Shown one piece after another: positions 1 to 64,000 of a stretch of DNA of 64,000 bases (its first letter is position 1; every line of letters begins with the position of its first letter). Below the pieces are notes generated by a model that searched no databases, was not told the origin of the DNA, and saw only the letters and a program-made list of their open reading frames with translations. Position numbers and translations under genes: made by a program. Location: the NCBI RefSeq assembly GCF_000744775.1, contig NZ_JQMP01000003.1:1364001-1428000 (forward strand). The letters are read 5' to 3'. The stretch comes from Thermorudis peleae (lineage in GTDB: Bacteria; Chloroflexota; Chloroflexia; Thermomicrobiales; Thermomicrobiaceae).

Positions 1-768
1 GGCTACACCGCGCTCTTCTTTAACCTGCGCGATCAGCTCTTTGCTGATGTGCGTGTTCGGCAAGCGATTGCCCTGGCAATCGATCGCCAACATCTCGTCC
101 AGGATGCCCTGCATCAGCTTGCCGAACCTGGGAGCAGCCCAGTACCGGCCTCGCTCTGGGCGTATGCACCGCAGCCGGCTACTGTCAATCTCGATCGTGC
201 GCGACAATTACTGAATGAAGCCGGCTGGCAGGATCAGAATGGTGTGCTCCAACGCAATGGAACGCCATTCCGCTTCACCTTGCTCGTCAACAGCGATGAT
301 CCGCAGCGGCTCGCGGCAGCGCAGGCGGTGGCGAGTGCCCTTGGACAGTTGCACATGCAGGTGACCGTGCAAGCGCTTTCGCCGGCCGCACTTGAACAAA
401 CCCTGCTCAACCGGCAGTTTACCGCTGCAATCTATGGGTGGTATGCCCGACAGGGTGATCCTGATAGCTTCACCCTGTGGAGTTCAAGCCAGGTCGATAG
501 TGGGGCCAATATCAGTGGCTTTCGTAACCAGGCAGTCGATACGTTGCTTCAGCAAGCGCGCACAACAGCCGCTGAAGCGGACCGCAAGGCGCTCTATGCT
601 GAATTCCAGCGTGTCTTTGCGGAGCAAGTGCCAGCGGTGATCCTTTACTATCCCCGCCTTCCCTTTGTGGTGAGTGACACGATTGGCGGCGTTGATGCCA
701 CACCGCTGGTTTCCCCAAGCGATCGGCTCCGTGAAGTGATCCATTGGTACCTGGTTGCACCGAAGTAG
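1..768 (+). CDS. Peptide ABC transporter substrate-binding protein (3' part)
   Basis: The frame is open from base 1, so the start lies upstream of the window; an internal ATG at 49 is not the real start. The visible 255 residues resemble the C-terminal lobe of family 5 (DppA/OppA-type) extracytoplasmic solute-binding proteins: VRQAIALAIDRQ near the beginning, a repeated-lobe region, and a closing segment with ILYYPRLPFVV. Such proteins capture peptides or similar solutes outside the membrane and deliver them to an ABC permease. No permease gene follows; tatA is next, so the transporter genes, if linked, are upstream. Substrate cannot be told from sequence. Confidence 0.85.
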   Translation, partial: GYTALFFNLRDQLFADVRVRQAIALAIDRQHLVQDALHQLAEPGSSPVPASLWAYAPQPATVNLDRARQLLNEAGWQDQNGVLQRNGTPFRFTLLVNSDDPQRLAAAQAVASALGQLHMQVTVQALSPAALEQTLLNRQFTAAIYGWYARQGDPDSFTLWSSSQVDSGANISGFRNQAVDTLLQQARTTAAEADRKALYAEFQRVFAEQVPAVILYYPRLPFVVSDTIGGVDATPLVSPSDRLREVIHWYLVAPK

Positions 769-842
769 TGTCGGACGTCGCTGGCGCGAGTATACTTGCG
801 CTAGGCCAGCGCGAGGCCATGAGTTGAGGGGAGTATTCATCA

Positions 843-1031
843 ATGTTTGGATCGTTGGGCTGGCAAGAGCTGCTGCTGATCCTGCTTATCGTGCTCATTA
901 TCTTTGGTGCTGGCAAGTTGCCCGAGATCGGGAGTGCGCTTGGCCGCAGCATTCGTGAGTTCCGCCGCGCTACCCACGAAGAGGAGCTGGCGAGCCAGCA
1001 GCAGGACGCTGCACACAAGGACATTTCATAG
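843..1031 (+). CDS. tatA: Sec-independent translocase component TatA/TatE
   Basis: This 62-residue protein has the standard TatA layout: a short periplasmic start with the [11 protein letters not shown] motif, one membrane helix (about residues 8-24), the [10 protein letters not shown] hinge, then an amphipathic helix and a charged tail. TatA oligomers form the pore that exports folded twin-arginine proteins. A GAGGGGAG ribosome site precedes the ATG, and a TATACT -10-like element lies at 791-796. A longer TatA/B-like protein is encoded at 28612, so the two may split TatA and TatB roles. A likely Tat substrate, the lipoprotein at 11941, is in the same window. No tatC is present here. Confidence 0.93.
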
Positions 1032-1079
1032 TACCGCGTTCAGCTGCCTTCTGTGCGTCAGATTTGTCTCGGCAGACGG

Positions 1080-1334
1080 TCACGGCTCATCACGGAAGAA
1101 GGTGATGAGCCGATCGTTTGTTGGTGCCTCGCCGTCCAGGATCTCGACAAAGGCGATGCGTGTCCAGGGGTAGAGGAAATGGGTCGCTCCCGGGGTGACG
1201 AAGCTGAGCGACTTGCCGTCGCGTCGCCGTGGGTTGCGCAAGACTAAGAACTGGTCTTGGGGATTCGGCAACGCGTCGATTTCGGCAACGAATGGATCCT
1301 CATTGTAAATATGAACGACAACCCGGTACCCCAT
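1080..1334 (-). CDS. Small conserved-looking hypothetical protein
   Basis: An 84-residue protein preceded by a strong ribosome site (AAAGGAGAAGG) before its ATG, which argues it is a real gene. It is soluble, rich in beta-type residues, contains VVVHIYNEDPFVAEID near the start and ITFFRDEP at the end, and has no cysteine, signal peptide or membrane helix. I do not recognise the family. It lies just downstream of the kinase gene on the same strand, 40 bases away, and could be co-transcribed with it. Confidence 0.7.
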   Translation of the reverse strand: MGYRVVVHIYNEDPFVAEIDALPNPQDQFLVLRNPRRRDGKSLSFVTPGATHFLYPWTRIAFVEILDGEAPTNDRLITFFRDEP

Positions 1335-1373
1335 CCACCTTCTCCTTTCCTCTGCTGCTGGTAATGCTCGGTC

Positions 1374-3245
1374 TCAGCGCCGGAGGGCATAAACCCGCCC
1401 ATCGAATGCCCCGAAGATGACGGCGTGGGGAGCAATTGCTGGCCGACTCACGATTGGCGCATTGACCTCGTACGTCCAGCGAATGCTTCCATCGGCAGTA
1501 AATGCAACGAACCGACCATCAACGGTACCAACGTAGCCGAGGACGTCGTCCGCATTTGGCGCTCCGGTGATTTGTGATCCAAGCTTAGCCTGCCAGAGGA
1601 AAGTGCCATCTCCAATATGGCCGGCCCAGAGCGTACCATCGCTCACGCCTACGATAACCGTCTCGCCCCAGACCAAAGGCGTCGCGACAATCGGTGGGCC
1701 AAGCGTAATCTGCCAATGGACTGCACCAGTCTCCAAGACGATTGCCCACAGTTTGCCACCAAGTGTGGCGACCAGCACAAGGTCCGCAGCAAGGGTTGGA
1801 CTCGCCAGAATTGGTGCATCAAGTTGACAACGCCAGCATTCCTCACCACTTGTCAGTGACCAGGCATAGACCGTGCGATCTTCACTCGCCGCAAGAACGC
1901 GCGATTGTGCAAGCAGGGGGCTGGCGCGGATTGGCCCGCGCGTATGCCGTCGCCAGAGCAATGTCCCCGTCAGCGCATCGAGGGCGTAACACATGCCGTC
2001 ATCGCCACCAATAATGACGACGCCCGTATCCGCAGCGAGCGCTGGTGACGAACGGATCGGCAGCGGCGTCAAGTAGCGCCAGCGCAAGGCTCCGGTCTGG
2101 CAGTCAAGCGCATACACGTTGCCGTCTTCTGCTCCGACAATGACTGTGTCATGACTGATGACCGGGCGCGAGACGATTCCCCGGCCAGCGCGGTAGCGCC
2201 AGAGCACGTGGCCACTCTCAAGCGCGATGGCATAGAGACAGCGATCGTATGAGCCGATGAAAACCGTGTCCTGGGCAATACGGGCACTGCCGCGGACTTC
2301 ATCCCCGGTCGCCACTGTCCAGAGCACCCGTGTGTCCGGTTGCTCCTCTTCACATACGGAAGGCTGCATGTCTTGGGAGTGAGAAGCCTTAATAGGTGCT
2401 GATGGAGTGACTGCTGGCGTGCGGCATGCGCGGATCGCGTCGGCCATTGCTGCGGCTGAGGGGAAACGCTCTTCTGGGCGATAGGCCAACGCGCGGAGAA
2501 TAACCGCCTCGAACTGTTCACTCAGGTTGGGGTTGATTTGCCGCGGTGGCCGGTACACCAGCGAAAACGGTGGCTCGTCGCGTGGATCGATCCGCGTCGC
2601 CAAATGATAGAGAGTTGCCCCCAGGGCATAGAGGTCGGCACGCGGATCGACGATACCACGGTATTGCTCCGGTGGAGCATAGCCTTCGGTGCCGATCATC
2701 GTGCCGCGATGCTGCGGCTGGAAGATACGTGCAATGCCAAAGTCGATGAGACAGAGGGAGCCATCTGGCCGGCGCATGATGTTGGAGGGCTTTAAGTCGC
2801 GGAAGATGATGGGTTCCGGCTTCTGGTTATGCAAGTATGATAAGACATCCAACAGCTGAAGCGCCCAGTCGATCAGCTGCGCTTCGGAGGGCAGTCCGGG
2901 CAGGCGAGCAACATAGTGCTCCAAATTTTCTCCCTCGACGTATTCTAGGACGAGATAGGACACGTCGTCGATCGTGAAAAAGTCGAAGACCTGGGGGATA
3001 GCAGGGTGACGCAGTGTAGCAAGCAACGCCGCTTCACGTTCAAAGGCAGCGCGTTGGAGTGCTCGTGTCCGGGGATGGGCATTATGGGAGACAAGCGCTT
3101 TAATAGCACATCGTCGCTCAACGTGAGGAAAGTGGAGGTCGCGTGCCAAATAGACCGTGCTCATTCCTCCTTGACCGATCGGCTGGAGCAGTTCGTAGCG
3201 TCCAGCCAGAATAGTGCCGTGTGGATATTCCTGATGCTCGCCCAC
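1374..3245 (-). CDS. Ser/Thr protein kinase fused to a PQQ-like beta-propeller
   Basis: Residues about 15-285 form a Hanks-type kinase: glycine loop GQGGMSTVY, a lysine in CAIKAL, catalytic RDLKPSN (preceded by F rather than H), and intact DFG. Residues about 305-623 contain eight ~40-residue repeats with the pattern (V/I)LW...G..V..SP......V.VG..DG.VYAL...TG, typical of PQQ/PKN-type eight-bladed propellers. No membrane segment separates the domains, so the protein is probably cytoplasmic, unlike many bacterial sensor kinases. I place the start at the GTG at 3245, after GGGGGA, because the longer frame to 3332 would run through the probable promoter at 3284-3316. Divergent from lepB. Ligand and targets are unknown. 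Confidence 0.9.
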   Translation of the reverse strand: MGEHQEYPHGTILAGRYELLQPIGQGGMSTVYLARDLHFPHVERRCAIKALVSHNAHPRTRALQRAAFEREAALLATLRHPAIPQVFDFFTIDDVSYLVLEYVEGENLEHYVARLPGLPSEAQLIDWALQLLDVLSYLHNQKPEPIIFRDLKPSNIMRRPDGSLCLIDFGIARIFQPQHRGTMIGTEGYAPPEQYRGIVDPRADLYALGATLYHLATRIDPRDEPPFSLVYRPPRQINPNLSEQFEAVILRALAYRPEERFPSAAAMADAIRACRTPAVTPSAPIKASHSQDMQPSVCEEEQPDTRVLWTVATGDEVRGSARIAQDTVFIGSYDRCLYAIALESGHVLWRYRAGRGIVSRPVISHDTVIVGAEDGNVYALDCQTGALRWRYLTPLPIRSSPALAADTGVVIIGGDDGMCYALDALTGTLLWRRHTRGPIRASPLLAQSRVLAASEDRTVYAWSLTSGEECWRCQLDAPILASPTLAADLVLVATLGGKLWAIVLETGAVHWQITLGPPIVATPLVWGETVIVGVSDGTLWAGHIGDGTFLWQAKLGSQITGAPNADDVLGYVGTVDGRFVAFTADGSIRWTYEVNAPIVSRPAIAPHAVIFGAFDGRVYALRR

Positions 3246-3283
3246 AGTTCCCCCGTTTGCTTTGTTCACGCAGTCTGCCCGTG

Positions 3284-3316
3284 GCCGATTATAGATGTCC
3301 CGGGGGTATAATCGGC
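3284..3316. promoter_or_regulatory. Symmetric divergent promoter/operator (kinase and lepB)
   Basis: A perfect 10-base inverted repeat (GCCGATTATA / TATAATCGGC) with a 13-base spacer. Each arm holds a consensus TATAAT -10 box: 3307-3312 on the plus strand for lepB and 3293-3288 on the minus strand for the kinase. Predicted transcription starts (about 3319 and 3281) leave leaders of about 36 bases to GTG starts at 3355 and 3245. At 17-base spacing both -35 regions read GCCGAT, which is non-consensus and overlaps the opposing -10. The repeat could also be an operator for a dimeric regulator. Confidence 0.6.
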
Positions 3317-3354
3317 AGCGGGGAGCGTTCATACAGGGTTCGGAGACGGAACGC

Positions 3355-4053
3355 GTGGATGAATTGCATGGAGTGACGGCTTCAGTTGAGCATCCAACCC
3401 AAGCAACCCAGTCTGCAGAACAACCGCTTACCCGACCAACCGGTCGGCGTCTTGTCCTCTGGGATATCCTCGAGACGGTCGTCTTAGCGCTTGTCCTCTT
3501 TGTCGCGATTCGGGAAGTGATCCTGAACTATCGCGTCGATGGTAGCAGTATGGAGCCCACGCTCCATAACGGCGAGATGCTGATCGTAAATCGCCGAGCC
3601 TATATGCACATCTCGCTCCAGCACCTCTTCGGCTGGATTCCGAGTATTGGGCAAGACGTCGATGGAGAATGGTATCCCTTTGGGCCGCCGCAACGGGGCG
3701 ACATCATCGTCTTTTATCCTCCGGGCAACAGCAGTGAGCCCTACGTCAAGCGGATCATTGGCCTGCCAGGTGAGCATATCGCCATTCATGACGGCGCAGT
3801 CTACATCAACGGCCAGCGGCTGATTGAGCCATACCTCGATGTCCCAACACTCTGGCGTGGTGTTACGCTCGATCAGGACTATGTTGTGCCGCCTGGTTAC
3901 GTCTTCGTCCTTGGCGACAACCGCAACAACAGCAGCGACTCACGCATCTTCGGTGCTGTGCCGATGTCTTCTATTGTCGGCAAGGCGTGGATCACCTATT
4001 GGCCGCCGGATGAGATCAAAGTGCTCTCGCACCCAGCCTATGCGTTCCAGTAG
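3355..4053 (+). CDS. lepB: Signal peptidase I
   Basis: Cleaves signal peptides from exported proteins at the outer face of the cytoplasmic membrane. From the GTG at 3355 (after GGAGACGGA) the protein has 232 residues. It has one N-terminal membrane helix (about 34-54), the catalytic serine 65 in GSSMEPTL, the general-base lysine 132 in YVKRIIGLPG, and the conserved GDNRNNSSDSR box near the C-terminus. This matches S26A peptidases. An ATG 60 bases upstream is in frame, but it would place the start before the likely -10 box. The charged, Gln/Thr-rich first 30 residues are cytoplasmic. Confidence 0.95.
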   Translation: MDELHGVTASVEHPTQATQSAEQPLTRPTGRRLVLWDILETVVLALVLFVAIREVILNYRVDGSSMEPTLHNGEMLIVNRRAYMHISLQHLFGWIPSIGQDVDGEWYPFGPPQRGDIIVFYPPGNSSEPYVKRIIGLPGEHIAIHDGAVYINGQRLIEPYLDVPTLWRGVTLDQDYVVPPGYVFVLGDNRNNSSDSRIFGAVPMSSIVGKAWITYWPPDEIKVLSHPAYAFQ

Positions 4054-4166
4054 CGGAAGCCTTGGCCCGGTTGTACAATCGTGAATGAGCAGAGGATGCC
4101 AGGACAGCGCCGCGGGCCGGCACTAACCCATATGGCACCCGAGCACGCGGAGGGAAGGCTGAGAAC

Positions 4167-4703
4167 ATGATTGAGACGGTCGTCGAAAGCATTCGAGTAA
4201 GCCTTGTCACCCAACATCGTGTCGTGCTCTTGCGCGAGGTCGGCGGTGACCGCCATCTTCCGATCTGGATTGGCCCCTTTGAGGCTGAAGCGATCGCAAT
4301 GGCCATTCAAGGTGTCACGTCTGCTCGCCCGCTGCCGTATGACCTCCTGCGCACGGTCATTGCTGAGATGGGCGGCGAGATCACCGAAGTTGCTGTCACT
4401 GACCTTGCGCAAGATGTCTTCTACGCGCGCATCGTCATTGCCCTCAATGGTCGACGCATTGAGATCGACAGCCGGCCGAGCGATGCCATTGCGCTTGCCG
4501 TGCGCGCAAAGGTGCCGATCTACGTCGACGAGAGCGTGATGGAGCGGGCTGGCGTCCAGCTTGAAGCTGATGAAGAAGCTGAGGCAGAGCCAGAACCGCC
4601 CGAGGCCGAGCGGATCGAAGAAGGAAGCTCGTTTGACGCCGACCTTTCGGTCTTCCGTGAATTCATTAACTCGCTCGACCTTGACGATCTCGATAAGAAG
4701 TAG
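4167..4703 (+). CDS. Bifunctional nuclease family protein (DUF151)
   Basis: A 178-residue protein. Residues 1-130 match the BFN/DUF151 fold: IETVVESIRVS, then LPIWIGPFEAEAIA, then a central ARIVIALNGRRIEIDSRPSDAIALA box, the most conserved part of the family. Family members have been reported to have DNase/RNase activity, though the role of bacterial ones is uncertain. A highly acidic tail (poly-Glu/Ala, about residues 132-178) ends in LDLDDLDKK. A GGAGGGAAGG ribosome site precedes the ATG. The zinc-ribbon gene follows after 39 bases. Confidence 0.88.
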   Translation: MIETVVESIRVSLVTQHRVVLLREVGGDRHLPIWIGPFEAEAIAMAIQGVTSARPLPYDLLRTVIAEMGGEITEVAVTDLAQDVFYARIVIALNGRRIEIDSRPSDAIALAVRAKVPIYVDESVMERAGVQLEADEEAEAEPEPPEAERIEEGSSFDADLSVFREFINSLDLDDLDKK

Positions 4704-4742
4704 CGGTTGGAGTGACTCGTTGCCTATTGTGGATGGATCAGG

Positions 4743-5081
4743 ATGAGCCCAGAGTTTGAGGACGTCCGCGCACTCGTACTCAGCATGGTGGACCACTGCT
4801 CTCACTGTGGTCAGCCGTTTGCGGCGGAGCACCTGACGCTGATCGGTCGCACGCCGTTCATGTGGGCGTTTCGGCTGTCGTGTCCAAACTGTGGGGCACA
4901 AAGCCTCGTTGCGGCAATGGTCGGTGAGCAGGATGCAGCTGCCGAACTGAACCGCCGCCGGCGGGCACTCTATCGCCCTGAACATCATGCTGAGCCGGTG
5001 ACGGAGGACGATGTTCGGGCGATTCGTGAATTCCTCGAGCACTTCGATGGTGACTTCCAGCGGCTGTTTGGCTACCGCTGA
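4743..5081 (+). CDS. Small zinc-ribbon-like hypothetical protein
   Basis: A 112-residue soluble protein with two CxxC pairs (HCSHCG about 18-23; SCPNCG about 46-51) spaced as in a zinc ribbon. The charged C-terminal half includes TEDDVRAIREFLEHFDGDFQRLF, which recurs in small proteins of related bacteria that I cannot name. No enzyme motif is visible. It sits between the BFN gene and the ECF sigma factor on the same strand and may bind nucleic acid or a protein partner; that is inference. Confidence 0.75.
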   Translation: MSPEFEDVRALVLSMVDHCSHCGQPFAAEHLTLIGRTPFMWAFRLSCPNCGAQSLVAAMVGEQDAAAELNRRRRALYRPEHHAEPVTEDDVRAIREFLEHFDGDFQRLFGYR

Positions 5082-5153
5082 TCCTGCTCTCCGCTGTTCT
5101 TCACGCGCAGTACCCTAGCGTTACCGATGGAACAGAGAGAAGGAGTGCCGCCC

Positions 5154-5714
5154 GTGGAGGAACGCCTGAAGGAAGAGGCGGTACAGTATCTTGATGCGCT
5201 CTATCGCACTGCAGTCCGACTGACACACAATGCCGCCGACGCCGAAGATCTGGTGCAGGAAACCTATGTCCGTGCTCTTGGCGCGCTTGATCAATTCGAG
5301 CCAGGAACAAACTTGCGCGCGTGGTTGTTTCGCATCTTGATGAATACCTTTATCAATCACTACCGACGCCGACAACGCCAACCGGTAGCGACGTCCTTGG
5401 ATACGATGAGTGATTTCACGCTGCATCAGCAACGCGCCGATTTCCAGCAGCGCTTGCCGGAAGAACAGCCCGAGCAAGCCGTGCTCGATCAGCTTGCGGT
5501 CGAAGAGGTGCTGCATGCTATTGATGCACTCCCGCTTGAATTCCGGCAAGTCGTCTGGCTTGCTGATGTTGAAGGGTTTCGCTATCGCGAGATCGCGGAT
5601 ATTCTCAAGATCCCAATCGGAACCGTGATGTCACGTCTCCATCGTGCCCGCCGGCGTCTTCAAGACGTGCTGGCGCCCGCCGCTGCGCAGCCGTGTGGGT
5701 GCTGCGGGGAGTAG
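5154..5714 (+). CDS. ECF RNA polymerase sigma factor (SigR/RpoE-like)
   Basis: A 186-residue group 4 sigma factor. Region 2 (about residues 8-75) contains AEDLVQETYVRAL and NLRAWLFRILMNTFINHYRRRQR. Region 4 (about 118-172) contains LPLEFRQVVWLADVEGFRYREIADIL and IGTVMSRLHRARRRL. The GTG at 5154 is favoured over the ATG at 5127 because AGAGAAGGAG sits 8 bases ahead of it. An unusual cysteine-rich end (CGCCGE) follows region 4. The next gene, five bases downstream, encodes a zinc anti-sigma factor whose metal-ligand spacing matches RsrA, so this is probably a thiol-stress regulon switch. Its target promoters are not defined. Confidence 0.93.
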   Translation: MEERLKEEAVQYLDALYRTAVRLTHNAADAEDLVQETYVRALGALDQFEPGTNLRAWLFRILMNTFINHYRRRQRQPVATSLDTMSDFTLHQQRADFQQRLPEEQPEQAVLDQLAVEEVLHAIDALPLEFRQVVWLADVEGFRYREIADILKIPIGTVMSRLHRARRRLQDVLAPAAAQPCGCCGE

Positions 5715-5718
5715 GGAG

Positions 5719-5952
5719 ATGGTGAGCTGTCGCGATCGTGCGCAATGGCTCTACCCGTATCTTGACGGGGAACTTGAACCGCCGATGCAGGCCGAAGTCG
5801 AGGCACACCTTGCGCAATGTCCTGCGTGCCGCGACGAGGTTCGCCAGACGGCTGCCGTGCTCGCTCGCGTTGGCACCTGTGGCCGATGTGTGTGTGCTCC
5901 TGATGCGCTGGTTGAACGGGTGCGGCGACTGCTTCACGTTGAACCACGGTGA
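5719..5952 (+). CDS. ZAS-family anti-sigma factor, RsrA-like
   Basis: A 77-residue soluble protein with a zinc-binding anti-sigma motif: Cys4, His30, Cys34 and Cys37 (HLAQCPAC). The 26-residue step from Cys4 to His30 followed by CxxC equals that described for Streptomyces RsrA, in which disulfide stress releases zinc and the sigma factor. Three more cysteines (CGRCVC, residues 54-59) form a second cluster. A GGGAG ribosome site precedes the ATG, and the sigma stop is only five bases upstream, so the pair is co-transcribed. The 3' end overlaps the convergent DUF1992 gene by 19 bases. Confidence 0.88.
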   Translation: MVSCRDRAQWLYPYLDGELEPPMQAEVEAHLAQCPACRDEVRQTAAVLARVGTCGRCVCAPDALVERVRRLLHVEPR

Positions 5953-6386
5953 GTGGCGCGTCGAGCCCGCTCACGCGCGATTAAATCCTCGGGAATGCGA
6001 ATAAGCTCGTGCTCCATTGACGGGCAACGCAGGTTGTGCAAATCGATCTTCTTGTTCAGCAAGCGGGCAAGCTCGCTGAACCGCCGCTCGAGCCGGCGAA
6101 GAATAGCTGCATGGCCCGGATCATTCGGGTCAAGCCGTGCTGCTGCTTCCCAATACTCGTCGTAGGCTTCCCAAACGATCCGCTTTTCTTCCCAGATTTC
6201 CTTACGCAGCTGAAGCCAGTCCGGCAACACGCCGTTCTTACGCAAGAGCCGATGGGCCGCCCAGAACTCATTCTGCGGCTCATCATCGCGTGGCAGCGGT
6301 TTACCTTCTCCAGGCAGGTTGCGAAATGCACCCTCTTCTTGCGCTTGCTTGATCCGGTCTTCGACGAGCTTTTCGTACCACCACAT
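5934..6386 (-). CDS. DUF1992 (DnaJ-homologue C28-like) protein
   Basis: About 150 residues. The first half carries the DUF1992 signature: EKLVEDRIKQAQEEGAF, NLPGEGKPLP, then RLLRKNGVLPDWLQLRKEI, as in YhdN-type bacterial proteins and human DNAJC28. A helical, Arg/Glu-rich C-terminal half follows. No J domain is present and the biochemical role is unknown. The ATG at 6386 begins MWWYEKLVED, matching the family start; the longer open frame upstream is not needed. A TATACT -10 box on the minus strand at 6416-6411 would give a leader of about 18 bases. Confidence 0.85.
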   Translation of the reverse strand: MWWYEKLVEDRIKQAQEEGAFRNLPGEGKPLPRDDEPQNEFWAAHRLLRKNGVLPDWLQLRKEIWEEKRIVWEAYDEYWEAAARLDPNDPGHAAILRRLERRFSELARLLNKKIDLHNLRCPSMEHELIRIPEDLIARERARRATHRGST

Positions 6387-6478
6387 GCTGGCGATCCATT
6401 CTCTCGCCAAAGTATAGCCTCCCTCGCAACCTTCTCCGGCCAACCATGTCGTCACGCTGGTGAACCGAGCCTCGGTGT

Positions 6479-6484
6479 TATACT
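6479..6484 (+). promoter_or_regulatory. Extended -10 promoter for the NuoE/NuoF-like genes
   Basis: TATACT preceded by TG one base upstream, an extended -10 arrangement, 45 bases before the GTG start at 6529. No clear -35 is seen. The opposite-strand TATACT at 6416-6411 faces away, so 6387-6528 is a divergent promoter region. Confidence 0.5.
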
Positions 6485-6528
6485 CGGCATGAGGAAGATG
6501 TGCTGGCAGAGCATGCGGGAGAGATACT

Positions 6529-7077
6529 GTGGAATCGCAGACGAGCAAGTCCCAGGCGATCGATCTCGCCCCCTTGCGAGCCGTCCTTGAAGAGAAATTT
6601 CGCCCTCGCGATAGCCAGGAAGCCCAAGAACTCATCGTCATGGCTTGTCAGGAAGCGCAAGCGCTCTACGGGTGGGTACCGCCGGAGGCTGCCCAGTGCA
6701 TTGCCGATCACCTCGGCACGACGATCAATCGCGTCTATGGCCTCTTGACGTTTTACGCTGACTTCCGCACAACGCCTCCCGGCGAGCATTTCCTCTGGCT
6801 CTGTGGCGGCGCTGCGTGCTATGTCATGGGCGCACCGAAGCTGATCGAGCTCTTACGGGAACAGTATCAACTGACCGATCATGGTGTCAGCCCCGATGGG
6901 AAGCTGACCCTCCATATTTTTAACGGTTGTTTGGGTGTGTGTGACCTCGCGCCGGTTATCCAGGTTGATCACCATCACTATTGGGGCCATCTGACCCCGG
7001 AGAAATTACGTGACGCGCTGGAGGCTCTACGGGCTGATGGCGTGGCTGAGGAGCAGACACATGGAGCGACTGAGTAG
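6529..7077 (+). CDS. NuoE-like [2Fe-2S] thioredoxin-fold subunit
   Basis: 182 residues from a GTG start after GGGAGAGA. It has the 24-kDa complex I subunit fold: an N-terminal helical part with LYGWVPPEAAQCIADHLG and INRVYGLLTFYADF, then the iron-sulfur ligands CGGAAC (CxxxxC) and CLGVC (CxxxC). It would hold the N1a-type cluster of a diaphorase that passes electrons to or from NAD(P)H. The NuoF-like gene overlaps its 3' end by 17 bases. No NuoG, hydrogenase or formate dehydrogenase gene is near, so the partner enzyme is unknown. The usual histidine after the second cysteine is tyrosine here (CYVMGA). Confidence 0.92.
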   Translation: MESQTSKSQAIDLAPLRAVLEEKFRPRDSQEAQELIVMACQEAQALYGWVPPEAAQCIADHLGTTINRVYGLLTFYADFRTTPPGEHFLWLCGGAACYVMGAPKLIELLREQYQLTDHGVSPDGKLTLHIFNGCLGVCDLAPVIQVDHHHYWGHLTPEKLRDALEALRADGVAEEQTHGATE

Positions 7078-8791
7078 CCGTCAGGCGTTTGACGAGTACG
7101 TTGCGCGCGAGCAGGCTCGCTGGGAGTCTCTCTGGAATGGCGACCAGTGGGTCGTTTCTGTTGGAATCAGCGAATGTAGCATTGCCAAGGGTGCTGAGGA
7201 AACCTATCGCCATCTCTCGCTCATCCTTGCTCAAGAGGGCATTCCCCATGTCCTCCGCCGTGTCGGCTGTGCTGGGTGGTGCTTCGCTGAGCCGTATGTT
7301 GAAGTGCGGGTGCCTGGCGCTCCACCGATTGTCTATGCGCAGATTACGACCGAGCGTGTTCCCGAGCTTGTCCACGCGCTGCGCCAGGGGAATCTGAAGC
7401 CGGAGTGGGCGTTGGGGGTCCGCGGGGAGCAAGGCTTCGACGGCATCCCACCGCTTCACGCGCATCCGTTTTTAGCCAAGCAGCGTCGGCTACTCTTCGC
7501 TGATGCTGGGGTCATTGACCCTGAATCCATCAGTGACTACATCGCCCGCGGTGGCTATCAAGCCTTGCGCAAGGCGCTTTTTGAAATGACGCCGGAAGAG
7601 GTTGTGGCCGAAGTCAAGGCTGCGAACCTGCGTGGTCGCGGCGGCGCGGGCTTCCCCGCTGGTATCAAGTGGGAGAGCGGCCGCCGAACTCAGGCCTGGC
7701 CCAAGTACGTCGTGGTCAATAGCCACGAGGGCGAGTTCAACGTGTACAAGGACCGGCGCTTGCTCGAATCGAACCCGCATCTTGTGCTTGAAGGCTTGAT
7801 CATCGGCTGCTATGCGCTCGAAACCCCGTATGGCTACAACTACATCGGCGGCGAACACGCACTTGCCCTCAAGCGCTTTCAGCATGCTGTTGAAGAAGCC
7901 TATGCGCTTGGCCTACTTGGCGACAACATTCTTGGCACAGGCTTTAGCTGCCATGTCCGGGTTCGAACCGGTGGTGGTGCGTACATTTGTGGCGAAGGTT
8001 CAGCCTTGATGTATGCCATCATGGGCTACCGTGGACAGCCACGCACAAAGCCACCGCGCTCTGTTGAGGAAGGTCTCTGGAAGCGCCCGACGGTGCTCAA
8101 CAACACCGAAACCTTTGCCAATGTGCCTGGCATCATTCGGAACGGTGGCAAGTGGTATGCCAGCATCGGGCCTGAGAACAGCCCGGGCACGAAACTCGTA
8201 ACGATGCAAGGCCCTCTTGTCCGCCTTGGGGTTGCCGAAATTGAAATGGGCCTCTCGCTTCGTGAGCTGATTTTTGACGTCTATGGTGGGATGCGCGAAG
8301 GCTATCGCTTTAAGGGCATTCAGATGGGCGGGGTTTCGTCTGGCCCGTTGCGCGAAGACGAGTTAGATGTCGGCGTCGATTTCGACTCGCTTGACAAAGC
8401 GGGGGTGATGCTCGGCTCTGGAGGCTTCGTCGTCTTCGACGACCGGATCTGTGCGGTCGACTTCGCACGCTTCCTGGTCGCGTTCAGTCGCTATGAGTCG
8501 TGTGCAAAGTGCAATCCGTGCCGGCTGGGCAACCCCGCGCTGCTCGAAATCCTTGACCGCATTCGCTACGGCGAGGGTCGGCCGGAGGATATCGACCTCA
8601 TCAAGGAGACCAGCAAGCACATCATCGAGCTGTCACTCTGTGGCCTTGGGCAAGTTGCACCAATGCCAGCGCTCGGCATGCTTCGGGCGTTCCCCGAAGA
8701 GTTTGAGGCCCATATCCGCGAAAAGCGGTGCCCAGCCGGTGTCTGTCCGATTGGCGAGCCGGCGGAGCTTGCTGCAGCCAGCGCTGACTAG
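7061..8791 (+). CDS. NuoF-like NADH-binding diaphorase subunit
   Basis: 577 residues, starting at the ATG after GAGGAG. Order: an N-terminal thioredoxin-like ferredoxin domain (about 1-115; SECSIAKGA and VGCAGWC, three cysteines); an FMN/NAD domain with RGRGGAGFPAGIKW and GGGAYICGEGSALMYAI; an SLBB region; and a C-terminal 4Fe-4S domain with ESCAKCNPCRLG and a distal cysteine. It ends in KRCPAGVCPIG. The fused N-terminal domain is typical of HoxF, HndC and FdsB proteins rather than plain NuoF. In the NADH loop the common GEE reads GEG. Coupled to the NuoE-like gene; the electron partner is not in the window. Confidence 0.93.
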   Translation: MERLSSRQAFDEYVAREQARWESLWNGDQWVVSVGISECSIAKGAEETYRHLSLILAQEGIPHVLRRVGCAGWCFAEPYVEVRVPGAPPIVYAQITTERVPELVHALRQGNLKPEWALGVRGEQGFDGIPPLHAHPFLAKQRRLLFADAGVIDPESISDYIARGGYQALRKALFEMTPEEVVAEVKAANLRGRGGAGFPAGIKWESGRRTQAWPKYVVVNSHEGEFNVYKDRRLLESNPHLVLEGLIIGCYALETPYGYNYIGGEHALALKRFQHAVEEAYALGLLGDNILGTGFSCHVRVRTGGGAYICGEGSALMYAIMGYRGQPRTKPPRSVEEGLWKRPTVLNNTETFANVPGIIRNGGKWYASIGPENSPGTKLVTMQGPLVRLGVAEIEMGLSLRELIFDVYGGMREGYRFKGIQMGGVSSGPLREDELDVGVDFDSLDKAGVMLGSGGFVVFDDRICAVDFARFLVAFSRYESCAKCNPCRLGNPALLEILDRIRYGEGRPEDIDLIKETSKHIIELSLCGLGQVAPMPALGMLRAFPEEFEAHIREKRCPAGVCPIGEPAELAAASAD

Positions 8792-8812
8792 CCACACCGC
8801 AGCGCTGGCTGC
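8774..8812. terminator. Bidirectional terminator overlapping the nuoF stop codon
   Basis: A perfect 13-base-pair inverted repeat with a 13-base loop. The left arm is inside the last codons of the NuoF-like gene and its TAG stop lies in the loop. The convergent cyclodeaminase-family gene ends 22 bases beyond the right arm. T-tracts are weak (TCTTGCC on the plus side). Confidence 0.65.
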
Positions 8813-8833
8813 TCTTGCCGCAGGCCGCGTCGC

Positions 8834-9826
8834 CTACCGGCTTAAGTCGACTTCAAGCCCGCGTCCACGCTCTTGGGCTGCGCGCACGGCATGTGCAGCA
8901 ACAATGACATCCTGCACAGCATTGCCAACGGACTTAAAGAGCGTCACCTGGTCAGCTGATTGGCGCCCAGGCGCTTGCTGCGCAGCGACGTGGCCAAGTT
9001 CGACGCGAATGTGCTCGGGGGTGATGGCACCAGCGTGCAGCGCCTTGAGGAGATCTCCGGCCTCAGCGAGTGCTGCTTCGACGTGATCGACCACAACGTA
9101 GGCTCGCTGTACTGTTGCGATGGGAATTTCCTGCATTTCTGGAGTGAACGCCCCGATTGCGTTGATATGCACACCGGGCTTCAGATCAGCGTCGTCGAAG
9201 ACCGGCTCCCGTGATGTTGTCGCTGTGCAGATGACATCAGCCTCGCGGACAGCGGCCGGGAGATCCGTTACTGCAATCACTTCGGCCTGAATCTCTGGAG
9301 CAAGCCGATGGAAACGCTCAGCGAAGCTTGCTGCGGCTGCAGGTTGTCGGTCATAGACGTAAATGCGCTCGATCGGCCGGACTGAACAGACTGCCCACGC
9401 TTGTGTCGGTCCTTGGGCACCAGCGCCGATACAGAGGAGGATGCGACTGTCTGGCCGGGCGAGCAGGTCGGTCGCAGCACCAGAGGCCGCACCGGTGCGC
9501 AACGCAGTGAGGTAGGTGCCATCGAGCAAAGCCGATGGTGCGCCCGTCGTTGGGTCAACGGCAAGGACGGCGGCGTGAATCGTTGGCAGCCCCTGCTCAC
9601 GGTTACGCGGAAAGACTGAGACGACTTTCAATCCGAGGCCGCTTACCGCTGGAACATACGCCGGCATGATCAGCGTTGTCCCCTCAGCTTCTGGCACCTC
9701 AATCGGCACCCGTAGCGGTACTGTGACGCAGCCAGCTGAAAGCTCAATAAAGACCTGCTTCATCAATGCAATGGCAACGCGCATCGGGACGAGTTCGGCA
9801 AGATCTTGCCGTGTGATGATCAGCAT
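8834..9826 (-). CDS. Ornithine cyclodeaminase / mu-crystallin family enzyme
   Basis: 330 residues. The ATG follows a near-perfect GGGAGGAA site. The protein matches the OCD/mu-crystallin family: MPAYVP and GLKVVSVFP substrate-domain motifs, TALRTGAASGAATDLLA, a Rossmann loop CIGAGAQGPTQAWAV (GxGxQG), then ADVICTATTSREPVF and HINAIGAFTPEMQE. Members include ornithine cyclodeaminase, alanine dehydrogenase and ketimine reductases; sequence alone does not decide which. No arginine, proline or siderophore genes are adjacent. A transcript divergent from the TPM gene starts in the 9827-10019 gap. Confidence 0.87.
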   Translation of the reverse strand: MLIITRQDLAELVPMRVAIALMKQVFIELSAGCVTVPLRVPIEVPEAEGTTLIMPAYVPAVSGLGLKVVSVFPRNREQGLPTIHAAVLAVDPTTGAPSALLDGTYLTALRTGAASGAATDLLARPDSRILLCIGAGAQGPTQAWAVCSVRPIERIYVYDRQPAAAASFAERFHRLAPEIQAEVIAVTDLPAAVREADVICTATTSREPVFDDADLKPGVHINAIGAFTPEMQEIPIATVQRAYVVVDHVEAALAEAGDLLKALHAGAITPEHIRVELGHVAAQQAPGRQSADQVTLFKSVGNAVQDVIVAAHAVRAAQERGRGLEVDLSR

Positions 9827-10019
9827 TTGCTTCCTCCCCGGTCGATTGATTCGCTCACATCCACGCTTGCTCGCGCTCCTCTGTGGTCGCAGTGTACCAT
9901 GGTGTTCGGGCTGATAGGCCTTTTGCTCGTCTGGGCGTGTCACCAGTGCAATACCGTATCCGGTGATGTAGCCGGCCAGCGGCATGCCGTGCATGATGCA
10001 GTGCAAGGACATGGGACGC

Positions 10020-11591
10020 ATGATACACGTGCTGCGACGTCTTGGGTTTCGCGCAGGAATGGCTGTCGGCGTTGGCTTGTGGCTGCTGATGCTCTTGCTC
10101 AACGCGATGGCAGTGGTGCATGCTGCCGATTTTGGGACCCCGATCCCTGGTCAGCATGTCTATGACCGCGCTGGTGTGCTTGATTCAGCAGCGGTGGCAG
10201 CCCTTGAAGCGCAGGCTCGGACAGTCGAACAAGCGGGCGTTCCCATCGTTGTCTACCTCCAGCGAAAGCACGCCACGTATGACGATACCGTCCGTGACGG
10301 TCGGGCACTCATGGACGCGTGGGATATCGAGTCGAAGCCGAATGCCCGCGATGGCATCGTTCTTTTCCTCAACCTTGAACCGAATGATCCGAAGCACGGG
10401 CAATTTGCAATCATCGCTGGAAAGACACTCGTTGATCGGCGAATGCTTTCGCAAAGCCGTCTCAATCGCATCGCTACCTCGATGCGCGGCACGTTGCAGT
10501 CTGGCGATCTCGCCAACGGGATCGCTGTTGGCTTGCAAGCGGTTGCGGCTGATCTCGCAGCTGGGCCAGAACCACCAGGTCGACTGGAACAATTCGCCTC
10601 TCGCTTTGCTGTTCCATTGAGTGTGCTGAGTTGTGCTACGAGTGCTGCTCTTGCGCTCTGGACCCTCCTCCATTCCCCGCGCCAGTCACGCTTGCCGACC
10701 CCAACGGTGCAACGTCCTGACAATTTGCCGCCTGCTCTTGCCGGTGCACTCGTGGCCGGGCGAATACACACACGGCAGCTGTTTGAAGCAACAATCCTCG
10801 ATCTTGCGCGTCGCGGTGCACTGGCTGTTGAGCCAGTGGATGCTTCGCAGCCTTCGCACGGTGTGCAGATCCGTTTACGCAACAAGAGGAAGGTCTCCAC
10901 GGCGCCATTTGAGCAAGAAGTCTGGAAGATGCTTGAGCGCGAAGCTAGCGATGGCGTTGTCACTCGTGATCGGATACGTCGGCTTCTTCTTAACATCGGC
11001 CAATTCCGTACACTTCTCCGCGATGAATTGTTATCGCGACGGTGGTTTGATCCGACAGCTTCCCGTCGACGTCATTGGTTGCTCGCGGGCGTCATGCTCG
11101 AAACGCTTCTCAGCGTTGTTGCATTGGTGTTCCTCTTTATCGGTCAGCCGTGGGGAATCTTTCTGAATCTCGCTGTTGCTCTCCTCATTGTCATTCCGAG
11201 TGTGGTCGCCTTTGTTCTTGCTGTAGCAATGCCAGAGATAAGCACGCTCGGCGAGGTAGCTGCCGTACCCTGGCGGGCCTACCGTATGGGCTTACTTCGC
11301 GCTTGGCGTCATCCAGAGATTGACATCGATCTTGATGAGGCTCTTCCCTATGCTGTTGCGCTTAATGCGACACACGGGTTGAATAAGCGCCTGCAGGAGG
11401 CGAGCAAGCACGGATATTCTCCCGCCTGGTTTTTGCGTCCAGCGCCAGGCGACGACGGCTTCTCCCCTGGCTTCTACCCGTACTGGGTCACCTGGCACTC
11501 GAGTTTCTCCCCAGCGGGAAGTAGCGGTGCCGGGGGTGGAGTCTCCGGCGGTGCTTCAGCTGGCAGCGGCTCAGCCGGCGGCAGCTTCTAG
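10020..11591 (+). CDS. TPM-domain membrane protein with Gly/Ser-rich tail
   Basis: About 523 residues. A signal peptide (about 1-36, ending near VVHAA) is followed by a TPM domain (about 45-185; YDRAGVLDS, VVYLQRKHATYDD, GIVLFLNLEPND). Then come a membrane helix around 205-225, a soluble region, and two close helices (LLAGVMLETLLSVVALVFLF and AVALLIVIPSVVAFVLAVAM). It ends in a Gly/Ser/Ala-rich tail (GGGVSGG...GSAGGSF). This TPM plus DUF2207-like layout is common in Gram-positive and Chloroflexota proteins of unclear function. The exact ATG (10011 or 10020) is uncertain because AAGGAC at 10005-10010 fits neither ideally. Confidence 0.85.
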   Translation: MIHVLRRLGFRAGMAVGVGLWLLMLLLNAMAVVHAADFGTPIPGQHVYDRAGVLDSAAVAALEAQARTVEQAGVPIVVYLQRKHATYDDTVRDGRALMDAWDIESKPNARDGIVLFLNLEPNDPKHGQFAIIAGKTLVDRRMLSQSRLNRIATSMRGTLQSGDLANGIAVGLQAVAADLAAGPEPPGRLEQFASRFAVPLSVLSCATSAALALWTLLHSPRQSRLPTPTVQRPDNLPPALAGALVAGRIHTRQLFEATILDLARRGALAVEPVDASQPSHGVQIRLRNKRKVSTAPFEQEVWKMLEREASDGVVTRDRIRRLLLNIGQFRTLLRDELLSRRWFDPTASRRRHWLLAGVMLETLLSVVALVFLFIGQPWGIFLNLAVALLIVIPSVVAFVLAVAMPEISTLGEVAAVPWRAYRMGLLRAWRHPEIDIDLDEALPYAVALNATHGLNKRLQEASKHGYSPAWFLRPAPGDDGFSPGFYPYWVTWHSSFSPAGSSGAGGGVSGGASAGSGSAGGSF

Positions 11592-11940
11592 CAGCCTTGA
11601 CGCCATGCGGCCCCTTCGCTATCGTTGGACTGATGACGGTGGCACCTGGGAGTGAGGAGGAATGCGCCAACACGTGTGCCGCTTCTCCCATGTGAGCCGG
11701 ATGTGCAGTCCTGTTCCCCCATGCGCCTCAATGGTCGGGGTCTATTCCTTCTGGCCCCGAATTTGTGAGTGTACCCCTTCCTCCTAACTAGTGCCCGCGT
11801 CGCGCGGTGAATTTTCTCGGATCCTGCGCTAAACGCGCCATTGTCTGTGTCGAACGCCTGTAGTTGGTACGTGGCGTGTCTCTGCCATGTGCGGCACGTC
11901 GCACTGGCATAGGCGAAACGAGGAAGGGGTCAACACACCG
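11592..11940. other. 349-base intergenic region, no gene found
   Basis: Neither strand has a convincing reading frame or ribosome site until the GAGGAAGGGG before 11941. Apart from the hairpin at 11735-11760 I see no recognised element. I looked for TPP and cobalamin riboswitch cores because the next gene is an NMT1/SsuA-type transporter and found neither. Confidence 0.5.
11735..11760 (+). terminator. Possible terminator after the TPM gene
   Basis: A six-base-pair GC stem (TCGGGG / CCCCGA, extendable by a wobble pair) with a 14-base loop, followed by ATTTGTG. It lies 143 bases after the TPM stop codon. The U-tract is weak. Confidence 0.35.
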
Positions 11941-13050
11941 ATGGTTCCTGAAAGGAAGCTGACACGGCGAACGTTCCTGCACGCCGTTCTTGGCGTTGGT
12001 GCAACCGGCATCCTTGCCAGTTGTGGAGGGGCTGCCAACTCATCTCAGCTCACGCCGACGCCTCTCACCCGTGCGAGCACGCCGACGGTAGCCCAAACGG
12101 GCTCCCTGTCAACGCCAGCCGTCAAGACGTCGTCCAAGCTTGACGTCTTGCGCTTGGACTATGCCTACTATAACCCCGTTAGTCTTGTCTTGAAGCGCCA
12201 AGGCTGGGTTGAGCAGGAGTTCAGTCGCGATGGCACGCGTGTTGAGTGGGTCTTGAGCCTTGGAAGCAATAAAGCCAATGAATTTACGGCAAGCGGCACC
12301 GTACATTTTGGTTCGACCGGTGGGAGTGCGGCGCTGCTTGCGCGGGCAAACGGTGTTCCACTCAAAACCGTCTGGATTTATGCTCAGCCGGAATGGACAG
12401 CTCTGGTTGAGCGCCGTGATGGGGCGTTCAGTTCGCCAAGCGACCTCAAGGGCAAGAAAGTTGCAGCGACGCGCGGCACCGATCCGTGGTTCTTCCTCCT
12501 GCGCTCGCTCGATAGTGTCGGACTCTCATCGCAGGATCTCACGATTGTGCAACTCCAACATCCGGATGGTGAGCAAGCGCTCCTGCGCGGCGACGTTGAT
12601 GCGTGGGCCGGCCTCGATCCGCATATGGCACATGCTGAACTGACGGCTGGCGCTCGCCTTTTCTTCCGCCATCGCGACTGGAATACCTATGGGACGCTCA
12701 ATGTCTTGGAGTCGTTTCTCAACGCGCATCCTGACGTTGTTGAACGCGTGCTTGTCCTCTACGAGCGCGGTCGTCAATGGGCGCTCGCCCATCAAGAGGA
12801 TCTTGCTCAGATCCTCGCTGATGAGGCAAAGCTAAATCTTGACATTGCCCGCAAAGTGCTCACGGAGCGAACGGCCTTCCCCGATCCCACTCCCGGTGAT
12901 ACCCAGCGCCAAGTGCTCGCGCAGATTTTGCCGCTTATCCGCAAGGAGAATCTTGTGCAGGCCGGAGCTGACCTTGACCGCGCACTCGCCACGCTCCTTG
13001 AGCCAAGCGTTGCGCAACGTGCGCTTGCTCAGGCGAAAGGAGGGCAATGA
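11941..13050 (+). CDS. SsuA/NMT1-type ABC substrate-binding lipoprotein (Tat signal)
   Basis: 369 residues. The signal sequence carries a twin-arginine motif (LTRRTFLHAV) and a lipobox (LASC, Cys near residue 29), followed by a Ser/Thr/Pro linker, so a Tat-exported, lipid-anchored protein is likely. The mature part resembles periplasmic aliphatic sulfonate/taurine/nitrate or THI5-like binding proteins: LRLDYAYYNPVSLVLKRQGW, FGSTGGSAALLARANG, LKGKKVAATRGTDPWFFL and VDAWAGLDPHMA. The permease gene overlaps its stop by four bases (ATGA). Substrate is not determinable; sulfonate, nitrate and pyrimidine-type ligands are all possible. Confidence 0.9.
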   Translation: MVPERKLTRRTFLHAVLGVGATGILASCGGAANSSQLTPTPLTRASTPTVAQTGSLSTPAVKTSSKLDVLRLDYAYYNPVSLVLKRQGWVEQEFSRDGTRVEWVLSLGSNKANEFTASGTVHFGSTGGSAALLARANGVPLKTVWIYAQPEWTALVERRDGAFSSPSDLKGKKVAATRGTDPWFFLLRSLDSVGLSSQDLTIVQLQHPDGEQALLRGDVDAWAGLDPHMAHAELTAGARLFFRHRDWNTYGTLNVLESFLNAHPDVVERVLVLYERGRQWALAHQEDLAQILADEAKLNLDIARKVLTERTAFPDPTPGDTQRQVLAQILPLIRKENLVQAGADLDRALATLLEPSVAQRALAQAKGGQ

Positions 13051-13910
13051 TGGTCTCGGTACGAGCCGTGAGCCGTCAACAGCGGCTCACGGCCGCCTCT
13101 CGCACTCCTCGAGCACAGGTGAGATGGCAAAAGGTTGGACACTGGCTTTTGCCGTGGCTCATCCCGCTTGGTGGATTGGTCCTCTGGTGGGTTGCCGTTA
13201 CGTCCGGCTGGATTCAGCCTTACCAATTGCCCTTACCAACGACGATTCTCCGGACGTTCATCGATCTCGTCATCCATGGCGAACTCGCTCGGCATATGCA
13301 GGCAACACTGCAACGACTGGCTGTCGGCTATATCCTCGGCGCTGTCTTCGGCGTTGCCCTCGGGATGCTTGCCGGCATGTCAAAAACGATTCGGCGAGCT
13401 GTTGATCCAACAATACAAGGCGTTCGAGCAGTACCGTCGCTGGCATGGGTACCGCTCTTTCTCCTCTGGTTTGGAATCGGCGAACGGGCGCGTGTCTTGC
13501 TCATCGCGCTTGGAGTCTTTTTACCAGTGTATTTCAACACATTGGCTGGTGTCGGCGGTGTCGATTGGCGTCTTGTTGAAGTGGGGTATGTATATCGGCT
13601 GGGGCGATGGAAGATTCTGCGAACGATTCTGCTGCCCGGGGCACTACCAGGGATTCTGACAGGCCTGCGTTCGGGGTTAAGCCTTGGCTGGATGTTTGTC
13701 GTTGCCGCGGAGTTGCTTGCTGCCAGCACGGGCCTTGGCTTTTTGCTCGTTGAGGGACAGTCAACAATGCGACCCGATCGGGTCATCGTTGCCCTCTTGC
13801 TCTTCGCCATCCTTGGACGGTTCAGCGACGCACTCCTTGGGGCGGTTGAGCACGCGCTTTTGCAATGGCGTGAGACGGTTGCGACTGCCGGACAGGAGGA
13901 AGGTTCCTAA
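13047..13910 (+). CDS. SsuC/TauC-like ABC transporter permease
   Basis: 287 residues with about six membrane helices, starting after a hydrophilic N-terminus at GHWLLPWLIPLGGLVLWWVAV. The BPD_transp_1 domain spans about 80-270 and holds the EAA-type coupling loop (EVGYVYRLGRWKILRTILLPGALPGI in pattern). VRAVPSLAWVPLFLLWFGIGE is typical of SsuC, TauC and NrtB permeases. It overlaps the binding-protein gene by four bases and its last base is the first base of the ATPase start, so all three are translated together. Confidence 0.94.
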   Translation: MMVSVRAVSRQQRLTAASRTPRAQVRWQKVGHWLLPWLIPLGGLVLWWVAVTSGWIQPYQLPLPTTILRTFIDLVIHGELARHMQATLQRLAVGYILGAVFGVALGMLAGMSKTIRRAVDPTIQGVRAVPSLAWVPLFLLWFGIGERARVLLIALGVFLPVYFNTLAGVGGVDWRLVEVGYVYRLGRWKILRTILLPGALPGILTGLRSGLSLGWMFVVAAELLAASTGLGFLLVEGQSTMRPDRVIVALLLFAILGRFSDALLGAVEHALLQWRETVATAGQEEGS

Positions 13911-14731
13911 TGCCAGGAGCGGCCTTTACCGTAACACACGTCAGCGTAGCGTTTCAGGGCCAGCCCGTCCTTCAGGATGTCAGTCTTGAAGCAGCGCCGG
14001 GGGAGTTTCTGGCGGTTGTCGGGGCAAGCGGAATTGGTAAGACAACGCTGTTGCGATTGCTTGCCCAGATGGTGGCTCCTTCGGAAGGCTCTGTGCAGTT
14101 CTCACACGATGCAGCAGTTGGTGCTGTAGCACCACAAACCGCTATTGTCTTTCAAGAGCCGCGGCTATTGCCGTGGCTGCGGGTCTGGCAGAACGTTGCG
14201 CTTGTTGCTCCGGGGAAGACAGCTGACGAACGCCGTCGCCAGGCCGTGGCGGCGCTTGAGACGGTTGGTCTGCCACCAGAGTCGTTCTCGGCGTGGCCCC
14301 GGCAGCTTTCGGGCGGCATGGCACAACGGGTGGCGCTTGCTCGTGCGCTGGTGACTGCTCCGTCACTCCTGCTGCTCGATGAGCCCTTTAGTGCAGTTGA
14401 TGCGCTAACACGCTTGCGTCTCCAAGATTACGTGCTTGACCTTTGGCAACGCTACGCCTTTACCGTCGTGCTCGTTACCCACGATGTTGATGAGGCAGTC
14501 TACCTTGCTGACCGTGTTGTCCTGTTGGCAGGCCGACCAGCTGGAGTCCATGCGGTCTTCCCGATTCCGCTGCCACGCCCGCGGAGCCGCAGCGATCCTG
14601 CGCTTGCGCTGCTTCGTGGCCAGGTGTTATCGGCACTGGATCAGTCGCTGGTGCAGCATGACGCTCTGGATCAGGCGTTGTCGTCTCGTGAAGAGAATGT
14701 TCCATCGGGGATCGGCAGTGCAGTGTCTTGA
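13910..14731 (+). CDS. SsuB/TauB-like ABC transporter ATPase
   Basis: 273 residues. Walker A GASGIGKTTLL, Q-loop around FQEPRLLPWLRVWQNVAL, signature LSGGMAQRVALARAL, Walker B LLLLDEPFSAVD, and H-loop VTHDVDEAVYLADRVV. The WLRVWQNV segment after the Q-loop is typical of the nitrate/sulfonate/taurine ATPase group. The start codon shares one base with the permease stop (TAATG). It completes the importer that begins at 11941. Confidence 0.95.
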   Translation: MPGAAFTVTHVSVAFQGQPVLQDVSLEAAPGEFLAVVGASGIGKTTLLRLLAQMVAPSEGSVQFSHDAAVGAVAPQTAIVFQEPRLLPWLRVWQNVALVAPGKTADERRRQAVAALETVGLPPESFSAWPRQLSGGMAQRVALARALVTAPSLLLLDEPFSAVDALTRLRLQDYVLDLWQRYAFTVVLVTHDVDEAVYLADRVVLLAGRPAGVHAVFPIPLPRPRSRSDPALALLRGQVLSALDQSLVQHDALDQALSSREENVPSGIGSAVS

Positions 14732-14757
14732 CGCCGCAGGGGACAGTGTGGCATATT
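14728..14757 (+). promoter_or_regulatory. Probable promoter of the tRNA-Asn gene
   Basis: TTGACG (14728-14733), an 18-base spacer and CATATT (14752-14757). The -35 overlaps the last codons and stop of the ATPase gene. Predicted start is near 14764, about 19 bases before the mature tRNA. Confidence 0.45.
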
Positions 14758-14782
14758 CTTATCCGCGACAATGCAAGAACGT

Positions 14783-14854
14783 TCCCCGATAGCTCAACGG
14801 TAGAGCAGGCGGCTGTTAACCGCAAGGTTGCAGGTTCGAATCCTGCTCGGGGAG
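14783..14854 (+). tRNA. tRNA-Asn (anticodon GTT)
   Basis: A complete 72-base cloverleaf. The 7-bp acceptor stem is TCCCCGA/TCGGGGA, the D arm is GCTC...GAGC, the anticodon loop is CTGTTAA with GTT at positions 34-36, the T arm is GCAGG-TTCGAAT-CCTGC, and the discriminator is G. CCA is not encoded and must be added. The outermost anticodon-stem pair (27-43) reads G-A, a mismatch. No other tRNA is nearby. Confidence 0.95.
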
Positions 14855-15058
14855 CTTTTCTTTACCCCCTTTCACGTTCTCACGTGCGCTGCCTTGTCTG
14901 CCCGATGCTGTTTCCTCTTTACCCTTCGCATTTTCTCAGCTGCTTTCTTCAACCTGGTGCTGACGGCATGGGGGAACCTTCCGTGCTCGCTGATGAGTAC
15001 TTAGGAGTAAGGCAGCGCGTCTCTGATCCACACTGCATCTCGCTCGGCTCTCGTGCTG
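14855..15058. other. Intergenic region between tRNA-Asn and mutL
   Basis: A pyrimidine-rich stretch (CTTTTCTTTACCCCCTTTC) directly follows the tRNA and may help end its transcript. No convincing gene or stable stem is seen in the remaining ~180 bases. Confidence 0.4.
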
Positions 15059-16789
15059 TCACCAGTTGAATTGTCGCGCGAGTGCCTGTCCGTCAATCCG
15101 GAGGAGGATCGGCGAGCCATGCGGGCAGACGGCAGGCGTAGACGTCTCGCCAAGCGCCTGAACCAGAGCGCATAATCCCGGAAGGTCAAGCGGCTGACCG
15201 CGGCGTACTGCTGTTCGGCAGGCGAGACGGATGGAGAGCCGATCACGCCAGCTTTCGCTGTCCTCTGCTGCGACATCGTCAATGGCTTCGAGGAGCGCAG
15301 GGATCAGTGCGTCGCGCTGGCCGACCGCGGGGAACCCTCCAGCGTGCCGCGCTTCAGTGACAACGCCTGGCAAGTACGGCGTCGTTCGCAGCAGAAACGT
15401 GTGACGCCCAAACGTCTCACAGTGGAATCCGAGTGCTGCTAATGCGTCGAGCCAGTTGCTGAGTTTGGCGGCTTGGCTTGGCGTCAGTTCAAGAATCATC
15501 GGTTCGGCCAACTCGACAAGTGTGTCTGGGGCATCGTGCGTTGCTGCTTTGAGCCGCTCGTAGAGGACGCGCTCGTGAGCTCGGTGTTGGTCGATGAGGT
15601 AGAGCCCGTCAGGTCCCTCCGCCAGGATTAGCCGGTGCTGGACTTGCCCAAGAATGTGCAGCGGGGGAAGGTTCGGGGTAACGACGAGCCGGTTGTCGTA
15701 TGAGGGCTGGTCCTCAGCAACCTGAGTGTGTGACACGAGTGGGTCAGTGACGGCCGCGGCAGCGAGCTGAAATGTTCGGGCCTTTCTCCCTAAGGTCGTG
15801 CGGATCACCTCAGCAGCAATTTTCGCGATTTGTGATTCGTGGTGGAGCCGCACCTCAAGCTTCGCCGGGTGGATGTTGACGTCAACCTGCTCAGGCGGAA
15901 GGGTAAGGGCGAGCGCGAGAATGGGATGACGGCCTCGCGGCAGTAACGGGCGGTAGGCAGCTTCGATCGTGTTCAACACTCCACGGGGCTGCGTCCAGCG
16001 CTCGTTGACGAGAATGTGAAGATGGCTCCGTCCTGGACGGGTGATGCTTGGATCCGCGATCACGCCGGTGATCTTCGCTTCGGCAAATTCCACCGTTTCA
16101 ATGCTCTGTAATGATTCAGGCGGCAAACCGTAAACTTCACTCATGACCGTCACCAGATCGCCTGAGCCACTGGTCTGCAGCACGTGGCGTCCGTCGAGTA
16201 GTACCGTGAAGCGGATGTGCGGCGCAGCGATGGCCAGCCGGCGCACTGTCTGGACAATTTGTGCGGCTTCGACGTGCTTCTGTTTGGCAGCAGCGAGCCG
16301 AACCGGAACATTTGCAAAAAGATGTTTTACAATAACGGTCGTCCCCGGCGGATGAGCGACTGGTTCATCGCGTACGATCGTGCCATTGCGCAGCGTGAGG
16401 CGTCGTCCGATCCGGGACTCCGCTGTTGCGCTCAGAAGCGTCAACTCAGCAACTGCGGCAATGCTGGGCAATGCCTCACCGCGGAAGCCAAGGGTTTGAA
16501 TGCAACGCAGGTCATCGTCAAGCAGTTTGCTCGTCGCATGCCGCTCACAGGCTAGTGGCAGTTCGTCAGGTGGAATGCCGATGCCATCATCGATCACCTG
16601 AATGCGTCCAAACCCAGCCTCTGTGATCTCAAGACGAATACTGCGAGCTGCAGCGTCGATTGCGTTTTCAATGAGCTCTTTGACAACAGACGCTGGGCGC
16701 TCGATCACTTCTCCAGCGGCAATACGGCTTGCCAGTGCTGGAGGCAGGACTCGGATCGGACGTCGGGCAACGCGCTGTGACTCGGACAC
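15059..16789 (-). CDS. mutL: DNA mismatch repair protein MutL
   Basis: 576 residues from the GTG at 16789. The N-terminal GHKL ATPase has ALASRIAAGEVIERPASVVKELIENAIDA, IQVIDDGIGI, ERHATSK and TLGFRGEALPSIA. The C-terminal dimerisation/endonuclease part contains LIDQHRAHERVLYE, which equals the metal-binding DQHAx2Ex4E motif except Ala to Arg, and ends near CPHGSPILLRI. A nicking MutL fits the absence of mutH. The start G is the last base of the mutS TAG stop, so translation is coupled. The longer upstream frame lies within mutS and is not used. Confidence 0.96.
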   Translation of the reverse strand: MSESQRVARRPIRVLPPALASRIAAGEVIERPASVVKELIENAIDAAARSIRLEITEAGFGRIQVIDDGIGIPPDELPLACERHATSKLLDDDLRCIQTLGFRGEALPSIAAVAELTLLSATAESRIGRRLTLRNGTIVRDEPVAHPPGTTVIVKHLFANVPVRLAAAKQKHVEAAQIVQTVRRLAIAAPHIRFTVLLDGRHVLQTSGSGDLVTVMSEVYGLPPESLQSIETVEFAEAKITGVIADPSITRPGRSHLHILVNERWTQPRGVLNTIEAAYRPLLPRGRHPILALALTLPPEQVDVNIHPAKLEVRLHHESQIAKIAAEVIRTTLGRKARTFQLAAAAVTDPLVSHTQVAEDQPSYDNRLVVTPNLPPLHILGQVQHRLILAEGPDGLYLIDQHRAHERVLYERLKAATHDAPDTLVELAEPMILELTPSQAAKLSNWLDALAALGFHCETFGRHTFLLRTTPYLPGVVTEARHAGGFPAVGQRDALIPALLEAIDDVAAEDSESWRDRLSIRLACRTAVRRGQPLDLPGLCALVQALGETSTPAVCPHGSPILLRIDGQALARQFNW

Positions 16790-19491
16790 TACTGGCCCAC
16801 CTGATGAGTTGCATGACCGCGTAGCCTGGCTTGTTGCGCGAAGAGCCAGGTTAAGGCTTCGCGCGGCGTCATGCTTGAAAGATCGAGGGCGGCAAGCTCG
16901 TGTGCGACGGCCTGGCATGCTACAGGTGGAGGCGGAAACCCAGCAAGCGGCAGCTGGTACGGCCCCCGCAGATTGCCGGCTTCCCAGGGCGATGCCGGAA
17001 TATGCTCTTCCTGGGGTGGTGCCGGCATTGCTACAGGCCGTGTATTGGTGAGTTCTGCAAGCACCGCTTCAGCGCGATCAGCGACCCAAGGCGGCAATCC
17101 AGCAAGCCGTGCGACATGAATTCCATAAGCACGATCCGCTGGACCGGGGCGAACGGTGTAGAAAAAGATCACGCGGCCATCGCGTTCAAGCACTTCAACA
17201 TGGGCATTGGCGATACCAGGGAAGGTTTCGCTGAGTGCCGTGAGTTCGAGGTAGTGGGTCGCAAAAAGCGTGCGCGCGCCAATGCGATCGTGAAGGTCCT
17301 CCAGCACGGCCCGTGCAATAGCAAGACCATCGTAGGTGCTTGTGCCACGCCCAATTTCGTCGAGAATCACGAGGCTTTTTCGGGTTGCCTGGTGCAGGAT
17401 AGTCGCGGTTTCCACCATCTCAACCATGAATGTGCTCTGCCCGCCTGCCAGGTCATCGTGCGCCCCGATACGGCTGAAAATCCGATCGACAAGACCGATG
17501 CGCGCTCGTTCTGCCGGGACGAACGAGCCGATCTGCGCTAACCAGACAATCAATGCGACTTGGCGAAGGTACGTGCTTTTGCCTCCCATATTCGGTCCTG
17601 TAACAAGCAAAATCCGCGGACCATCTCCGCCTATCATGCAGTCGTTCGGGATAAAGGGCTGATGGGTCATCGTCGCTTCGACGACAGGATGCCTTCCTTG
17701 GACAATTTCGATGCAGTCGCTTTCATCCAGTATCGGGGCGACCCAGTTGTAGCGCACTGCTGCTTCTGCCATTGCTATGAATGCGTCGAGTTCGGCAACC
17801 CGGCGCGCTGTTTGTAGCAGACGGTCAGCATGACTAGTGAGCGTGTGACAGAGGTCGGTCAATGCTGCGCGCTCGAGCGCCTCAATTTCTCCTTCCGCCG
17901 ATAGGATGCGTGCTTCTGCTTCCTTTAGCGCTGCGGTGATGAAACGCTCGCCATTCGCCACCGTCTGTTTCCGAATGTAATCTGGCGGGACATTCGGCAG
18001 GTTCGGGCGTGTTACTTCGATGTAGTAGCCAAAGACTTTGTTATATCCGACCTTCAGGGAGCGAATGCCTGTCCGCTCACGCTCCTGTTGCTCGAGCGAA
18101 GCCAGCCATTGACGTGTTTCGCGAATAGCCTCCCGGGCCTGATCAAGGGCAGGGCTGAATCCCGGCCGGATCCGTACGCCCTCAGCGTCCTCGATGATTG
18201 CAGCTTCAATCATAACCGCGAGGTCAGCGCAGGACGGTATGTTCTCAGCGAACGAGCGCAGTGCTGGTGCCTGAGCGGCCTGGAGATGGCCGAGCAGTGC
18301 TTCAACACCCTCGAGCGCGCTTTTGAGCTGGAGAAGGTCACGAGCAGTCGCAAGACCCTGGGTCACCCGACTGATCAAGCGCTCGAGATCCCCAACTGAC
18401 GCAAGGATATGCCCGAGGTGATGCCGCACCCGCGTTGCCGCAACCAACGCGGCGATGATCCCTTGCCGTCGCTGGAGTTCCGCAAGGTCGCGCAGCGGCT
18501 GGCTCACGATGCGCCGGAGTGTGCGTGCGCCCATCGCTGTCTTCGTGTGGTCAAGCACGCTCAGCAGGCTGCCGCGTGTCCCACCAGTGTGAAGGCTTCG
18601 TGTCAGTTCCAGGTTGCGGCGTGTTGCTGCATCAACCCATACCGTGCGACCGAGGGACTCAGTCCGCAGACTGGTGAGCATGGCCAGGAGGGCTGGATTG
18701 GTTTGTTGCAGATACACAAGAATAGCGCCCGCTGCGCCAATTGCCCCCGGTAATTCCGCACAGCCAAAGGGCGTGAGAGCCTGCGTGTGAAAATGCTCGC
18801 ACAGTATTGCGGCAGCGCGCTTAGGAGCAAAGTGCCAGTGCGGTAAGCGTGTGATGTGGCCGATGATCCCGTCCATCGTCTCGGCAGTATCCGGAAGAAG
18901 GCATTCAGCTGGATTGAGGCGCGCGAGTTCGTCGCGGAGGAGGTCAGCTCGGCTCGGTCCGTTCAATTCAAGCGTGGTGAATTCGCCGGTGCTGACATCC
19001 ACCCAGGCAAGGCCAATGCGGTCACCAAGTGGGGCAATGGCCGCAAGATAGCGATTTTCTGTTGAAGGGAGTAGGGCAGTCTCAGCGACCGTCCCGGGTG
19101 TCAAGACGCGTGTGACTGCTCGCTCAACAAGTCCTCGTCCGGGCTCACTCAACTGCTCGGCAATAGCAACGGTGTGCCCGGCTGCGAGGAGCCGTGAGAG
19201 GTAGTAATTCAAGGCATGGTGCGGGATTCCAGCCATTGGCACGCGGCCATTGCGGCCGAAGCTTCGTGACGTCAGCGTGATCCGCGCGTCACGAGCAACG
19301 ATGTGCGCATCATCATCGAAGGCTTCATAGAAATCACCGAGGCGGTAGAGGAGGATCGCATGAGGGTATTGTTGCTTCAGTTCGAGATACTGCCTCCTCG
19401 ACGGGACAAGCGCTGACGAATCCGCTGGCCGCTCGGACTGTGCCTGGTGGTCACGTTGCGTTCCGGTCTGCCGTGATCCTGCACGCGCCAT
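16789..19491 (-). CDS. mutS: DNA mismatch repair protein MutS
   Basis: 900 residues, full length for MutS. Domain I has the mismatch-wedge motif GDFYEAF near residue 52. The connector, lever and clamp regions follow. The ATPase has [62 protein letters not shown] and [11 protein letters not shown] short C-terminal region ends [15 protein letters not shown]. The N-terminal ~30 residues are charged and poorly conserved. GGGGAAGAG precedes the ATG. It is the upstream gene of a mutS-mutL operon. Confidence 0.97.
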
Positions 19492-19570
19492 GCCCGACTC
19501 TTCCCCTCACCTGCCACTCCCTGCTTCATCCAAGGATAGTGCATGATTCTGCCGTTGTCTGGTCGTTCCG

Positions 19571-19599
19571 TTGTCCGTGTGCCTGCCAGGCTCTAGAAT
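19571..19599 (+). promoter_or_regulatory. Promoter of the hydroxyacid dehydrogenase-fabF operon
   Basis: TTGTCC (19571-19576), a 17-base spacer, TAGAAT (19594-19599). Predicted start is about 19606, 17 bases before the ATG at 19623. It lies in the 131-base gap between divergent mutS and this operon. Confidence 0.55.
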
Positions 19600-19622
19600 C
19601 CATGCAGAGGAAAGGAGTGGCA

Positions 19623-20615
19623 ATGCGCGTCGCAGTAACGCGAAGAATTCCCGAGGTTGGGATCCGTACGTTAATCGATGCTGGTGCCGACGTCTATATT
19701 TGGCCGGAGTCGTTTCCTCCAACGCGTGAGCAGCTCATCGCATTTGCCCAGGGTGTCGACGCGCTGTTAACGCTCCTCACTGAGCACATCGACGGGGCAC
19801 TCTTAGATGCGCTTCCAACGGTACGCGTTATCAGCAACATGGCTGTCGGCTATGACAATATCGATGTTGCTGCCTGCACCGAGCGTGGTGTTGTTGTCTG
19901 TACCACCCCCGATGTCCTGACCGACACAACGGCTGATTTTGCCTTCGCGTTGATGCTGGCCGTTGCCCGGCAACTCAAGCCGGCTACCGAAGCAGTGTTG
20001 CGGGGAGAGTGGCGCACGTGGGAGCCACTTGGGTTCCTTGGTCACGATGTCTCCGGTGCCACGCTTGGAATCGTCGGCTTTGGCCGGATCGGGCAAGCGG
20101 TTGCCCGGCGGGCGCGCGGTTTCAACATGACGGTCCTCTATACCGACCGCGATCCGCAACCGGCAGCAGAGCATGAGACGGGCGCGCAATATGTTTCGCT
20201 TGACATACTGCTACAGCAGAGTGATTTTGTCAGTCTTCACGTGCCATTAACGCCGGAGACGCGCCATTTGATTAGCGCTCCCGAGCTAAGCATGATGAAG
20301 CCTACGGCAGTGTTGATCAATACTGCTCGTGGCCCCATCGTTGATACCAACGCGCTTGTCCGAGCACTGCAAGAACGTCAAATTTGGGGAGCTGCTCTCG
20401 ACGTGACGGATCCCGAGCCACTGCCGCCGAACCATCCGCTGTTGCAGTGCCCGAACGTCCTCGTTACGCCGCACATTGCAAGTGCGAGCGAAGTGACACG
20501 GGCCCGTATGGCAGAACTCGCTGCGCAAAATATTCTCGCCGTGCTTCGTGGCGAGAAGCCGCCGCGCGCAGTGAACTGGGAGGACGTCCGTGGTCAGCTC
20601 CAACAGCACCACTAG
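19623..20615 (+). CDS. D-2-hydroxyacid dehydrogenase (glyoxylate reductase-like)
   Basis: 330 residues, ATG after GAGGAAAGGAG. The NAD-binding domain has [19 protein letters not shown]. The catalytic set is Arg in [10 protein letters not shown], Glu in [15 protein letters not shown], and His in [24 protein letters not shown] is the usual substrate-side motif of this family. Family enzymes reduce glyoxylate, hydroxypyruvate or related 2-keto acids; sequence favours the GyaR/GhrB group but does not settle substrate. fabF begins inside its last codons (26-base overlap), an unusual pairing with fatty-acid synthesis. Confidence 0.92.
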
Positions 20616-21855
20616 CCCGGACTTTCGCGTTGTCATTACGGGAATCGGCGTCATCTCGCCAATTGGGCAGACGCTCGACGCTGTCTGGGATGCGCTCTGC
20701 ACGGGACGAAGCGGCATCGGCCCGCTGACCCGTGTGCCAGCTGAGGGCTTGCCAAGTCAAATCGCTGGGGAAGTGCGGGATTTTGATCCTTTCTGTTGGC
20801 TTGAGCCGAAAGAGGCACGGCGGACCGATCGCTTCATTCAATTCGCCGTCGCTGCTGCGCGGCAAGCGCTTGAACAAGCCGGTCTTTCTCCCCTGCCTTC
20901 GTCAGTAGCCGAACAGACTGGCGTGATTCTTGGAAGCGCGCTTGGCGGCGTAGAGACGTTTGAGCGGGAAGTGGTGACGCTCATCGAGCGTGGTCCGCGC
21001 CGCGTTAGCCCGTTTTTGATTCCGATGTTCCTGCCTGATATGGCCGCTGGGTATGTCTCGATTGTAGCCGGAGCAACGGGCCTGAACTTTGCAACACTCT
21101 CTGCATGCGCGAGTGGGGCGCACGCTATTGGTGAGGCGGCCGAAGCGATTCGTCGTGGTGACGCTCTCGTGATGCTCGCCGGTGGAACTGAGGCACCATT
21201 GACCCGTTCTGTTATTGCTGGCTTTGCAGCGCTGCAGGCATTATCAACGCGAAATGATGAGCCGCAGACGGCAAGTCGGCCATTCGATGCAACACGCGAT
21301 GGGTTTGTCATTGCCGAAGGCGCAGCAGTCTTCGTCTTGGAGCGACTCGATCATGCGCTTTCGCGCGGTGCACCGATCCTCGCGGAGGTCACAGGCTACG
21401 GAGCGACGGCAGATGCCTACCATATCGTCCAGCCATGTGCGGATGGTGCCGGGGCTGTGCGGGCAATGCAACGCGCTCTTGCCAGTGCCCGGCTTGCACC
21501 TTCTGATATTGACTATGTCAATGCCCACGGCACGAGTACACCGCTCAATGATGCCGCTGAGACCCTCGCAATTAAGCGGGTGTTTGGCGATCGCACGCCG
21601 CCGGTGAGCTCAACCAAGGCGTTGACTGGCCATCTTCTTGGCGCTGCTGGTGCGCTTGAAGCTGCGTTCTGCGTCCTCGCCTTACACCATCAAGTGATTC
21701 CACCGACCTGGCACTGGCGTGTCCCTGATCCGCAGTGTGATCTTGACTATGTGACCGAAGGCCCTCGGCCGGCGACCTTACGCCACGTGCTTAACAACGC
21801 CTTCGGCTTTGGGGGGCATAACGCTGCACTTGTGTTGAGCCGCTACGACGGCTGA
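20590..21855 (+). CDS. fabF: 3-oxoacyl-ACP synthase II (FabF-like)
   Basis: 421 residues from a GTG start after GGGAGG. The thiolase-fold condensing enzyme has catalytic Cys173 ([13 protein letters not shown]), His in [11 protein letters not shown], Lys/His in [18 protein letters not shown], and the terminal [13 protein letters not shown] loop. It extends acyl-ACP with malonyl-ACP in fatty-acid synthesis. The usual fab cluster (fabD, fabG, acpP) is not adjacent. The N-terminal ten residues are a short Ser/Thr extension. It is convergent with the sigma factor across a strong hairpin. Confidence 0.93.
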
Positions 21856-21911
21856 TGCGTTGTCGCATTTTGCTCCACTAACCTGGCGTAAACGCAGGAA
21901 AGGGTAAACAG

Positions 21912-21962
21912 CACGACGGCAGCCCAGGATTTCACGAGTGCTTGTCCTGGGCTGCCGTCGTG
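21912..21962. terminator. Bidirectional terminator, 18-bp perfect stem
   Basis: Arms 21912-21929 and 21945-21962 are exactly complementary, with a 15-base loop. It sits between the convergent fabF and sigma genes. On the minus strand the stem is followed by GTGCTGTTTACCCTTTCC, a moderately T-rich tail; the plus side has a weak tail. Confidence 0.8.
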
Positions 21963-21972
21963 TAGCGTGTCT

Positions 21973-23139
21973 CTATTCGAGATAGCCGCGTAATGCCCGA
22001 CTATAGCTCGGGTGCCGCAGCTTGCGAAGAGCCTTGGCCTCGATTTGCCGAATCCGCTCGCGCGTGATCCCAAATTCGCGGCCAACTTCCTCAAGAGTGC
22101 GAAATTGACCGTCCTCAAGACCAAAACGAAGGGCGATGATTCGGCGCTCTCGCTCTGAGAGGCGACTCAATGCCTCTTCGATTTGCCGGCGGAGTAACTG
22201 TTGGGACGCGAGTTCGAGTGGACTGGGCATGGACTCGTCTTCGATGAAGTCGCCAAGGAAGGCATCACCGTCTTGTCCGATCGGCGCTTCGAGCGAAATC
22301 GGCAGTCGGGCTGCTTCGAGAACTTGGCGAATCTTCTCTTCGGGCATATCGAGGGCGCGGGCCACTTCGAGTTGGGTTGGCTCGCGCTCGAGAATCTGTT
22401 GCAAGCGGTGCGACATCTTCTTGACGCGGTTCAGCGTTTCACCAACATGCACAGGAAGGCGGATTGTACGGCTCTGGTCGGCAATCGCGCGCGTAATCGC
22501 TTGCCGGATCCACCAGGTGGCGTATGTTGAGAACTTATAGCCGCGCTTATAGTCAAATTTGTCTGTTGCCTTCATCAAGCCGATGTTGCCTTCTTGAATC
22601 AGGTCGAGGAACGACAATCCACGGCCGACGTATTTCTTCGCCACACTCACCACAAGGCGCAGATTCGCTTGGATGAGGTGTGCGCGCGCTTGTTCACCGT
22701 CTTCCTTATCGGCGAGCAGGGCTTGGCGTTCCTCTTCGGTGGCATAGTCGCCGCGGGCGAGGCGTGCTTCAGCAACCTTGCCCCGCTCCATCCGCTTGGC
22801 AAGCCAAACCTCTTCCTCGGCGGTGAGGAGTGCGGTTTCGCCGATTTCTTGAAGGTAGAGGCGAACGGTATCGCTGACGCTGATTGCGTCATCCTGTTCG
22901 GTTCGCGTGCTGGAGATGCGCCGCCCAAGGAATGTGGGATGTCCCGTCGTTGTCGCCGGGGCTCGGTCAATGAAATCATCCTCGGCGACTTCGATTCCTT
23001 GTTCTTCAAGGGTGAGGTAGAACTCGTCAACAGCGGCAACATCGTCTTCAGCATGTGGGAAGACCGACAGAATTTCATCGGGGCTGATATAGCCGCGATC
23101 CTTACCGCGCCGGATCAGGCTGGACTCCGCTGAATCCAT
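21973..23139 (-). CDS. rpoD: RNA polymerase primary sigma factor (SigA/RpoD type)
   Basis: 388 residues. Region 1.2 is [21 protein letters not shown]; region 2 has [42 protein letters not shown] with [10 protein letters not shown]; region 3 follows; region 4 has [39 protein letters not shown]. The ~85-residue N-terminus is acidic with only a short 1.1-like part. The ATG at 23139 follows AAAAGGGGAG. Full regions 1.2-4 make a housekeeping sigma likely, although Chloroflexota often carry several RpoD-like copies, so another could be primary. Confidence 0.94.
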
Positions 23140-23201
23140 CGTTACTCCCCTTTTCCGCACACCCCTTGCCCAAACGCACGTTGCCTCGCCCATACAAATG
23201 C

Positions 23202-23223
23202 GCCCTGCGCAAGCGCGCAGGGC
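23202..23223. promoter_or_regulatory. 9-bp GC-rich hairpin in the sigma-gene leader
   Basis: GCCCTGCGC and GCGCAGGGC flank a four-base loop (perfect stem), 63 bases upstream of the sigma ATG. If the sigma transcript starts above this point, the hairpin is in its 5' leader; otherwise it is a protein site in the divergent ruvC/sigma region. No T-tract follows on either strand, so it is not a standard terminator. Confidence 0.45.
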
Positions 23224-23415
23224 AGCATGTCATAGTATCATGGTAGAGTGTGTTGCCACATCATCATATTTCGTGCCAAGCCGCACCATACATCCATACG
23301 CTCGGAAGCTCTCCACTATTATGAAAGTATAACCCGAAGCTGCTACGCTTGCAAGTGGAAGGGTATGATCGGCCATGCTACGGTTGTGGCAGTACGGAAA
23401 CGGCATTGTTTTGAA

Positions 23416-23934
23416 ATGAACTCGACGCGTGTCGTGTTGCCGATCGTCATCGGGATTGACCCGGGAACAGCCCGCTTAGGGTATGGCATCATCCAGGATG
23501 GTGAACGCCTTGCGGCACTGGCCTATGGCGTGGTCGAGACAGCGCCACACCAGCCGATGGAACAACGACTGCTTACTCTCTATCAGGAACTTGACATGCT
23601 GTTCACGCAGTATCGACCTCAGGCCCTCGCACTCGAGCAGCTTTTCTTTGCCCGTAACGTCACGACGGCGCTCGCTGTTGGGCAAGCCCGTGGTATTGCC
23701 CTGTTAGTGAGTGCCCAACATCAGGTTCCGGTCTTCGAATACAAGCCAGCTGAAATCAAGCAAGCCATTGTCGGTTACGGTCGTGCTGAAAAGCGCCAGA
23801 TGCAAGAAATGACGCGAATTCTCCTTGGCCTTCCTGATATCCCGCGCCCGGATGATGCGGCTGATGCCCTGGCTATCGCGTTATGCCACCTTCAGCATGC
23901 CCGCTTTACAGCGCGTGTACGGAACGATGTCTGA
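23416..23934 (+). CDS. ruvC: Crossover junction endodeoxyribonuclease RuvC
   Basis: 172 residues. It resolves Holliday junctions. RNase H-fold motifs: GIDPGTARLGYG (Asp15), QALALEQLFFARNVTTALAVGQARG, and the C-terminal PDDAADALAIALCH acidic cluster. The start is uncertain: ATG 23416 gives a normal length but has no ribosome site; ATG 23365 has GGAAGGG very close and would add 17 residues. The tlyA gene overlaps the end by eight bases. ruvA and ruvB are not here. Confidence 0.93.
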   Translation: MNSTRVVLPIVIGIDPGTARLGYGIIQDGERLAALAYGVVETAPHQPMEQRLLTLYQELDMLFTQYRPQALALEQLFFARNVTTALAVGQARGIALLVSAQHQVPVFEYKPAEIKQAIVGYGRAEKRQMQEMTRILLGLPDIPRPDDAADALAIALCHLQHARFTARVRNDV

Positions 23935-24739
23935 GCGACAGCGGTCACCACGTATTCGAGCCGATGAACTCCTCGTCCAGCGTGGATTAGCCGAGACGCG
24001 CAGTCAAGCCCGCAGCTTGATTCTCGCTGGCCGTGTGCGACTCGGCCAGGAGGTGATCGATAAGCCTGGGACGCTCTTACGACCCGAGGCCGAGTTGACT
24101 GTTCTCGAGCCGCCGCGGTTTGTTAGCCGTGGTGGTGAGAAGCTCGATTATGCCTTAACCGTCTTCCACATCGATGTTCGTGGCCTGGTCTGCGCTGATT
24201 TCGGGGCCTCGACTGGCGGTTTCACTGATGCCCTGTTACAGCGCGGTGCTGCCCGTGTGTACGCCCTCGACGTCGGCTACGGCCAGCTGCACTATCGGCT
24301 GCGTCACGATCCACGTGTAATTGTGATGGAGCGGACGAATGTCCGGTACCTGTCCTCTCTCCCTGAACCGATTGACCTCGTGACGATCGACGTGTCATTT
24401 ATTTCGCTACGGCTGGTATTGCCTGCAGCTGGCCGCGTCTTGCGACCAGCCGGGCAGGTTGTCGCACTGGTGAAACCACAGTTTGAGGCCGGTCGAGGTA
24501 AAGTGGGGAAGGGTGGGATTGTTCGTGATCCGGCGGTACACCGCGAAGTACTCGAGCAAGTGCTGCATGCTGCTGCTGCACTTGGCTTTGCGCTTCAGGG
24601 GCTGACGCGCTCTCCGATTACTGGCGCAGATGGCAACGTCGAGTTTCTCGCCTGGTTCCGCTGGGAAGGTCAGCCCGTCGGTGCGCAACCAATCGAGCCA
24701 CTGATTGCTGCTGTGCTGACTGCGTCTACGAACTCGTAG
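23927..24739 (+). CDS. tlyA: TlyA family 2'-O-ribose rRNA methyltransferase
   Basis: 270 residues. An N-terminal S4 RNA-binding domain (RADELLVQRGLAETRSQARSLILAGRV) is joined to an FtsJ-type SAM domain: SRGGEKLDYAL, DFGASTGGFTDALLQRGAARVYALDVG, IDVSFISLRLVLPA and ALVKPQFEAGRGKVGKGGIVRD. TlyA proteins methylate 16S (and in mycobacteria 23S) rRNA; the older hemolysin label is not supported by mechanism. It begins eight bases before the ruvC stop and overlaps the convergent meaB end by 14 bases. Confidence 0.93.
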   Translation: MSERQRSPRIRADELLVQRGLAETRSQARSLILAGRVRLGQEVIDKPGTLLRPEAELTVLEPPRFVSRGGEKLDYALTVFHIDVRGLVCADFGASTGGFTDALLQRGAARVYALDVGYGQLHYRLRHDPRVIVMERTNVRYLSSLPEPIDLVTIDVSFISLRLVLPAAGRVLRPAGQVVALVKPQFEAGRGKVGKGGIVRDPAVHREVLEQVLHAAAALGFALQGLTRSPITGADGNVEFLAWFRWEGQPVGAQPIEPLIAAVLTASTNS

Positions 24740-25685
24740 TGTCTGGTTCAGGCGCGTCTGCACCCTGGAGAAACGTCGCAGCGCGTTGCGTGAGGAATGC
24801 TGCGATCTCACGTGGGGAGCGCGCGAGGAACTCCGTTGGTAGCTCTGTGAGAGCGTGCTGCAACGCCTTGGCAAATGCCTCAGTTGCCCGGTACTGTGCT
24901 TCCGCGAGCAGACGCTGCTGGCGTCGTTGTTTCAGGTCGGTTGCGAGCAGCGCCTGTCGGTTGTCGAGCAGGAAGCGCCCAAGTTCTGCGATTCCCTCGC
25001 CGGTCGTTGCTGTTGTCAGAAAGACTGGTCGTTCCGGTGCATGGGGAGTGGCGAGTCGTTGTGCTGCGCGGAGTTCGCGGGCGAGCGCCGGTGCGCCGGG
25101 GGTGTCCGTCTTGTTAACGACATATCCCTGAGCGATCTCCAATACCCCTGCCTTCAGCAGTTGCACACTATCACCCAAGCCGGGAACAAGAACGAGTAGC
25201 GTGATATCAACCATTTCTGCGATCGCGCTGTCGTCCTGCCCGGCGCCAACCGTTTCAATGAAGATCACATCAAAGCCGAAAGCGTCGAGAAGAAGGGCCA
25301 TACCCATTAAGGCCGGAGCAAGCCCTCGCGCGCGACCACGGCTTGCAACGCTTCGGATGAACAGACCTTCGTCAATACTCTGCTCAAGCATACGGATGCG
25401 ATCGCCGAGGAGCGCACCGCCACTCCGTGGACTCGTCGGGTCAACGGCGAGCACGGCTACCGTTGCCCCCTGTGAGCGCAGAAATTCGGCCAAGGCAGCA
25501 ATCAGTGTGCTTTTGCCAGCTCCGGGAGGGCCAGTAATACCGACGAGATAGGCATGTCCGCATGTATGCCACAGGGCAGCCTCAAGCGCTTCACCCTCAG
25601 CTGCCCGGTTTTCGACGAGCGTGAGGGCGCGCGCGAGTGCTCGGCGATCGCCCGCACGAAGCCGCGCAAGCAGATCGTCACTCAT
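24726..25685 (-). CDS. meaB: MeaB/ArgK-type GTPase, methylmalonyl-CoA mutase chaperone
   Basis: 319 residues of the G3E SIMIBI GTPase family. Walker [10 protein letters not shown], Mg site [37 protein letters not shown], and the base-specificity motif VNKTD. MeaB protects and reactivates adenosylcobalamin-dependent mutases and gates cofactor loading. The B12-binding mutase subunit gene overlaps its start by eight bases on the same strand, so they are co-translated. The C-terminal ~60 residues form the helical dimerisation arm. Confidence 0.95.
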
Positions 25686-26130
25686 GCAGTCGCTCCTCGC
25701 GTGGCACGTGTTCCTCGATAAACCGGATAATTTCTGTCAGCGGAGTGCCTGGACCAAAAACTGCTGCAACGCCAAGCGACTGCAGGAAAGGAATATCCTC
25801 GCTCGGGATAATCCCACCCGCAATGACGAGCACATCAGTTGCACCGGCTTCGCGAAGCGCCCGCATGATTTCCGGGAAGATCTGATTGTGGGCGCCTGAG
25901 AGGATGCTCAGTCCAACGACGTCAACATCTTCATCAACCGCTGCGCGCGCAATCATCTCAGGGGTTTGGAAGAGGCCGGTATAAATGACTTCCATTCCTG
26001 CATCACGGAGCGCTCGCGCGAGCACTTTGGCGCCACGATCATGGCCATCCAACCCGGGTTTGGCGATCAGCACCCGAATCGGGCGGGTTGGTGAAGAGCG
26101 TGCGGCTGAAGACGAAGGCGTGCTCGTCAT
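25678..26130 (-). CDS. Methylmalonyl-CoA mutase B12-binding subunit
   Basis: 150 residues, starting at ATG 26130 after GGGAG (a GTG at 26145 is less likely). After a Ser/Thr-rich start it is a stand-alone cobalamin-binding domain: [13 protein letters not shown] holds DxHxxG, whose His ligates cobalt in base-off/His-on binding; [14 protein letters not shown] and [13 protein letters not shown] complete the fold. It should pair with a separate catalytic mutase subunit, which is not in this window; a methylmalonyl-CoA mutase or a related acyl-CoA mutase (for example ethylmalonyl or isobutyryl type) is possible. Confidence 0.92.
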
Positions 26131-26171
26131 GGATTCTGCTCCCACACAACGGTGCAGCCAAGAAAGAACAC

Positions 26172-26732
26172 TTAGTAATGGATACCGCGGCGGAGGACCC
26201 CTTCGCCTTCACGCGTTTTGATCGTCTGCATGACGGTGACAGTATCAGCTGCTTCTTCGAGCGCCGGCGTTGCCGCCCGGCCAGTCAGCACAATATCTGT
26301 CCATGGAGCAGCATGCCGAACGAGGTCGAGGATAGCTTCATCGCTTACCGCCCCCTCCGCGACAAGTGTCAGCAGGCCGTCAAGAATCAAGATGTTTGTA
26401 ACTCGCTGCAGAACGTGCTGGCGCGCTTCGCGAAGTGCAAATTCGAGGCGTTCTGGCGAGATACCTGGCTTCGGCACGTCCTCAAGCCGGGTACCAACTC
26501 CAACCAGGCCGTATTGTGAGAGCGTGACACCGGTGAGGAAGGAGACGGCGGCAACTTCTCCGCGCTCCCGTCCAGTTTTTAGAAACTCGATGATATGGAC
26601 GCGCAAGTTATGCCCGGCACCACGGAGGGCAATCCCAAGCGCTGCATCTGATGTCCGGCGCTCATCGCCGACAAGCAGGAGCAGATACCCACGCTCCTCA
26701 GCCTGCTGTCCATTCGCTTGTGCTTCGCTCAT
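26172..26732 (-). CDS. CobO/BtuR-like protein with degenerate P-loop
   Basis: 186 residues aligning by eye with corrinoid adenosyltransferases of the CobO/BtuR family, which make adenosylcobalamin from ATP. Family traits are kept: [24 protein letters not shown], a C-terminal [22 protein letters not shown] and a final RRGIHY. The P-loop, normally GDGKGKTTAALG, reads [12 protein letters not shown] at residues 22-33, and the usual LDE box reads ILDGLL. ATP binding by the normal route is therefore doubtful. It lies 41 bases upstream of the B12 subunit on the same strand. It could be a cofactor carrier or regulator rather than an enzyme; that is inference. Confidence 0.82.
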
Positions 26733-26792
26733 CTGCCTCGCTCCTCTACCCTCATACCAGCAACCGTATTCTATTGCAAGGACGAATTACGC

Positions 26793-27392
26793 TCAGTGAC
26801 GTCCTTGGGTGGCAACAACCGCACGATTGAACCGGTTCATCGCTGCCGTCAGTCCTTCGCGCCGCCAGCATTGTGCTGCGGCGGCAGCTTGCTCGATGAT
26901 ACTGGGAAGTACTGCTCTCTCGTCAGCCGTAAAAGCCTCGAGCACATAGCGTGTCGCATCATGCCGCGGCGGACGACCGATCCCGATGCGCAAACGGTCG
27001 AATCCAGCGCCAACGGCTTGTATGATGGATTCGACACCATGATGACCACCACTTGAGCCATTATGCCGTAGACGGAGCGTGCCGAAAGGAAGATCGAGGT
27101 CATCATGGATGACGAGAAGCCGCTCAAGTGGCAGGCGGTACCAGCGAAGCAGTTGCTGAACTGCTCTTCCGCTTGCGTTCATGTACGTCAGCGGTTTCGC
27201 TAGTACGATGCGTCCACCGTCTTGGTCCGTCACCGACGTGATTGCTGCCTCGAATCGAATATCCCATAGCGGAGCCTGATAGAGCGTTGCCAGCGCGTCG
27301 ACAACCTGAAAGCCGATGTTATGGCGCGTTGCTGCATATTCAGGGCCGGGATTTCCTAGGCCAACGATGGCCCACGTTGGCGTGTCTGGCAT
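26793..27392 (-). CDS. pth: Peptidyl-tRNA hydrolase
   Basis: 199 residues. It releases tRNA from stalled peptidyl-tRNA. Family motifs: VGLGNPGPEYAATRHNIGF with the catalytic His, KPLTYMNASGRAV, and VIHDDLDLPFGTLRLRHNGSSGGHHGVES. The length is normal. Its start lies inside the 3' end of the upstream glycosyltransferase gene (37-base overlap). Confidence 0.96.
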   Translation of the reverse strand: MPDTPTWAIVGLGNPGPEYAATRHNIGFQVVDALATLYQAPLWDIRFEAAITSVTDQDGGRIVLAKPLTYMNASGRAVQQLLRWYRLPLERLLVIHDDLDLPFGTLRLRHNGSSGGHHGVESIIQAVGAGFDRLRIGIGRPPRHDATRYVLEAFTADERAVLPSIIEQAAAAAQCWRREGLTAAMNRFNRAVVATQGRH

Positions 27393-28534
27393 GCTCGAAG
27401 TACCTCCTTATACACCGCCACAGTTTGCTTTGCCGTCTCATCCCAGGAAAACTGTTGTGCACGTGCTTTCCCAAGAACACGAAGTCGATTTTGTACTGCC
27501 TCATTGTGCAACACGTCCCGCAACGCCTTGGCCCAGCTTGCGGGGTCGTCTGCCGGTATGAGGATGCCAGCATTGTCAAGGATTTCTGGCAACGCCCCGC
27601 GGGCAGCTGCAACGACTGGAAGGCCAGCCGCCATCGCTTCGAGCGCTGGCAACGAGAATCCCTCATCGAGTGACGGGATAGCCAACACCGTTGCTAACGT
27701 AAAGCATGCGTCGCGCAGTCGATCATCAGCGTCGGTGATCCAGTAGAGCCACCCTTGCCGCATACCTTCATGGATGGCAGCAAGTTCCTTATCGGCCTGC
27801 CATCCCAATTGGCCGATGATCACCAGGTAGGGCGCAGCAGCTGGGTCTTCTTGCCAAAGCTGGGCAACAGCGTGACAGAGGAGCTGATACCGCTTGCGCG
27901 GTTCGATTGTGCCTACGGCGAGGACCCACTGCCGCTCCCGAAGGCGCTGGACAGTCATGCGCCCAAGCTGTTCGGCAAGGTACTCCCAGGCACGCGCTGG
28001 CGAAAGGGGTTGAACTGGCGAAACACCGAGATAGGTTACGGCGATGCGAGCGCGTAAGGTCGGAAAGAGCTGGCGGAGTCGCTCGGCCGTTGTCTGCGAG
28101 ACGGCAATGATGGCATCGGCGCGGGGCAGTGCAGCCAAAAACTGCCCATAGTAACGTCGGGCATTTGCATCAAGCAGCGACGGGTGGTCAAGAAAAGCGA
28201 GATCGTGCACGGTGACAACGCTGCTGATGCATGAGGGAAGTGCGGGCGGAATAAAGTCGACGCTATGGACGAGCGCAGGACGCCGCAGTGATAACTCAAG
28301 CGCAAGGGTCCGTCGTTCAAAGCGGTGGTGCGGCGGCGTCAGTACGCGAACCGTTGGCCACGGAAGATTTGCCACCGGCCGATTTTGGATGAGGCGCAGT
28401 GGCAACGATGGGGCAACCCGCGCGAGCGCAGCAGCTAATTGCTCGACATAACGTTGAATACCGCCAGGACGGTACGCGAGCAGTCGGGCGTCAAGGAAAA
28501 TGGGGCGGTTCGTGTCGTGACGAAGCCAGTGCAT
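27356..28534 (-). CDS. GT4-family glycosyltransferase
   Basis: 392 residues (one of two adjacent ATGs; the second is better spaced from AGGA). GT-B fold: an N-terminal Rossmann lobe with YRPGGIQRYVEQLAAAL and VTVHDLAFLDHP, then a C-terminal donor lobe with VGTIEPRKRYQLL and PSLDEGFSLPALEAMAAGLPVVAA, the E-x7-E site of retaining GT4 enzymes. It probably adds a sugar to a cell-surface glycan or glycolipid. It overlaps pth by 37 bases. Donor and acceptor are unknown. Confidence 0.92.
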   Translation of the reverse strand: MHWLRHDTNRPIFLDARLLAYRPGGIQRYVEQLAAALARVAPSLPLRLIQNRPVANLPWPTVRVLTPPHHRFERRTLALELSLRRPALVHSVDFIPPALPSCISSVVTVHDLAFLDHPSLLDANARRYYGQFLAALPRADAIIAVSQTTAERLRQLFPTLRARIAVTYLGVSPVQPLSPARAWEYLAEQLGRMTVQRLRERQWVLAVGTIEPRKRYQLLCHAVAQLWQEDPAAAPYLVIIGQLGWQADKELAAIHEGMRQGWLYWITDADDRLRDACFTLATVLAIPSLDEGFSLPALEAMAAGLPVVAAARGALPEILDNAGILIPADDPASWAKALRDVLHNEAVQNRLRVLGKARAQQFSWDETAKQTVAVYKEVLRACQTRQRGPSLA

Positions 28535-28611
28535 CATCGTCCTACGCTCACCGCGGAGGGTAGGCTATACTAGCAAGGCGAAACGCTGTGCGTCCGGTAT
28601 GGAGTTTGGCG

Positions 28612-29070
28612 ATGAATATTTTTGGGATAGGAATTCCAGAACTGGTCCTCATTCTCATCGTTGCACTCATCCTCTTTGGCCCAGAAAAAATGCCAGAAAT
28701 TGCCGCGGCAATCGGCCGGGCTGTTCGCGACTTCCGCGCTGCCACCCAGGAGCTAACGGCTGACTTTCAGTCAAGCCTGCAAGAACTTCAGGCCAGCGCG
28801 GCCGAAGTGAAGGATACGGTATTGGATGTCGGGCAGTCAGCGCGCGCAGTCTTAACTGAACCGGTGACTGCAGTGACCAGTACTGTGACTGGCTTCTCAC
28901 CAGCACACACCGCAACGGACGGCACAGTAACCACAACTGCTCCGGAGAGTGGTATTGCGGCGCTACCTGCTGCGCCTGCAGAACTGCCGCCTGAGCCGAC
29001 GAAGCAGGATCCCCTCGCTGATCTTGCCGTTCTCGACCGCTTAGTCGCCCCGCGCGATCACGAAGGGTAA
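28612..29070 (+). CDS. TatA/TatB-like translocase component
   Basis: 152 residues, ATG after GGAG. The first ~45 residues are TatA/B-like: FGIGIPELVLILIVALILFGPEKMPEIAAAIGRAVRDFRAATQE. A long helical region and then a Thr/Pro/Ala-rich tail follow, so it is longer than the TatA at 843. Glu at the helix start (IPEL) and the extended tail make a TatB or TatA2 role plausible. A TATACT box at 28566-28571 gives a likely promoter. No tatC is nearby. Confidence 0.88.
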   Translation: MNIFGIGIPELVLILIVALILFGPEKMPEIAAAIGRAVRDFRAATQELTADFQSSLQELQASAAEVKDTVLDVGQSARAVLTEPVTAVTSTVTGFSPAHTATDGTVTTTAPESGIAALPAAPAELPPEPTKQDPLADLAVLDRLVAPRDHEG

Positions 29071-29078
29071 TGGCATAT

Positions 29079-29711
29079 TTAGCCGAGAACATGATCGGGA
29101 ATGCGTGTGCCAATCCACACGTACACGATCCCTGTTGGTGTCGTGCGGTGCTGCCATGCTCCCTGGAGCATGGGATGATTGAGAAGCGCTGGCATGTGAA
29201 GGAGCGTCGCTGGCGAAGCCTGAAGCACGCGCTGCAGGAGTCGTATTGGCCAGTATCGAGGGTGCCAGCTCGTAAGCTTTGCGGCGACAACGACAACGAT
29301 GTTGCCTCCTGGGGATAAGACACGGGCAATCTCGTTCGCAGTTTCGGGGTCAAGGATATATCCCGAAGGGAAGGTACAGAAGATTGCACTGCATGTTCCA
29401 CTGCGGAGGGGAAGCGCACGCGCGTCTGCACAGAGATAAACGACCATCGTATGCTTCTTTTTAGCTTGACGGAGCATTGCCCGCGAGCGATCAATGCCGA
29501 TAACCAGGCGTGCTCGCGGCTGCAGGAGCGCGGAGAGGGCTCCTGTTCCACAACCAAGCTCAAGGACACACTCGCCAGCAATGTCGTCAAGGGCACACGT
29601 CTGCCATTCACGCCAGGCTGAACCGAAGAGCAGCCAGACCAGCGGATCGTACAACCGTGCGCCGCGCGAGTAGAGCCATTCAAGACCGCGATAGAGCCAT
29701 TGATATGCCAT
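29079..29711 (-). CDS. Class I SAM-dependent methyltransferase
   Basis: About 210 residues. It has motif I CVLELGCGTGALSALL, an acidic motif II end VIGIDRS, and FPSGYILDPETANEIARVLSPGGNIVVVV, giving a Methyltransf_11/UbiE-like fold. The amphipathic start (YQWLYRGLEWLYSRGARLYDPLVWLLFG) resembles small membrane-associated methyltransferases acting on lipids or quinones. The start is uncertain: ATG 29711 lacks a ribosome site, and GTG 29771 is in frame. Substrate unknown. Divergent from tgt. Confidence 0.83.
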   Translation of the reverse strand: MAYQWLYRGLEWLYSRGARLYDPLVWLLFGSAWREWQTCALDDIAGECVLELGCGTGALSALLQPRARLVIGIDRSRAMLRQAKKKHTMVVYLCADARALPLRSGTCSAIFCTFPSGYILDPETANEIARVLSPGGNIVVVVAAKLTSWHPRYWPIRLLQRVLQASPATLLHMPALLNHPMLQGAWQHRTTPTGIVYVWIGTRIPDHVLG

Positions 29712-29790
29712 GATTGCCACAGTGAGTGTATCGTGCTGCCGTTCCAGTACGCGGCCAATCTGGGAGAGCACTGTGGAGGATTGTGGAGCC

Positions 29791-30942
29791 GTGCATTTTC
29801 TCGTGACGAGTGTCGATCCACAAAGCTATGCGCGGACGGGTCAGCTGCTGACCCGTCGTGGCGCTGTGCAAACACCCACGTTCATGCCAGTTGGCACCCA
29901 GGCAACGGTCAAATCGCTGACTCCTGATGAAGTGCGACAAACAGGGGCCGAGATTGTTTTGGCCAACACCTATCATCTCATGCTCCGTCCGGGCGTCGAG
30001 GTGATCGAAGCAGCTGGTGGGCTCCACCGTTTCACTGGCTGGCAGGGCGTTTTCCTCACCGATTCAGGTGGCTTTCAAGTCTACAGCCTCGCTCCGCTGC
30101 GGCGCATTACCGAAGCAGGCGTCACATTTCGCTCTCATATCGATGGCAGTATGCACGAATTAACGCCTGAATTCGCTGTTGAGCTTCAACTGCGCTTTGG
30201 GAGTGACATCCTGATGCCGCTCGACGACGTTGTCGGTTACACCGAAAGCCAACGGCAACGTGAGGCCATGGAACGCACACACCGCTGGTTGCAACGCGCA
30301 GTGCATTACTTCCACGAACGGACGTGTGAGCAGGCTGTGCTCCAGCGTCCTTTGCTTTTCGGCATTGCCCAAGGTGGCTTCGACATCCAACTACGTCACG
30401 AAAGCCTCGCATTTGTCGCAAGCCTACCAGTTGATGGGATCGCCGTTGGCGGGCTGAGTGTTGGCGAGCCGAAACCACTCATGTTCGAACTCCTCGAAGC
30501 GTTAGCACCGTCGCTGCCGCACGATCGACCACGATACCTGATGGGAGTTGGTGATCCGGAAGATCTTTGGAATGCTGTCGCGCTCGGTATTGACCTCTTC
30601 GATTGCGTTCACCCAACGCGCCTTGCTCGTCATGGCTCGCTGTTTACGCGTCAGGGCCGCATTGATATCACCAGCGCGCGCTTCCGTTTCCAGTTTGACC
30701 CCGTCGATCCCACCTGTGACTGCGTCACCTGTCAGCACTTCAGCGCGGCATACCTCCATCATCTCTTTCGTGCTCGGGAGTTGCTTGGTCTCCGGCTGGC
30801 GTCAATCCATAACTTGCGCTTCATGCAACGCATCATGCAGGAAATTCGGACATCGATCCAGCGAGGCTGTTTTCAGACGGCAAGACGAGCATTCCTCGAC
30901 GCGTATCGAGATGGAGCTGGGAGGGAGGAGCGCCATGGCTGA
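29791..30942 (+). CDS. tgt: tRNA-guanine(34) transglycosylase
   Basis: 383 residues. Exchanges G34 for preQ1 in queuosine tRNAs. Key features: nucleophile region [14 protein letters not shown], substrate loop [32 protein letters not shown] and the zinc site CDCVTC with a downstream His ([12 protein letters not shown]). I chose GTG 29791 because GGAGGA lies about ten bases ahead. The acylphosphatase gene overlaps its end by eight bases. No other queuosine genes are seen. Confidence 0.96.
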
Positions 30943-31228
30943 GCACGAGCAGGCTTCTTTACACTGTCTCGTCTTCGGCCGTGTGCAGGGGGTTGGCTTC
31001 CGCTTCTTCGTCCAGGACCGTGCGCGAGAGCTTGGGCTCGTAGGGTGGGTACGGAATCGGCCAGACGGCCGCTCGGTTGAAGTCTATGCTGAAGGACCAC
31101 GCAGCGCACTTGAGCAACTCCGTCATGCCCTGCACAGTGGGCCTCCGGGCGCATGGGTTGAGCGCGTTGAATGCACCTGGGGCGAGGCGACAGGCGCCCA
31201 GCGAGCATTTGAAATCCGGCGAACCTAG
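30935..31228 (+). CDS. acyP: Acylphosphatase
   Basis: 97 residues, ATG after GGGAGGAG. Contains the active-site loop [16 protein letters not shown] with its Arg, the catalytic Asn in [18 protein letters not shown], and the normal small fold. It hydrolyses acyl phosphates such as carbamoyl or acetyl phosphate. It overlaps tgt by eight bases, so it is co-translated. The final [15 protein letters not shown] strand matches the family. Confidence 0.95.
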
Positions 31229-31300
31229 GCTGTGGCGTGTAGGATAGGCAGCGGTATGGTGCTGCCACCTGCCGCGGCATGGGCTGGGAGATGGGGGACA

Positions 31301-32599
31301 ATGGCATCAATCGCGATTATTGGTCTTGGCTATGTTGGCCTGGTCTACGGAGCAGCCTTCGCAGATCTTGGCAATCAGGTCGTCGGTGTTGATATCGATG
31401 CGGATAAAGTCGCTCGGTTGCAACGTGGCGGTATCCCAATCTACGAGCCCGGCCTCGATGAACTGATTCGACGGAATCGCGAGACCGGCCGCTTGCGCTT
31501 TACCACGCGCTATGAGGAGGCCGTGCCAGAAGCCGAGTTCGTCTTCATCTGCGTCGGCACACCGTCAACGCTTGATGGCGATGCCGATATGCGGGCTGTT
31601 CGTGCTGCTGCGCTGTCAATTGGCCAAAACCTGCGAGGCCACACGATTGTCGTCAACAAAAGCACAATGCCAATTGGATCTGGCGATCTCGTGACTGCGC
31701 TGATTGAGCAAGTCAAGCCCGCCGATGCTACCTTCGCTGTAGTGAGCAACCCGGAGTTCCTACGCGAAGGCTCAGCGGTCTACGACGTGTTTCACCCGAG
31801 CCGCATTGTGCTTGGTGCAGAGGATCGCCAGGCAGCGGAACGTGTTGCTGACTTGTACCGTGTCCTTCAGGCTCCGATCCTCATCACTGATCGGCGCAGT
31901 GCAGAGATGATCAAATATGCTTCGAATGCGATTCTGGCTACCCGAATTAGCTTCATTAATGAGATCGCGCAGATCTGTGAGCAACTTGGCGCTGACGTGA
32001 CGGTTGTTGCAAAGGGAATGGGTTACGACCCCCGGATCGGCCCACTCTTCCTCGAAGCGGGCATCGGATTTGGCGGTAGCTGCTTCCCAAAGGATGTGCG
32101 TGCACTCATGTCCATGGCTGAACAAGCTGGCTGTCATCCGCAGTTGTTGCACGCTGTGCTCGAAATTAACCAGGACCAGCGCCGCCGCTTTGTTCGCAAG
32201 CTACAAGAGTTACTCGGCGACTTGCACGGCAAACGAATTGCGCTTTGGGGGCTTGCCTTCAAACAAGATACCGACGATATCCGGGAATCGCCGGCCATTG
32301 ATATCTTGCGCATGCTACTCCAGCGCGGAGCAGAAGTGCGTGCGTATGACCCGGCAGCGATGCCCCATGCTGCGGCGGTCGTTCCTGAGGCATCATACGT
32401 CTCAGACGCGTATGAGGCGGTCATCGATGCCGACGCACTGCTCATTGCCACACCATGGAACGAGTTTAAGCAAGCCGATCTTGCGCGTGTTCGAACACTA
32501 ATGCGCCAGCCGGTGTTGTTGGATGGCCGCAATATTTATGATCCGGCTGAAGCACGGCGCCTTGGCTTTACCTATGTGGGGGTGGGGCGTGGAGTATGA
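31301..32599 (+). CDS. ugd: UDP-glucose 6-dehydrogenase
   Basis: 432 residues. N-terminal NAD domain: IIGLGYVGLVYGAAFADLG and DIDADKV. FICVGTP, NKSTMPIGSG and NPEFLREGSAVYDVFHPSRIVLG are family motifs. The catalytic Cys261 is in GFGGSCFPKDVRAL, and the C-terminal UDP-binding domain has LWGLAFKQDTDDIRESPAI. It makes UDP-glucuronate, a precursor of surface sugars, which fits the glycosyltransferases elsewhere in the window. Other nucleotide-sugar dehydrogenases share these motifs, so UDP-glucose is likely but not certain. GGGAGATGGGGGA precedes the ATG. Confidence 0.92.
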   Translation: MASIAIIGLGYVGLVYGAAFADLGNQVVGVDIDADKVARLQRGGIPIYEPGLDELIRRNRETGRLRFTTRYEEAVPEAEFVFICVGTPSTLDGDADMRAVRAAALSIGQNLRGHTIVVNKSTMPIGSGDLVTALIEQVKPADATFAVVSNPEFLREGSAVYDVFHPSRIVLGAEDRQAAERVADLYRVLQAPILITDRRSAEMIKYASNAILATRISFINEIAQICEQLGADVTVVAKGMGYDPRIGPLFLEAGIGFGGSCFPKDVRALMSMAEQAGCHPQLLHAVLEINQDQRRRFVRKLQELLGDLHGKRIALWGLAFKQDTDDIRESPAIDILRMLLQRGAEVRAYDPAAMPHAAAVVPEASYVSDAYEAVIDADALLIATPWNEFKQADLARVRTLMRQPVLLDGRNIYDPAEARRLGFTYVGVGRGV

Positions 32600-33026
32600 G
32601 CCAATTTGGGACCCTGATGCCACCGGCCCAGTTGAGGTTGGCGTTGATGCCATTGAGATTGAGCGGATCCACCGTGCCATAACGCGGTTTGGCGACCGTT
32701 TTCTCAATCGGATTTACACCCCCCAGGAACGTGAACGCTATCGGGGGCGCATTGCCGAGCTTGCCGCGCGGTTCGCAGCCAAAGAAGCCGTGATGAAGGC
32801 ACTGGGTACGGGCGTTCGCGGGGTGCGCTGGCGCGATATTGAGATTCTCAGTAACCGCCGGGGAAAGCCCATCGTCGTTCTCCACGGCACAGCCCGCGCG
32901 CGAGCGGCGCAGCTTGGTCTCCGGCATGTTGCGATCTCGCTGACGCATGCACGTGCTTTCGCCATTGCGGTTGTTGCTGTAACTCGGCAGGCAGCGCTGA
33001 GTGAAGGGGAGCAGAACAATGCGTAA
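32589..33026 (+). CDS. acpS: Holo-acyl-carrier-protein synthase
   Basis: 145 residues from GTG 32589, eleven bases before the ugd stop. Transfers 4'-phosphopantetheine from CoA to acyl carrier protein. The AcpS core is clear: GVDAIEIERIHRAITRFGDRFLNRIYTPQE, then the Mg site ARFAAKEAVMKALGTGVRG, and VAISLTHARAFAIAVV. About 16 extra residues precede the usual start; no later in-frame ATG or GTG exists before the VGVD motif, so the extension seems real. The end overlaps nnr by eight bases. Confidence 0.93.
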   Translation: MEYEPIWDPDATGPVEVGVDAIEIERIHRAITRFGDRFLNRIYTPQERERYRGRIAELAARFAAKEAVMKALGTGVRGVRWRDIEILSNRRGKPIVVLHGTARARAAQLGLRHVAISLTHARAFAIAVVAVTRQAALSEGEQNNA

Positions 33027-34620
33027 GCTCTGCACTGTTGCAGAGATACGTGAAGCTGAAGCTGCGGCTGTTCGTGCCGGTGTGAGTCTGGCTACGTTGA
33101 TGCGTCGCGCCGGTGAGGCGGTGGCCTCCGTTGTCCTCGCTCGATGGAAGCGTGCGACGCCGGGAACTGTCCTCGTTCTAGCAGGACCCGGGAACAATGG
33201 CGGCGATGGGCTCGTGGCAGCTGCAACCCTCGTCAAACATGGCTGGCATGCGCTGGTTTGGGGATGGCGTCGCACTGAGCCTGGCGATATTCCTGCCGAA
33301 CCCGAGCAAACGCGACAGTTTCACTGGGTTGCTGACGACCAACTTGATGCTGCGATCGCGACGGCTGATGTCATCCTTGATGCCGTATTCGGCATCGGTG
33401 GAAAGCCGGATCTGCCAGAGCCAGTTGCCGCCGCATTTTCGTCGGCTTACCGTGCACGCCAGGCACGCGGTGTGCCACTTGTCGCTGTTGACGTGCCCTC
33501 TGGCGTTGATGCAGAGAGCGGGGCGGCCAGCGAACACGCCTTCCGTGCCGACGTTACGGTTATGCTTGGTTTGCCCAAAATTGGCTTGTACCGTGCACCA
33601 GCGCTGCGCTACGCCGGGGAGCTTGTCTTGGAGGAGATCGGACTGCCCGAACCGCCAGCGGACGGTGCCGGGCCGTGGCTCGTTACTGAGGAGGATGTCC
33701 GCGCCTGGCTTCCACGCCGCGAGGCTGATACCCATAAATGGCGCGTTGGTTCGGTTTTAGTTGTCAGTGGTGCCCCGACATTTTACGGTGCGCCGCGCTT
33801 GGCAGCGAGTGCAGCCGCGCGGGCTGGCGCGGGTGTTGTAACGTTAGCTGTGCTGCGTTCACTGATTCCGGCGATCGCACCAGCATTGCCTGAAGTGACC
33901 TATATTCCCTTGCCAGAAGGCGAAGTTGGGGCAGGGGCGCGAATGGCTGACCTCGTGCGCCAGGATTTGTCAAAGTATCGTGTCCTGCTTGTTGGCCCAG
34001 GGTTGGGACAGGAGCCACCGGTCGGCGAGTTTCTAGCCCATCTCTTCGGACTTCGCGGCGCTACTCGACCCATCGGCTTTGGCGTTTCAGCCTCGACGAC
34101 TCGCTCCTCCATCGAACCGTTTACTGGACAGACCGTCATCGATGCAGACGGCCTAAACTGGCTTTCGACACAACCGCAGTGGTGGGAATCGCTTCGACAG
34201 GCACAGTTGATCTTGACGCCACATCCTGGGGAATTAGCCCGGCTTCTTCAGACCGACACTGCCACGCTGCTCGGCGATCCCTGGCAGCACGCGCGCGAGG
34301 CCGCACAGCGCTTTGGGCAGCATGTGCTCTTCAAGTATGGCCATGCGACCGTTGCCTGCCCTGATGGTCGGCTGCTCCTTGCGCCACAGGTCTTGCCAGC
34401 GCTTGCCACGGCAGGAACGGGCGATGTCTTAGCGGGGATTACCGCAGGACTCTATTGCCAAGGACTCGAACCAGACAAAGCAGCAGCGGCAGCGGTGTGG
34501 GTGGGCAACGCTGCCGCACAGCGAGCGATTAGCCGGCATGGAACACTCAGCCTCGTTGCCAGCGACCTCGTCGCTGAACTATCGGGGACGCTTGCCGACC
34601 TGTATGAACCGTCCTGGTGA
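33019..34620 (+). CDS. nnr: Bifunctional NAD(P)H-hydrate epimerase/dehydratase
   Basis: 533 residues. Repairs damaged NADH and NADPH. The N-terminal YjeF epimerase domain (about 1-215) has VLAGPGNNGGDGLVAAATL and DVPSGVDAESG. The C-terminal dehydratase (about 230-530) has LVVSGAPTFYGAPRLAASAAARAGAG, LTPHPGELARLL and the catalytic loop ATAGTGDVLAGITAGLYCQGL. ATG follows GAAGGGGAG within the acpS end. It is the last gene of the tgt-acyP-ugd-acpS-nnr run. Confidence 0.95.
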   Translation: MRKLCTVAEIREAEAAAVRAGVSLATLMRRAGEAVASVVLARWKRATPGTVLVLAGPGNNGGDGLVAAATLVKHGWHALVWGWRRTEPGDIPAEPEQTRQFHWVADDQLDAAIATADVILDAVFGIGGKPDLPEPVAAAFSSAYRARQARGVPLVAVDVPSGVDAESGAASEHAFRADVTVMLGLPKIGLYRAPALRYAGELVLEEIGLPEPPADGAGPWLVTEEDVRAWLPRREADTHKWRVGSVLVVSGAPTFYGAPRLAASAAARAGAGVVTLAVLRSLIPAIAPALPEVTYIPLPEGEVGAGARMADLVRQDLSKYRVLLVGPGLGQEPPVGEFLAHLFGLRGATRPIGFGVSASTTRSSIEPFTGQTVIDADGLNWLSTQPQWWESLRQAQLILTPHPGELARLLQTDTATLLGDPWQHAREAAQRFGQHVLFKYGHATVACPDGRLLLAPQVLPALATAGTGDVLAGITAGLYCQGLEPDKAAAAAVWVGNAAAQRAISRHGTLSLVASDLVAELSGTLADLYEPSW

Positions 34621-34626
34621 TCAGTA

Positions 34627-34649
34627 CCCGATGAGAAGCGTTGATCGGG
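34627..34649. terminator. Short convergent hairpin after nnr
   Basis: CCCGAT and ATCGGG form a six-base-pair stem around an 11-base loop, between the ends of nnr and the convergent HTH gene. The T-tract is poor on both sides. Confidence 0.35.
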
Positions 34650-34650
34650 C

Positions 34651-35181
34651 CTAGGCAACACCTTCCTGCTGTTCTTGCTGCCGACGCAGTTGCTCGACGT
34701 CTTCGCGAACAACGAACGTCCGGCCCGACATCTCATCGCGGACATACTTGAGCTTGCGCTCGTCCATCCAGCGGTAAATGGTCGGGCGCGTAACGCCGAG
34801 TTCTTGCGCAGCACGGCCAATGCTGAGCAGTTCGGCCGGCTCGTACGCTCGAAACTTTGCTTGTGAAAGCAAACGGCCGAGGTTTGTTTCCCAGAAACTG
34901 CGTGGGACAGTGTAATCCTGTGCTCCTGGAGCCCAGAAAAGCACTTGGAGTACCAGCTCGATATTGTCGAGAATGCGTTCCCGTGAATCCTGTGCCCGCC
35001 CTTGGGCCACGAGAGCCAGGCGCTGCAGAATTTGCCCCAGCGGCCCATCGCGGAGTTGTTCGAGCGTCAGATGCTGTGCAGCCGCCGGATACAATCGTGA
35101 CATCAGGCGGTAGTACTGCGAGTAAAGTAATTGGAGGGCCTCGTCAATAACGCGCTGGTAGTCCAGTCCCTCGTTTTCCAC
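34651..35181 (-). CDS. HTH (excisionase/MerR-like) DNA-binding regulator
   Basis: 176 residues from GTG 35181 after GAGGGGGT. Residues about 118-170 form a winged HTH of the excise/HTH_17 type: LLSIGRAAQELGVTRPTIYRWMDERKLKYVRDEMSGRTFVVREDVEQL. The N-terminal ~110 residues are helical, lack cysteines and are not a family I recognise; they may sense a ligand or oligomerise. A near-consensus promoter lies 44 bases ahead. The gene is divergent from two ABC exporter genes, which are its plausible targets. An upstream in-frame start at 35253 would lie in the promoter and is rejected. Confidence 0.8.
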   Translation of the reverse strand: MENEGLDYQRVIDEALQLLYSQYYRLMSRLYPAAAQHLTLEQLRDGPLGQILQRLALVAQGRAQDSRERILDNIELVLQVLFWAPGAQDYTVPRSFWETNLGRLLSQAKFRAYEPAELLSIGRAAQELGVTRPTIYRWMDERKLKYVRDEMSGRTFVVREDVEQLRRQQEQQEGVA

Positions 35182-35224
35182 TTGACCCCCTCTGCGGTAT
35201 CCCGCACGGTTATTGTACGTACTC

Positions 35225-35253
35225 ATTTTACGAACAGATGGGAGAGTCGTCAA
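35225..35253 (-). promoter_or_regulatory. Near-consensus promoter of the HTH regulator
   Basis: On the minus strand, TTGACG (35253-35248), exactly 17 bases, TAAAAT (35230-35225). Ten of twelve bases match the sigma-70 consensus. Predicted start is near 35218, giving a 37-base leader to GTG 35181. Confidence 0.75.
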
Positions 35254-35337
35254 TCTCTTGATTTCGTTCGCGCCTGTTCTCTTTCCGTGTCACCCGTGTC
35301 ATACTGTGAGCAGGAAGGGGGCCAGCTTCGGGGTTCA

Positions 35338-37137
35338 ATGGCTGTCCTGTTCCGTCTGCTGGGGTATCTGAAGCCATATTGGAAGACGCTTTGTACTGGG
35401 TATCTCTTCCTCCTCGCTGCAATTGCCGCCCAACTCACTGCGCCGCAACTGACCGCCTGGGCGATTGATACGGGCATTGCCAAACATCAGCCAGCGATTC
35501 TGGCAATTGCGACTGTGGCAATTTTGCTCGCCGGTCTGGCGCAAGGGGCACTCACGTATTCGCGCAGTTACGCGTTTCAAGCACTCGCTGAGCGGATCGC
35601 AGCAAGGCTGCGGGAAGAGCTGTATGCTCACTTGCTCTACCTCTCTCCCAGCTTTTTCGATGTGACATACACCGGCCAGCTCATGGCACGACTGACGGAA
35701 GATATCAGTGCGATTCGCCGCTTCTTCTGGTTCAGTCCCCGGGTCATTCTGCAAAGTGGTGCAACACTGACGGCGATTGCCATCGTGCTCTTTTCGATGG
35801 ATGCGCGACTCGCTGCGTTAACCCTCGGGTTCGTTCCGTTCCTTGCACTTGCGACCGGCGTGTTTAGCGCTACAATGCGGCATTTGTATCTCGCAGTGCA
35901 GCAACAGTTTGGCGTTGTCACAACGAAGTTGCAGGAAAACCTGGCGGGCGTTCGTGTTGTCCGTGCTTTTGCTCGCGAAAACTGGGAGATTGATCGTTTT
36001 GCCCACGAGCTCGATAGCTTGCAACGCCTGTCGCTTCGGGTTGCCTGGTGGTCGGCTGGCTACACTGCCCTCGCTGCACTGCTTGGCAGTAGTGGCACAG
36101 CCTTGCTGCTCTGGTACGGCGGCCATGAGGTCTTAGCTGGGCGCTTAACTGTTGGCAAACTCACGGCTTTCTATTTCTTTGCACTCTTAACCGTGCAACC
36201 AGTACGACTGCTCGGCTCGATTGTCAGTAACGTCGCACGGGCGATTGCCGCAGGACGACGGATTTTCGAAGTCCTCGATACTGCACCAACGATTCAAAGC
36301 CCGGCCAATGGCAAAGATGCGAGCCACATTCGTGGGGCAGTTGAGTTCCGCCATGTCGTGTTCCACTATGATCAGCAAGGGCCGCCAAGCTTGCTCGATG
36401 TCGACTTTGCGGTGCCCCCTGGCGCTCATGTCGCCCTTGTTGGTCCAACTGGCTCTGGGAAGACGACGGTCACCGCCCTCATCCCTCGCCTGTACGATCC
36501 CTCTGAGGGTGCTGTCTTGATCGACGGCGTCGACGTGCGCGAGTATGACCTCGCTTCGCTTCGACGCGCGATCGCAGTTGTGCAGCAAGAGCCGTTGCTC
36601 TTTGCCATGAGCATTCGTGAGAACATTGCCTTTGGCCGCCCTGATGCGACTGAGGAAGAAATCATTGAGGCAGCACGGCTTGCCCAGGCGCATGATTTCA
36701 TCATGGCCCTGCCGGACGGCTATGACTCGCTGGTTGGTGAACGCGGGGTATCGCTCTCGGGTGGACAAAAGCAGCGCATTGCCTTAGCCCGCGCCATTTT
36801 GATGAATCCGCGCATTCTGATTCTCGATGAGGCAACGTCGAGCGTTGACGCGGAAACCGACAGTGCGATCCAGGCGGCGATTGCTACTGTCCTGCAAGGC
36901 AGAACGGCGTTCATTATCGCCCACCGACTTTCAACGCTCGAGCATGCTGACATCATTTTTGTCATGGATCACGGGCGGATTGTTGAACGTGGCACACATG
37001 CTGAGCTCTTAGCACGTGGCGGTCTCTATGCGCGTCTGTACTTCACGCAGCAGGCAGAGCAGGACGTGATTGGCGAGGGTGTTGATTGGGCGGGAGAGGC
37101 ACTCCAGTGGCAGCAGACACAGCCGCGTCGCGGATAA
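35338..37137 (+). CDS. ABC exporter half-transporter 1
   Basis: 599 residues: six-helix ABC_membrane domain (about 15-310) and an ATPase (about 350-580). Walker A GPTGSGKTTVTAL, Q-loop VQQEPLLFAMSIRENIAFG, signature LSGGQKQRIALARAI, Walker B ILILDEATSSVDAE, H-loop IIAHRLST. All catalytic residues are present. The downstream half-transporter overlaps by 31 bases, so a heterodimer is likely. Such exporters move drugs, lipids or peptides outward; the substrate is not evident. The ATG at 35338 has GGGG five bases ahead. Confidence 0.93.
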   Translation: MAVLFRLLGYLKPYWKTLCTGYLFLLAAIAAQLTAPQLTAWAIDTGIAKHQPAILAIATVAILLAGLAQGALTYSRSYAFQALAERIAARLREELYAHLLYLSPSFFDVTYTGQLMARLTEDISAIRRFFWFSPRVILQSGATLTAIAIVLFSMDARLAALTLGFVPFLALATGVFSATMRHLYLAVQQQFGVVTTKLQENLAGVRVVRAFARENWEIDRFAHELDSLQRLSLRVAWWSAGYTALAALLGSSGTALLLWYGGHEVLAGRLTVGKLTAFYFFALLTVQPVRLLGSIVSNVARAIAAGRRIFEVLDTAPTIQSPANGKDASHIRGAVEFRHVVFHYDQQGPPSLLDVDFAVPPGAHVALVGPTGSGKTTVTALIPRLYDPSEGAVLIDGVDVREYDLASLRRAIAVVQQEPLLFAMSIRENIAFGRPDATEEEIIEAARLAQAHDFIMALPDGYDSLVGERGVSLSGGQKQRIALARAILMNPRILILDEATSSVDAETDSAIQAAIATVLQGRTAFIIAHRLSTLEHADIIFVMDHGRIVERGTHAELLARGGLYARLYFTQQAEQDVIGEGVDWAGEALQWQQTQPRRG

Positions 37138-38915
37138 CGCCAACGAACCGGCAAGCGATTCTTCAGCTCACTGCCCGACTGTTTCGCTACCGGCACATGG
37201 TGCTCCTCGCCGCATGCCTCATGCTCCTCAGCGCGCTTGCTGATCTCCTCGTCCCGTATCTGTTTGGACTCGGTATTGATATTGTTCGTGCTCAGCGGAG
37301 TTTCTTTGGCCTGGGCGGGAGCCGTGGGCTCAATGCCGCAGCACTCTTGCTGGTTGGCGTGCTCGCTGGCCGTTTCGTAGCCAATATCGGGCAACTGTAT
37401 TTCACGCAAGCGGTTGGCCAGCAACTGGTGTATGACCTGCGACTCGAGTTATTTGCTCACCTGCAACGCATCAGCCTCCGCTTTCTTGATCAGCGGGGTA
37501 TCGGCGCTGTCATGTCACGGCTCCAGAACGATGTGAGTGTGATCAACGATCTCTTCAGCGATGGCTTGATTGGCGTGATCAGTGATCTCCTCACGCTTGT
37601 TGGCATCATTGTGGTCATGACTGTGACGAATTGGCGTCTCGCGCTGGTAGCCTTCGCCACACTGCCAGTCCTCGCCATTGGCACCGTCCTCTGGCAGCGT
37701 CGCGCCGTCGTGGCCTATCGGGCAGTGCGACTCGTTGTGGCCCGATTCAATGCGCACATCGCCGAGACAATTAACGGCATTCGGGTGATCCAGGCGTTTG
37801 TGCAAGAGCCACGCCAGCTTGCGAAACTCCGAGCGATCAACGCGGACTATCTTGAGGAGAGCCTGCGTGCTGCTCGTCTCTCCTCGATGCTCTTTCCAGC
37901 GGTGCAGGCAATGCAAGGCGTGGCAACCGCCTTGATCGTCGGCGTTGGTGGCTGGCTCGTCCTCGGCGGCCAGGCATTTACCATTGGCGAGCTCGTGACC
38001 TTCGCCGCGTATGTCTCGCGCCTGTATGACCCGATTCAGACGCTCGGCATGCGCTTTGATACCTTGCAATCAGCTTCGACAGGCGCAGAGCGCATCTTTG
38101 AGCTTCTCCGGGTCGGTCCGGATGTTGAAGAGCGCCCAGACGCAAAAGAGCTGCCGCCGATTCGTGGTGAAGTGAGCTACGATCATGTCTCCTTCGGGTA
38201 TGGGCGGCAAGAAGTCCTGCACGACATTACCTTTGCCATTGCACCTGGCGAAACGGTGGCGTTAGTGGGAGAGACTGGCGCTGGCAAAACGACGATCGCG
38301 GCGTTGTTACCTCGCTTCTATGACGTGTGGAGTGGGGCTATCTGCATTGACGGGTACGATGTCCGCGATGTGACGCTGGCATCGCTGCGTCGCCAGATCG
38401 GCCTCGTGTTACAAGATACGTTTCTCTTCGCTGGCACTGTACTCGAGAACTTGACCTACGGTAATCCCAATGTTCCGTTTGACCGTGTCGTCGCCGTCTG
38501 TAAGGCAATTGGCCTCGATGCCATGATCGCTCGCCTCCCCCAAGGGTACGACACAGTGCTCTACGAACATGGTGGAGGGCTCTCAGTTGGACAGCGCCAG
38601 CTGATCACGATTGCACGCGTGCTGCTCGCTGACCCGCGCATCGTCATTCTTGATGAGGCGACTGCGCACGTTGATACGGAAACCGAATTGCTTGTCCAAC
38701 GAGCGCTTCGTCTCCTGCTGGCTGGTCGCACAGCGTTGATCATTGCCCATCGTCTCTCGACAGTCCGGCATGCTTCACGGATTATCGTCTTGCATGAAGG
38801 CCGGATCGTGGAGAGTGGCCGCCACGAAGAATTACTCGCCCAGAATGGCTACTACGCGCGGTTGTACCGGCTGCAGCAACGACAGGCGAATGGCGTGTCA
38901 GCTGAAGCGGAGTGA
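37107..38915 (+). CDS. ABC exporter half-transporter 2
   Basis: 602 residues from GTG 37107, eight bases after GGAGAGG. Membrane domain about 35-330, with LRISLRFLDQRGIGAVMSRLQNDVSVINDLFSDGL typical of MdlA/YheI-type half-transporters. The ATPase has GETGAGKTTIAALL, LQDTFLFAGTVLENL, Walker B VILDEATAHVDTE and H-loop IIAHRLST. The signature reads LSVGQRQ instead of LSGGQ, a variant frequent in this group. It overlaps gene 1 by 31 bases and the convergent hydrolase gene by 18. Heterodimer inferred. Confidence 0.93.
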   Translation: MAADTAASRITPTNRQAILQLTARLFRYRHMVLLAACLMLLSALADLLVPYLFGLGIDIVRAQRSFFGLGGSRGLNAAALLLVGVLAGRFVANIGQLYFTQAVGQQLVYDLRLELFAHLQRISLRFLDQRGIGAVMSRLQNDVSVINDLFSDGLIGVISDLLTLVGIIVVMTVTNWRLALVAFATLPVLAIGTVLWQRRAVVAYRAVRLVVARFNAHIAETINGIRVIQAFVQEPRQLAKLRAINADYLEESLRAARLSSMLFPAVQAMQGVATALIVGVGGWLVLGGQAFTIGELVTFAAYVSRLYDPIQTLGMRFDTLQSASTGAERIFELLRVGPDVEERPDAKELPPIRGEVSYDHVSFGYGRQEVLHDITFAIAPGETVALVGETGAGKTTIAALLPRFYDVWSGAICIDGYDVRDVTLASLRRQIGLVLQDTFLFAGTVLENLTYGNPNVPFDRVVAVCKAIGLDAMIARLPQGYDTVLYEHGGGLSVGQRQLITIARVLLADPRIVILDEATAHVDTETELLVQRALRLLLAGRTALIIAHRLSTVRHASRIIVLHEGRIVESGRHEELLAQNGYYARLYRLQQRQANGVSAEAE

Positions 38916-39692
38916 GAGCTGAACTGGCTGCGTACTTGAATCCCAGACTACTGGTTGACCGCGACGCGGGAGTGCCCGAATGGGATTCGGTATTGCGCCA
39001 AGCGCAGTGCGGACGCACCGTTCAGCAATCTCCGGCGCGTTGTTCTGCTCTGAGAGATGCGCCAACCAGATCTCTTGGTGTGGGGCATGGACTGCGCGGC
39101 GGAGGGCCTGAGCACAGCTCTCGTTGCTGAGATGACCTAGCGGACTACTGATACGCGCTTTGAGCCAGGGCGGGTAGGGGCCGCGGCGGAGTAGTTCCGT
39201 ATCGTAGTTGGCTTCGAGCACGAGGAGGTGAGCAGAGCGCAATGCCGTAACAACTTCTGTGGTCACGTTACCGAGGTCAGTGAAGAGTGCAATGCGTGTG
39301 GTCGCATCTTCAATGAGAAATCCCACCGGTTCTGCTGCATCGTGTGTAACGGGAATGGGATGAAGGACAATGTCCCCAAGGGTTAGAGGGACGCCGGGCT
39401 GAAGTAGCACCCAGTGCAAGCCGGTTCCCGGGTTCAGGGCCTGCCATGTCCCACGCGTGGCGATGATTGGGCGGGGATCGTCCTCAAGCAGTCCAGCTAA
39501 GCCGCGAACATGATCATGGTGCTCATGTGAGAGTACGATCGCCTGAACTGCCTGCATGCTTATACCACAGGCACGAAGGTGCCGCCGCACCGTTGTGCTC
39601 GGGAGCCCCGCGTCAAGCAAAATCGCTGTCGTCCCTTGGCGAATGAAAAACGCGTTGCCGCTGCTGCCACTGCCGAGGCAAATAATCTGCAT
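38898..39692 (-). CDS. MBL-fold metallo-hydrolase (YycJ/WalJ-like)
   Basis: 264 residues. The beta-lactamase fold starts IICLGSGSSGNAFFI and has the zinc motif LSHEHHDHVRGL (HxHxDH), then HDAAEPVGFLIED, FTDLGNV, VLEANYD and a final His (LAHLSEQNNAPE). GSGSSGN and LEANYD are typical of the YycJ/WalJ and PhnP-like subgroup; some members act as 5'-3' exonucleases or RNA processing enzymes. Substrate unknown. Downstream of pgeF on the same strand after 19 bases. Confidence 0.91.
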   Translation of the reverse strand: MQIICLGSGSSGNAFFIRQGTTAILLDAGLPSTTVRRHLRACGISMQAVQAIVLSHEHHDHVRGLAGLLEDDPRPIIATRGTWQALNPGTGLHWVLLQPGVPLTLGDIVLHPIPVTHDAAEPVGFLIEDATTRIALFTDLGNVTTEVVTALRSAHLLVLEANYDTELLRRGPYPPWLKARISSPLGHLSNESCAQALRRAVHAPHQEIWLAHLSEQNNAPEIAERCVRTALGAIPNPIRALPRRGQPVVWDSSTQPVQLSLRFS

Positions 39693-39711
39693 CTACCTAA
39701 CCCCTTGTCTC

Positions 39712-40506
39712 TCATTCGGTCATGGTTGGGATCATGATCACCGCAGCAAAACGCCCCTCGTGTCCGACTGGCCGGCGATGGGAAAACCAGAGGTCCGGGT
39801 GGCACGCGGTGCAACCACCAACACACTCAATCTGCTCGGCAGGGACGCCATACGCTTGAAGAACCAGTTGCGCTGCCTGTCTGAGATCAAAACGCCAGTG
39901 GCCATCTTGCCACTCCACAGCTGCTTCCCAGTTGGCTAATCCGAGGGCACGCCAAGCCGTGATGACCTCTTCGCCGACCGCGTAGCAGCATGAGCCAATC
40001 GCGGGGCCCAGGACAGCCACAAGGTCACGTGGCTGCACAGTATACCGTGTCATCAGCATCTCAAGCGCACGTACAACCACGCCCTGCGTTGTCCCGCGCC
40101 ATCCAGCATGGATTGCCGCGGCAATGGGCCGTTGCGGAGCATAGAGCAAGATCGGAAGGCAGTCAGCACAGAACACGGCGACAGGAATTCCAGGTGCTGT
40201 AACAATCAGCCCGTCGACGCCAGAAATTGCCTCCTCATAGCACCATGCTCCGCGGCCAGCATCCCGTTCATCGACACAGGCAATTGCATTGCCATGGACT
40301 TGCTGTGCGCAAACTGTTCGCTCAAGCGGGAGTCCCAGCGCACGCCACCACGCTTGACGATTTGCCCGTGCTGATGCTGGCGCCGTAACAAAACTCACGT
40401 CGCCATCGTCGGGCAGGACCGTAGTCCGCGTCGTTATGCCATGTGGTACTCCAAGGTCGCTGAGTAGCCGAGAGCGTTGTGGATGCACCATTCCGTGCAT
40501 GGTCAT
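39712..40506 (-). CDS. pgeF: Peptidoglycan editing factor PgeF (YfiH/LACC1 family)
   Basis: 264 residues. Multicopper-like Zn fold with the three hallmark sites: QQVHGN, CADCLPIL and HAGWRGT, plus GPAIGSCCYAVG. YfiH-type proteins clear L-Ser-containing muropeptide errors and have purine nucleosidase/deaminase or polyphenol oxidase activity in vitro. The ATG overlaps the stop of the ThDP enzyme gene (ATGA), so these genes are coupled. Confidence 0.92.
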   Translation of the reverse strand: MTMHGMVHPQRSRLLSDLGVPHGITTRTTVLPDDGDVSFVTAPASARANRQAWWRALGLPLERTVCAQQVHGNAIACVDERDAGRGAWCYEEAISGVDGLIVTAPGIPVAVFCADCLPILLYAPQRPIAAAIHAGWRGTTQGVVVRALEMLMTRYTVQPRDLVAVLGPAIGSCCYAVGEEVITAWRALGLANWEAAVEWQDGHWRFDLRQAAQLVLQAYGVPAEQIECVGGCTACHPDLWFSHRRPVGHEGRFAAVIMIPTMTE

Positions 40507-42143
40507 GCATACCGCTCGAGTGCAATTGGGACATCAATGACCATCGGCTCGTTAGCCTCCACGGCGTGTCGCAGCGTGACTTCAAGCTCGCTCGGAGACG
40601 CGACGCGGACAGCGGTCAGTCCATATGCCGCTGCAAGCTTGACATAATCTGGGTTGACTAAATCGACATCACGATAATGCCCAGGATAAGCCCGGTGCAT
40701 CGCGACTTTCACAGCTGTATGCGTGCTGTCATTGAAAATCACCACGATGACCGGGAAACGATAATGCGCTAAGACACCGAGCTCTTCGAGTGTGAACTGA
40801 AAACCGCCGTCTCCGTTCAGCGAAACGACCGGTACATCAGGACGCGCAAGCTTGGCGCCGATTGCAGTGGGCAGCGAAGAGCCGAGGGTACCGAAACCGC
40901 GTGGGAAGAGATAGCTGCGAGGTTCATAGACAGGAAGGAACCGTACGCCTTCATAGCAAAGCATGGTCATATCGTTGACGATAATCGCCTCACGCGGGAG
41001 GGCTGCACGGACTGCTTCAAGGTACGGCACATACCGTGCTGTACGCTCATCTGGGGGAGTTCGCAGAGCGTGCTTGACAGGCGCAATCTCTTCAGGTGTC
41101 CACCCCTCACGTGGACGAGCTCCCGCGTGGACTGCAGCGAGCAGTGCGCTGAGCGTAACGGCAGCATCAGCTGCCAGCGCGACATCCGGTTGGTAGCGCT
41201 TGCCGAATTCGTGCTCATCGATGTCAATGTGAATGAGCGGTGTTGGGAGTGGCATTGTGCCATTGGCTGTAGTGCGCACACCAAGCCCGCTGCCGATGAC
41301 GATGGTAAGGTCGGAACGCTCCATGAGGGTAACAACGGGATTGTCTGGTGACCATCGGTAGCCAAAGGCGCCGGCAACCTGTGGATGATCCTCCGGCAAT
41401 GCCCCTTTGCCCATGAGCGAAGTGAGGACAACCGCACCAATAGCCTCGACAAACTCTTTCAGGAGCGGGGCAACCCGTCGGGAGACGGCGCCGCCGCCTG
41501 CAAAGACAAGGACGCGCTTGGCGTTGCGCAGCAGCTGTGCAGCGTGTTCGATCAGGTGCGGGGCAGGCTCGCTTGGAGGAGGTGGCGTGGCTGGTTCAAC
41601 TGCCAGCGCTGTTGCTTCATCGAGAAGATCAAGCGGGACTTCGAGGTACACTGGGCGTGGTCGGCCTGTCCAAAGCTGCCGAAACCCTTCGGCAATTGCC
41701 GGTGCGAGTTCGTCTGCCGTCATTGCGCGATATGCCCACTTGACGACAGGCCTGACAACCGCGAGCTGATCAGTCAGCTCGTGCAAGTTGCCTTCCAGTC
41801 GATTGAGAAATGGACGCTCAAGATTCGTGGCAATGAGAAAGACGCGTGAGCTGTCGGCAAAAGCCTGCGCAATTGGCGTCAAGATATTGGTGACGCCTGG
41901 TCCGGTAATGGTCACGGCGACACCAACGCCCTCCGAGACGCGCGCGTACCCATCGGCCATGTAGCCAGCTCCTTGTTCGTGGCGTGGCAGCACGGTTTGT
42001 ATGACTGCGCTGTCATCGAGGGCGCGGTAGAGAGAAAGTGTATGCACACCGGGGATGCTGAAGACATAGCGGACACCGTGGGCCTCAAGTGCACGCACAA
42101 TACTTGCTGCTCCACGGATTGCCGGTTTTGCGGCCACCTCCAC
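40503..42143 (-). CDS. ThDP-dependent enzyme, acetolactate synthase large-subunit-like
   Basis: 546 residues from GTG 42143 (ten bases after AAAGGA; a GTG at 42152 is too close). PYR domain with the catalytic Glu in LPRHEQGAGYMADGYAR and TGPGVTN; central FAD/ADP-like domain; PP domain with LNGDGGFQFTLEEL...NDS, the ThDP-Mg motif. Domain order fits ALS, but the family also includes glyoxylate carboligase, sulfoacetaldehyde acetyltransferase and 2-oxoacid decarboxylases. There is no ilvN regulatory subunit and no ilvC next to it, so a biosynthetic valine role is doubtful. Confidence 0.85.
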   Translation of the reverse strand: MEVAAKPAIRGAASIVRALEAHGVRYVFSIPGVHTLSLYRALDDSAVIQTVLPRHEQGAGYMADGYARVSEGVGVAVTITGPGVTNILTPIAQAFADSSRVFLIATNLERPFLNRLEGNLHELTDQLAVVRPVVKWAYRAMTADELAPAIAEGFRQLWTGRPRPVYLEVPLDLLDEATALAVEPATPPPPSEPAPHLIEHAAQLLRNAKRVLVFAGGGAVSRRVAPLLKEFVEAIGAVVLTSLMGKGALPEDHPQVAGAFGYRWSPDNPVVTLMERSDLTIVIGSGLGVRTTANGTMPLPTPLIHIDIDEHEFGKRYQPDVALAADAAVTLSALLAAVHAGARPREGWTPEEIAPVKHALRTPPDERTARYVPYLEAVRAALPREAIIVNDMTMLCYEGVRFLPVYEPRSYLFPRGFGTLGSSLPTAIGAKLARPDVPVVSLNGDGGFQFTLEELGVLAHYRFPVIVVIFNDSTHTAVKVAMHRAYPGHYRDVDLVNPDYVKLAAAYGLTAVRVASPSELEVTLRHAVEANEPMVIDVPIALERYA

Positions 42144-42183
42144 GGATAACACATCCTTTCAGTCATTCCCTGTTCCCGTGCGT

Positions 42184-42249
42184 AGTATAACGGCTTGCGC
42201 TGTAATGCGAACGCCCACGTTCCATATTGTCCCATCGTGTCGCTGTCAA
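42184..42249 (-). promoter_or_regulatory. Tandem promoter elements upstream of the ThDP enzyme
   Basis: On the minus strand, a perfect TTGACA (42249-42244), 17 bases, TATGGA (42226-42221). A second -10, TATACT (42189-42184), lies closer to the gene without a clear -35. Starts would be near 42214 and 42177. Confidence 0.5.
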
Positions 42250-42526
42250 CATTGTGTATCGCGGGTGATGTGCGATATCGCTGTGTGCATCGTGCCCGCA
42301 ACCGAGCACAGCATTGCCGCGTGTGGCGAGCATTCGTGCACTATCGGGTTGATCACCGCTCACCAGACGAAGGAATCGCGTCGTATTACGCGTATTCCCA
42401 AGCGTGGGTGCCCAGTTGGTGACCCGTTCGCCGCGGAACAGCGAGCAGAGTCTTGTCGTCGTGCGGTTTGCCCTCATTGCGCATAAGTGTGCTTATCCGC
42501 AAAAAGGAATCCTGGAAAGGGAAGGG
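42250..42526. other. Non-coding remainder of the gap between the ThDP gene and endonuclease V
   Basis: Reading frames here (42163-42477 minus, 42178-42486 plus) have no ribosome site and atypical composition, so no gene is called. An imperfect 9-bp stem (ATAAG/CTTAT core) at about 42481-42502 follows the endonuclease V stop, without a T-tract after it. No T-box or leader peptide was found. Confidence 0.4.
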
Positions 42527-43195
42527 CTATGGCGACTGAGCGCGGAATGCAGCAACGGCTTGTTGCGCGTACCGATGCGCTTGACGTGTCGGTTCTGGGA
42601 TGCGGTAGCGAGCGGTGCGCAGCACCCAGTCGACGGCTTCGCCTAACGTGATGCGGTGACCAACGGAAACGAAAACGGGTGCGACACCCGTGCGTGTGCG
42701 CACTGCCATGCCGACAACTTCTCCGTGATCAATGAGAGGCGCGGTGGCGCCAGCATCGTTCCCGAGCTCATGGTAAACGCCGCATAGCTTGGATTTCGCC
42801 ACACCAATCGTGGGAAGATCGCAGGTTACGCCAATATGGCAGGCCAGCCCACATCGGCGTGGGTGCGCTTTGCCTTGACCATCAATGAAGAGTAACTCTG
42901 GCGGCTGCGAAAGCTTGGCAAGCGCGGCGAGCACCGCCGGCGCTTCGCGAAACGAAAGAAATCCAGGAACGTACGGAAACGTTATGTCGACTGTGGCGGT
43001 GCAAACGTCGTGCACGGCAAGTGTCGCGGCGTCGAGTATGACAACAACCGCAACCGCCTGATTACCTAGGAGATGGACATCAGCGCCGGCAAGCCACTGG
43101 GGCGGTTTCGGCAGCGGGCATTCGAGGACGCGTTGGGCAAGCGCGCGTTGCTGTGCTGCCAACGTTTCAAGCGTTTCGGGGGAAACGGCTGCCAT
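42527..43195 (-). CDS. nfi: Endonuclease V
   Basis: 222 residues. It nicks DNA near deaminated bases such as hypoxanthine. Landmarks: AGADVHLLG with the first Asp, TFPYVPGFLSFREAPAV with the Glu, FIDGQGKAHPRRCGLACHIGV, and IGVAKSKLCG. The ATG at 43195 follows AAAGGTC and lies inside the fmt 3' end (29-base overlap). The longer upstream frame is unnecessary. Confidence 0.95.
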   Translation of the reverse strand: MAAVSPETLETLAAQQRALAQRVLECPLPKPPQWLAGADVHLLGNQAVAVVVILDAATLAVHDVCTATVDITFPYVPGFLSFREAPAVLAALAKLSQPPELLFIDGQGKAHPRRCGLACHIGVTCDLPTIGVAKSKLCGVYHELGNDAGATAPLIDHGEVVGMAVRTRTGVAPVFVSVGHRITLGEAVDWVLRTARYRIPEPTRQAHRYAQQAVAAFRAQSP

Positions 43196-44195
43196 CGGTT
43201 TGACCTTTCTCGCAGGCGGCAAAGCGTGTTCCCGGTGGCAGTCGGGCGCCACGCCACCAGGCAAGCCCTGACATCGCAGCCCGGCCTTCAGGAATCACCT
43301 CGAGAAGGACGATGGGGGTGCTCCCAGTGCCAACGAGCAGTCCCGCAGCTGCCGGCCAGAGTTCCCCCGGTGCAAGTGACGGATGGTCCGCTGCCAGCGC
43401 AACGCGCAAGATGATCAGCCGGCTTTGTTCAACCTGCGTCCAGGCACGGGGCCACGGGGAGAATGCCCGAACCATCCGATCAATCTCAACGGCTGGACGC
43501 GTCCAGTTGATGCACCCATCCTCTTTCGTCAGTGGACGGGTGTAGCTTGCAAGCCGTTCATCTTGCTCACGCGGAATAAGCTTCCCTGTTACCCACGCGA
43601 CAAGCGCATCCGGAACGTGGTCTGCTGCGAATGCCGCGAGTCGATCGTGAAGGGTTCCAGCTGTGTCATCGGGCTGAATTGGAAGAACCCACTGAGCAAG
43701 AATTGGCCCTGCATCAAGCCGCTCTGTCATCAGCAGCAGCGTTATGCCTGTTTCGCTGTCGCCGTTGAGCAAAGCAGCCTGAATTGGTGTTGCACCGCGA
43801 TACCGTGGGAGCAAGGAGGGGTGAACGTTGACACACCCATGAGGTGGAAGATCAAGCACGGGTCGTGGCAAAAGGAGTCCGTAGGCTGCAACGACAGCAA
43901 GATCAGGTTGAGCAGCAGCGAGTGTCGCTTGGACGTCAGCGTGACGGAGCGTTCGGGGCTGGAAAACCGGCAGGCCCAGCGCATCGGCAAGCTGTTTTAC
44001 TGGTGGTGGCGTCATTGTTCGACCACGACCTGACGGCCGATCGGGCTGGGTAACAACAAGGACAACGCTGAAGCGCGGATCCTGTGCAAGCGCGCGCAAA
44101 ATTGGCACGGCGAAATCAGGTGTGCCGAAGAACATTGTTCGGATTGGTTGCTGTTGGTGCTCTCCCATGCTCAACTCGTCAGCATCGTCTACCAT
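43167..44195 (-). CDS. fmt: Methionyl-tRNA formyltransferase
   Basis: 342 residues, ATG after GAGAGGA. Formylates initiator Met-tRNA. N-terminal: FFGTPDFAVPILRAL, VVTQPDRPSGRGRTMTPPPVK, AAYGLLLPRPVLDLPPHGCVNVHPSLLPRYRGATPIQAALLNGD. The C-terminal OB-type domain has INWTRPAVEIDRMVRAFSPWPRAWT. def is not adjacent. It is divergent from the DUF2298 gene at 44259. Confidence 0.96.
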   Translation of the reverse strand: MVDDADELSMGEHQQQPIRTMFFGTPDFAVPILRALAQDPRFSVVLVVTQPDRPSGRGRTMTPPPVKQLADALGLPVFQPRTLRHADVQATLAAAQPDLAVVAAYGLLLPRPVLDLPPHGCVNVHPSLLPRYRGATPIQAALLNGDSETGITLLLMTERLDAGPILAQWVLPIQPDDTAGTLHDRLAAFAADHVPDALVAWVTGKLIPREQDERLASYTRPLTKEDGCINWTRPAVEIDRMVRAFSPWPRAWTQVEQSRLIILRVALAADHPSLAPGELWPAAAGLLVGTGSTPIVLLEVIPEGRAAMSGLAWWRGARLPPGTRFAACEKGQTDGSRFPRNA

Positions 44196-44258
44196 GCGCT
44201 ATCCTCTCGGAGAGTCTACCGCGCGCCGGAGGAGTTGCACCATCGAGGATCACCGGTG

Positions 44259-47200
44259 ATGAGCAAGCAGCGTCGTGAACAGGTAGGCTGGTGGCTTGCA
44301 ACGCTGGCTCTTTGTGGGCTGGCACTTGGCGTTCGCCTCTTCGGCCTCAACTGGGACGATGGCTTTCTGCTTCATCCTGATGAGCGTTTCATTCTGATGG
44401 TGGCGCATGACCGCATTCATCTGCCACACCAGTCGTGGACAGTTCTGCTTGATCCAGCGAAAAGTCCGCTGAATCCTCGGGCAGACAGCCCAGATGGGCA
44501 CCCACAGTCGTATGCCTATGGTGCCTTGCCGCTTATCCTACTCAAGGTCATGGGCTGGTTTTGGGGGACGGTTACTGGAATTCCGTCGCTATCCCTTGTG
44601 CAACTGGCTCACGTTGGCCGGTTCAGCTCAGCGCTAGTCGATACCGTAACGGTTCTGCTCACGATGCTGCTTGCCCGTCGGCTGTATGGGCAGATAGCTG
44701 GGATGCTGGCTGGACTCCTGGCTGCTCTGAGTGTTATCGCAATTCAACAAGCCCATTTCTTCGTGACCGATCCCTGGACAACCTGCTTCGTTGCCCTCAG
44801 CTTGTTTCTCGCTGTTACCTTCATCGAAAAGCCATCGTGGTGGCGCGCTGGCTTGCTCGGCATGGCATATGGGGCCGCACTGGCCTGTAAAGTCAGCGTC
44901 GCACCGTTGGTTGTCCCGATCGTCGTCGCACTCGCGTCGACCGCGCGGCGAGCCTCAAGCAATCGGTGGCAGAAATTTTTTGACTGGAGTTTTACTGCAG
45001 CGGTTGGTGCCCTGGTCATCTTTGCGCTGTTCGAGCCGTATGCGCTGCTGCGACCACGTCCCTATCTCACGGATGCCATCACCCAGTGGCGAATCGCGAC
45101 GGGCCGTATTGACGTTCCCTATACCTTGCAGTACATCGGCACGCGTCCAGTGTTCTATCAGGTCGAGCAGCTTGTCCGGTGGGGATTCGGCCCAGCGCTT
45201 GGACTTGCATCGCTGCTTGGTCTCGCTGTCGGCATATGGCGTGCCACACGCGAACGCCGCGTTGCTGAGGCCATCCTTGTCGTCTGGATCATCGTCTACA
45301 GCGCGAGCACCATGTTTGCGGAGATGAAGTTTCTCCGCTATCTGTTACCCCTCGTGCCACCGTTGCTGGTGCTAGCAAGCGGATTACCAGGATGGCTGCA
45401 GACCGTTTGGAAGCATCGCTGGGCTCCAGTCGCGATCTGGGGGATAACCGCTGCTGTGGTCGTGGTGACAGCTGGTTGGGCTGTGGCATTTCTTTCCATC
45501 TACACTGAGCCAAATACGCGGGTCGCAGCTTCTGCCTGGATCGACGCCAATATTCCAGCTGGCGCCACGCTCGGAGTTGAGCATTGGGACGATCCCCTTC
45601 CACTCCCGTTGCCTGGTCATCCATGGCCAGGTACGGCCTATCACCAGGTAACATTGACGCTTTACGATGTCCGACCGAATGATCAAGCGTTTGCCTACAT
45701 TGCACAGCAGCTACAAAACGTTGACTATATCATTCTGTCAAGTGATCGCCTGGCACGTTCCATTCCGCGCGTGCCCTGGCGCTATCCTGTCACAAGCGAA
45801 TACTATCGGCTTTTGGAGAATGGACAGCTTGGCTTTCAGCTTGTCTATGAAGGGCATGTTGTCCCGCATCTGGGGCCGCTGCAGTTTAACGACATCGATG
45901 CCGACGAGAGCTTTAGCGTCTACGACCATCCCCATGTACGGATTTACCGAAAGGTCCAGCAACTTTCAACGGCCGAACTCCAGGAGCGCTTCGCCTGGGC
46001 AATGTCTCAACCCTGGTATCCTCAGCGGACTATGCCAGATGCGTATCGCGTGCGTCTTGGCCAGCCAGCGGATACGCTTCCGGTTGCCAATGATCTTGGG
46101 TGGTCTGCACCCCTCACCCGGTTTCAACTGCTTGCGGTGCTGTGGTGGGTCATCGTTGTCTGTGGGCTCGGCTGGCTTGTTCAGCCCTTTGCCGTGCAAC
46201 TCTTCAGTACTTTTGCCGATGCTGGTTACGGCTTGGTCGTCCTGCTGAGTCTCGTGCTCGTTGGATATCTTACGTGGATTGCCGTTGCAATTGGCTGGCT
46301 TCCCTTCTCGATGCCCTGGCTCCTGCTTCCCATCGCCCTGGTTGGGCTTGGAAGTCGCGTGCTTCTACGCAGCATGCAACCTGCGCCAACGCGAACGCTT
46401 TCACCGTTACGGTGGGGCAGCCTTGCCGCCTTTTGGGGATGCTTCGGCCTGTTCTTGCTTCTGCGCGCACTCGATCCTGATCTCTGGCATCCGATCTTCG
46501 ATGGTGAGAAGCCGATGGAAATGGCCTATACCCTCGCCATCGCTCGAAGTCTCCATTTCCCACCGTATGACCCGTGGCTGGCCGATGGCACGATGAACTA
46601 CTACTACTATGGCTTTTATCTCGCCGCCTTCTTATGGAAGCTCACCGGGATTCGCCCCGAGGTTGCGTTCCAGCTGACGGTTGCCACGTTCGCCGGCATG
46701 CTCGGTGGGGCGCTCTTTAGCCTTGGGGCAACGCTCGGCCGTTGGCTCCTGTACCAGCGTCCGAACGTGGTGCGCTGGGCTGCCCTGTCCGGAGCAGTAA
46801 CCGTCTATTTGGGATTACTCAGTGGTAATCTGGACCCCCTTGCCCAGGTCGTGCAGAAACACAGCCTGACCATCGATTTCTGGCAAAGCTCTCGCGTCGT
46901 CACGAATGCGATTACCGAATTCCCGTATTTCACGTATCTCTGGGCTGATTTGCATCCGCATGCGCTTGCGCTGCCTTTCCTTGCATTGTTGCTTTGTCTT
47001 CTCGCACAACGTGTTCTTGTCGAGGCACCGATATGCCGGCTACGTCTCGACCAACTCGTACTGAGCGGTGTTGCCGCATTCACAGCTGGAACGATTATGG
47101 TAACGAATACGTGGGATTTGCCCCTTGCAACCATCCTCCTGGTGCTCTACGCTGGAGCACCCCTCCGACACGTGGCTGGCCGATGGCAGCGCTGGCTTGG

Positions 47201-48716
47201 CGCGCTTGCGGCAACAGGTTGCGAAGCTGGTGTGCTCATTGTGCTGGCGCGATGGCTGTTCCAGCCGTTCTACGCGCACTTCATTGCACCGGTCAGTGGC
47301 ATAGCGGTAACGCGTTTTGGTACACCGCCACTCCAGTATCTGGCGCATTACGGCATTGCCCTCTTAGTCTTGGTCGAGGCAGTGCTGCTTTGGCTCACCC
47401 TTCGTGAGCATGTGCCCTGGTTGACTATGATCTTCCCGGTCGTTGCAATCTTTGGAGGCGTTGCGCTGACAATTGCGGTGAGCCATTTCTGGCCCCAGTG
47501 GACCCCTGCCGTCAATGTGCCAGCCTTCCTCATCACGCTCGCCGAAGCGGCGCTCATGCCATTGTTGTTCCAACAATTGGTGGGAGAACTTCCCGCAACC
47601 TGGGAAAGTTGGCTGATTCTTGGGTTGACGAGCGTTGGTGCAGGATTGGTTGTCATCATCCGGCCGACAGCGGGCATGCTCTTTATTCCTGCACTCGGGG
47701 TGACATTCGCCATTCTGCTTCGGTTTCGCGGACAAGGGGCGGCACTGCTTGCCCTATGCGCTGCAGCTGGTGCGCTCTGGATTACGCTGCTTGCTGACCT
47801 CGTGCTTGTCCGTGACGACCTGTATAACTCTCCGTGGGAGCGCATGAACACGGTCTTCAAGTTCTACTTTGAAGCATGGCTGCTCGTGAGCGTTGCAGGC
47901 GGGGTGGCCTTTGCCTGGCTCGCGAGCCAGGTGTGGACTGAACGCTCGTTGCCGGGCGTTGCCCTGGGGGCAGTCTATCTTCCGCCGTCGTCAACAACTG
48001 ACGATACGTCCCAGACCGCTACTGAGCCTGACCGCGGTATTGCTCGCTGGTCCTTTGCGGGGGCACTCCTCGCCATTGTGCTTGGGCTCGGTTATCCTCT
48101 CTTGGGCACACCGCAGCGTCTTGCCCAGCGGATGCCAACGACGCCGTGGGGAAGCCTCGATGGGTTTGCCTGGATGAATGGCGCAGTCTTTCCAAATAGT
48201 CGGGGGGAACCGATTTCCTTGACTGGAGACTATGAAGCCATTCAGTGGCTTCGCGACCATGCACAAGGCAATCCCGTTGTCCTTGAAGCAAGCATTGGTC
48301 CCTATCGAGGAGATGGCGCACGCATCTCAGCGGCGACGGGATTGCCCGATGTCCTCGGCTGGGATCGACATGAACGCCAGCAACGGATGAGTACGGAAGT
48401 CGACGAACGAATGGTGCTGGTCCGTCAAATCTATCAGGAGACGAACCTTACGACCAAAGTGGCACTGTTACGCCGCTTTGGCGTGCACTACATCATCGTT
48501 GGCGACGTGGAACGGCACTGGCGGCTCGATCCGCCGGTGGCTGGAGCAAGCCAGCCAGAAGAGCTTTATGCCTCTGCCGCCGGAATTGACGCGTTCACGC
48601 AGCTTGAAGGTACCGTGTTACGCCGGGTCTTTGATCGTGATGGAACGATCATTTGGGAAGTCTTGCCTTTCCCCACTTTGCCTCCGGCTATAGGAGAAAC
48701 GGGTCAGCATTCATGA
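44259..48716 (+). CDS. GT-C (PMT-like) and DUF2298 (YYY) fused membrane protein
   Basis: 1485 residues with more than 20 predicted membrane helices. The N-terminal half (about 1-600) resembles PMT_2/GT39 glycosyltransferases: a first helix, then LHPDERF near residue 42 (acidic first-loop residues), repeated helices, and a periplasmic region. The C-terminal half carries the DUF2298 hallmarks: GEKPMEMAYT, DPWLADGTMNYYYYGFYL, a D-L-HPH motif and WERMNTVFKFYFEAWLLV. It probably transfers sugars from lipid carriers to surface molecules; the substrate is unknown. GAGGAT precedes the ATG. The next gene starts at its stop (ATGA) and is like its own C-terminal half. Confidence 0.85.
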   Translation: MSKQRREQVGWWLATLALCGLALGVRLFGLNWDDGFLLHPDERFILMVAHDRIHLPHQSWTVLLDPAKSPLNPRADSPDGHPQSYAYGALPLILLKVMGWFWGTVTGIPSLSLVQLAHVGRFSSALVDTVTVLLTMLLARRLYGQIAGMLAGLLAALSVIAIQQAHFFVTDPWTTCFVALSLFLAVTFIEKPSWWRAGLLGMAYGAALACKVSVAPLVVPIVVALASTARRASSNRWQKFFDWSFTAAVGALVIFALFEPYALLRPRPYLTDAITQWRIATGRIDVPYTLQYIGTRPVFYQVEQLVRWGFGPALGLASLLGLAVGIWRATRERRVAEAILVVWIIVYSASTMFAEMKFLRYLLPLVPPLLVLASGLPGWLQTVWKHRWAPVAIWGITAAVVVVTAGWAVAFLSIYTEPNTRVAASAWIDANIPAGATLGVEHWDDPLPLPLPGHPWPGTAYHQVTLTLYDVRPNDQAFAYIAQQLQNVDYIILSSDRLARSIPRVPWRYPVTSEYYRLLENGQLGFQLVYEGHVVPHLGPLQFNDIDADESFSVYDHPHVRIYRKVQQLSTAELQERFAWAMSQPWYPQRTMPDAYRVRLGQPADTLPVANDLGWSAPLTRFQLLAVLWWVIVVCGLGWLVQPFAVQLFSTFADAGYGLVVLLSLVLVGYLTWIAVAIGWLPFSMPWLLLPIALVGLGSRVLLRSMQPAPTRTLSPLRWGSLAAFWGCFGLFLLLRALDPDLWHPIFDGEKPMEMAYTLAIARSLHFPPYDPWLADGTMNYYYYGFYLAAFLWKLTGIRPEVAFQLTVATFAGMLGGALFSLGATLGRWLLYQRPNVVRWAALSGAVTVYLGLLSGNLDPLAQVVQKHSLTIDFWQSSRVVTNAITEFPYFTYLWADLHPHALALPFLALLLCLLAQRVLVEAPICRLRLDQLVLSGVAAFTAGTIMVTNTWDLPLATILLVLYAGAPLRHVAGRWQRWLGALAATGCEAGVLIVLARWLFQPFYAHFIAPVSGIAVTRFGTPPLQYLAHYGIALLVLVEAVLLWLTLREHVPWLTMIFPVVAIFGGVALTIAVSHFWPQWTPAVNVPAFLITLAEAALMPLLFQQLVGELPATWESWLILGLTSVGAGLVVIIRPTAGMLFIPALGVTFAILLRFRGQGAALLALCAAAGALWITLLADLVLVRDDLYNSPWERMNTVFKFYFEAWLLVSVAGGVAFAWLASQVWTERSLPGVALGAVYLPPSSTTDDTSQTATEPDRGIARWSFAGALLAIVLGLGYPLLGTPQRLAQRMPTTPWGSLDGFAWMNGAVFPNSRGEPISLTGDYEAIQWLRDHAQGNPVVLEASIGPYRGDGARISAATGLPDVLGWDRHERQQRMSTEVDERMVLVRQIYQETNLTTKVALLRRFGVHYIIVGDVERHWRLDPPVAGASQPEELYASAAGIDAFTQLEGTVLRRVFDRDGTIIWEVLPFPTLPPAIGETGQHS

Positions 48717-51037
48717 CGGTCATACTCTGGTATCTCGTGCTGTTGGCGTTGGGATGGGCAGCCTACCCACTGACTGCACGCGCGTTGTCCCGCTTACCTG
48801 ATGCTGGACTCGGTCTGCTGCGCATCGTTGGGCTGGTCGTCATGCTTGGACCAGTGTGGTGGCTTACCAGCTTCTTCCCCATCCCTTTCAAGCCAGTGAC
48901 ACTATGGGTGGCGCTCGGCGGTGTTGCCGCCCTCTGTTGGGGACTGGAATTGTTCCGCCCCGTTGCGCGCCTGATTTTGCGGTCACAGTGGCGCCGGGCA
49001 TTGCTCTACGAAGCATTGACATTGCTCGGATTCCTGGCCTATCTCGGCTTCCGCGGCTTTCAGCCGGACATCGCCTATACCGAAAAGCCGATGGATTTGG
49101 CTTTCTTGGCCAGTGCCATCCGGACCAATCATTTACCATTGCCTGACCCCTGGTTTGCTGGACAGCCAGCAAATTACTACACGTTTGGCTATATCATGAT
49201 GGGCGCCCTCGCTAAGCTGGCTGGTGCGCCGCCGGGCATTGCCTTTGTGCTCGCGCTTGCGACACTCTTTGCCCTTTGCCTCGTTGCAAGTGTGAGTGTC
49301 GGGGCGAATCTCGCTCGTTTCCTTGCTGGTCCATCCTCATCCGCGTGGCCGGTCTGGTTGGGTGGAGCGTTCAGTTGCCTCTTTCTCTTATTTCTCGGCA
49401 ACCTCGTTACGCCATGGCGATTGCTGACACGTCCGCACCAGACGCTGTCACAGTCGTGGTGGGAGGGGATCGGGTGGAACGCTTCTCGCGTAATCATTGA
49501 TACGGGGTTTCCGTTTGGCAATCAGCCCCACCAGACGATTAACGAATTTCCTGCCTTCTCGTTCGTTCTCGGTGACCTTCACCCTCACCTGCTTGATCTG
49601 CCGTTCTTCTTGCTGGTGATCGGCCTTGCCGTAGCGCTTGTTCAAGGTTATGAGCAACCATGGGCACTCGGCCTGGCGGCGGGCACGCTCGGCTTGCTCG
49701 ACGCCACGAATTCCTGGGACATGCCAACCGGCCTTGCGCTCCTCGCTGTTTCTGCTCTGCTGGCCCCGCGTACTGCCGGCTGGGTCTACCGAGCGCTTGC
49801 CTATGCCACCACGGTTGCAGGGCTCGCCCTCGCAGCGTTGCCATTCACGCGTCTCTATATTCCGTCATTTGGCGCTGATCCATCTGTGCTTCCACCAGCG
49901 CTTGCACAGTTTCCCATTCTTGGCACCATCATCCGAACGTTTGGGATCGTTATCTGGAATCGCAGTAGTGCAAGTAGCCTTGTACTTGTGCATGGGTTCT
50001 TTCTCCTCCTCGGCTGGGGCTGGACCATCGTCGCGTTCCGCGGGTTGCCGGAGCGACTGCGACCCTCGCCGTTCCTGGCAGCGATCATCGCGGGAGTGGT
50101 TGCAGTACTGAGCTTTGCGACGCATTTCCCCGCGTTGTTCCTCTTCGGACTTCCAGCTGTTGTGCTTGCATTGAGTGCCTGGATTGGTGATTGGCAGCCT
50201 GCAACGCGCTTCGTTCTCGGTGCGCTCGCCCTTGCGTGGGGGCTGATTATCGCTGTCGAGTTGGTCTATCTTCAGGACGTCTTTGGCGATCGCATGAACA
50301 CGGTCTTCAAAGTGTATTTCCAGGTCTGGGCGATCCACGCGCTCATTCTTGGCGGCAGCTTGCCTGCACTTCTGACGCATCTCGGACAGATTCGACGCTG
50401 GCTTGTCCCGGCTTCACGTGCTGCTGTCGTTGTTGGCTGCCTTGCGACCTTGACGTATCTTCCGCTGTCAGCATGGAAATGGACAAATGGCTTTGAGCGC
50501 TGGCAGGGGATTGATGGGTTAGCCTATATCCAACGCTTTTCGCCATCAGAGGCCAAGGCGATCAACTGGCTTGCTCGAACAGCGCCGACGAATGCCACCG
50601 TACTTGAACTGCCCGGTTGCTCGTATGGTGTAACGAATGGCTTACCCCAGAATCGTGTCTCAATGGCCACTGGTATTCCAACGGTCGCTGGTTGGTTTGG
50701 GCACGAATATCAGTGGCGACGGGGCAGTCCGGCGCAGCTTCAAGAATTGAGCCAACGCCGTCAACTGGCAACGGCAGTGTATACCATGCCAAGTATGCAG
50801 TCGGTAACCGCACTGCTTCGCCGCGTTCCCGTCACGTATATCTACATTGGCACACTTGAGCGCGTGGGGCTTGGCCCAGGCTGTCCAATCGATGGCACCG
50901 TCCAGCCAGCGGCACTCGAGCAAACCTTGCAGCAAGCAGGCTGGCAACGTGTTTTTGCCGATGGCGACGTCGCAATCTATCAGCGTCTTCCGCACGAGAG
51001 TATCGTTGACGATGAGCGGGGAAGCATGTTAGCATAA
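48713..51037 (+). CDS. DUF2298 (YYY) membrane protein
   Basis: 774 residues with many helices. Starts LWYLVLLALGWAAYPLTARAL, the usual DUF2298 N-terminus. It has EKPMDLAFL, DPWFAGQPANYYTFGYIMMGAL, LGDLHPHLLDLPF, and DRMNTVFKVYFQVWAIH, each paralleled in the C-terminal half of the upstream protein. It ends with a soluble domain of about 170 residues (from WLART near residue 625). The four-base overlap with gene 44259 suggests a complex or sequential pathway. Glycosyltransferase-like, substrate unknown. Confidence 0.88.
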   Translation: MTVILWYLVLLALGWAAYPLTARALSRLPDAGLGLLRIVGLVVMLGPVWWLTSFFPIPFKPVTLWVALGGVAALCWGLELFRPVARLILRSQWRRALLYEALTLLGFLAYLGFRGFQPDIAYTEKPMDLAFLASAIRTNHLPLPDPWFAGQPANYYTFGYIMMGALAKLAGAPPGIAFVLALATLFALCLVASVSVGANLARFLAGPSSSAWPVWLGGAFSCLFLLFLGNLVTPWRLLTRPHQTLSQSWWEGIGWNASRVIIDTGFPFGNQPHQTINEFPAFSFVLGDLHPHLLDLPFFLLVIGLAVALVQGYEQPWALGLAAGTLGLLDATNSWDMPTGLALLAVSALLAPRTAGWVYRALAYATTVAGLALAALPFTRLYIPSFGADPSVLPPALAQFPILGTIIRTFGIVIWNRSSASSLVLVHGFFLLLGWGWTIVAFRGLPERLRPSPFLAAIIAGVVAVLSFATHFPALFLFGLPAVVLALSAWIGDWQPATRFVLGALALAWGLIIAVELVYLQDVFGDRMNTVFKVYFQVWAIHALILGGSLPALLTHLGQIRRWLVPASRAAVVVGCLATLTYLPLSAWKWTNGFERWQGIDGLAYIQRFSPSEAKAINWLARTAPTNATVLELPGCSYGVTNGLPQNRVSMATGIPTVAGWFGHEYQWRRGSPAQLQELSQRRQLATAVYTMPSMQSVTALLRRVPVTYIYIGTLERVGLGPGCPIDGTVQPAALEQTLQQAGWQRVFADGDVAIYQRLPHESIVDDERGSMLA

Positions 51038-51046
51038 GAACGCTAT

Positions 51047-51063
51047 GCCAGGAAAGTCCTGGC
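51047..51063 (+). terminator. Hairpin between DUF2298 gene and infC
   Basis: A seven-base-pair stem (GCCAGGA/TCCTGGC) with a three-base loop, then TGTTTT: intrinsic-terminator form. It could end the membrane-protein transcript or act as an attenuator in the infC leader. A second stem (TCGCGT/ACGCGA, 51069-51089) lies between it and the infC ribosome site. Confidence 0.55.
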
Positions 51064-51103
51064 TGTTTTCGCGTGAGGTAGGGACGCGAAGAAGGGGGAT
51101 TCC

Positions 51104-51667
51104 ATCAGTACGTCGCGCCCGCTACGGGTTAACGAACGGATCCGTGTACCCGAGGTTCGCCTGATTGACGAGAATGGTACAAACCTCGGTGTTGTCCGAA
51201 CAAATGAAGCGCTCCGGATTGCGCGTGAGCGCGGTCTTGACCTCGTCGAAGTGCAGCCAAACGCTGTTCCGCCGGTCTGCCGGATCATGGACTATGGAAA
51301 GTACCGGTATGAGGAAAGCCGGCGGGAGCGAGAGGCCAGAAAGCGGCAGAAAGTTATTGAAGTGAAGGAAATCCGCCTGCGACCACGTATCGATGACCAC
51401 GATCTACAGACGAAGCTGCGGCAGGCACAGGGTTTCCTTGCTGACGGTGCAAAGGTGCGCTTCACCGTCATGTTCCGTGGGCGTGAGATCGCCCATCAGG
51501 AACTGGGTGAAAAACTCCTCCAGCGAGTTGTTGAAGCCATGACGGGACATGCCGTCATTGAGCAGCCGCCTCACCTTGAGGGGCGAAACCTGATCTTGGT
51601 GGTTGCGCCTCACGGGAGTGTCGGTCAGGCGGTAGAACGACCAGCGACAACGACAGAGAAAGGATAG
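51104..51667 (+). CDS. infC: Translation initiation factor IF-3 (ATC start)
   Basis: 187 residues. Both IF-3 domains are complete: N-terminal RVNERIRVPEVRLIDENGTNLGVV...ARERGLDLVEV, and C-terminal KEIRLRPRIDDHDLQTKLRQAQGFLADGAKVRFTVMFRGREIAH. The frame is open back to a stop at 51074. The only start consistent with the N-terminal domain and ribosome site (GAAGGGGG, five bases ahead) is ATC at 51104; the first ATG (51251) would remove the N-domain. infC in other bacteria uses AUU or AUC so that IF-3 limits its own synthesis; the same is inferred here. rpmI and rplT follow. Confidence 0.92.
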   Translation: MSTSRPLRVNERIRVPEVRLIDENGTNLGVVRTNEALRIARERGLDLVEVQPNAVPPVCRIMDYGKYRYEESRREREARKRQKVIEVKEIRLRPRIDDHDLQTKLRQAQGFLADGAKVRFTVMFRGREIAHQELGEKLLQRVVEAMTGHAVIEQPPHLEGRNLILVVAPHGSVGQAVERPATTTEKG

Positions 51668-51672
51668 AGCCC

Positions 51673-51873
51673 GTGCCAAAGATGAAGACGAAGAAAGCTG
51701 CGGCGAAGCGGTTTAAGATAACCGCAGGTGGCAAAGTCTTGCGTATGCGTGGGTGGCGCGGCCATAACCGGCTGAAGAAGAGTGATCGTGTGCGTCGATC
51801 ATACGACCGCATGCTTCCAGTATCACCATCAGATGTGCATCGGGTGAAGCGCTTGCTGCCCTACGCGTTCTAA
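51673..51873 (+). CDS. rpmI: 50S ribosomal protein L35
   Basis: 66 residues from a GTG start after [31 protein letters not shown] and the Arg/Lys-rich end match L35. Standard infC-rpmI-rplT order; 5 bases after infC. Confidence 0.97.
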
Positions 51874-51916
51874 GCGGTTCTCGTCATGTGATACAAGCGG
51901 GAGTGGAGCAGAAACA

Positions 51917-52285
51917 ATGGTGCGGGTCAAACGTGGAGTAACAAAGCGCCGTCGCCATAAGAAGATTCTTGAGATGGCGAAGGGCTATCAGCTCGGACGA
52001 AGTACGCTCTATCGCCAAGCGAATGAGGCGGTACTCAAGGCCCTTCGATATCAGTATCGTGACCGCCGTAACCGTAAGCGAGACTTCCGGCGCCTGTGGA
52101 TCATTCGGATCAACGCGGCGGCTCGGCAACACGGCTTGCGCTACAGTACATTCATCAACGGTCTCAAGCTTGCCGGCATTGAAGTCAACCGCAAGATGCT
52201 CGCTGATCTTGCGGTGAATGACACCGCCGCGTTCGCGGAGCTTGTTGCTACTGCGAAGAACGCCCTGGCTGAGCGTGCAGCGTGA
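51917..52285 (+). CDS. rplT: 50S ribosomal protein L20
   Basis: 122 residues. [32 protein letters not shown], then [38 protein letters not shown], is diagnostic of L20, which binds 23S rRNA early in assembly and in some bacteria represses this operon. A GGGAGTGGAGCAG region precedes the ATG. The SpoU methyltransferase gene overlaps the end by 11 bases. Confidence 0.98.
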
Positions 52286-53072
52286 ACGCATCACGAGTCC
52301 AGCCAATCCAGTAGTACGCTATGCCCGCTCACTGCTACGCCCTCGGATGCGAGACCGTGAGCGGGCATTCCTTGTTGAAGGACCACGCATTATCTATGAT
52401 GCGCTCGCTGCGGGTATTGCCCCCCGCGTCCTTTTCTACGTTCCCGAACGGCTTAGCTTACCTGAGCAATCACTCATCGACGAAGCTGCACGTCACGGAA
52501 CGCGTGTCATTGCCGTTGCCCCACCAATCCTCTCCTTGATAACGGATACCGTCACTCCACAGGGCATGGTTGCAATCTTCCCGCTGCCGGACTTGCCCCT
52601 CGCAATCCCCAAAGACCAATCAGCACTCTTCCTCGTCCTTGATCGGATTCAGGATCCAGGCAACGTTGGCACCATCCTCCGTACAGCGCTCGGTGCCGGC
52701 GTTCACGCGGTCTTCTTGACTGAAGGAACCGCCGATCCATTCGCACCGAAGGTTGTCCGTGCTGCCGCAGGAGCACACTTTCGCTTGCCGATCTTGCCAC
52801 TTGACCCTGCCCATCCCGATCCTCGCATACTCCGCTGTGCCCAGCGGCTTGCCGCCGAAGTGAAGAGTTCCCACTCCTATGATGCGATCGACTGGACACG
52901 CGATACGGTGCTTGTTCTCGGCAGTGAGGCGCACGGTATCTCGTCAGCCCTCCGACCACTCTTAACGGGATCAGTGGCGATTCCACTTGCTGGCGGACTC
53001 GAATCGCTCAATGTCGCGATTGCGGGAGCGATTCTGCTGTTTGAAGCTGCACGGCAGCGGCGGCGCCGCTAG
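52275..53072 (+). CDS. SpoU/TrmH-family RNA 2'-O-methyltransferase
   Basis: 265 residues from GTG 52275. An N-terminal substrate-binding domain ([39 protein letters not shown]) precedes the knotted SPOUT domain: [22 protein letters not shown] (motif 1), [10 protein letters not shown] (motif 2) and [18 protein letters not shown] (motif 3). Such proteins methylate rRNA or tRNA riboses (TsnR/RlmB-like); the nucleotide target is not fixed. Coupled to rplT, common for this gene. Confidence 0.93.
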
Positions 53073-53138
53073 CGGGATGCCATCAGCAGTCAGTTTTGCT
53101 TGAATTAACGCTGAAGAAAAGCGTTCGGTGCTTGGGAC

Positions 53139-53166
53139 TTGAGAAATCTCAGATTTGCGCTATAGT
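53139..53166 (+). promoter_or_regulatory. Promoter of the HU gene
   Basis: TTGAGA (53139-53144), 16 bases, TATAGT (53161-53166). TGAGA-AA-TCTCA around the -35 is a short palindrome that could bind a regulator. Predicted start is near 53173, about 49 bases before the HU ATG. Confidence 0.55.
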
Positions 53167-53221
53167 AAGAGTGATCTTCGAGCCTGACCGGACAGGATGA
53201 AGGAAGGGAAAGGGGGTAGCT

Positions 53222-53500
53222 ATGCGAAAGAGTGATCTCATCCGTGTTGTTGCGGAGAAGACTGGGCTGCGACAAACCCAGGTTACACCAGTGGTCAACG
53301 CACTCTTTCAAACGATTCAGGACGCACTCGCCCGTGGCGAGCAGGTGAGCATTGCCGGCTTTGGCACGTTCCGCGTCAGCGAGCGCTCCGCGCGAGAAGG
53401 CCGCAACCCGCAGACTGGCTCGAAGATCACGATTCCGGCTCGAAAGAGCCCAAGCTTCCGCCCAGGTACGCAACTGAAGCGCGCCGTTTCGGGCAAGTAG
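53222..53500 (+). CDS. HU-family DNA-binding protein
   Basis: 92 residues. Bends and compacts DNA as a dimer. RKSDLIRVVAEKTGLRQTQVTPVVNALFQTIQDAL is the dimer body; GEQVSIAGFGTFRVSERSAREGRNPQTGSKITIPARKSPSFRPG is the arm that enters the minor groove. The end KRAVSGK is short. GGAAGGGAAAGGGG lies before the ATG. Followed by a strong hairpin. Confidence 0.97.
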   Translation: MRKSDLIRVVAEKTGLRQTQVTPVVNALFQTIQDALARGEQVSIAGFGTFRVSERSAREGRNPQTGSKITIPARKSPSFRPGTQLKRAVSGK

Positions 53501-53534
53501 GCCCTGGCCGCTGCGTGAGGGAAACGGAGCACCG

Positions 53535-53567
53535 CGAGCAAGCCGCTTTTCGCATGCGGCTTGCTCG
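53535..53567. terminator. Bidirectional terminator between HU and plsX
   Basis: Perfect 12-base-pair stem (CGAGCAAGCCGC / GCGGCTTGCTCG) with a nine-base T-rich loop, between convergent genes. Both tails are only moderately T-rich (GTCTGTT on the plus side; GGTGCTCCGTTTCC on the minus side). Confidence 0.75.
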
Positions 53568-53571
53568 TCTG

Positions 53572-54633
53572 TTACTCTGACCGCGGCATCGAGTCCTGTT
53601 CGCTGAGTGCTGTCCGCAAAGCAGCTAAAAGTCCAGCGTGTGCCGCCTGATACGCGCGCAGCACTGCTTGGGCAATCGCGTCAGCGTCAGAGCGACCGTG
53701 AGCAATGAAGACAAGGCCGTCAACACCAAGCAACGGGACCGCACCATATGCCCGGTAATCAAGGCGCTGCAGTGCTTGGCGGAGCACAGGCCGTACGAGC
53801 GCACCGAGCAGTGCCGTATACCAGTGCGCACGAAATGCCCGCTGGACCGTTTCGCGCACGAGCCAGGCGGCCCCTTCTCCCGTCTTGAGGAGAATATTGC
53901 CGGTGAAGCCGTCGCAGAGGGCAATGTCGACTTTGCCCTGCGGAAGTTGGTGGGGTTCGATGTTTCCAACAAAGGTAAGTCCTGGCGTCTCCTGAAGCCG
54001 GGCGTAGACCTCGCGCACGAGTCGGCTCCCTTTGCCAGGCTCTTCACCGTTGCTAATCAGGCCAATCCGTGGGTGCTGGATGCCTTGGGTAACACGAAGA
54101 TAGGCTTGTGCAAGCCAAGCATAGTGGACAAGCCATTCTGGGCGAGGGTCGACGGTCGCACCGGCATCAAGCACAAGTACCCAACGTCCATCAACGGTTG
54201 GAAACGGGATGGCAAGCGCCGGTCGATCAACGCCCGGAAGCCGGCCAAGTTCGAGCACAGCTGCTGCTACGATCGCACCGGAGTGACCAGCCGAGACGAA
54301 TGCAGCTCCCGCACCGTCACGAAGTTGGGTGATGCCAACACGGATCGAGTTTCCTGGACGCCGAACAGCAGCAATTGGCTCCTCATCCATCCGAATAACA
54401 TCGGGCGCATCGAGAAGATCCAGGGCAACTCGATCAGAGGATGGCAGTTGGTCGAGCATCGGCTGAATAACTTGCCGCTGTCCAACTAAACGCACCGATA
54501 TTCCTGCGCGCTTGACGGCGAGCAGGGCACCGCGAACGGTCACATCCGGCGCTGCATCACCCCCCATGGCGTCGAGGACGATGGGGAGTGCCCCGGTCAG
54601 CATTGCGCTAGGGCGTTGGTGTTGCACCGGCAT
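53572..54633 (-). CDS. plsX: Phosphate acyltransferase PlsX
   Basis: 353 residues. Makes acyl-phosphate from acyl-ACP for phospholipid synthesis. Motifs: IVLDAMGGDAAPDVTVRGAL, GAGAAFVSAGHSGAIVAAAVLELGRLPGVDRPALA, VLVLDAGATVDPRPEWLVHYAWLA, and LCDGFTGNILLKTGEGAAW. AGG lies close before the first ATG; a second in-frame Met at residue 11 is possible. It lies 12 bases downstream of gyrB on the same strand, without the usual rpmF or fabH neighbours. Confidence 0.94.
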   Translation of the reverse strand: MPVQHQRPSAMLTGALPIVLDAMGGDAAPDVTVRGALLAVKRAGISVRLVGQRQVIQPMLDQLPSSDRVALDLLDAPDVIRMDEEPIAAVRRPGNSIRVGITQLRDGAGAAFVSAGHSGAIVAAAVLELGRLPGVDRPALAIPFPTVDGRWVLVLDAGATVDPRPEWLVHYAWLAQAYLRVTQGIQHPRIGLISNGEEPGKGSRLVREVYARLQETPGLTFVGNIEPHQLPQGKVDIALCDGFTGNILLKTGEGAAWLVRETVQRAFRAHWYTALLGALVRPVLRQALQRLDYRAYGAVPLLGVDGLVFIAHGRSDADAIAQAVLRAYQAAHAGLLAALRTALSEQDSMPRSE

Positions 54634-54645
54634 ACCTCGGTCACG

Positions 54646-57545
<2,900 letters not shown>

Positions 57546-57554
57546 TGGTCTGAT

Positions 57555-57926
57555 CTATCCTAGCCCTCTGGCTTCAAGCTCGACTTCGTCGATCCCAAAG
57601 TGATGCGCAATCTCGTGAATGACTGTATCACGCACGAGTTGCCGAATCTCGTCACGGTTCCGCGCTCGGCGACAAATCGGCCCCTGGAACAGGGTGATGA
57701 CATCAGGTGGAACCAGGGAGTACCCACTACCCCGTTGGGTCAACGGTACGCCTTCGTAGAGGCCAAGGAGCGTGCCAACACGGGTGCCTGATGCCAGCCG
57801 GTGGTGGTAAGTCGGCTCGGGAGCAACGACGATCGCGACATTCTCTATCGCTTCTGCGATCGCAGGCGGTAGCGACTCAAGCGCCTCTGCAACCAGTGCC
57901 TCAAACTCCCGTCGGGTCAGTCGCAT
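57555..57926 (-). CDS. Zincin-like metallopeptidase (PF06262 type)
   Basis: 123 residues. RLTRREFEALVAEALESLPPAIAEAIENVAIVV opens the domain and HEIAHHFGIDE near the C-terminus is the HExxHxxGxxD zinc motif; the middle segment LGLYEGVPLTQRG and ITLFQGPI is typical of the possibly-MMP/TTHA0227-type family. The ATG at 57926 sits after GGAGG; GTG 57938 is in frame but poorer. Substrate unknown. Transcribed from its own extended -10 promoter. Confidence 0.88.
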   Translation of the reverse strand: MRLTRREFEALVAEALESLPPAIAEAIENVAIVVAPEPTYHHRLASGTRVGTLLGLYEGVPLTQRGSGYSLVPPDVITLFQGPICRRARNRDEIRQLVRDTVIHEIAHHFGIDEVELEARGLG

Positions 57927-57950
57927 CACGACCTCCACGTAACCCGAACA

Positions 57951-57959
57951 AGTATACCA
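57951..57959 (-). promoter_or_regulatory. Extended -10 promoter before the peptidase gene
   Basis: Minus-strand TGG followed by TATACT (57956-57951), an extended -10 element, 25 bases upstream of the ATG. No -35 is recognised. Confidence 0.5.
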
Positions 57960-58001
57960 TCTTTCCTTGTCCGTACGCTGAAAGATAATCGTTGGACGTC
58001 G

Positions 58002-59648
58002 CTACTGAGACCGCTGGAGCGCTGCTTCAAGGAGGGCCTTGCCAAGTGGCAGGGCAGTCTGCACACCTTCGCCACCGTGTTCAACGATCACAGCGACGGC
58101 ATATTGCGGCTGACCCTTTCCGGCAAAGCCAATAAACCATGCATGTGGGGGCTGGTTACCAACTTCCGCTGTTCCCGTCTTTCCGCCGACGATAGCCCCC
58201 GGAATGGCCGCTGGGTGAGCATAGCCATGCTCAACGGACCAGCGCATCATTTCCTGGAGTTGGCTCGCGATTGTCGGATCGACAGCCTGCCGCCAAATCT
58301 TTGGCTGCGTTTGCTGGATAATTGCACCATTCGCTGTCTGAATATGGTCGACGAGATATGGAGCCGGCACTTGCCCATTATTGGCCACTGCCGCTGCTAC
58401 AAGGACCATCTGGAGTGGGGTCACGAGCAATTGTCCCTGGCCAAATGCAGTGACGGCCATCGCTGCAGGATTGCCGAGATAGCCCGGATCGCTGCTGAGT
58501 TGGCTCGGTGCTACGGGAAGATCGAACGGAATAGGCGCACCAAAGCCGAACTTTTGGGCTGTCTCACGTAGCCTGGCTTCTCCCAGTTCGAGCCCGATCT
58601 GAGCGAACACAACGTTCAACGAATAGCCATAGGCTTCCTCCATGGTATAGCTTACGCGATTTGGATCAGGACGATTTTGCTCGATGATGACGCGATCACC
58701 AACGGAAAGTGCTCCCTCGTCGCGATAGACGCGATCGAGTGTCGCTGTATGATGTTCAAGGGCAGCCGCAGCGGTTACGGTCTTGAAGATTGACCCAGGG
58801 GCGTAGCGACCTTGGGTCGGGCGAAGGACAAGCGCCCCGGCGTTCGCTTGTTGGAGCGACTGAAAGTATGCCCGGGCAGCATCCAACTCGTCTTGCGTTG
58901 ACGTTGTGCTCACAGCGAGCTTATTCGGATCGAAGGATGGCGCGCTCGCCATAGCGAGGATCGCGCCAGTATGGACGTCCATCAGAATAATGGCGCCTGG
59001 GCGACCTCCAAGAAGCTGATCAGCCTTGGCTTGCAATGCCGGGTCGATCGTCAGGACGACATCATTGCCTGGCGTCTGACGATGAAGCACGCCATCGAGC
59101 CATGCCCGCCAGGCAATACCGGCACGCCCACTTAATTCGGCATCATAGGCCTGTTCAATATTCGTCGCACCAAAAAGCCCTGGGGAGTAGTAGCCTGCAA
59201 GATAGGCCGCGGGAGCAAATGGGTAGACACGCCGAATTTCGCCGTTAGCCGCGCGCTCCGTCTGGGCAATTACCGTCCCATCACGAGCAAGAATGCGGCC
59301 ACGCCGGGCTTCAACGAGCGCTGAGGAGAGGCGTGGATCACCGACAACTGCCCCATTGGTTGGGGCCGAGAGAATTCGCTCGCGGTCAATGGCTTGCACA
59401 CGGGCAAGCTGAACACCGACGAGCAGAAAGCCGATGCTCAGCACGGTAATGACGTGAAGCATGCTCCGTTCAATCCGACGAGCGGTGCGCCGAATTGGGG
59501 GCCACAGCGCAATGGCCCAGAGAAGACCGATAATGACCAGCAGGGCAAGCCATAGGGGCTGTGCACGGTCAGTCGTGCGGAGAACGCCGTAGATGGCCAA
59601 GAGCGTCGCGGCCAGAAGAGCAGCGGAGCGAATCACCCAGTTGGTCAT
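58002..59648 (-). CDS. pbpA: Class B penicillin-binding protein (PbpA-like transpeptidase)
   Basis: 548 residues. Crosslinks peptidoglycan. The C-terminal transpeptidase domain has the three signature motifs: GSIFKTVT (SxxK with catalytic Ser), YSLNVVF (SxN) and GGKTGTAEV (KTG). The PBP-dimer-like segment is short, as in mycobacterial PbpA. Unusually the N-terminus shows three hydrophobic segments (about 7-24, 33-49, 66-83) instead of one, which may help it bind its FtsW/RodA partner. It overlaps the upstream ftsW/rodA gene by four bases, the standard SEDS-bPBP pairing. No PASTA domain. Confidence 0.92.
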   Translation of the reverse strand: MTNWVIRSAALLAATLLAIYGVLRTTDRAQPLWLALLVIIGLLWAIALWPPIRRTARRIERSMLHVITVLSIGFLLVGVQLARVQAIDRERILSAPTNGAVVGDPRLSSALVEARRGRILARDGTVIAQTERAANGEIRRVYPFAPAAYLAGYYSPGLFGATNIEQAYDAELSGRAGIAWRAWLDGVLHRQTPGNDVVLTIDPALQAKADQLLGGRPGAIILMDVHTGAILAMASAPSFDPNKLAVSTTSTQDELDAARAYFQSLQQANAGALVLRPTQGRYAPGSIFKTVTAAAALEHHTATLDRVYRDEGALSVGDRVIIEQNRPDPNRVSYTMEEAYGYSLNVVFAQIGLELGEARLRETAQKFGFGAPIPFDLPVAPSQLSSDPGYLGNPAAMAVTAFGQGQLLVTPLQMVLVAAAVANNGQVPAPYLVDHIQTANGAIIQQTQPKIWRQAVDPTIASQLQEMMRWSVEHGYAHPAAIPGAIVGGKTGTAEVGNQPPHAWFIGFAGKGQPQYAVAVIVEHGGEGVQTALPLGKALLEAALQRSQ

Positions 59649-60952
59649 GCCGGTTCTCCATGCGCGCTGATCTTCAGCAGGAGTCCGACGATCAAGAAAT
59701 TCGTGAGGAGCGAGCTGCCGCCAGCACTAATGAATGGTAGGGTGATGCCAGTGAGCGGTAGGAGGCGGACGTCACCCGCGAGGATGATGAACGCTTGCAG
59801 ACCAAGGACTGCGCTCAGACCAGCTGCCAGAAGGCGCAAAAATGTGTCTCGTGCCTGGAATGCGATCAACGCGCCGCGGGCGACCAGCAGCAAGTACAAC
59901 GCAAGGATCGCTACTGTGCCAAGAAGGCCGAGTTCCTCACCAAACGCTGCAAAACTGTAATCGGTCTCAACGACCGGGATAGCTTGGGGCATCCCGAAGC
60001 CTAGTCCTGTGCCAAAGATATGCCCATGGGCAAAGGCATATTCGGCCTGGATAAGCTGAAACCCTGTCCCCTGTGGATCGGACCAGGGATTGAGCCATAC
60101 CGCAACGCGGACGCGCGCGTGACCAACCAAATGGAGCGCGACATACGCCGCGATGGCAAACGCGACTGCTCCCGCAAGCACGTAGCCAAGGCGACCGGTT
60201 GCGACGTAGAGCATCACCAGGAAAATGCTAAAGAAAAGCAAGGCAATGCCAAGGTCGTTCTGGAGAATAACCATCAGGATTGACAAGCCCCACATGATTG
60301 ACATTGGAAGCAGATACGGCAGTGGGGGGATAGTGATCGGGCCCCATCGATACCCGCTTGCAATTAGGTCACGATACTCGTCGAGATAGGCGGCGAGGAA
60401 GATAACGAGCAGCAATTTCGTCAATTCGCTCGGTTGGACGGTGATGGTACCAAAACGAAGCCAAAGCTTGGCTCCACCAATCTCTTGTCCAAATAGCATG
60501 GTAGCGAGCATCAAGGCGATGCCGATCGTCGCCAGCGTGTACTTATACCGGCGAAGCCAATCGAGTCGTCGCACAAACGCAATGATCAGCCACAATACAG
60601 CAAAGCCTGCGGTGATATAGATCACCTGTCGCTGGGCAATGGTTGCCCAGCCCTTGCCGCGTGCTGCCAGTGCTGGCTGCAGCCGTTGGATGAGCAAGAG
60701 CCCAAGCCCGGTTAATGTCGCCACAATTGGCAGGAGCACTTGGTCGCCGCGAAAGCCGATCAGGCTCAGCCAGATGCTGGTTGCTAAGACTAAGCCCATG
60801 TAGAACACGCTAATCGCAATGTCGGACCAGTGCCAGGTTGTCGTTCCCGAACGAGCGAGGAAGATGGTCAAGAGGCCGACAACCGTCAGTAAGCCTGGGA
60901 GTACGAGGAGTTGCAGTTCAAGCAGACGGATGCGCGTGAGTGCTTGGCTCAT
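59645..60952 (-). CDS. SEDS glycosyltransferase, FtsW/RodA/SpoVE family
   Basis: 435 residues, about 10-12 helices. Polymerises glycan strands from lipid II with a partner class B PBP. Family motifs: GGAKLWLRFGTITVQPSELTKLLLVIFLAAYLDEY, QNDLGIALLFFSIFLVMLYVA, NPWSDPQGTGFQLIQAEYAFAHGHIFGTGLGFG, then AFGEELGLLG and LPFISAGGSSLL. The catalytic Asp should be in the NDLG segment. It starts within four bases of the mtnP stop and overlaps pbpA by four bases. Whether it acts in elongation or division cannot be told. Confidence 0.94.
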   Translation of the reverse strand: MSQALTRIRLLELQLLVLPGLLTVVGLLTIFLARSGTTTWHWSDIAISVFYMGLVLATSIWLSLIGFRGDQVLLPIVATLTGLGLLLIQRLQPALAARGKGWATIAQRQVIYITAGFAVLWLIIAFVRRLDWLRRYKYTLATIGIALMLATMLFGQEIGGAKLWLRFGTITVQPSELTKLLLVIFLAAYLDEYRDLIASGYRWGPITIPPLPYLLPMSIMWGLSILMVILQNDLGIALLFFSIFLVMLYVATGRLGYVLAGAVAFAIAAYVALHLVGHARVRVAVWLNPWSDPQGTGFQLIQAEYAFAHGHIFGTGLGFGMPQAIPVVETDYSFAAFGEELGLLGTVAILALYLLLVARGALIAFQARDTFLRLLAAGLSAVLGLQAFIILAGDVRLLPLTGITLPFISAGGSSLLTNFLIVGLLLKISAHGEPA

Positions 60953-61833
60953 CCTTCAGCATCCACCGGGAAATAGCGGTGAAGCAGCAGCGCATACCGT
61001 TGACGCACTGCAGGGGTAATCGCTTGCGGTGCTGTCACGATCGCGTGTTCAAGCGCGTGCCCGCATGGGCAATCATCGGGCAGGCTTGCCACCCGTGTTG
61101 CCAGATCCCGGATGATGGCTTGTGCTGTCGTGACATTCTGGTGTAAGCGCTCAATGACCGTCGTAACGGAGACTGGCTCTTCTTCCTCATGCCACACGTC
61201 ATAATCGGTAACGAGCGCCAGGATAGCGAAGCATAACTCAGCTTCGCGCGCCAGCCGCACCTCTGGCATGGCTGTCATACCAATAACATCGACGCCCCAC
61301 GAACGATAAATGCGTGACTCAGCCTTGGTCGAGAATTGCGGGCCTTCAATACAGAGATACGTTCCCTGTGGATGCACTCGGGCGCCGGTCGTTGACGCTG
61401 CCTCAATGACTGCATGGCGGAGATGTGGGCAGAACGGCTCATCGAGCGCAACATGCACAACCGGTCCCGTCTCCTCAAAGAATGACCGCGGACGTCGGAC
61501 GGTGCGGTCAAAGACTTGGTCGGGAACAACCAGGTCGAGCGGCGTGATCTCTTCACGCATGCTCCCGACTGCACTGACGGAGAGGACGAATCGAACGCCG
61601 AGTGACTTTAGTGCCCAGAAATTGGCGCGAGCGGGAACTGCGCTCGGCGCGTGCTGGTGGAAACGCCCATGGCGGGGCACAAAGGCAACGCGGATACCGC
61701 TCAGCGTGCCAATGGTAATTGCATCACTCGGGGGGCCAAAGGGTGTTTCGAGCGTGATCTCCTCAGGCGATTCGAGATCTGGCATCTGGTACAAGCCGCT
61801 TCCACCAATCACGCCAAGTACTGCCTGTGCCAC
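60949..61833 (-). CDS. mtnP: S-methyl-5'-thioadenosine phosphorylase
   Basis: 294 residues. Splits methylthioadenosine into adenine and methylthioribose-1-phosphate. MTAP/PNP-II motifs: LGVIGGSGLYQMPDL, VPRHGRFHQHAPSAVPARANFWALKSLGV, SAVGSMREEI, CIEGPQFSTKAESRIYRSWGVDVIGMTAMPEVRLAREAE and VTDYDVWHE. GMTAMPE with Ser/Asp nearby fits MTAP, though a related purine nucleoside phosphorylase cannot be excluded. First gene of the mtnP-SEDS-pbpA run, with four-base overlaps. No other methionine-salvage genes are in the window. Confidence 0.9.
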   Translation of the reverse strand: MAQAVLGVIGGSGLYQMPDLESPEEITLETPFGPPSDAITIGTLSGIRVAFVPRHGRFHQHAPSAVPARANFWALKSLGVRFVLSVSAVGSMREEITPLDLVVPDQVFDRTVRRPRSFFEETGPVVHVALDEPFCPHLRHAVIEAASTTGARVHPQGTYLCIEGPQFSTKAESRIYRSWGVDVIGMTAMPEVRLAREAELCFAILALVTDYDVWHEEEEPVSVTTVIERLHQNVTTAQAIIRDLATRVASLPDDCPCGHALEHAIVTAPQAITPAVRQRYALLLHRYFPVDAEG

Positions 61834-61937
61834 GCCAGTGCCTCCTTCACTCCACAGGGGATTGTACCGAAGCGTGAGCGGTGCAGCAGACTGAGCCGTT
61901 CTCGCGCATACTTCGGCTGAAGGGAGGCAGGAGCGCG

Positions 61938-62618
61938 GTGAACGCTCCCACGCTCAGGCAGGTAAGGGCCTTTTTTCGCCAGCAGCCACTAGCGCGAGCA
62001 GGGCTTGGCATGATCATTGCTTTCCTTGCGCTCTACTGGTTCGTGACAATCTGTAGCCTGCTCGGCCGACTTGGCCTGCCTCCAGCTTCGACACACGGTG
62101 TGTTGCGTCCGGGCATAACCTTTCTGCCAGCGCCAGGTGTCGAGACCACCGGGACATGGGTGCGCCAGCAGTTTGCTGACCAGGCCTATCTCGCAACACG
62201 GCAGCCCGGAGCAACACTCCAGCTGACCTTTGCCGGTACGGACGTTGCGCTCGTTGTTCGGCGCAGTCCTGACGCTGGCCGCGTCTCGATCCGCATTGAT
62301 GGACAATTCCCGAATGGCCTGCCGCGCGATGAATCAGGTACGTATCTCTCCCTGAAAGCGACAACCGCTGTGACAACCGAAGTCTCATTGGCAGCTGGCC
62401 TTATGCCCGGTATCCATCACGTAACCCTTGAGAATCGTGATGGCGAATTCGCTATCTTAGCGATCCGCGTTCGTAATTGGCCACCCCTTGATTGGGCCGT
62501 TGCCCTTGGCATCGTGGGGTATAGCCTTGTGCTTTTCGGTGCGATCCTGCACTTTTGGCGGACGTTAGCGCAAATGCGTGGCTGGCTCCCGACAGTACCG
62601 CCTCGGGAGGGGCAATGA
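61938..62618 (+). CDS. Hypothetical membrane protein with beta-rich extracellular domain
   Basis: 226 residues from GTG 61938 after GGGAGGCAGGAG. Two hydrophobic segments flank a soluble part: about 21-42 (LGMIIAFLALYWFVTICSLLG) and about 185-206 (WAVALGIVGYSLVLFGAILHF). The middle (about 60-175) is beta-rich with a jelly-roll-like pattern: LQLTFAGTDVALVVRRSPDAGRVSIRIDG, then PGIHHVTLENRDGEFAILAIRV. That may be a carbohydrate-binding fold, an inference. It overlaps the next gene, a Wzy/O-antigen ligase-like protein, by four bases, which suggests a joint role in surface polysaccharide work. Confidence 0.75.
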   Translation: MNAPTLRQVRAFFRQQPLARAGLGMIIAFLALYWFVTICSLLGRLGLPPASTHGVLRPGITFLPAPGVETTGTWVRQQFADQAYLATRQPGATLQLTFAGTDVALVVRRSPDAGRVSIRIDGQFPNGLPRDESGTYLSLKATTAVTTEVSLAAGLMPGIHHVTLENRDGEFAILAIRVRNWPPLDWAVALGIVGYSLVLFGAILHFWRTLAQMRGWLPTVPPREGQ

Positions 62619-64000
62619 ACCGCTGGCATGCTCTCCGTATTGTCCTCGGGCATGGATGGGCGGGGTGCTTCGCCCTCTGGGGATTGCTTGCGCTCGCTTT
62701 CCTGTTCCAGGGGCATGTCCTTGCGTTGCTGCTCGTTGTGTTGATTGTTGGCTGTGCAGTGCTTGCACCATGGTCAGCGCTGCTTGCTTTGCCGGGAGCC
62801 CTTGGCTTTCGTTATCTCCTCATTTCGCTGCCAGTTGCCGGACGCACTCTCCAACTCAGTCCACCGGAAGTAGTGGTGCTCGCAGCTGTGTTTGCCGCTG
62901 CCTGTCATGGCGGTTGGCACTTGCTGCAGAGTGCGATTCAGCGACGTGTTCGTGCCCAGTTGTCGCTGCTGTGGGCACGATGGACTGCGCGGCCGTTTAG
63001 TGCGCTCGCGTTCGGCCTCGTGGTGCTGGGCTGCGCCTCCCTTGCGACCGTAGCCGATCCTGCGCACCGTCATGAAAGCGTTCGAGAGTTGCGTTGGGTT
63101 ATTCTCGAGCCGGTTGCCTGGTATGGTCTTGCCGGCTGGTATGCTCGCCGATGGGGAGATGCGTGGCCGATTGCGCTCTCGTGGATGATGGGGACGAGCG
63201 TCGTGGCCCTCATAAGTCTCTTTCGTGGCGTTGTTGGCGCTGGCGTCGCGGTTGAAGGCGTGCTGCGGGTCAGCGGTGTATTTCCCCATCCAAATGCGCT
63301 TGCGTTGTATCTGGAACGACCATTGTTGCTCGCCGTTGGCCTCGCGCTTTTTGACACGGCTGTTTCCCGGCGTCGCTTCTGGCAAGGGGCAAGTCTGCTT
63401 CTTGGCATCACTCTTTTCCTTACCTTTTCTCGTGGAGCCTATCTAGGAGTACTTATCGGTGTGCTCTTGCTTGCCTGGCGCCACAGCCGGCGTGCTCTTG
63501 GGGCAGCAGTCAGCCTTGCCGCGGCCTTCGGCCTCGTTGCGCTCATCACTGCTCCGCATCGGATGGCGAATCTCTTAGGCGGTGGCTCAGGGAGCTTGCG
63601 CCTTTCAATCTGGCAATCCGCGCTAGCCATGATTCGCGATTTTCCCCTCTTCGGCGTTGGACTTGATCAATTCTTGTATCAATACACGCCTCGTTATGTC
63701 AACCCTTCAGCCTGGGCTGAGCGTTTCACGGCGCATCCGCATAATCTCCTCCTCGATCTCTGGTTGCGTCTCGGGCTTGCGGGAATTGCGCTTGCGGCAG
63801 CACTCGTGGTTCTATTGGTGCGCTGTGTCGGCCAGGCCTGGACGCGCCGTGAGCCGCTCGCTGTTGCTGCACTGAGCGCATTGGTCGCGGGAATAGTCCA
63901 TGGCATGGTCGACCAGGGCTATTTTCTACTTGAACTGGCAATGAGTACGTGGATCATCCTGTTTTTGATCGAGGAAAGTGGCATGGTCGGCGTAGCAATG
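62615..64000 (+). CDS. O-antigen ligase/polymerase-like membrane protein (5' part)
   Basis: Open from ATG 62615 (after GGGAGGGG) to the window end, so 462 residues are seen and the 3' end is outside. Many helices. Wzy_C family motifs: SGVFPHPNALALYLE, LTFSRGAYLG, and FGVGLDQFLYQYTPRYV...HPHNLLLDLWLRLGLAG, the extracellular loop and following helix shared by O-antigen ligases, polymerases and related exopolysaccharide enzymes. It starts inside the upstream gene (ATGA overlap). Role in glycan ligation or polymerisation is inferred. Confidence 0.88.
   Translation, partial: MNRWHALRIVLGHGWAGCFALWGLLALAFLFQGHVLALLLVVLIVGCAVLAPWSALLALPGALGFRYLLISLPVAGRTLQLSPPEVVVLAAVFAAACHGGWHLLQSAIQRRVRAQLSLLWARWTARPFSALAFGLVVLGCASLATVADPAHRHESVRELRWVILEPVAWYGLAGWYARRWGDAWPIALSWMMGTSVVALISLFRGVVGAGVAVEGVLRVSGVFPHPNALALYLERPLLLAVGLALFDTAVSRRRFWQGASLLLGITLFLTFSRGAYLGVLIGVLLLAWRHSRRALGAAVSLAAAFGLVALITAPHRMANLLGGGSGSLRLSIWQSALAMIRDFPLFGVGLDQFLYQYTPRYVNPSAWAERFTAHPHNLLLDLWLRLGLAGIALAAALVVLLVRCVGQAWTRREPLAVAALSALVAGIVHGMVDQGYFLLELAMSTWIILFLIEESGMVGVAM

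Follow-up and report, generated by a model that had tools for sequence, protein, structure and literature searches.

Back-to-back TATAAT boxes in a mirror-image repeat between a protein kinase gene and lepB of Thermorudis peleae

Between a protein kinase gene and lepB, the genome of Thermorudis peleae carries two TATAAT boxes that lie back to back within a short inverted repeat. Judged from the sequence and from comparison with relatives, the boxes probably belong to two separate sigma-A type core promoters that were packed together by intergenic shrinkage in this lineage. One core promoter would serve lepB and the other the kinase gene, each driven mainly by its consensus -10 box, and both would predate this genus. 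When the intergenic region shrank here, the -10 boxes would have come to lie 13 bp apart and back to back, and because the start-proximal bases (CGG/CGGC) would have been alike beforehand, the outcome would be a mirror image. Polymerase at one promoter should block the other, with weak mutual exclusion as a likely by-product.

Sequence and geometry of the repeat

At positions 3284–3316 of the window (the whole stretch of 64,000 nucleotides analysed), the DNA reads GCCGATTATA-GATGTCCCGGGGG-TATAATCGGC and sits between the minus-strand kinase gene and the plus-strand lepB (Table 1). Consistent with the preliminary description, the inverted repeat is perfect (10/10 bases paired across a 13-base spacer) and both TATAAT boxes lie inside its arms; it also extends imperfectly to 19-base arms. 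The same description had called the two promoters sequence-identical, which is true of the ten arm bases and of six of the next nine bases on the transcribed side, but the bases preceding each -10 box differ (GGGGG for lepB versus ACATC for the kinase gene).

Table 1. Coordinates of the repeat and of the flanking genes in the window.
Feature	Position	Strand	Detail	Evidence
Left arm GCCGATTATA, read kinase-facing as TATAATCGGC	3284–3293	-	-10 box at 3288–3293	Sequence; similar kinase-facing box in L005
Spacer GATGTCCCGGGGG, 13 bases	3294–3306	.	Asymmetric about the repeat centre	Sequence
Right arm TATAATCGGC	3307–3316	+	lepB -10 box (3307–3312), then CGGC	Family conservation
Imperfect inverted-repeat extension, 19-base arms	3275–3325	.	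Arms 3275–3293 and 3307–3325; 16/19 paired	Extension p about 0.02
Ser/Thr protein kinase with PQQ/BamB-type beta-propeller, 623 aa	1374–3245	-	GTG start at 3245	Pkinase 4e-37, Beta-prop_ACSF4 2e-68, PQQ_2 3e-48
lepB, type I signal peptidase, 232 aa	3355–4053	+	GTG start	Peptidase_S26 6e-48

How far does this arrangement exceed chance? Perfect 10-base arms by themselves are not unusual for this window, with 18 frames reported from 9 distinct places against a Markov model mean of 2.2, yet none of 40 simulated windows gave a 10-base inverted repeat with TATAAT in an arm. Exact TATAAT occurs only twice in the window, both times inside these arms, and genome-wide it is strongly under-represented, with 73 copies in 2.93 Mb, both strands counted, versus roughly 470 estimated from base composition. 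Because no simulated repeat holds a TATAAT and the hexamer is so rare, two promoter-like boxes are clearly present. The added symmetry is modest and slightly above chance: given back-to-back TATAATs, (i) the next four bases are identical (4/4, p about 0.008); and (ii) the match further outward is 6/9 bases (p about 0.02). In the genome-wide promoter statistics, which consist of pattern searches and the 73 TATAAT contexts, 15 of the 73 hexamers have CG directly after them, about double what base composition predicts, and CG after the -10 is thus partly a general preference.

With each transcription start placed seven bases beyond its -10 box, the predicted +1 positions are 3281 (minus strand) and 3319 (plus strand), about 38 bp apart. 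The claim of equal leaders, about 36 bases each, to GTG 3245 and GTG 3355 holds with these inferred positions. Both GTG codons match the N-termini of relatives to within a few codons, the kinase product having its protein kinase domain first, followed by the PQQ/BamB-type beta-propeller. Longer ATG frames (kinase ATG 3332, lepB ATG 3295) were dropped because their start codons would precede the predicted transcription starts and find no support in relatives.

Neither promoter has a recognisable -35 box. Both strands carry GCCGAT where a -35 hexamer would stand at 17-bp spacing, a match to TTGACA at 0/6 positions, and the best match over spacings of 15–19 is 3/6, at spacing 19. A sigma-70 scan across the region called no promoter, and the family alignment upstream of the lepB -10 box contains no strongly conserved column. 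Each -35 had been said to overlap the other promoter's -10: the position does overlap the opposite -10 box, but the sequence at spacing 17 bears no resemblance to a -35. Both look like -10-driven promoters, a judgement made from their sequence. Promoters without a -35 exist.

The two boxes across Thermomicrobiaceae

Apart from L010, every family locus where lepB matches in full has the kinase gene next to it in divergent orientation. TATAATC lies upstream of lepB in all 16 aligned family members, followed by CGGC after the TATAAT in 11 of them; beyond these 16, it also precedes lepB in L021 and L022, slightly further upstream. In the second family of the order, the lepB box is TATACT. On the other side, 7 of the family's 17 intergenic regions, from three genera, contain a kinase-facing TATAAT, against 0.18 expected from shuffles, a count that ignores kinship and so overstates the number of events, related genomes not being independent. 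The invariance of the lepB TATAATC, together with the excess of the kinase-facing TATAAT over expectation, makes it very probable that both boxes are genuine promoter elements.

The distance between the boxes is not conserved. The box-to-box gap is 13 bp in Thermorudis peleae, 70 bp in three genomes of g4 and 84, 93 and 96 bp in three genomes of g3. Despite the 96 bp gap, the kinase box of L005 (g3), CTTCTATAATCGG, is almost that of the window, CATCTATAATCGG. From the likely kinase start to the lepB -10 box we found 61 bp in Thermorudis peleae, about 213–227 bp in g3, 161–176 bp in g4 and, shortest of all, 40–48 bp in Thermomicrobium-type loci (g6). Since these distances differ among genera, intergenic length varies freely. 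We infer shrinkage in this lineage rather than expansion elsewhere.

The symmetry past the -10 boxes (4/4, then 6/9) speaks against simple packing and could reflect an inverted duplication or an operator. In the first case, the kinase-side box would have arisen in this lineage as an inverted copy of the lepB promoter, as the match of the 19-base arms, transcribed sides included, might suggest. However, g3 already has a kinase-facing TCTATAATCGG, with near-identical upstream bases, at another distance; no new origin is therefore needed, and we regard such a duplication as highly improbable.

Thermomicrobium-type loci (L006–L009, L011) have no kinase-facing TATAAT in the intergenic region. Our guess is that the lepB -10 box, read in reverse (GATTAT, 4/6), may also serve their kinase gene; in that case the box would belong to the bidirectional promoters with a shared -10. 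A literature search found no paper on Thermomicrobium start sites.

Is the repeat an operator or a conserved coupling element?

Poor conservation of the repeat among relatives had been named beforehand as a result that would refute the idea that it couples kinase and signal peptidase expression, and this is the result obtained: the mirror repeat is in no relative, the boxes being 70 or 84–96 bp apart in other genera. Allowing up to 3 mismatches, the mirror with its 13-base spacer has no second copy in its own genome and none in 20 relatives, and a looser search for GATTATA-N(3–33)-TATAATC in 61 genomes gave only two unrelated sites, one with a lexA-like and one with an acetyltransferase-like neighbour; the genus is represented in the comparison set by this one species. 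Its absence from relatives argues that coupling through the repeat would not be ancestral, and such coupling is not supported by conservation.

A divergent TATAATC pair surrounds GCGAACAGATGTTCGTG beside a lexA-like gene (L228; G012:C500:2647–2688), a layout that suggests an SOS box placed between two promoters that diverge.

Alternatively, the palindrome could be the operator of a dimeric regulator overlapping both promoters. The imperfect 19-base arms exceed the symmetry that two -10 boxes require, and the same design is clear elsewhere in the genome, with 14-base arms, two TATAATs and a MarR-type gene. Further copies, or symmetry kept in relatives, would mark an operator, but the repeat is a single copy and absent from relatives. 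Moreover, neither flanking gene encodes a DNA-binding regulator, and in every relative the lepB arm is kept while its partner arm is not, as suits a promoter rather than half of an operator. An operator thus appears quite unlikely.

At the MarR-type locus (L188:1528–1556; C3 about 1185827–1185855), the palindrome TCAATTATATCGTA-T-TACGATATAATTGA is perfect and covers two divergent TATAATs with 11 bp between them; it looks like the autoregulatory operator of the adjoining MarR-family-like gene. Like the kinase/lepB repeat it has a TATAAT in both arms; unlike L188, the kinase/lepB repeat has no such neighbour.

Two further candidates were rejected. TATAATCGGC occurs three times in its own genome, and as a regulon motif it fails at the third copy (C3:1089836), which is enclosed by longer open frames on both strands and is not followed by any clear gene start. 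In relatives TATAATCGGC is enriched versus a reversed control, many sites being coding and others preceding unrelated genes. As for a terminator, there is no terminator-like site at the repeat and the flanking genes diverge.

Possible competition between the two predicted promoters

Could RNA polymerase itself act as a switch? With predicted starts at 3281 and 3319 two polymerases would collide, and on this geometry mutual exclusion is likely if both promoters are used. The closest known system is Pr/Pc of Bacillus subtilis plasmid pLS20, in which two divergent promoters share their -10 and -35 positions and polymerase itself is the switch (PMC4207663). In both loci divergent -10 boxes lie near enough for the footprints to overlap. 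In contrast, the pLS20 pair has been mapped, differs in strength and is controlled by a regulator with looping (PMC4207663), whereas the kinase/lepB locus has no -35 consensus and no adjoining regulator, and its starts are predicted from sequence. The absent -35 boxes therefore weaken the fit to the Pr/Pc layout and leave the promoter call itself unaffected.

Bidirectional promoters, as described by Warman et al., have one shared symmetric -10 with starts about 10, 18 or 23 bp apart (PMC12825309). They resemble the kinase/lepB locus in their divergent mRNAs and pseudo-symmetric sequence, and opposing polymerases clash there (PMC12825309). However, the kinase/lepB locus falls outside the shared -10 class, having two full TATAATs separated by 13 bp and predicted starts about 38 bp from one another, and separate divergent promoters are not classed as bidirectional by these authors (PMC12825309). 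At five bidirectional promoters of E. coli there was little competition at basal activity, and competition appeared only with one direction strongly activated (PMC12825309). The importance of exclusion thus depends on occupancy.

Selection could have kept the mirror for the coupling of kinase and lepB expression that exclusive binding would bring. The polymerase footprints would overlap almost wholly given the predicted starts, there is a mapped precedent in pLS20, where polymerase is unable to occupy both divergent promoters (PMC4207663), and both boxes are consensus in a genome where TATAAT is rare. Against this stand the absence of the mirror from every relative, the 70–96 bp between the two boxes in the other genera that have both, the lack of -35 boxes, and the E. 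coli precedent, in which basal activity is too low for competition (PMC12825309). Nor is any reason known why this kinase should be set against a signal peptidase with a housekeeping role. We consider a polymerase switch under selection unlikely, and its most specific form, a regulator-free mirror pair of -10-only promoters that makes polymerase a kinase/signal peptidase toggle and was fixed by selection here, would seem very unlikely.

The locus thus looks like a mostly ordinary case of promoters packed into a short intergenic space, within a comparative series that is mildly interesting. If exclusion does take place, the locus could serve as a modest natural experiment on the packing limit for two consensus -10 boxes, and the series of gaps across the family (13, 70, 84–96 bp, or no kinase box) could show when divergent promoters interfere.
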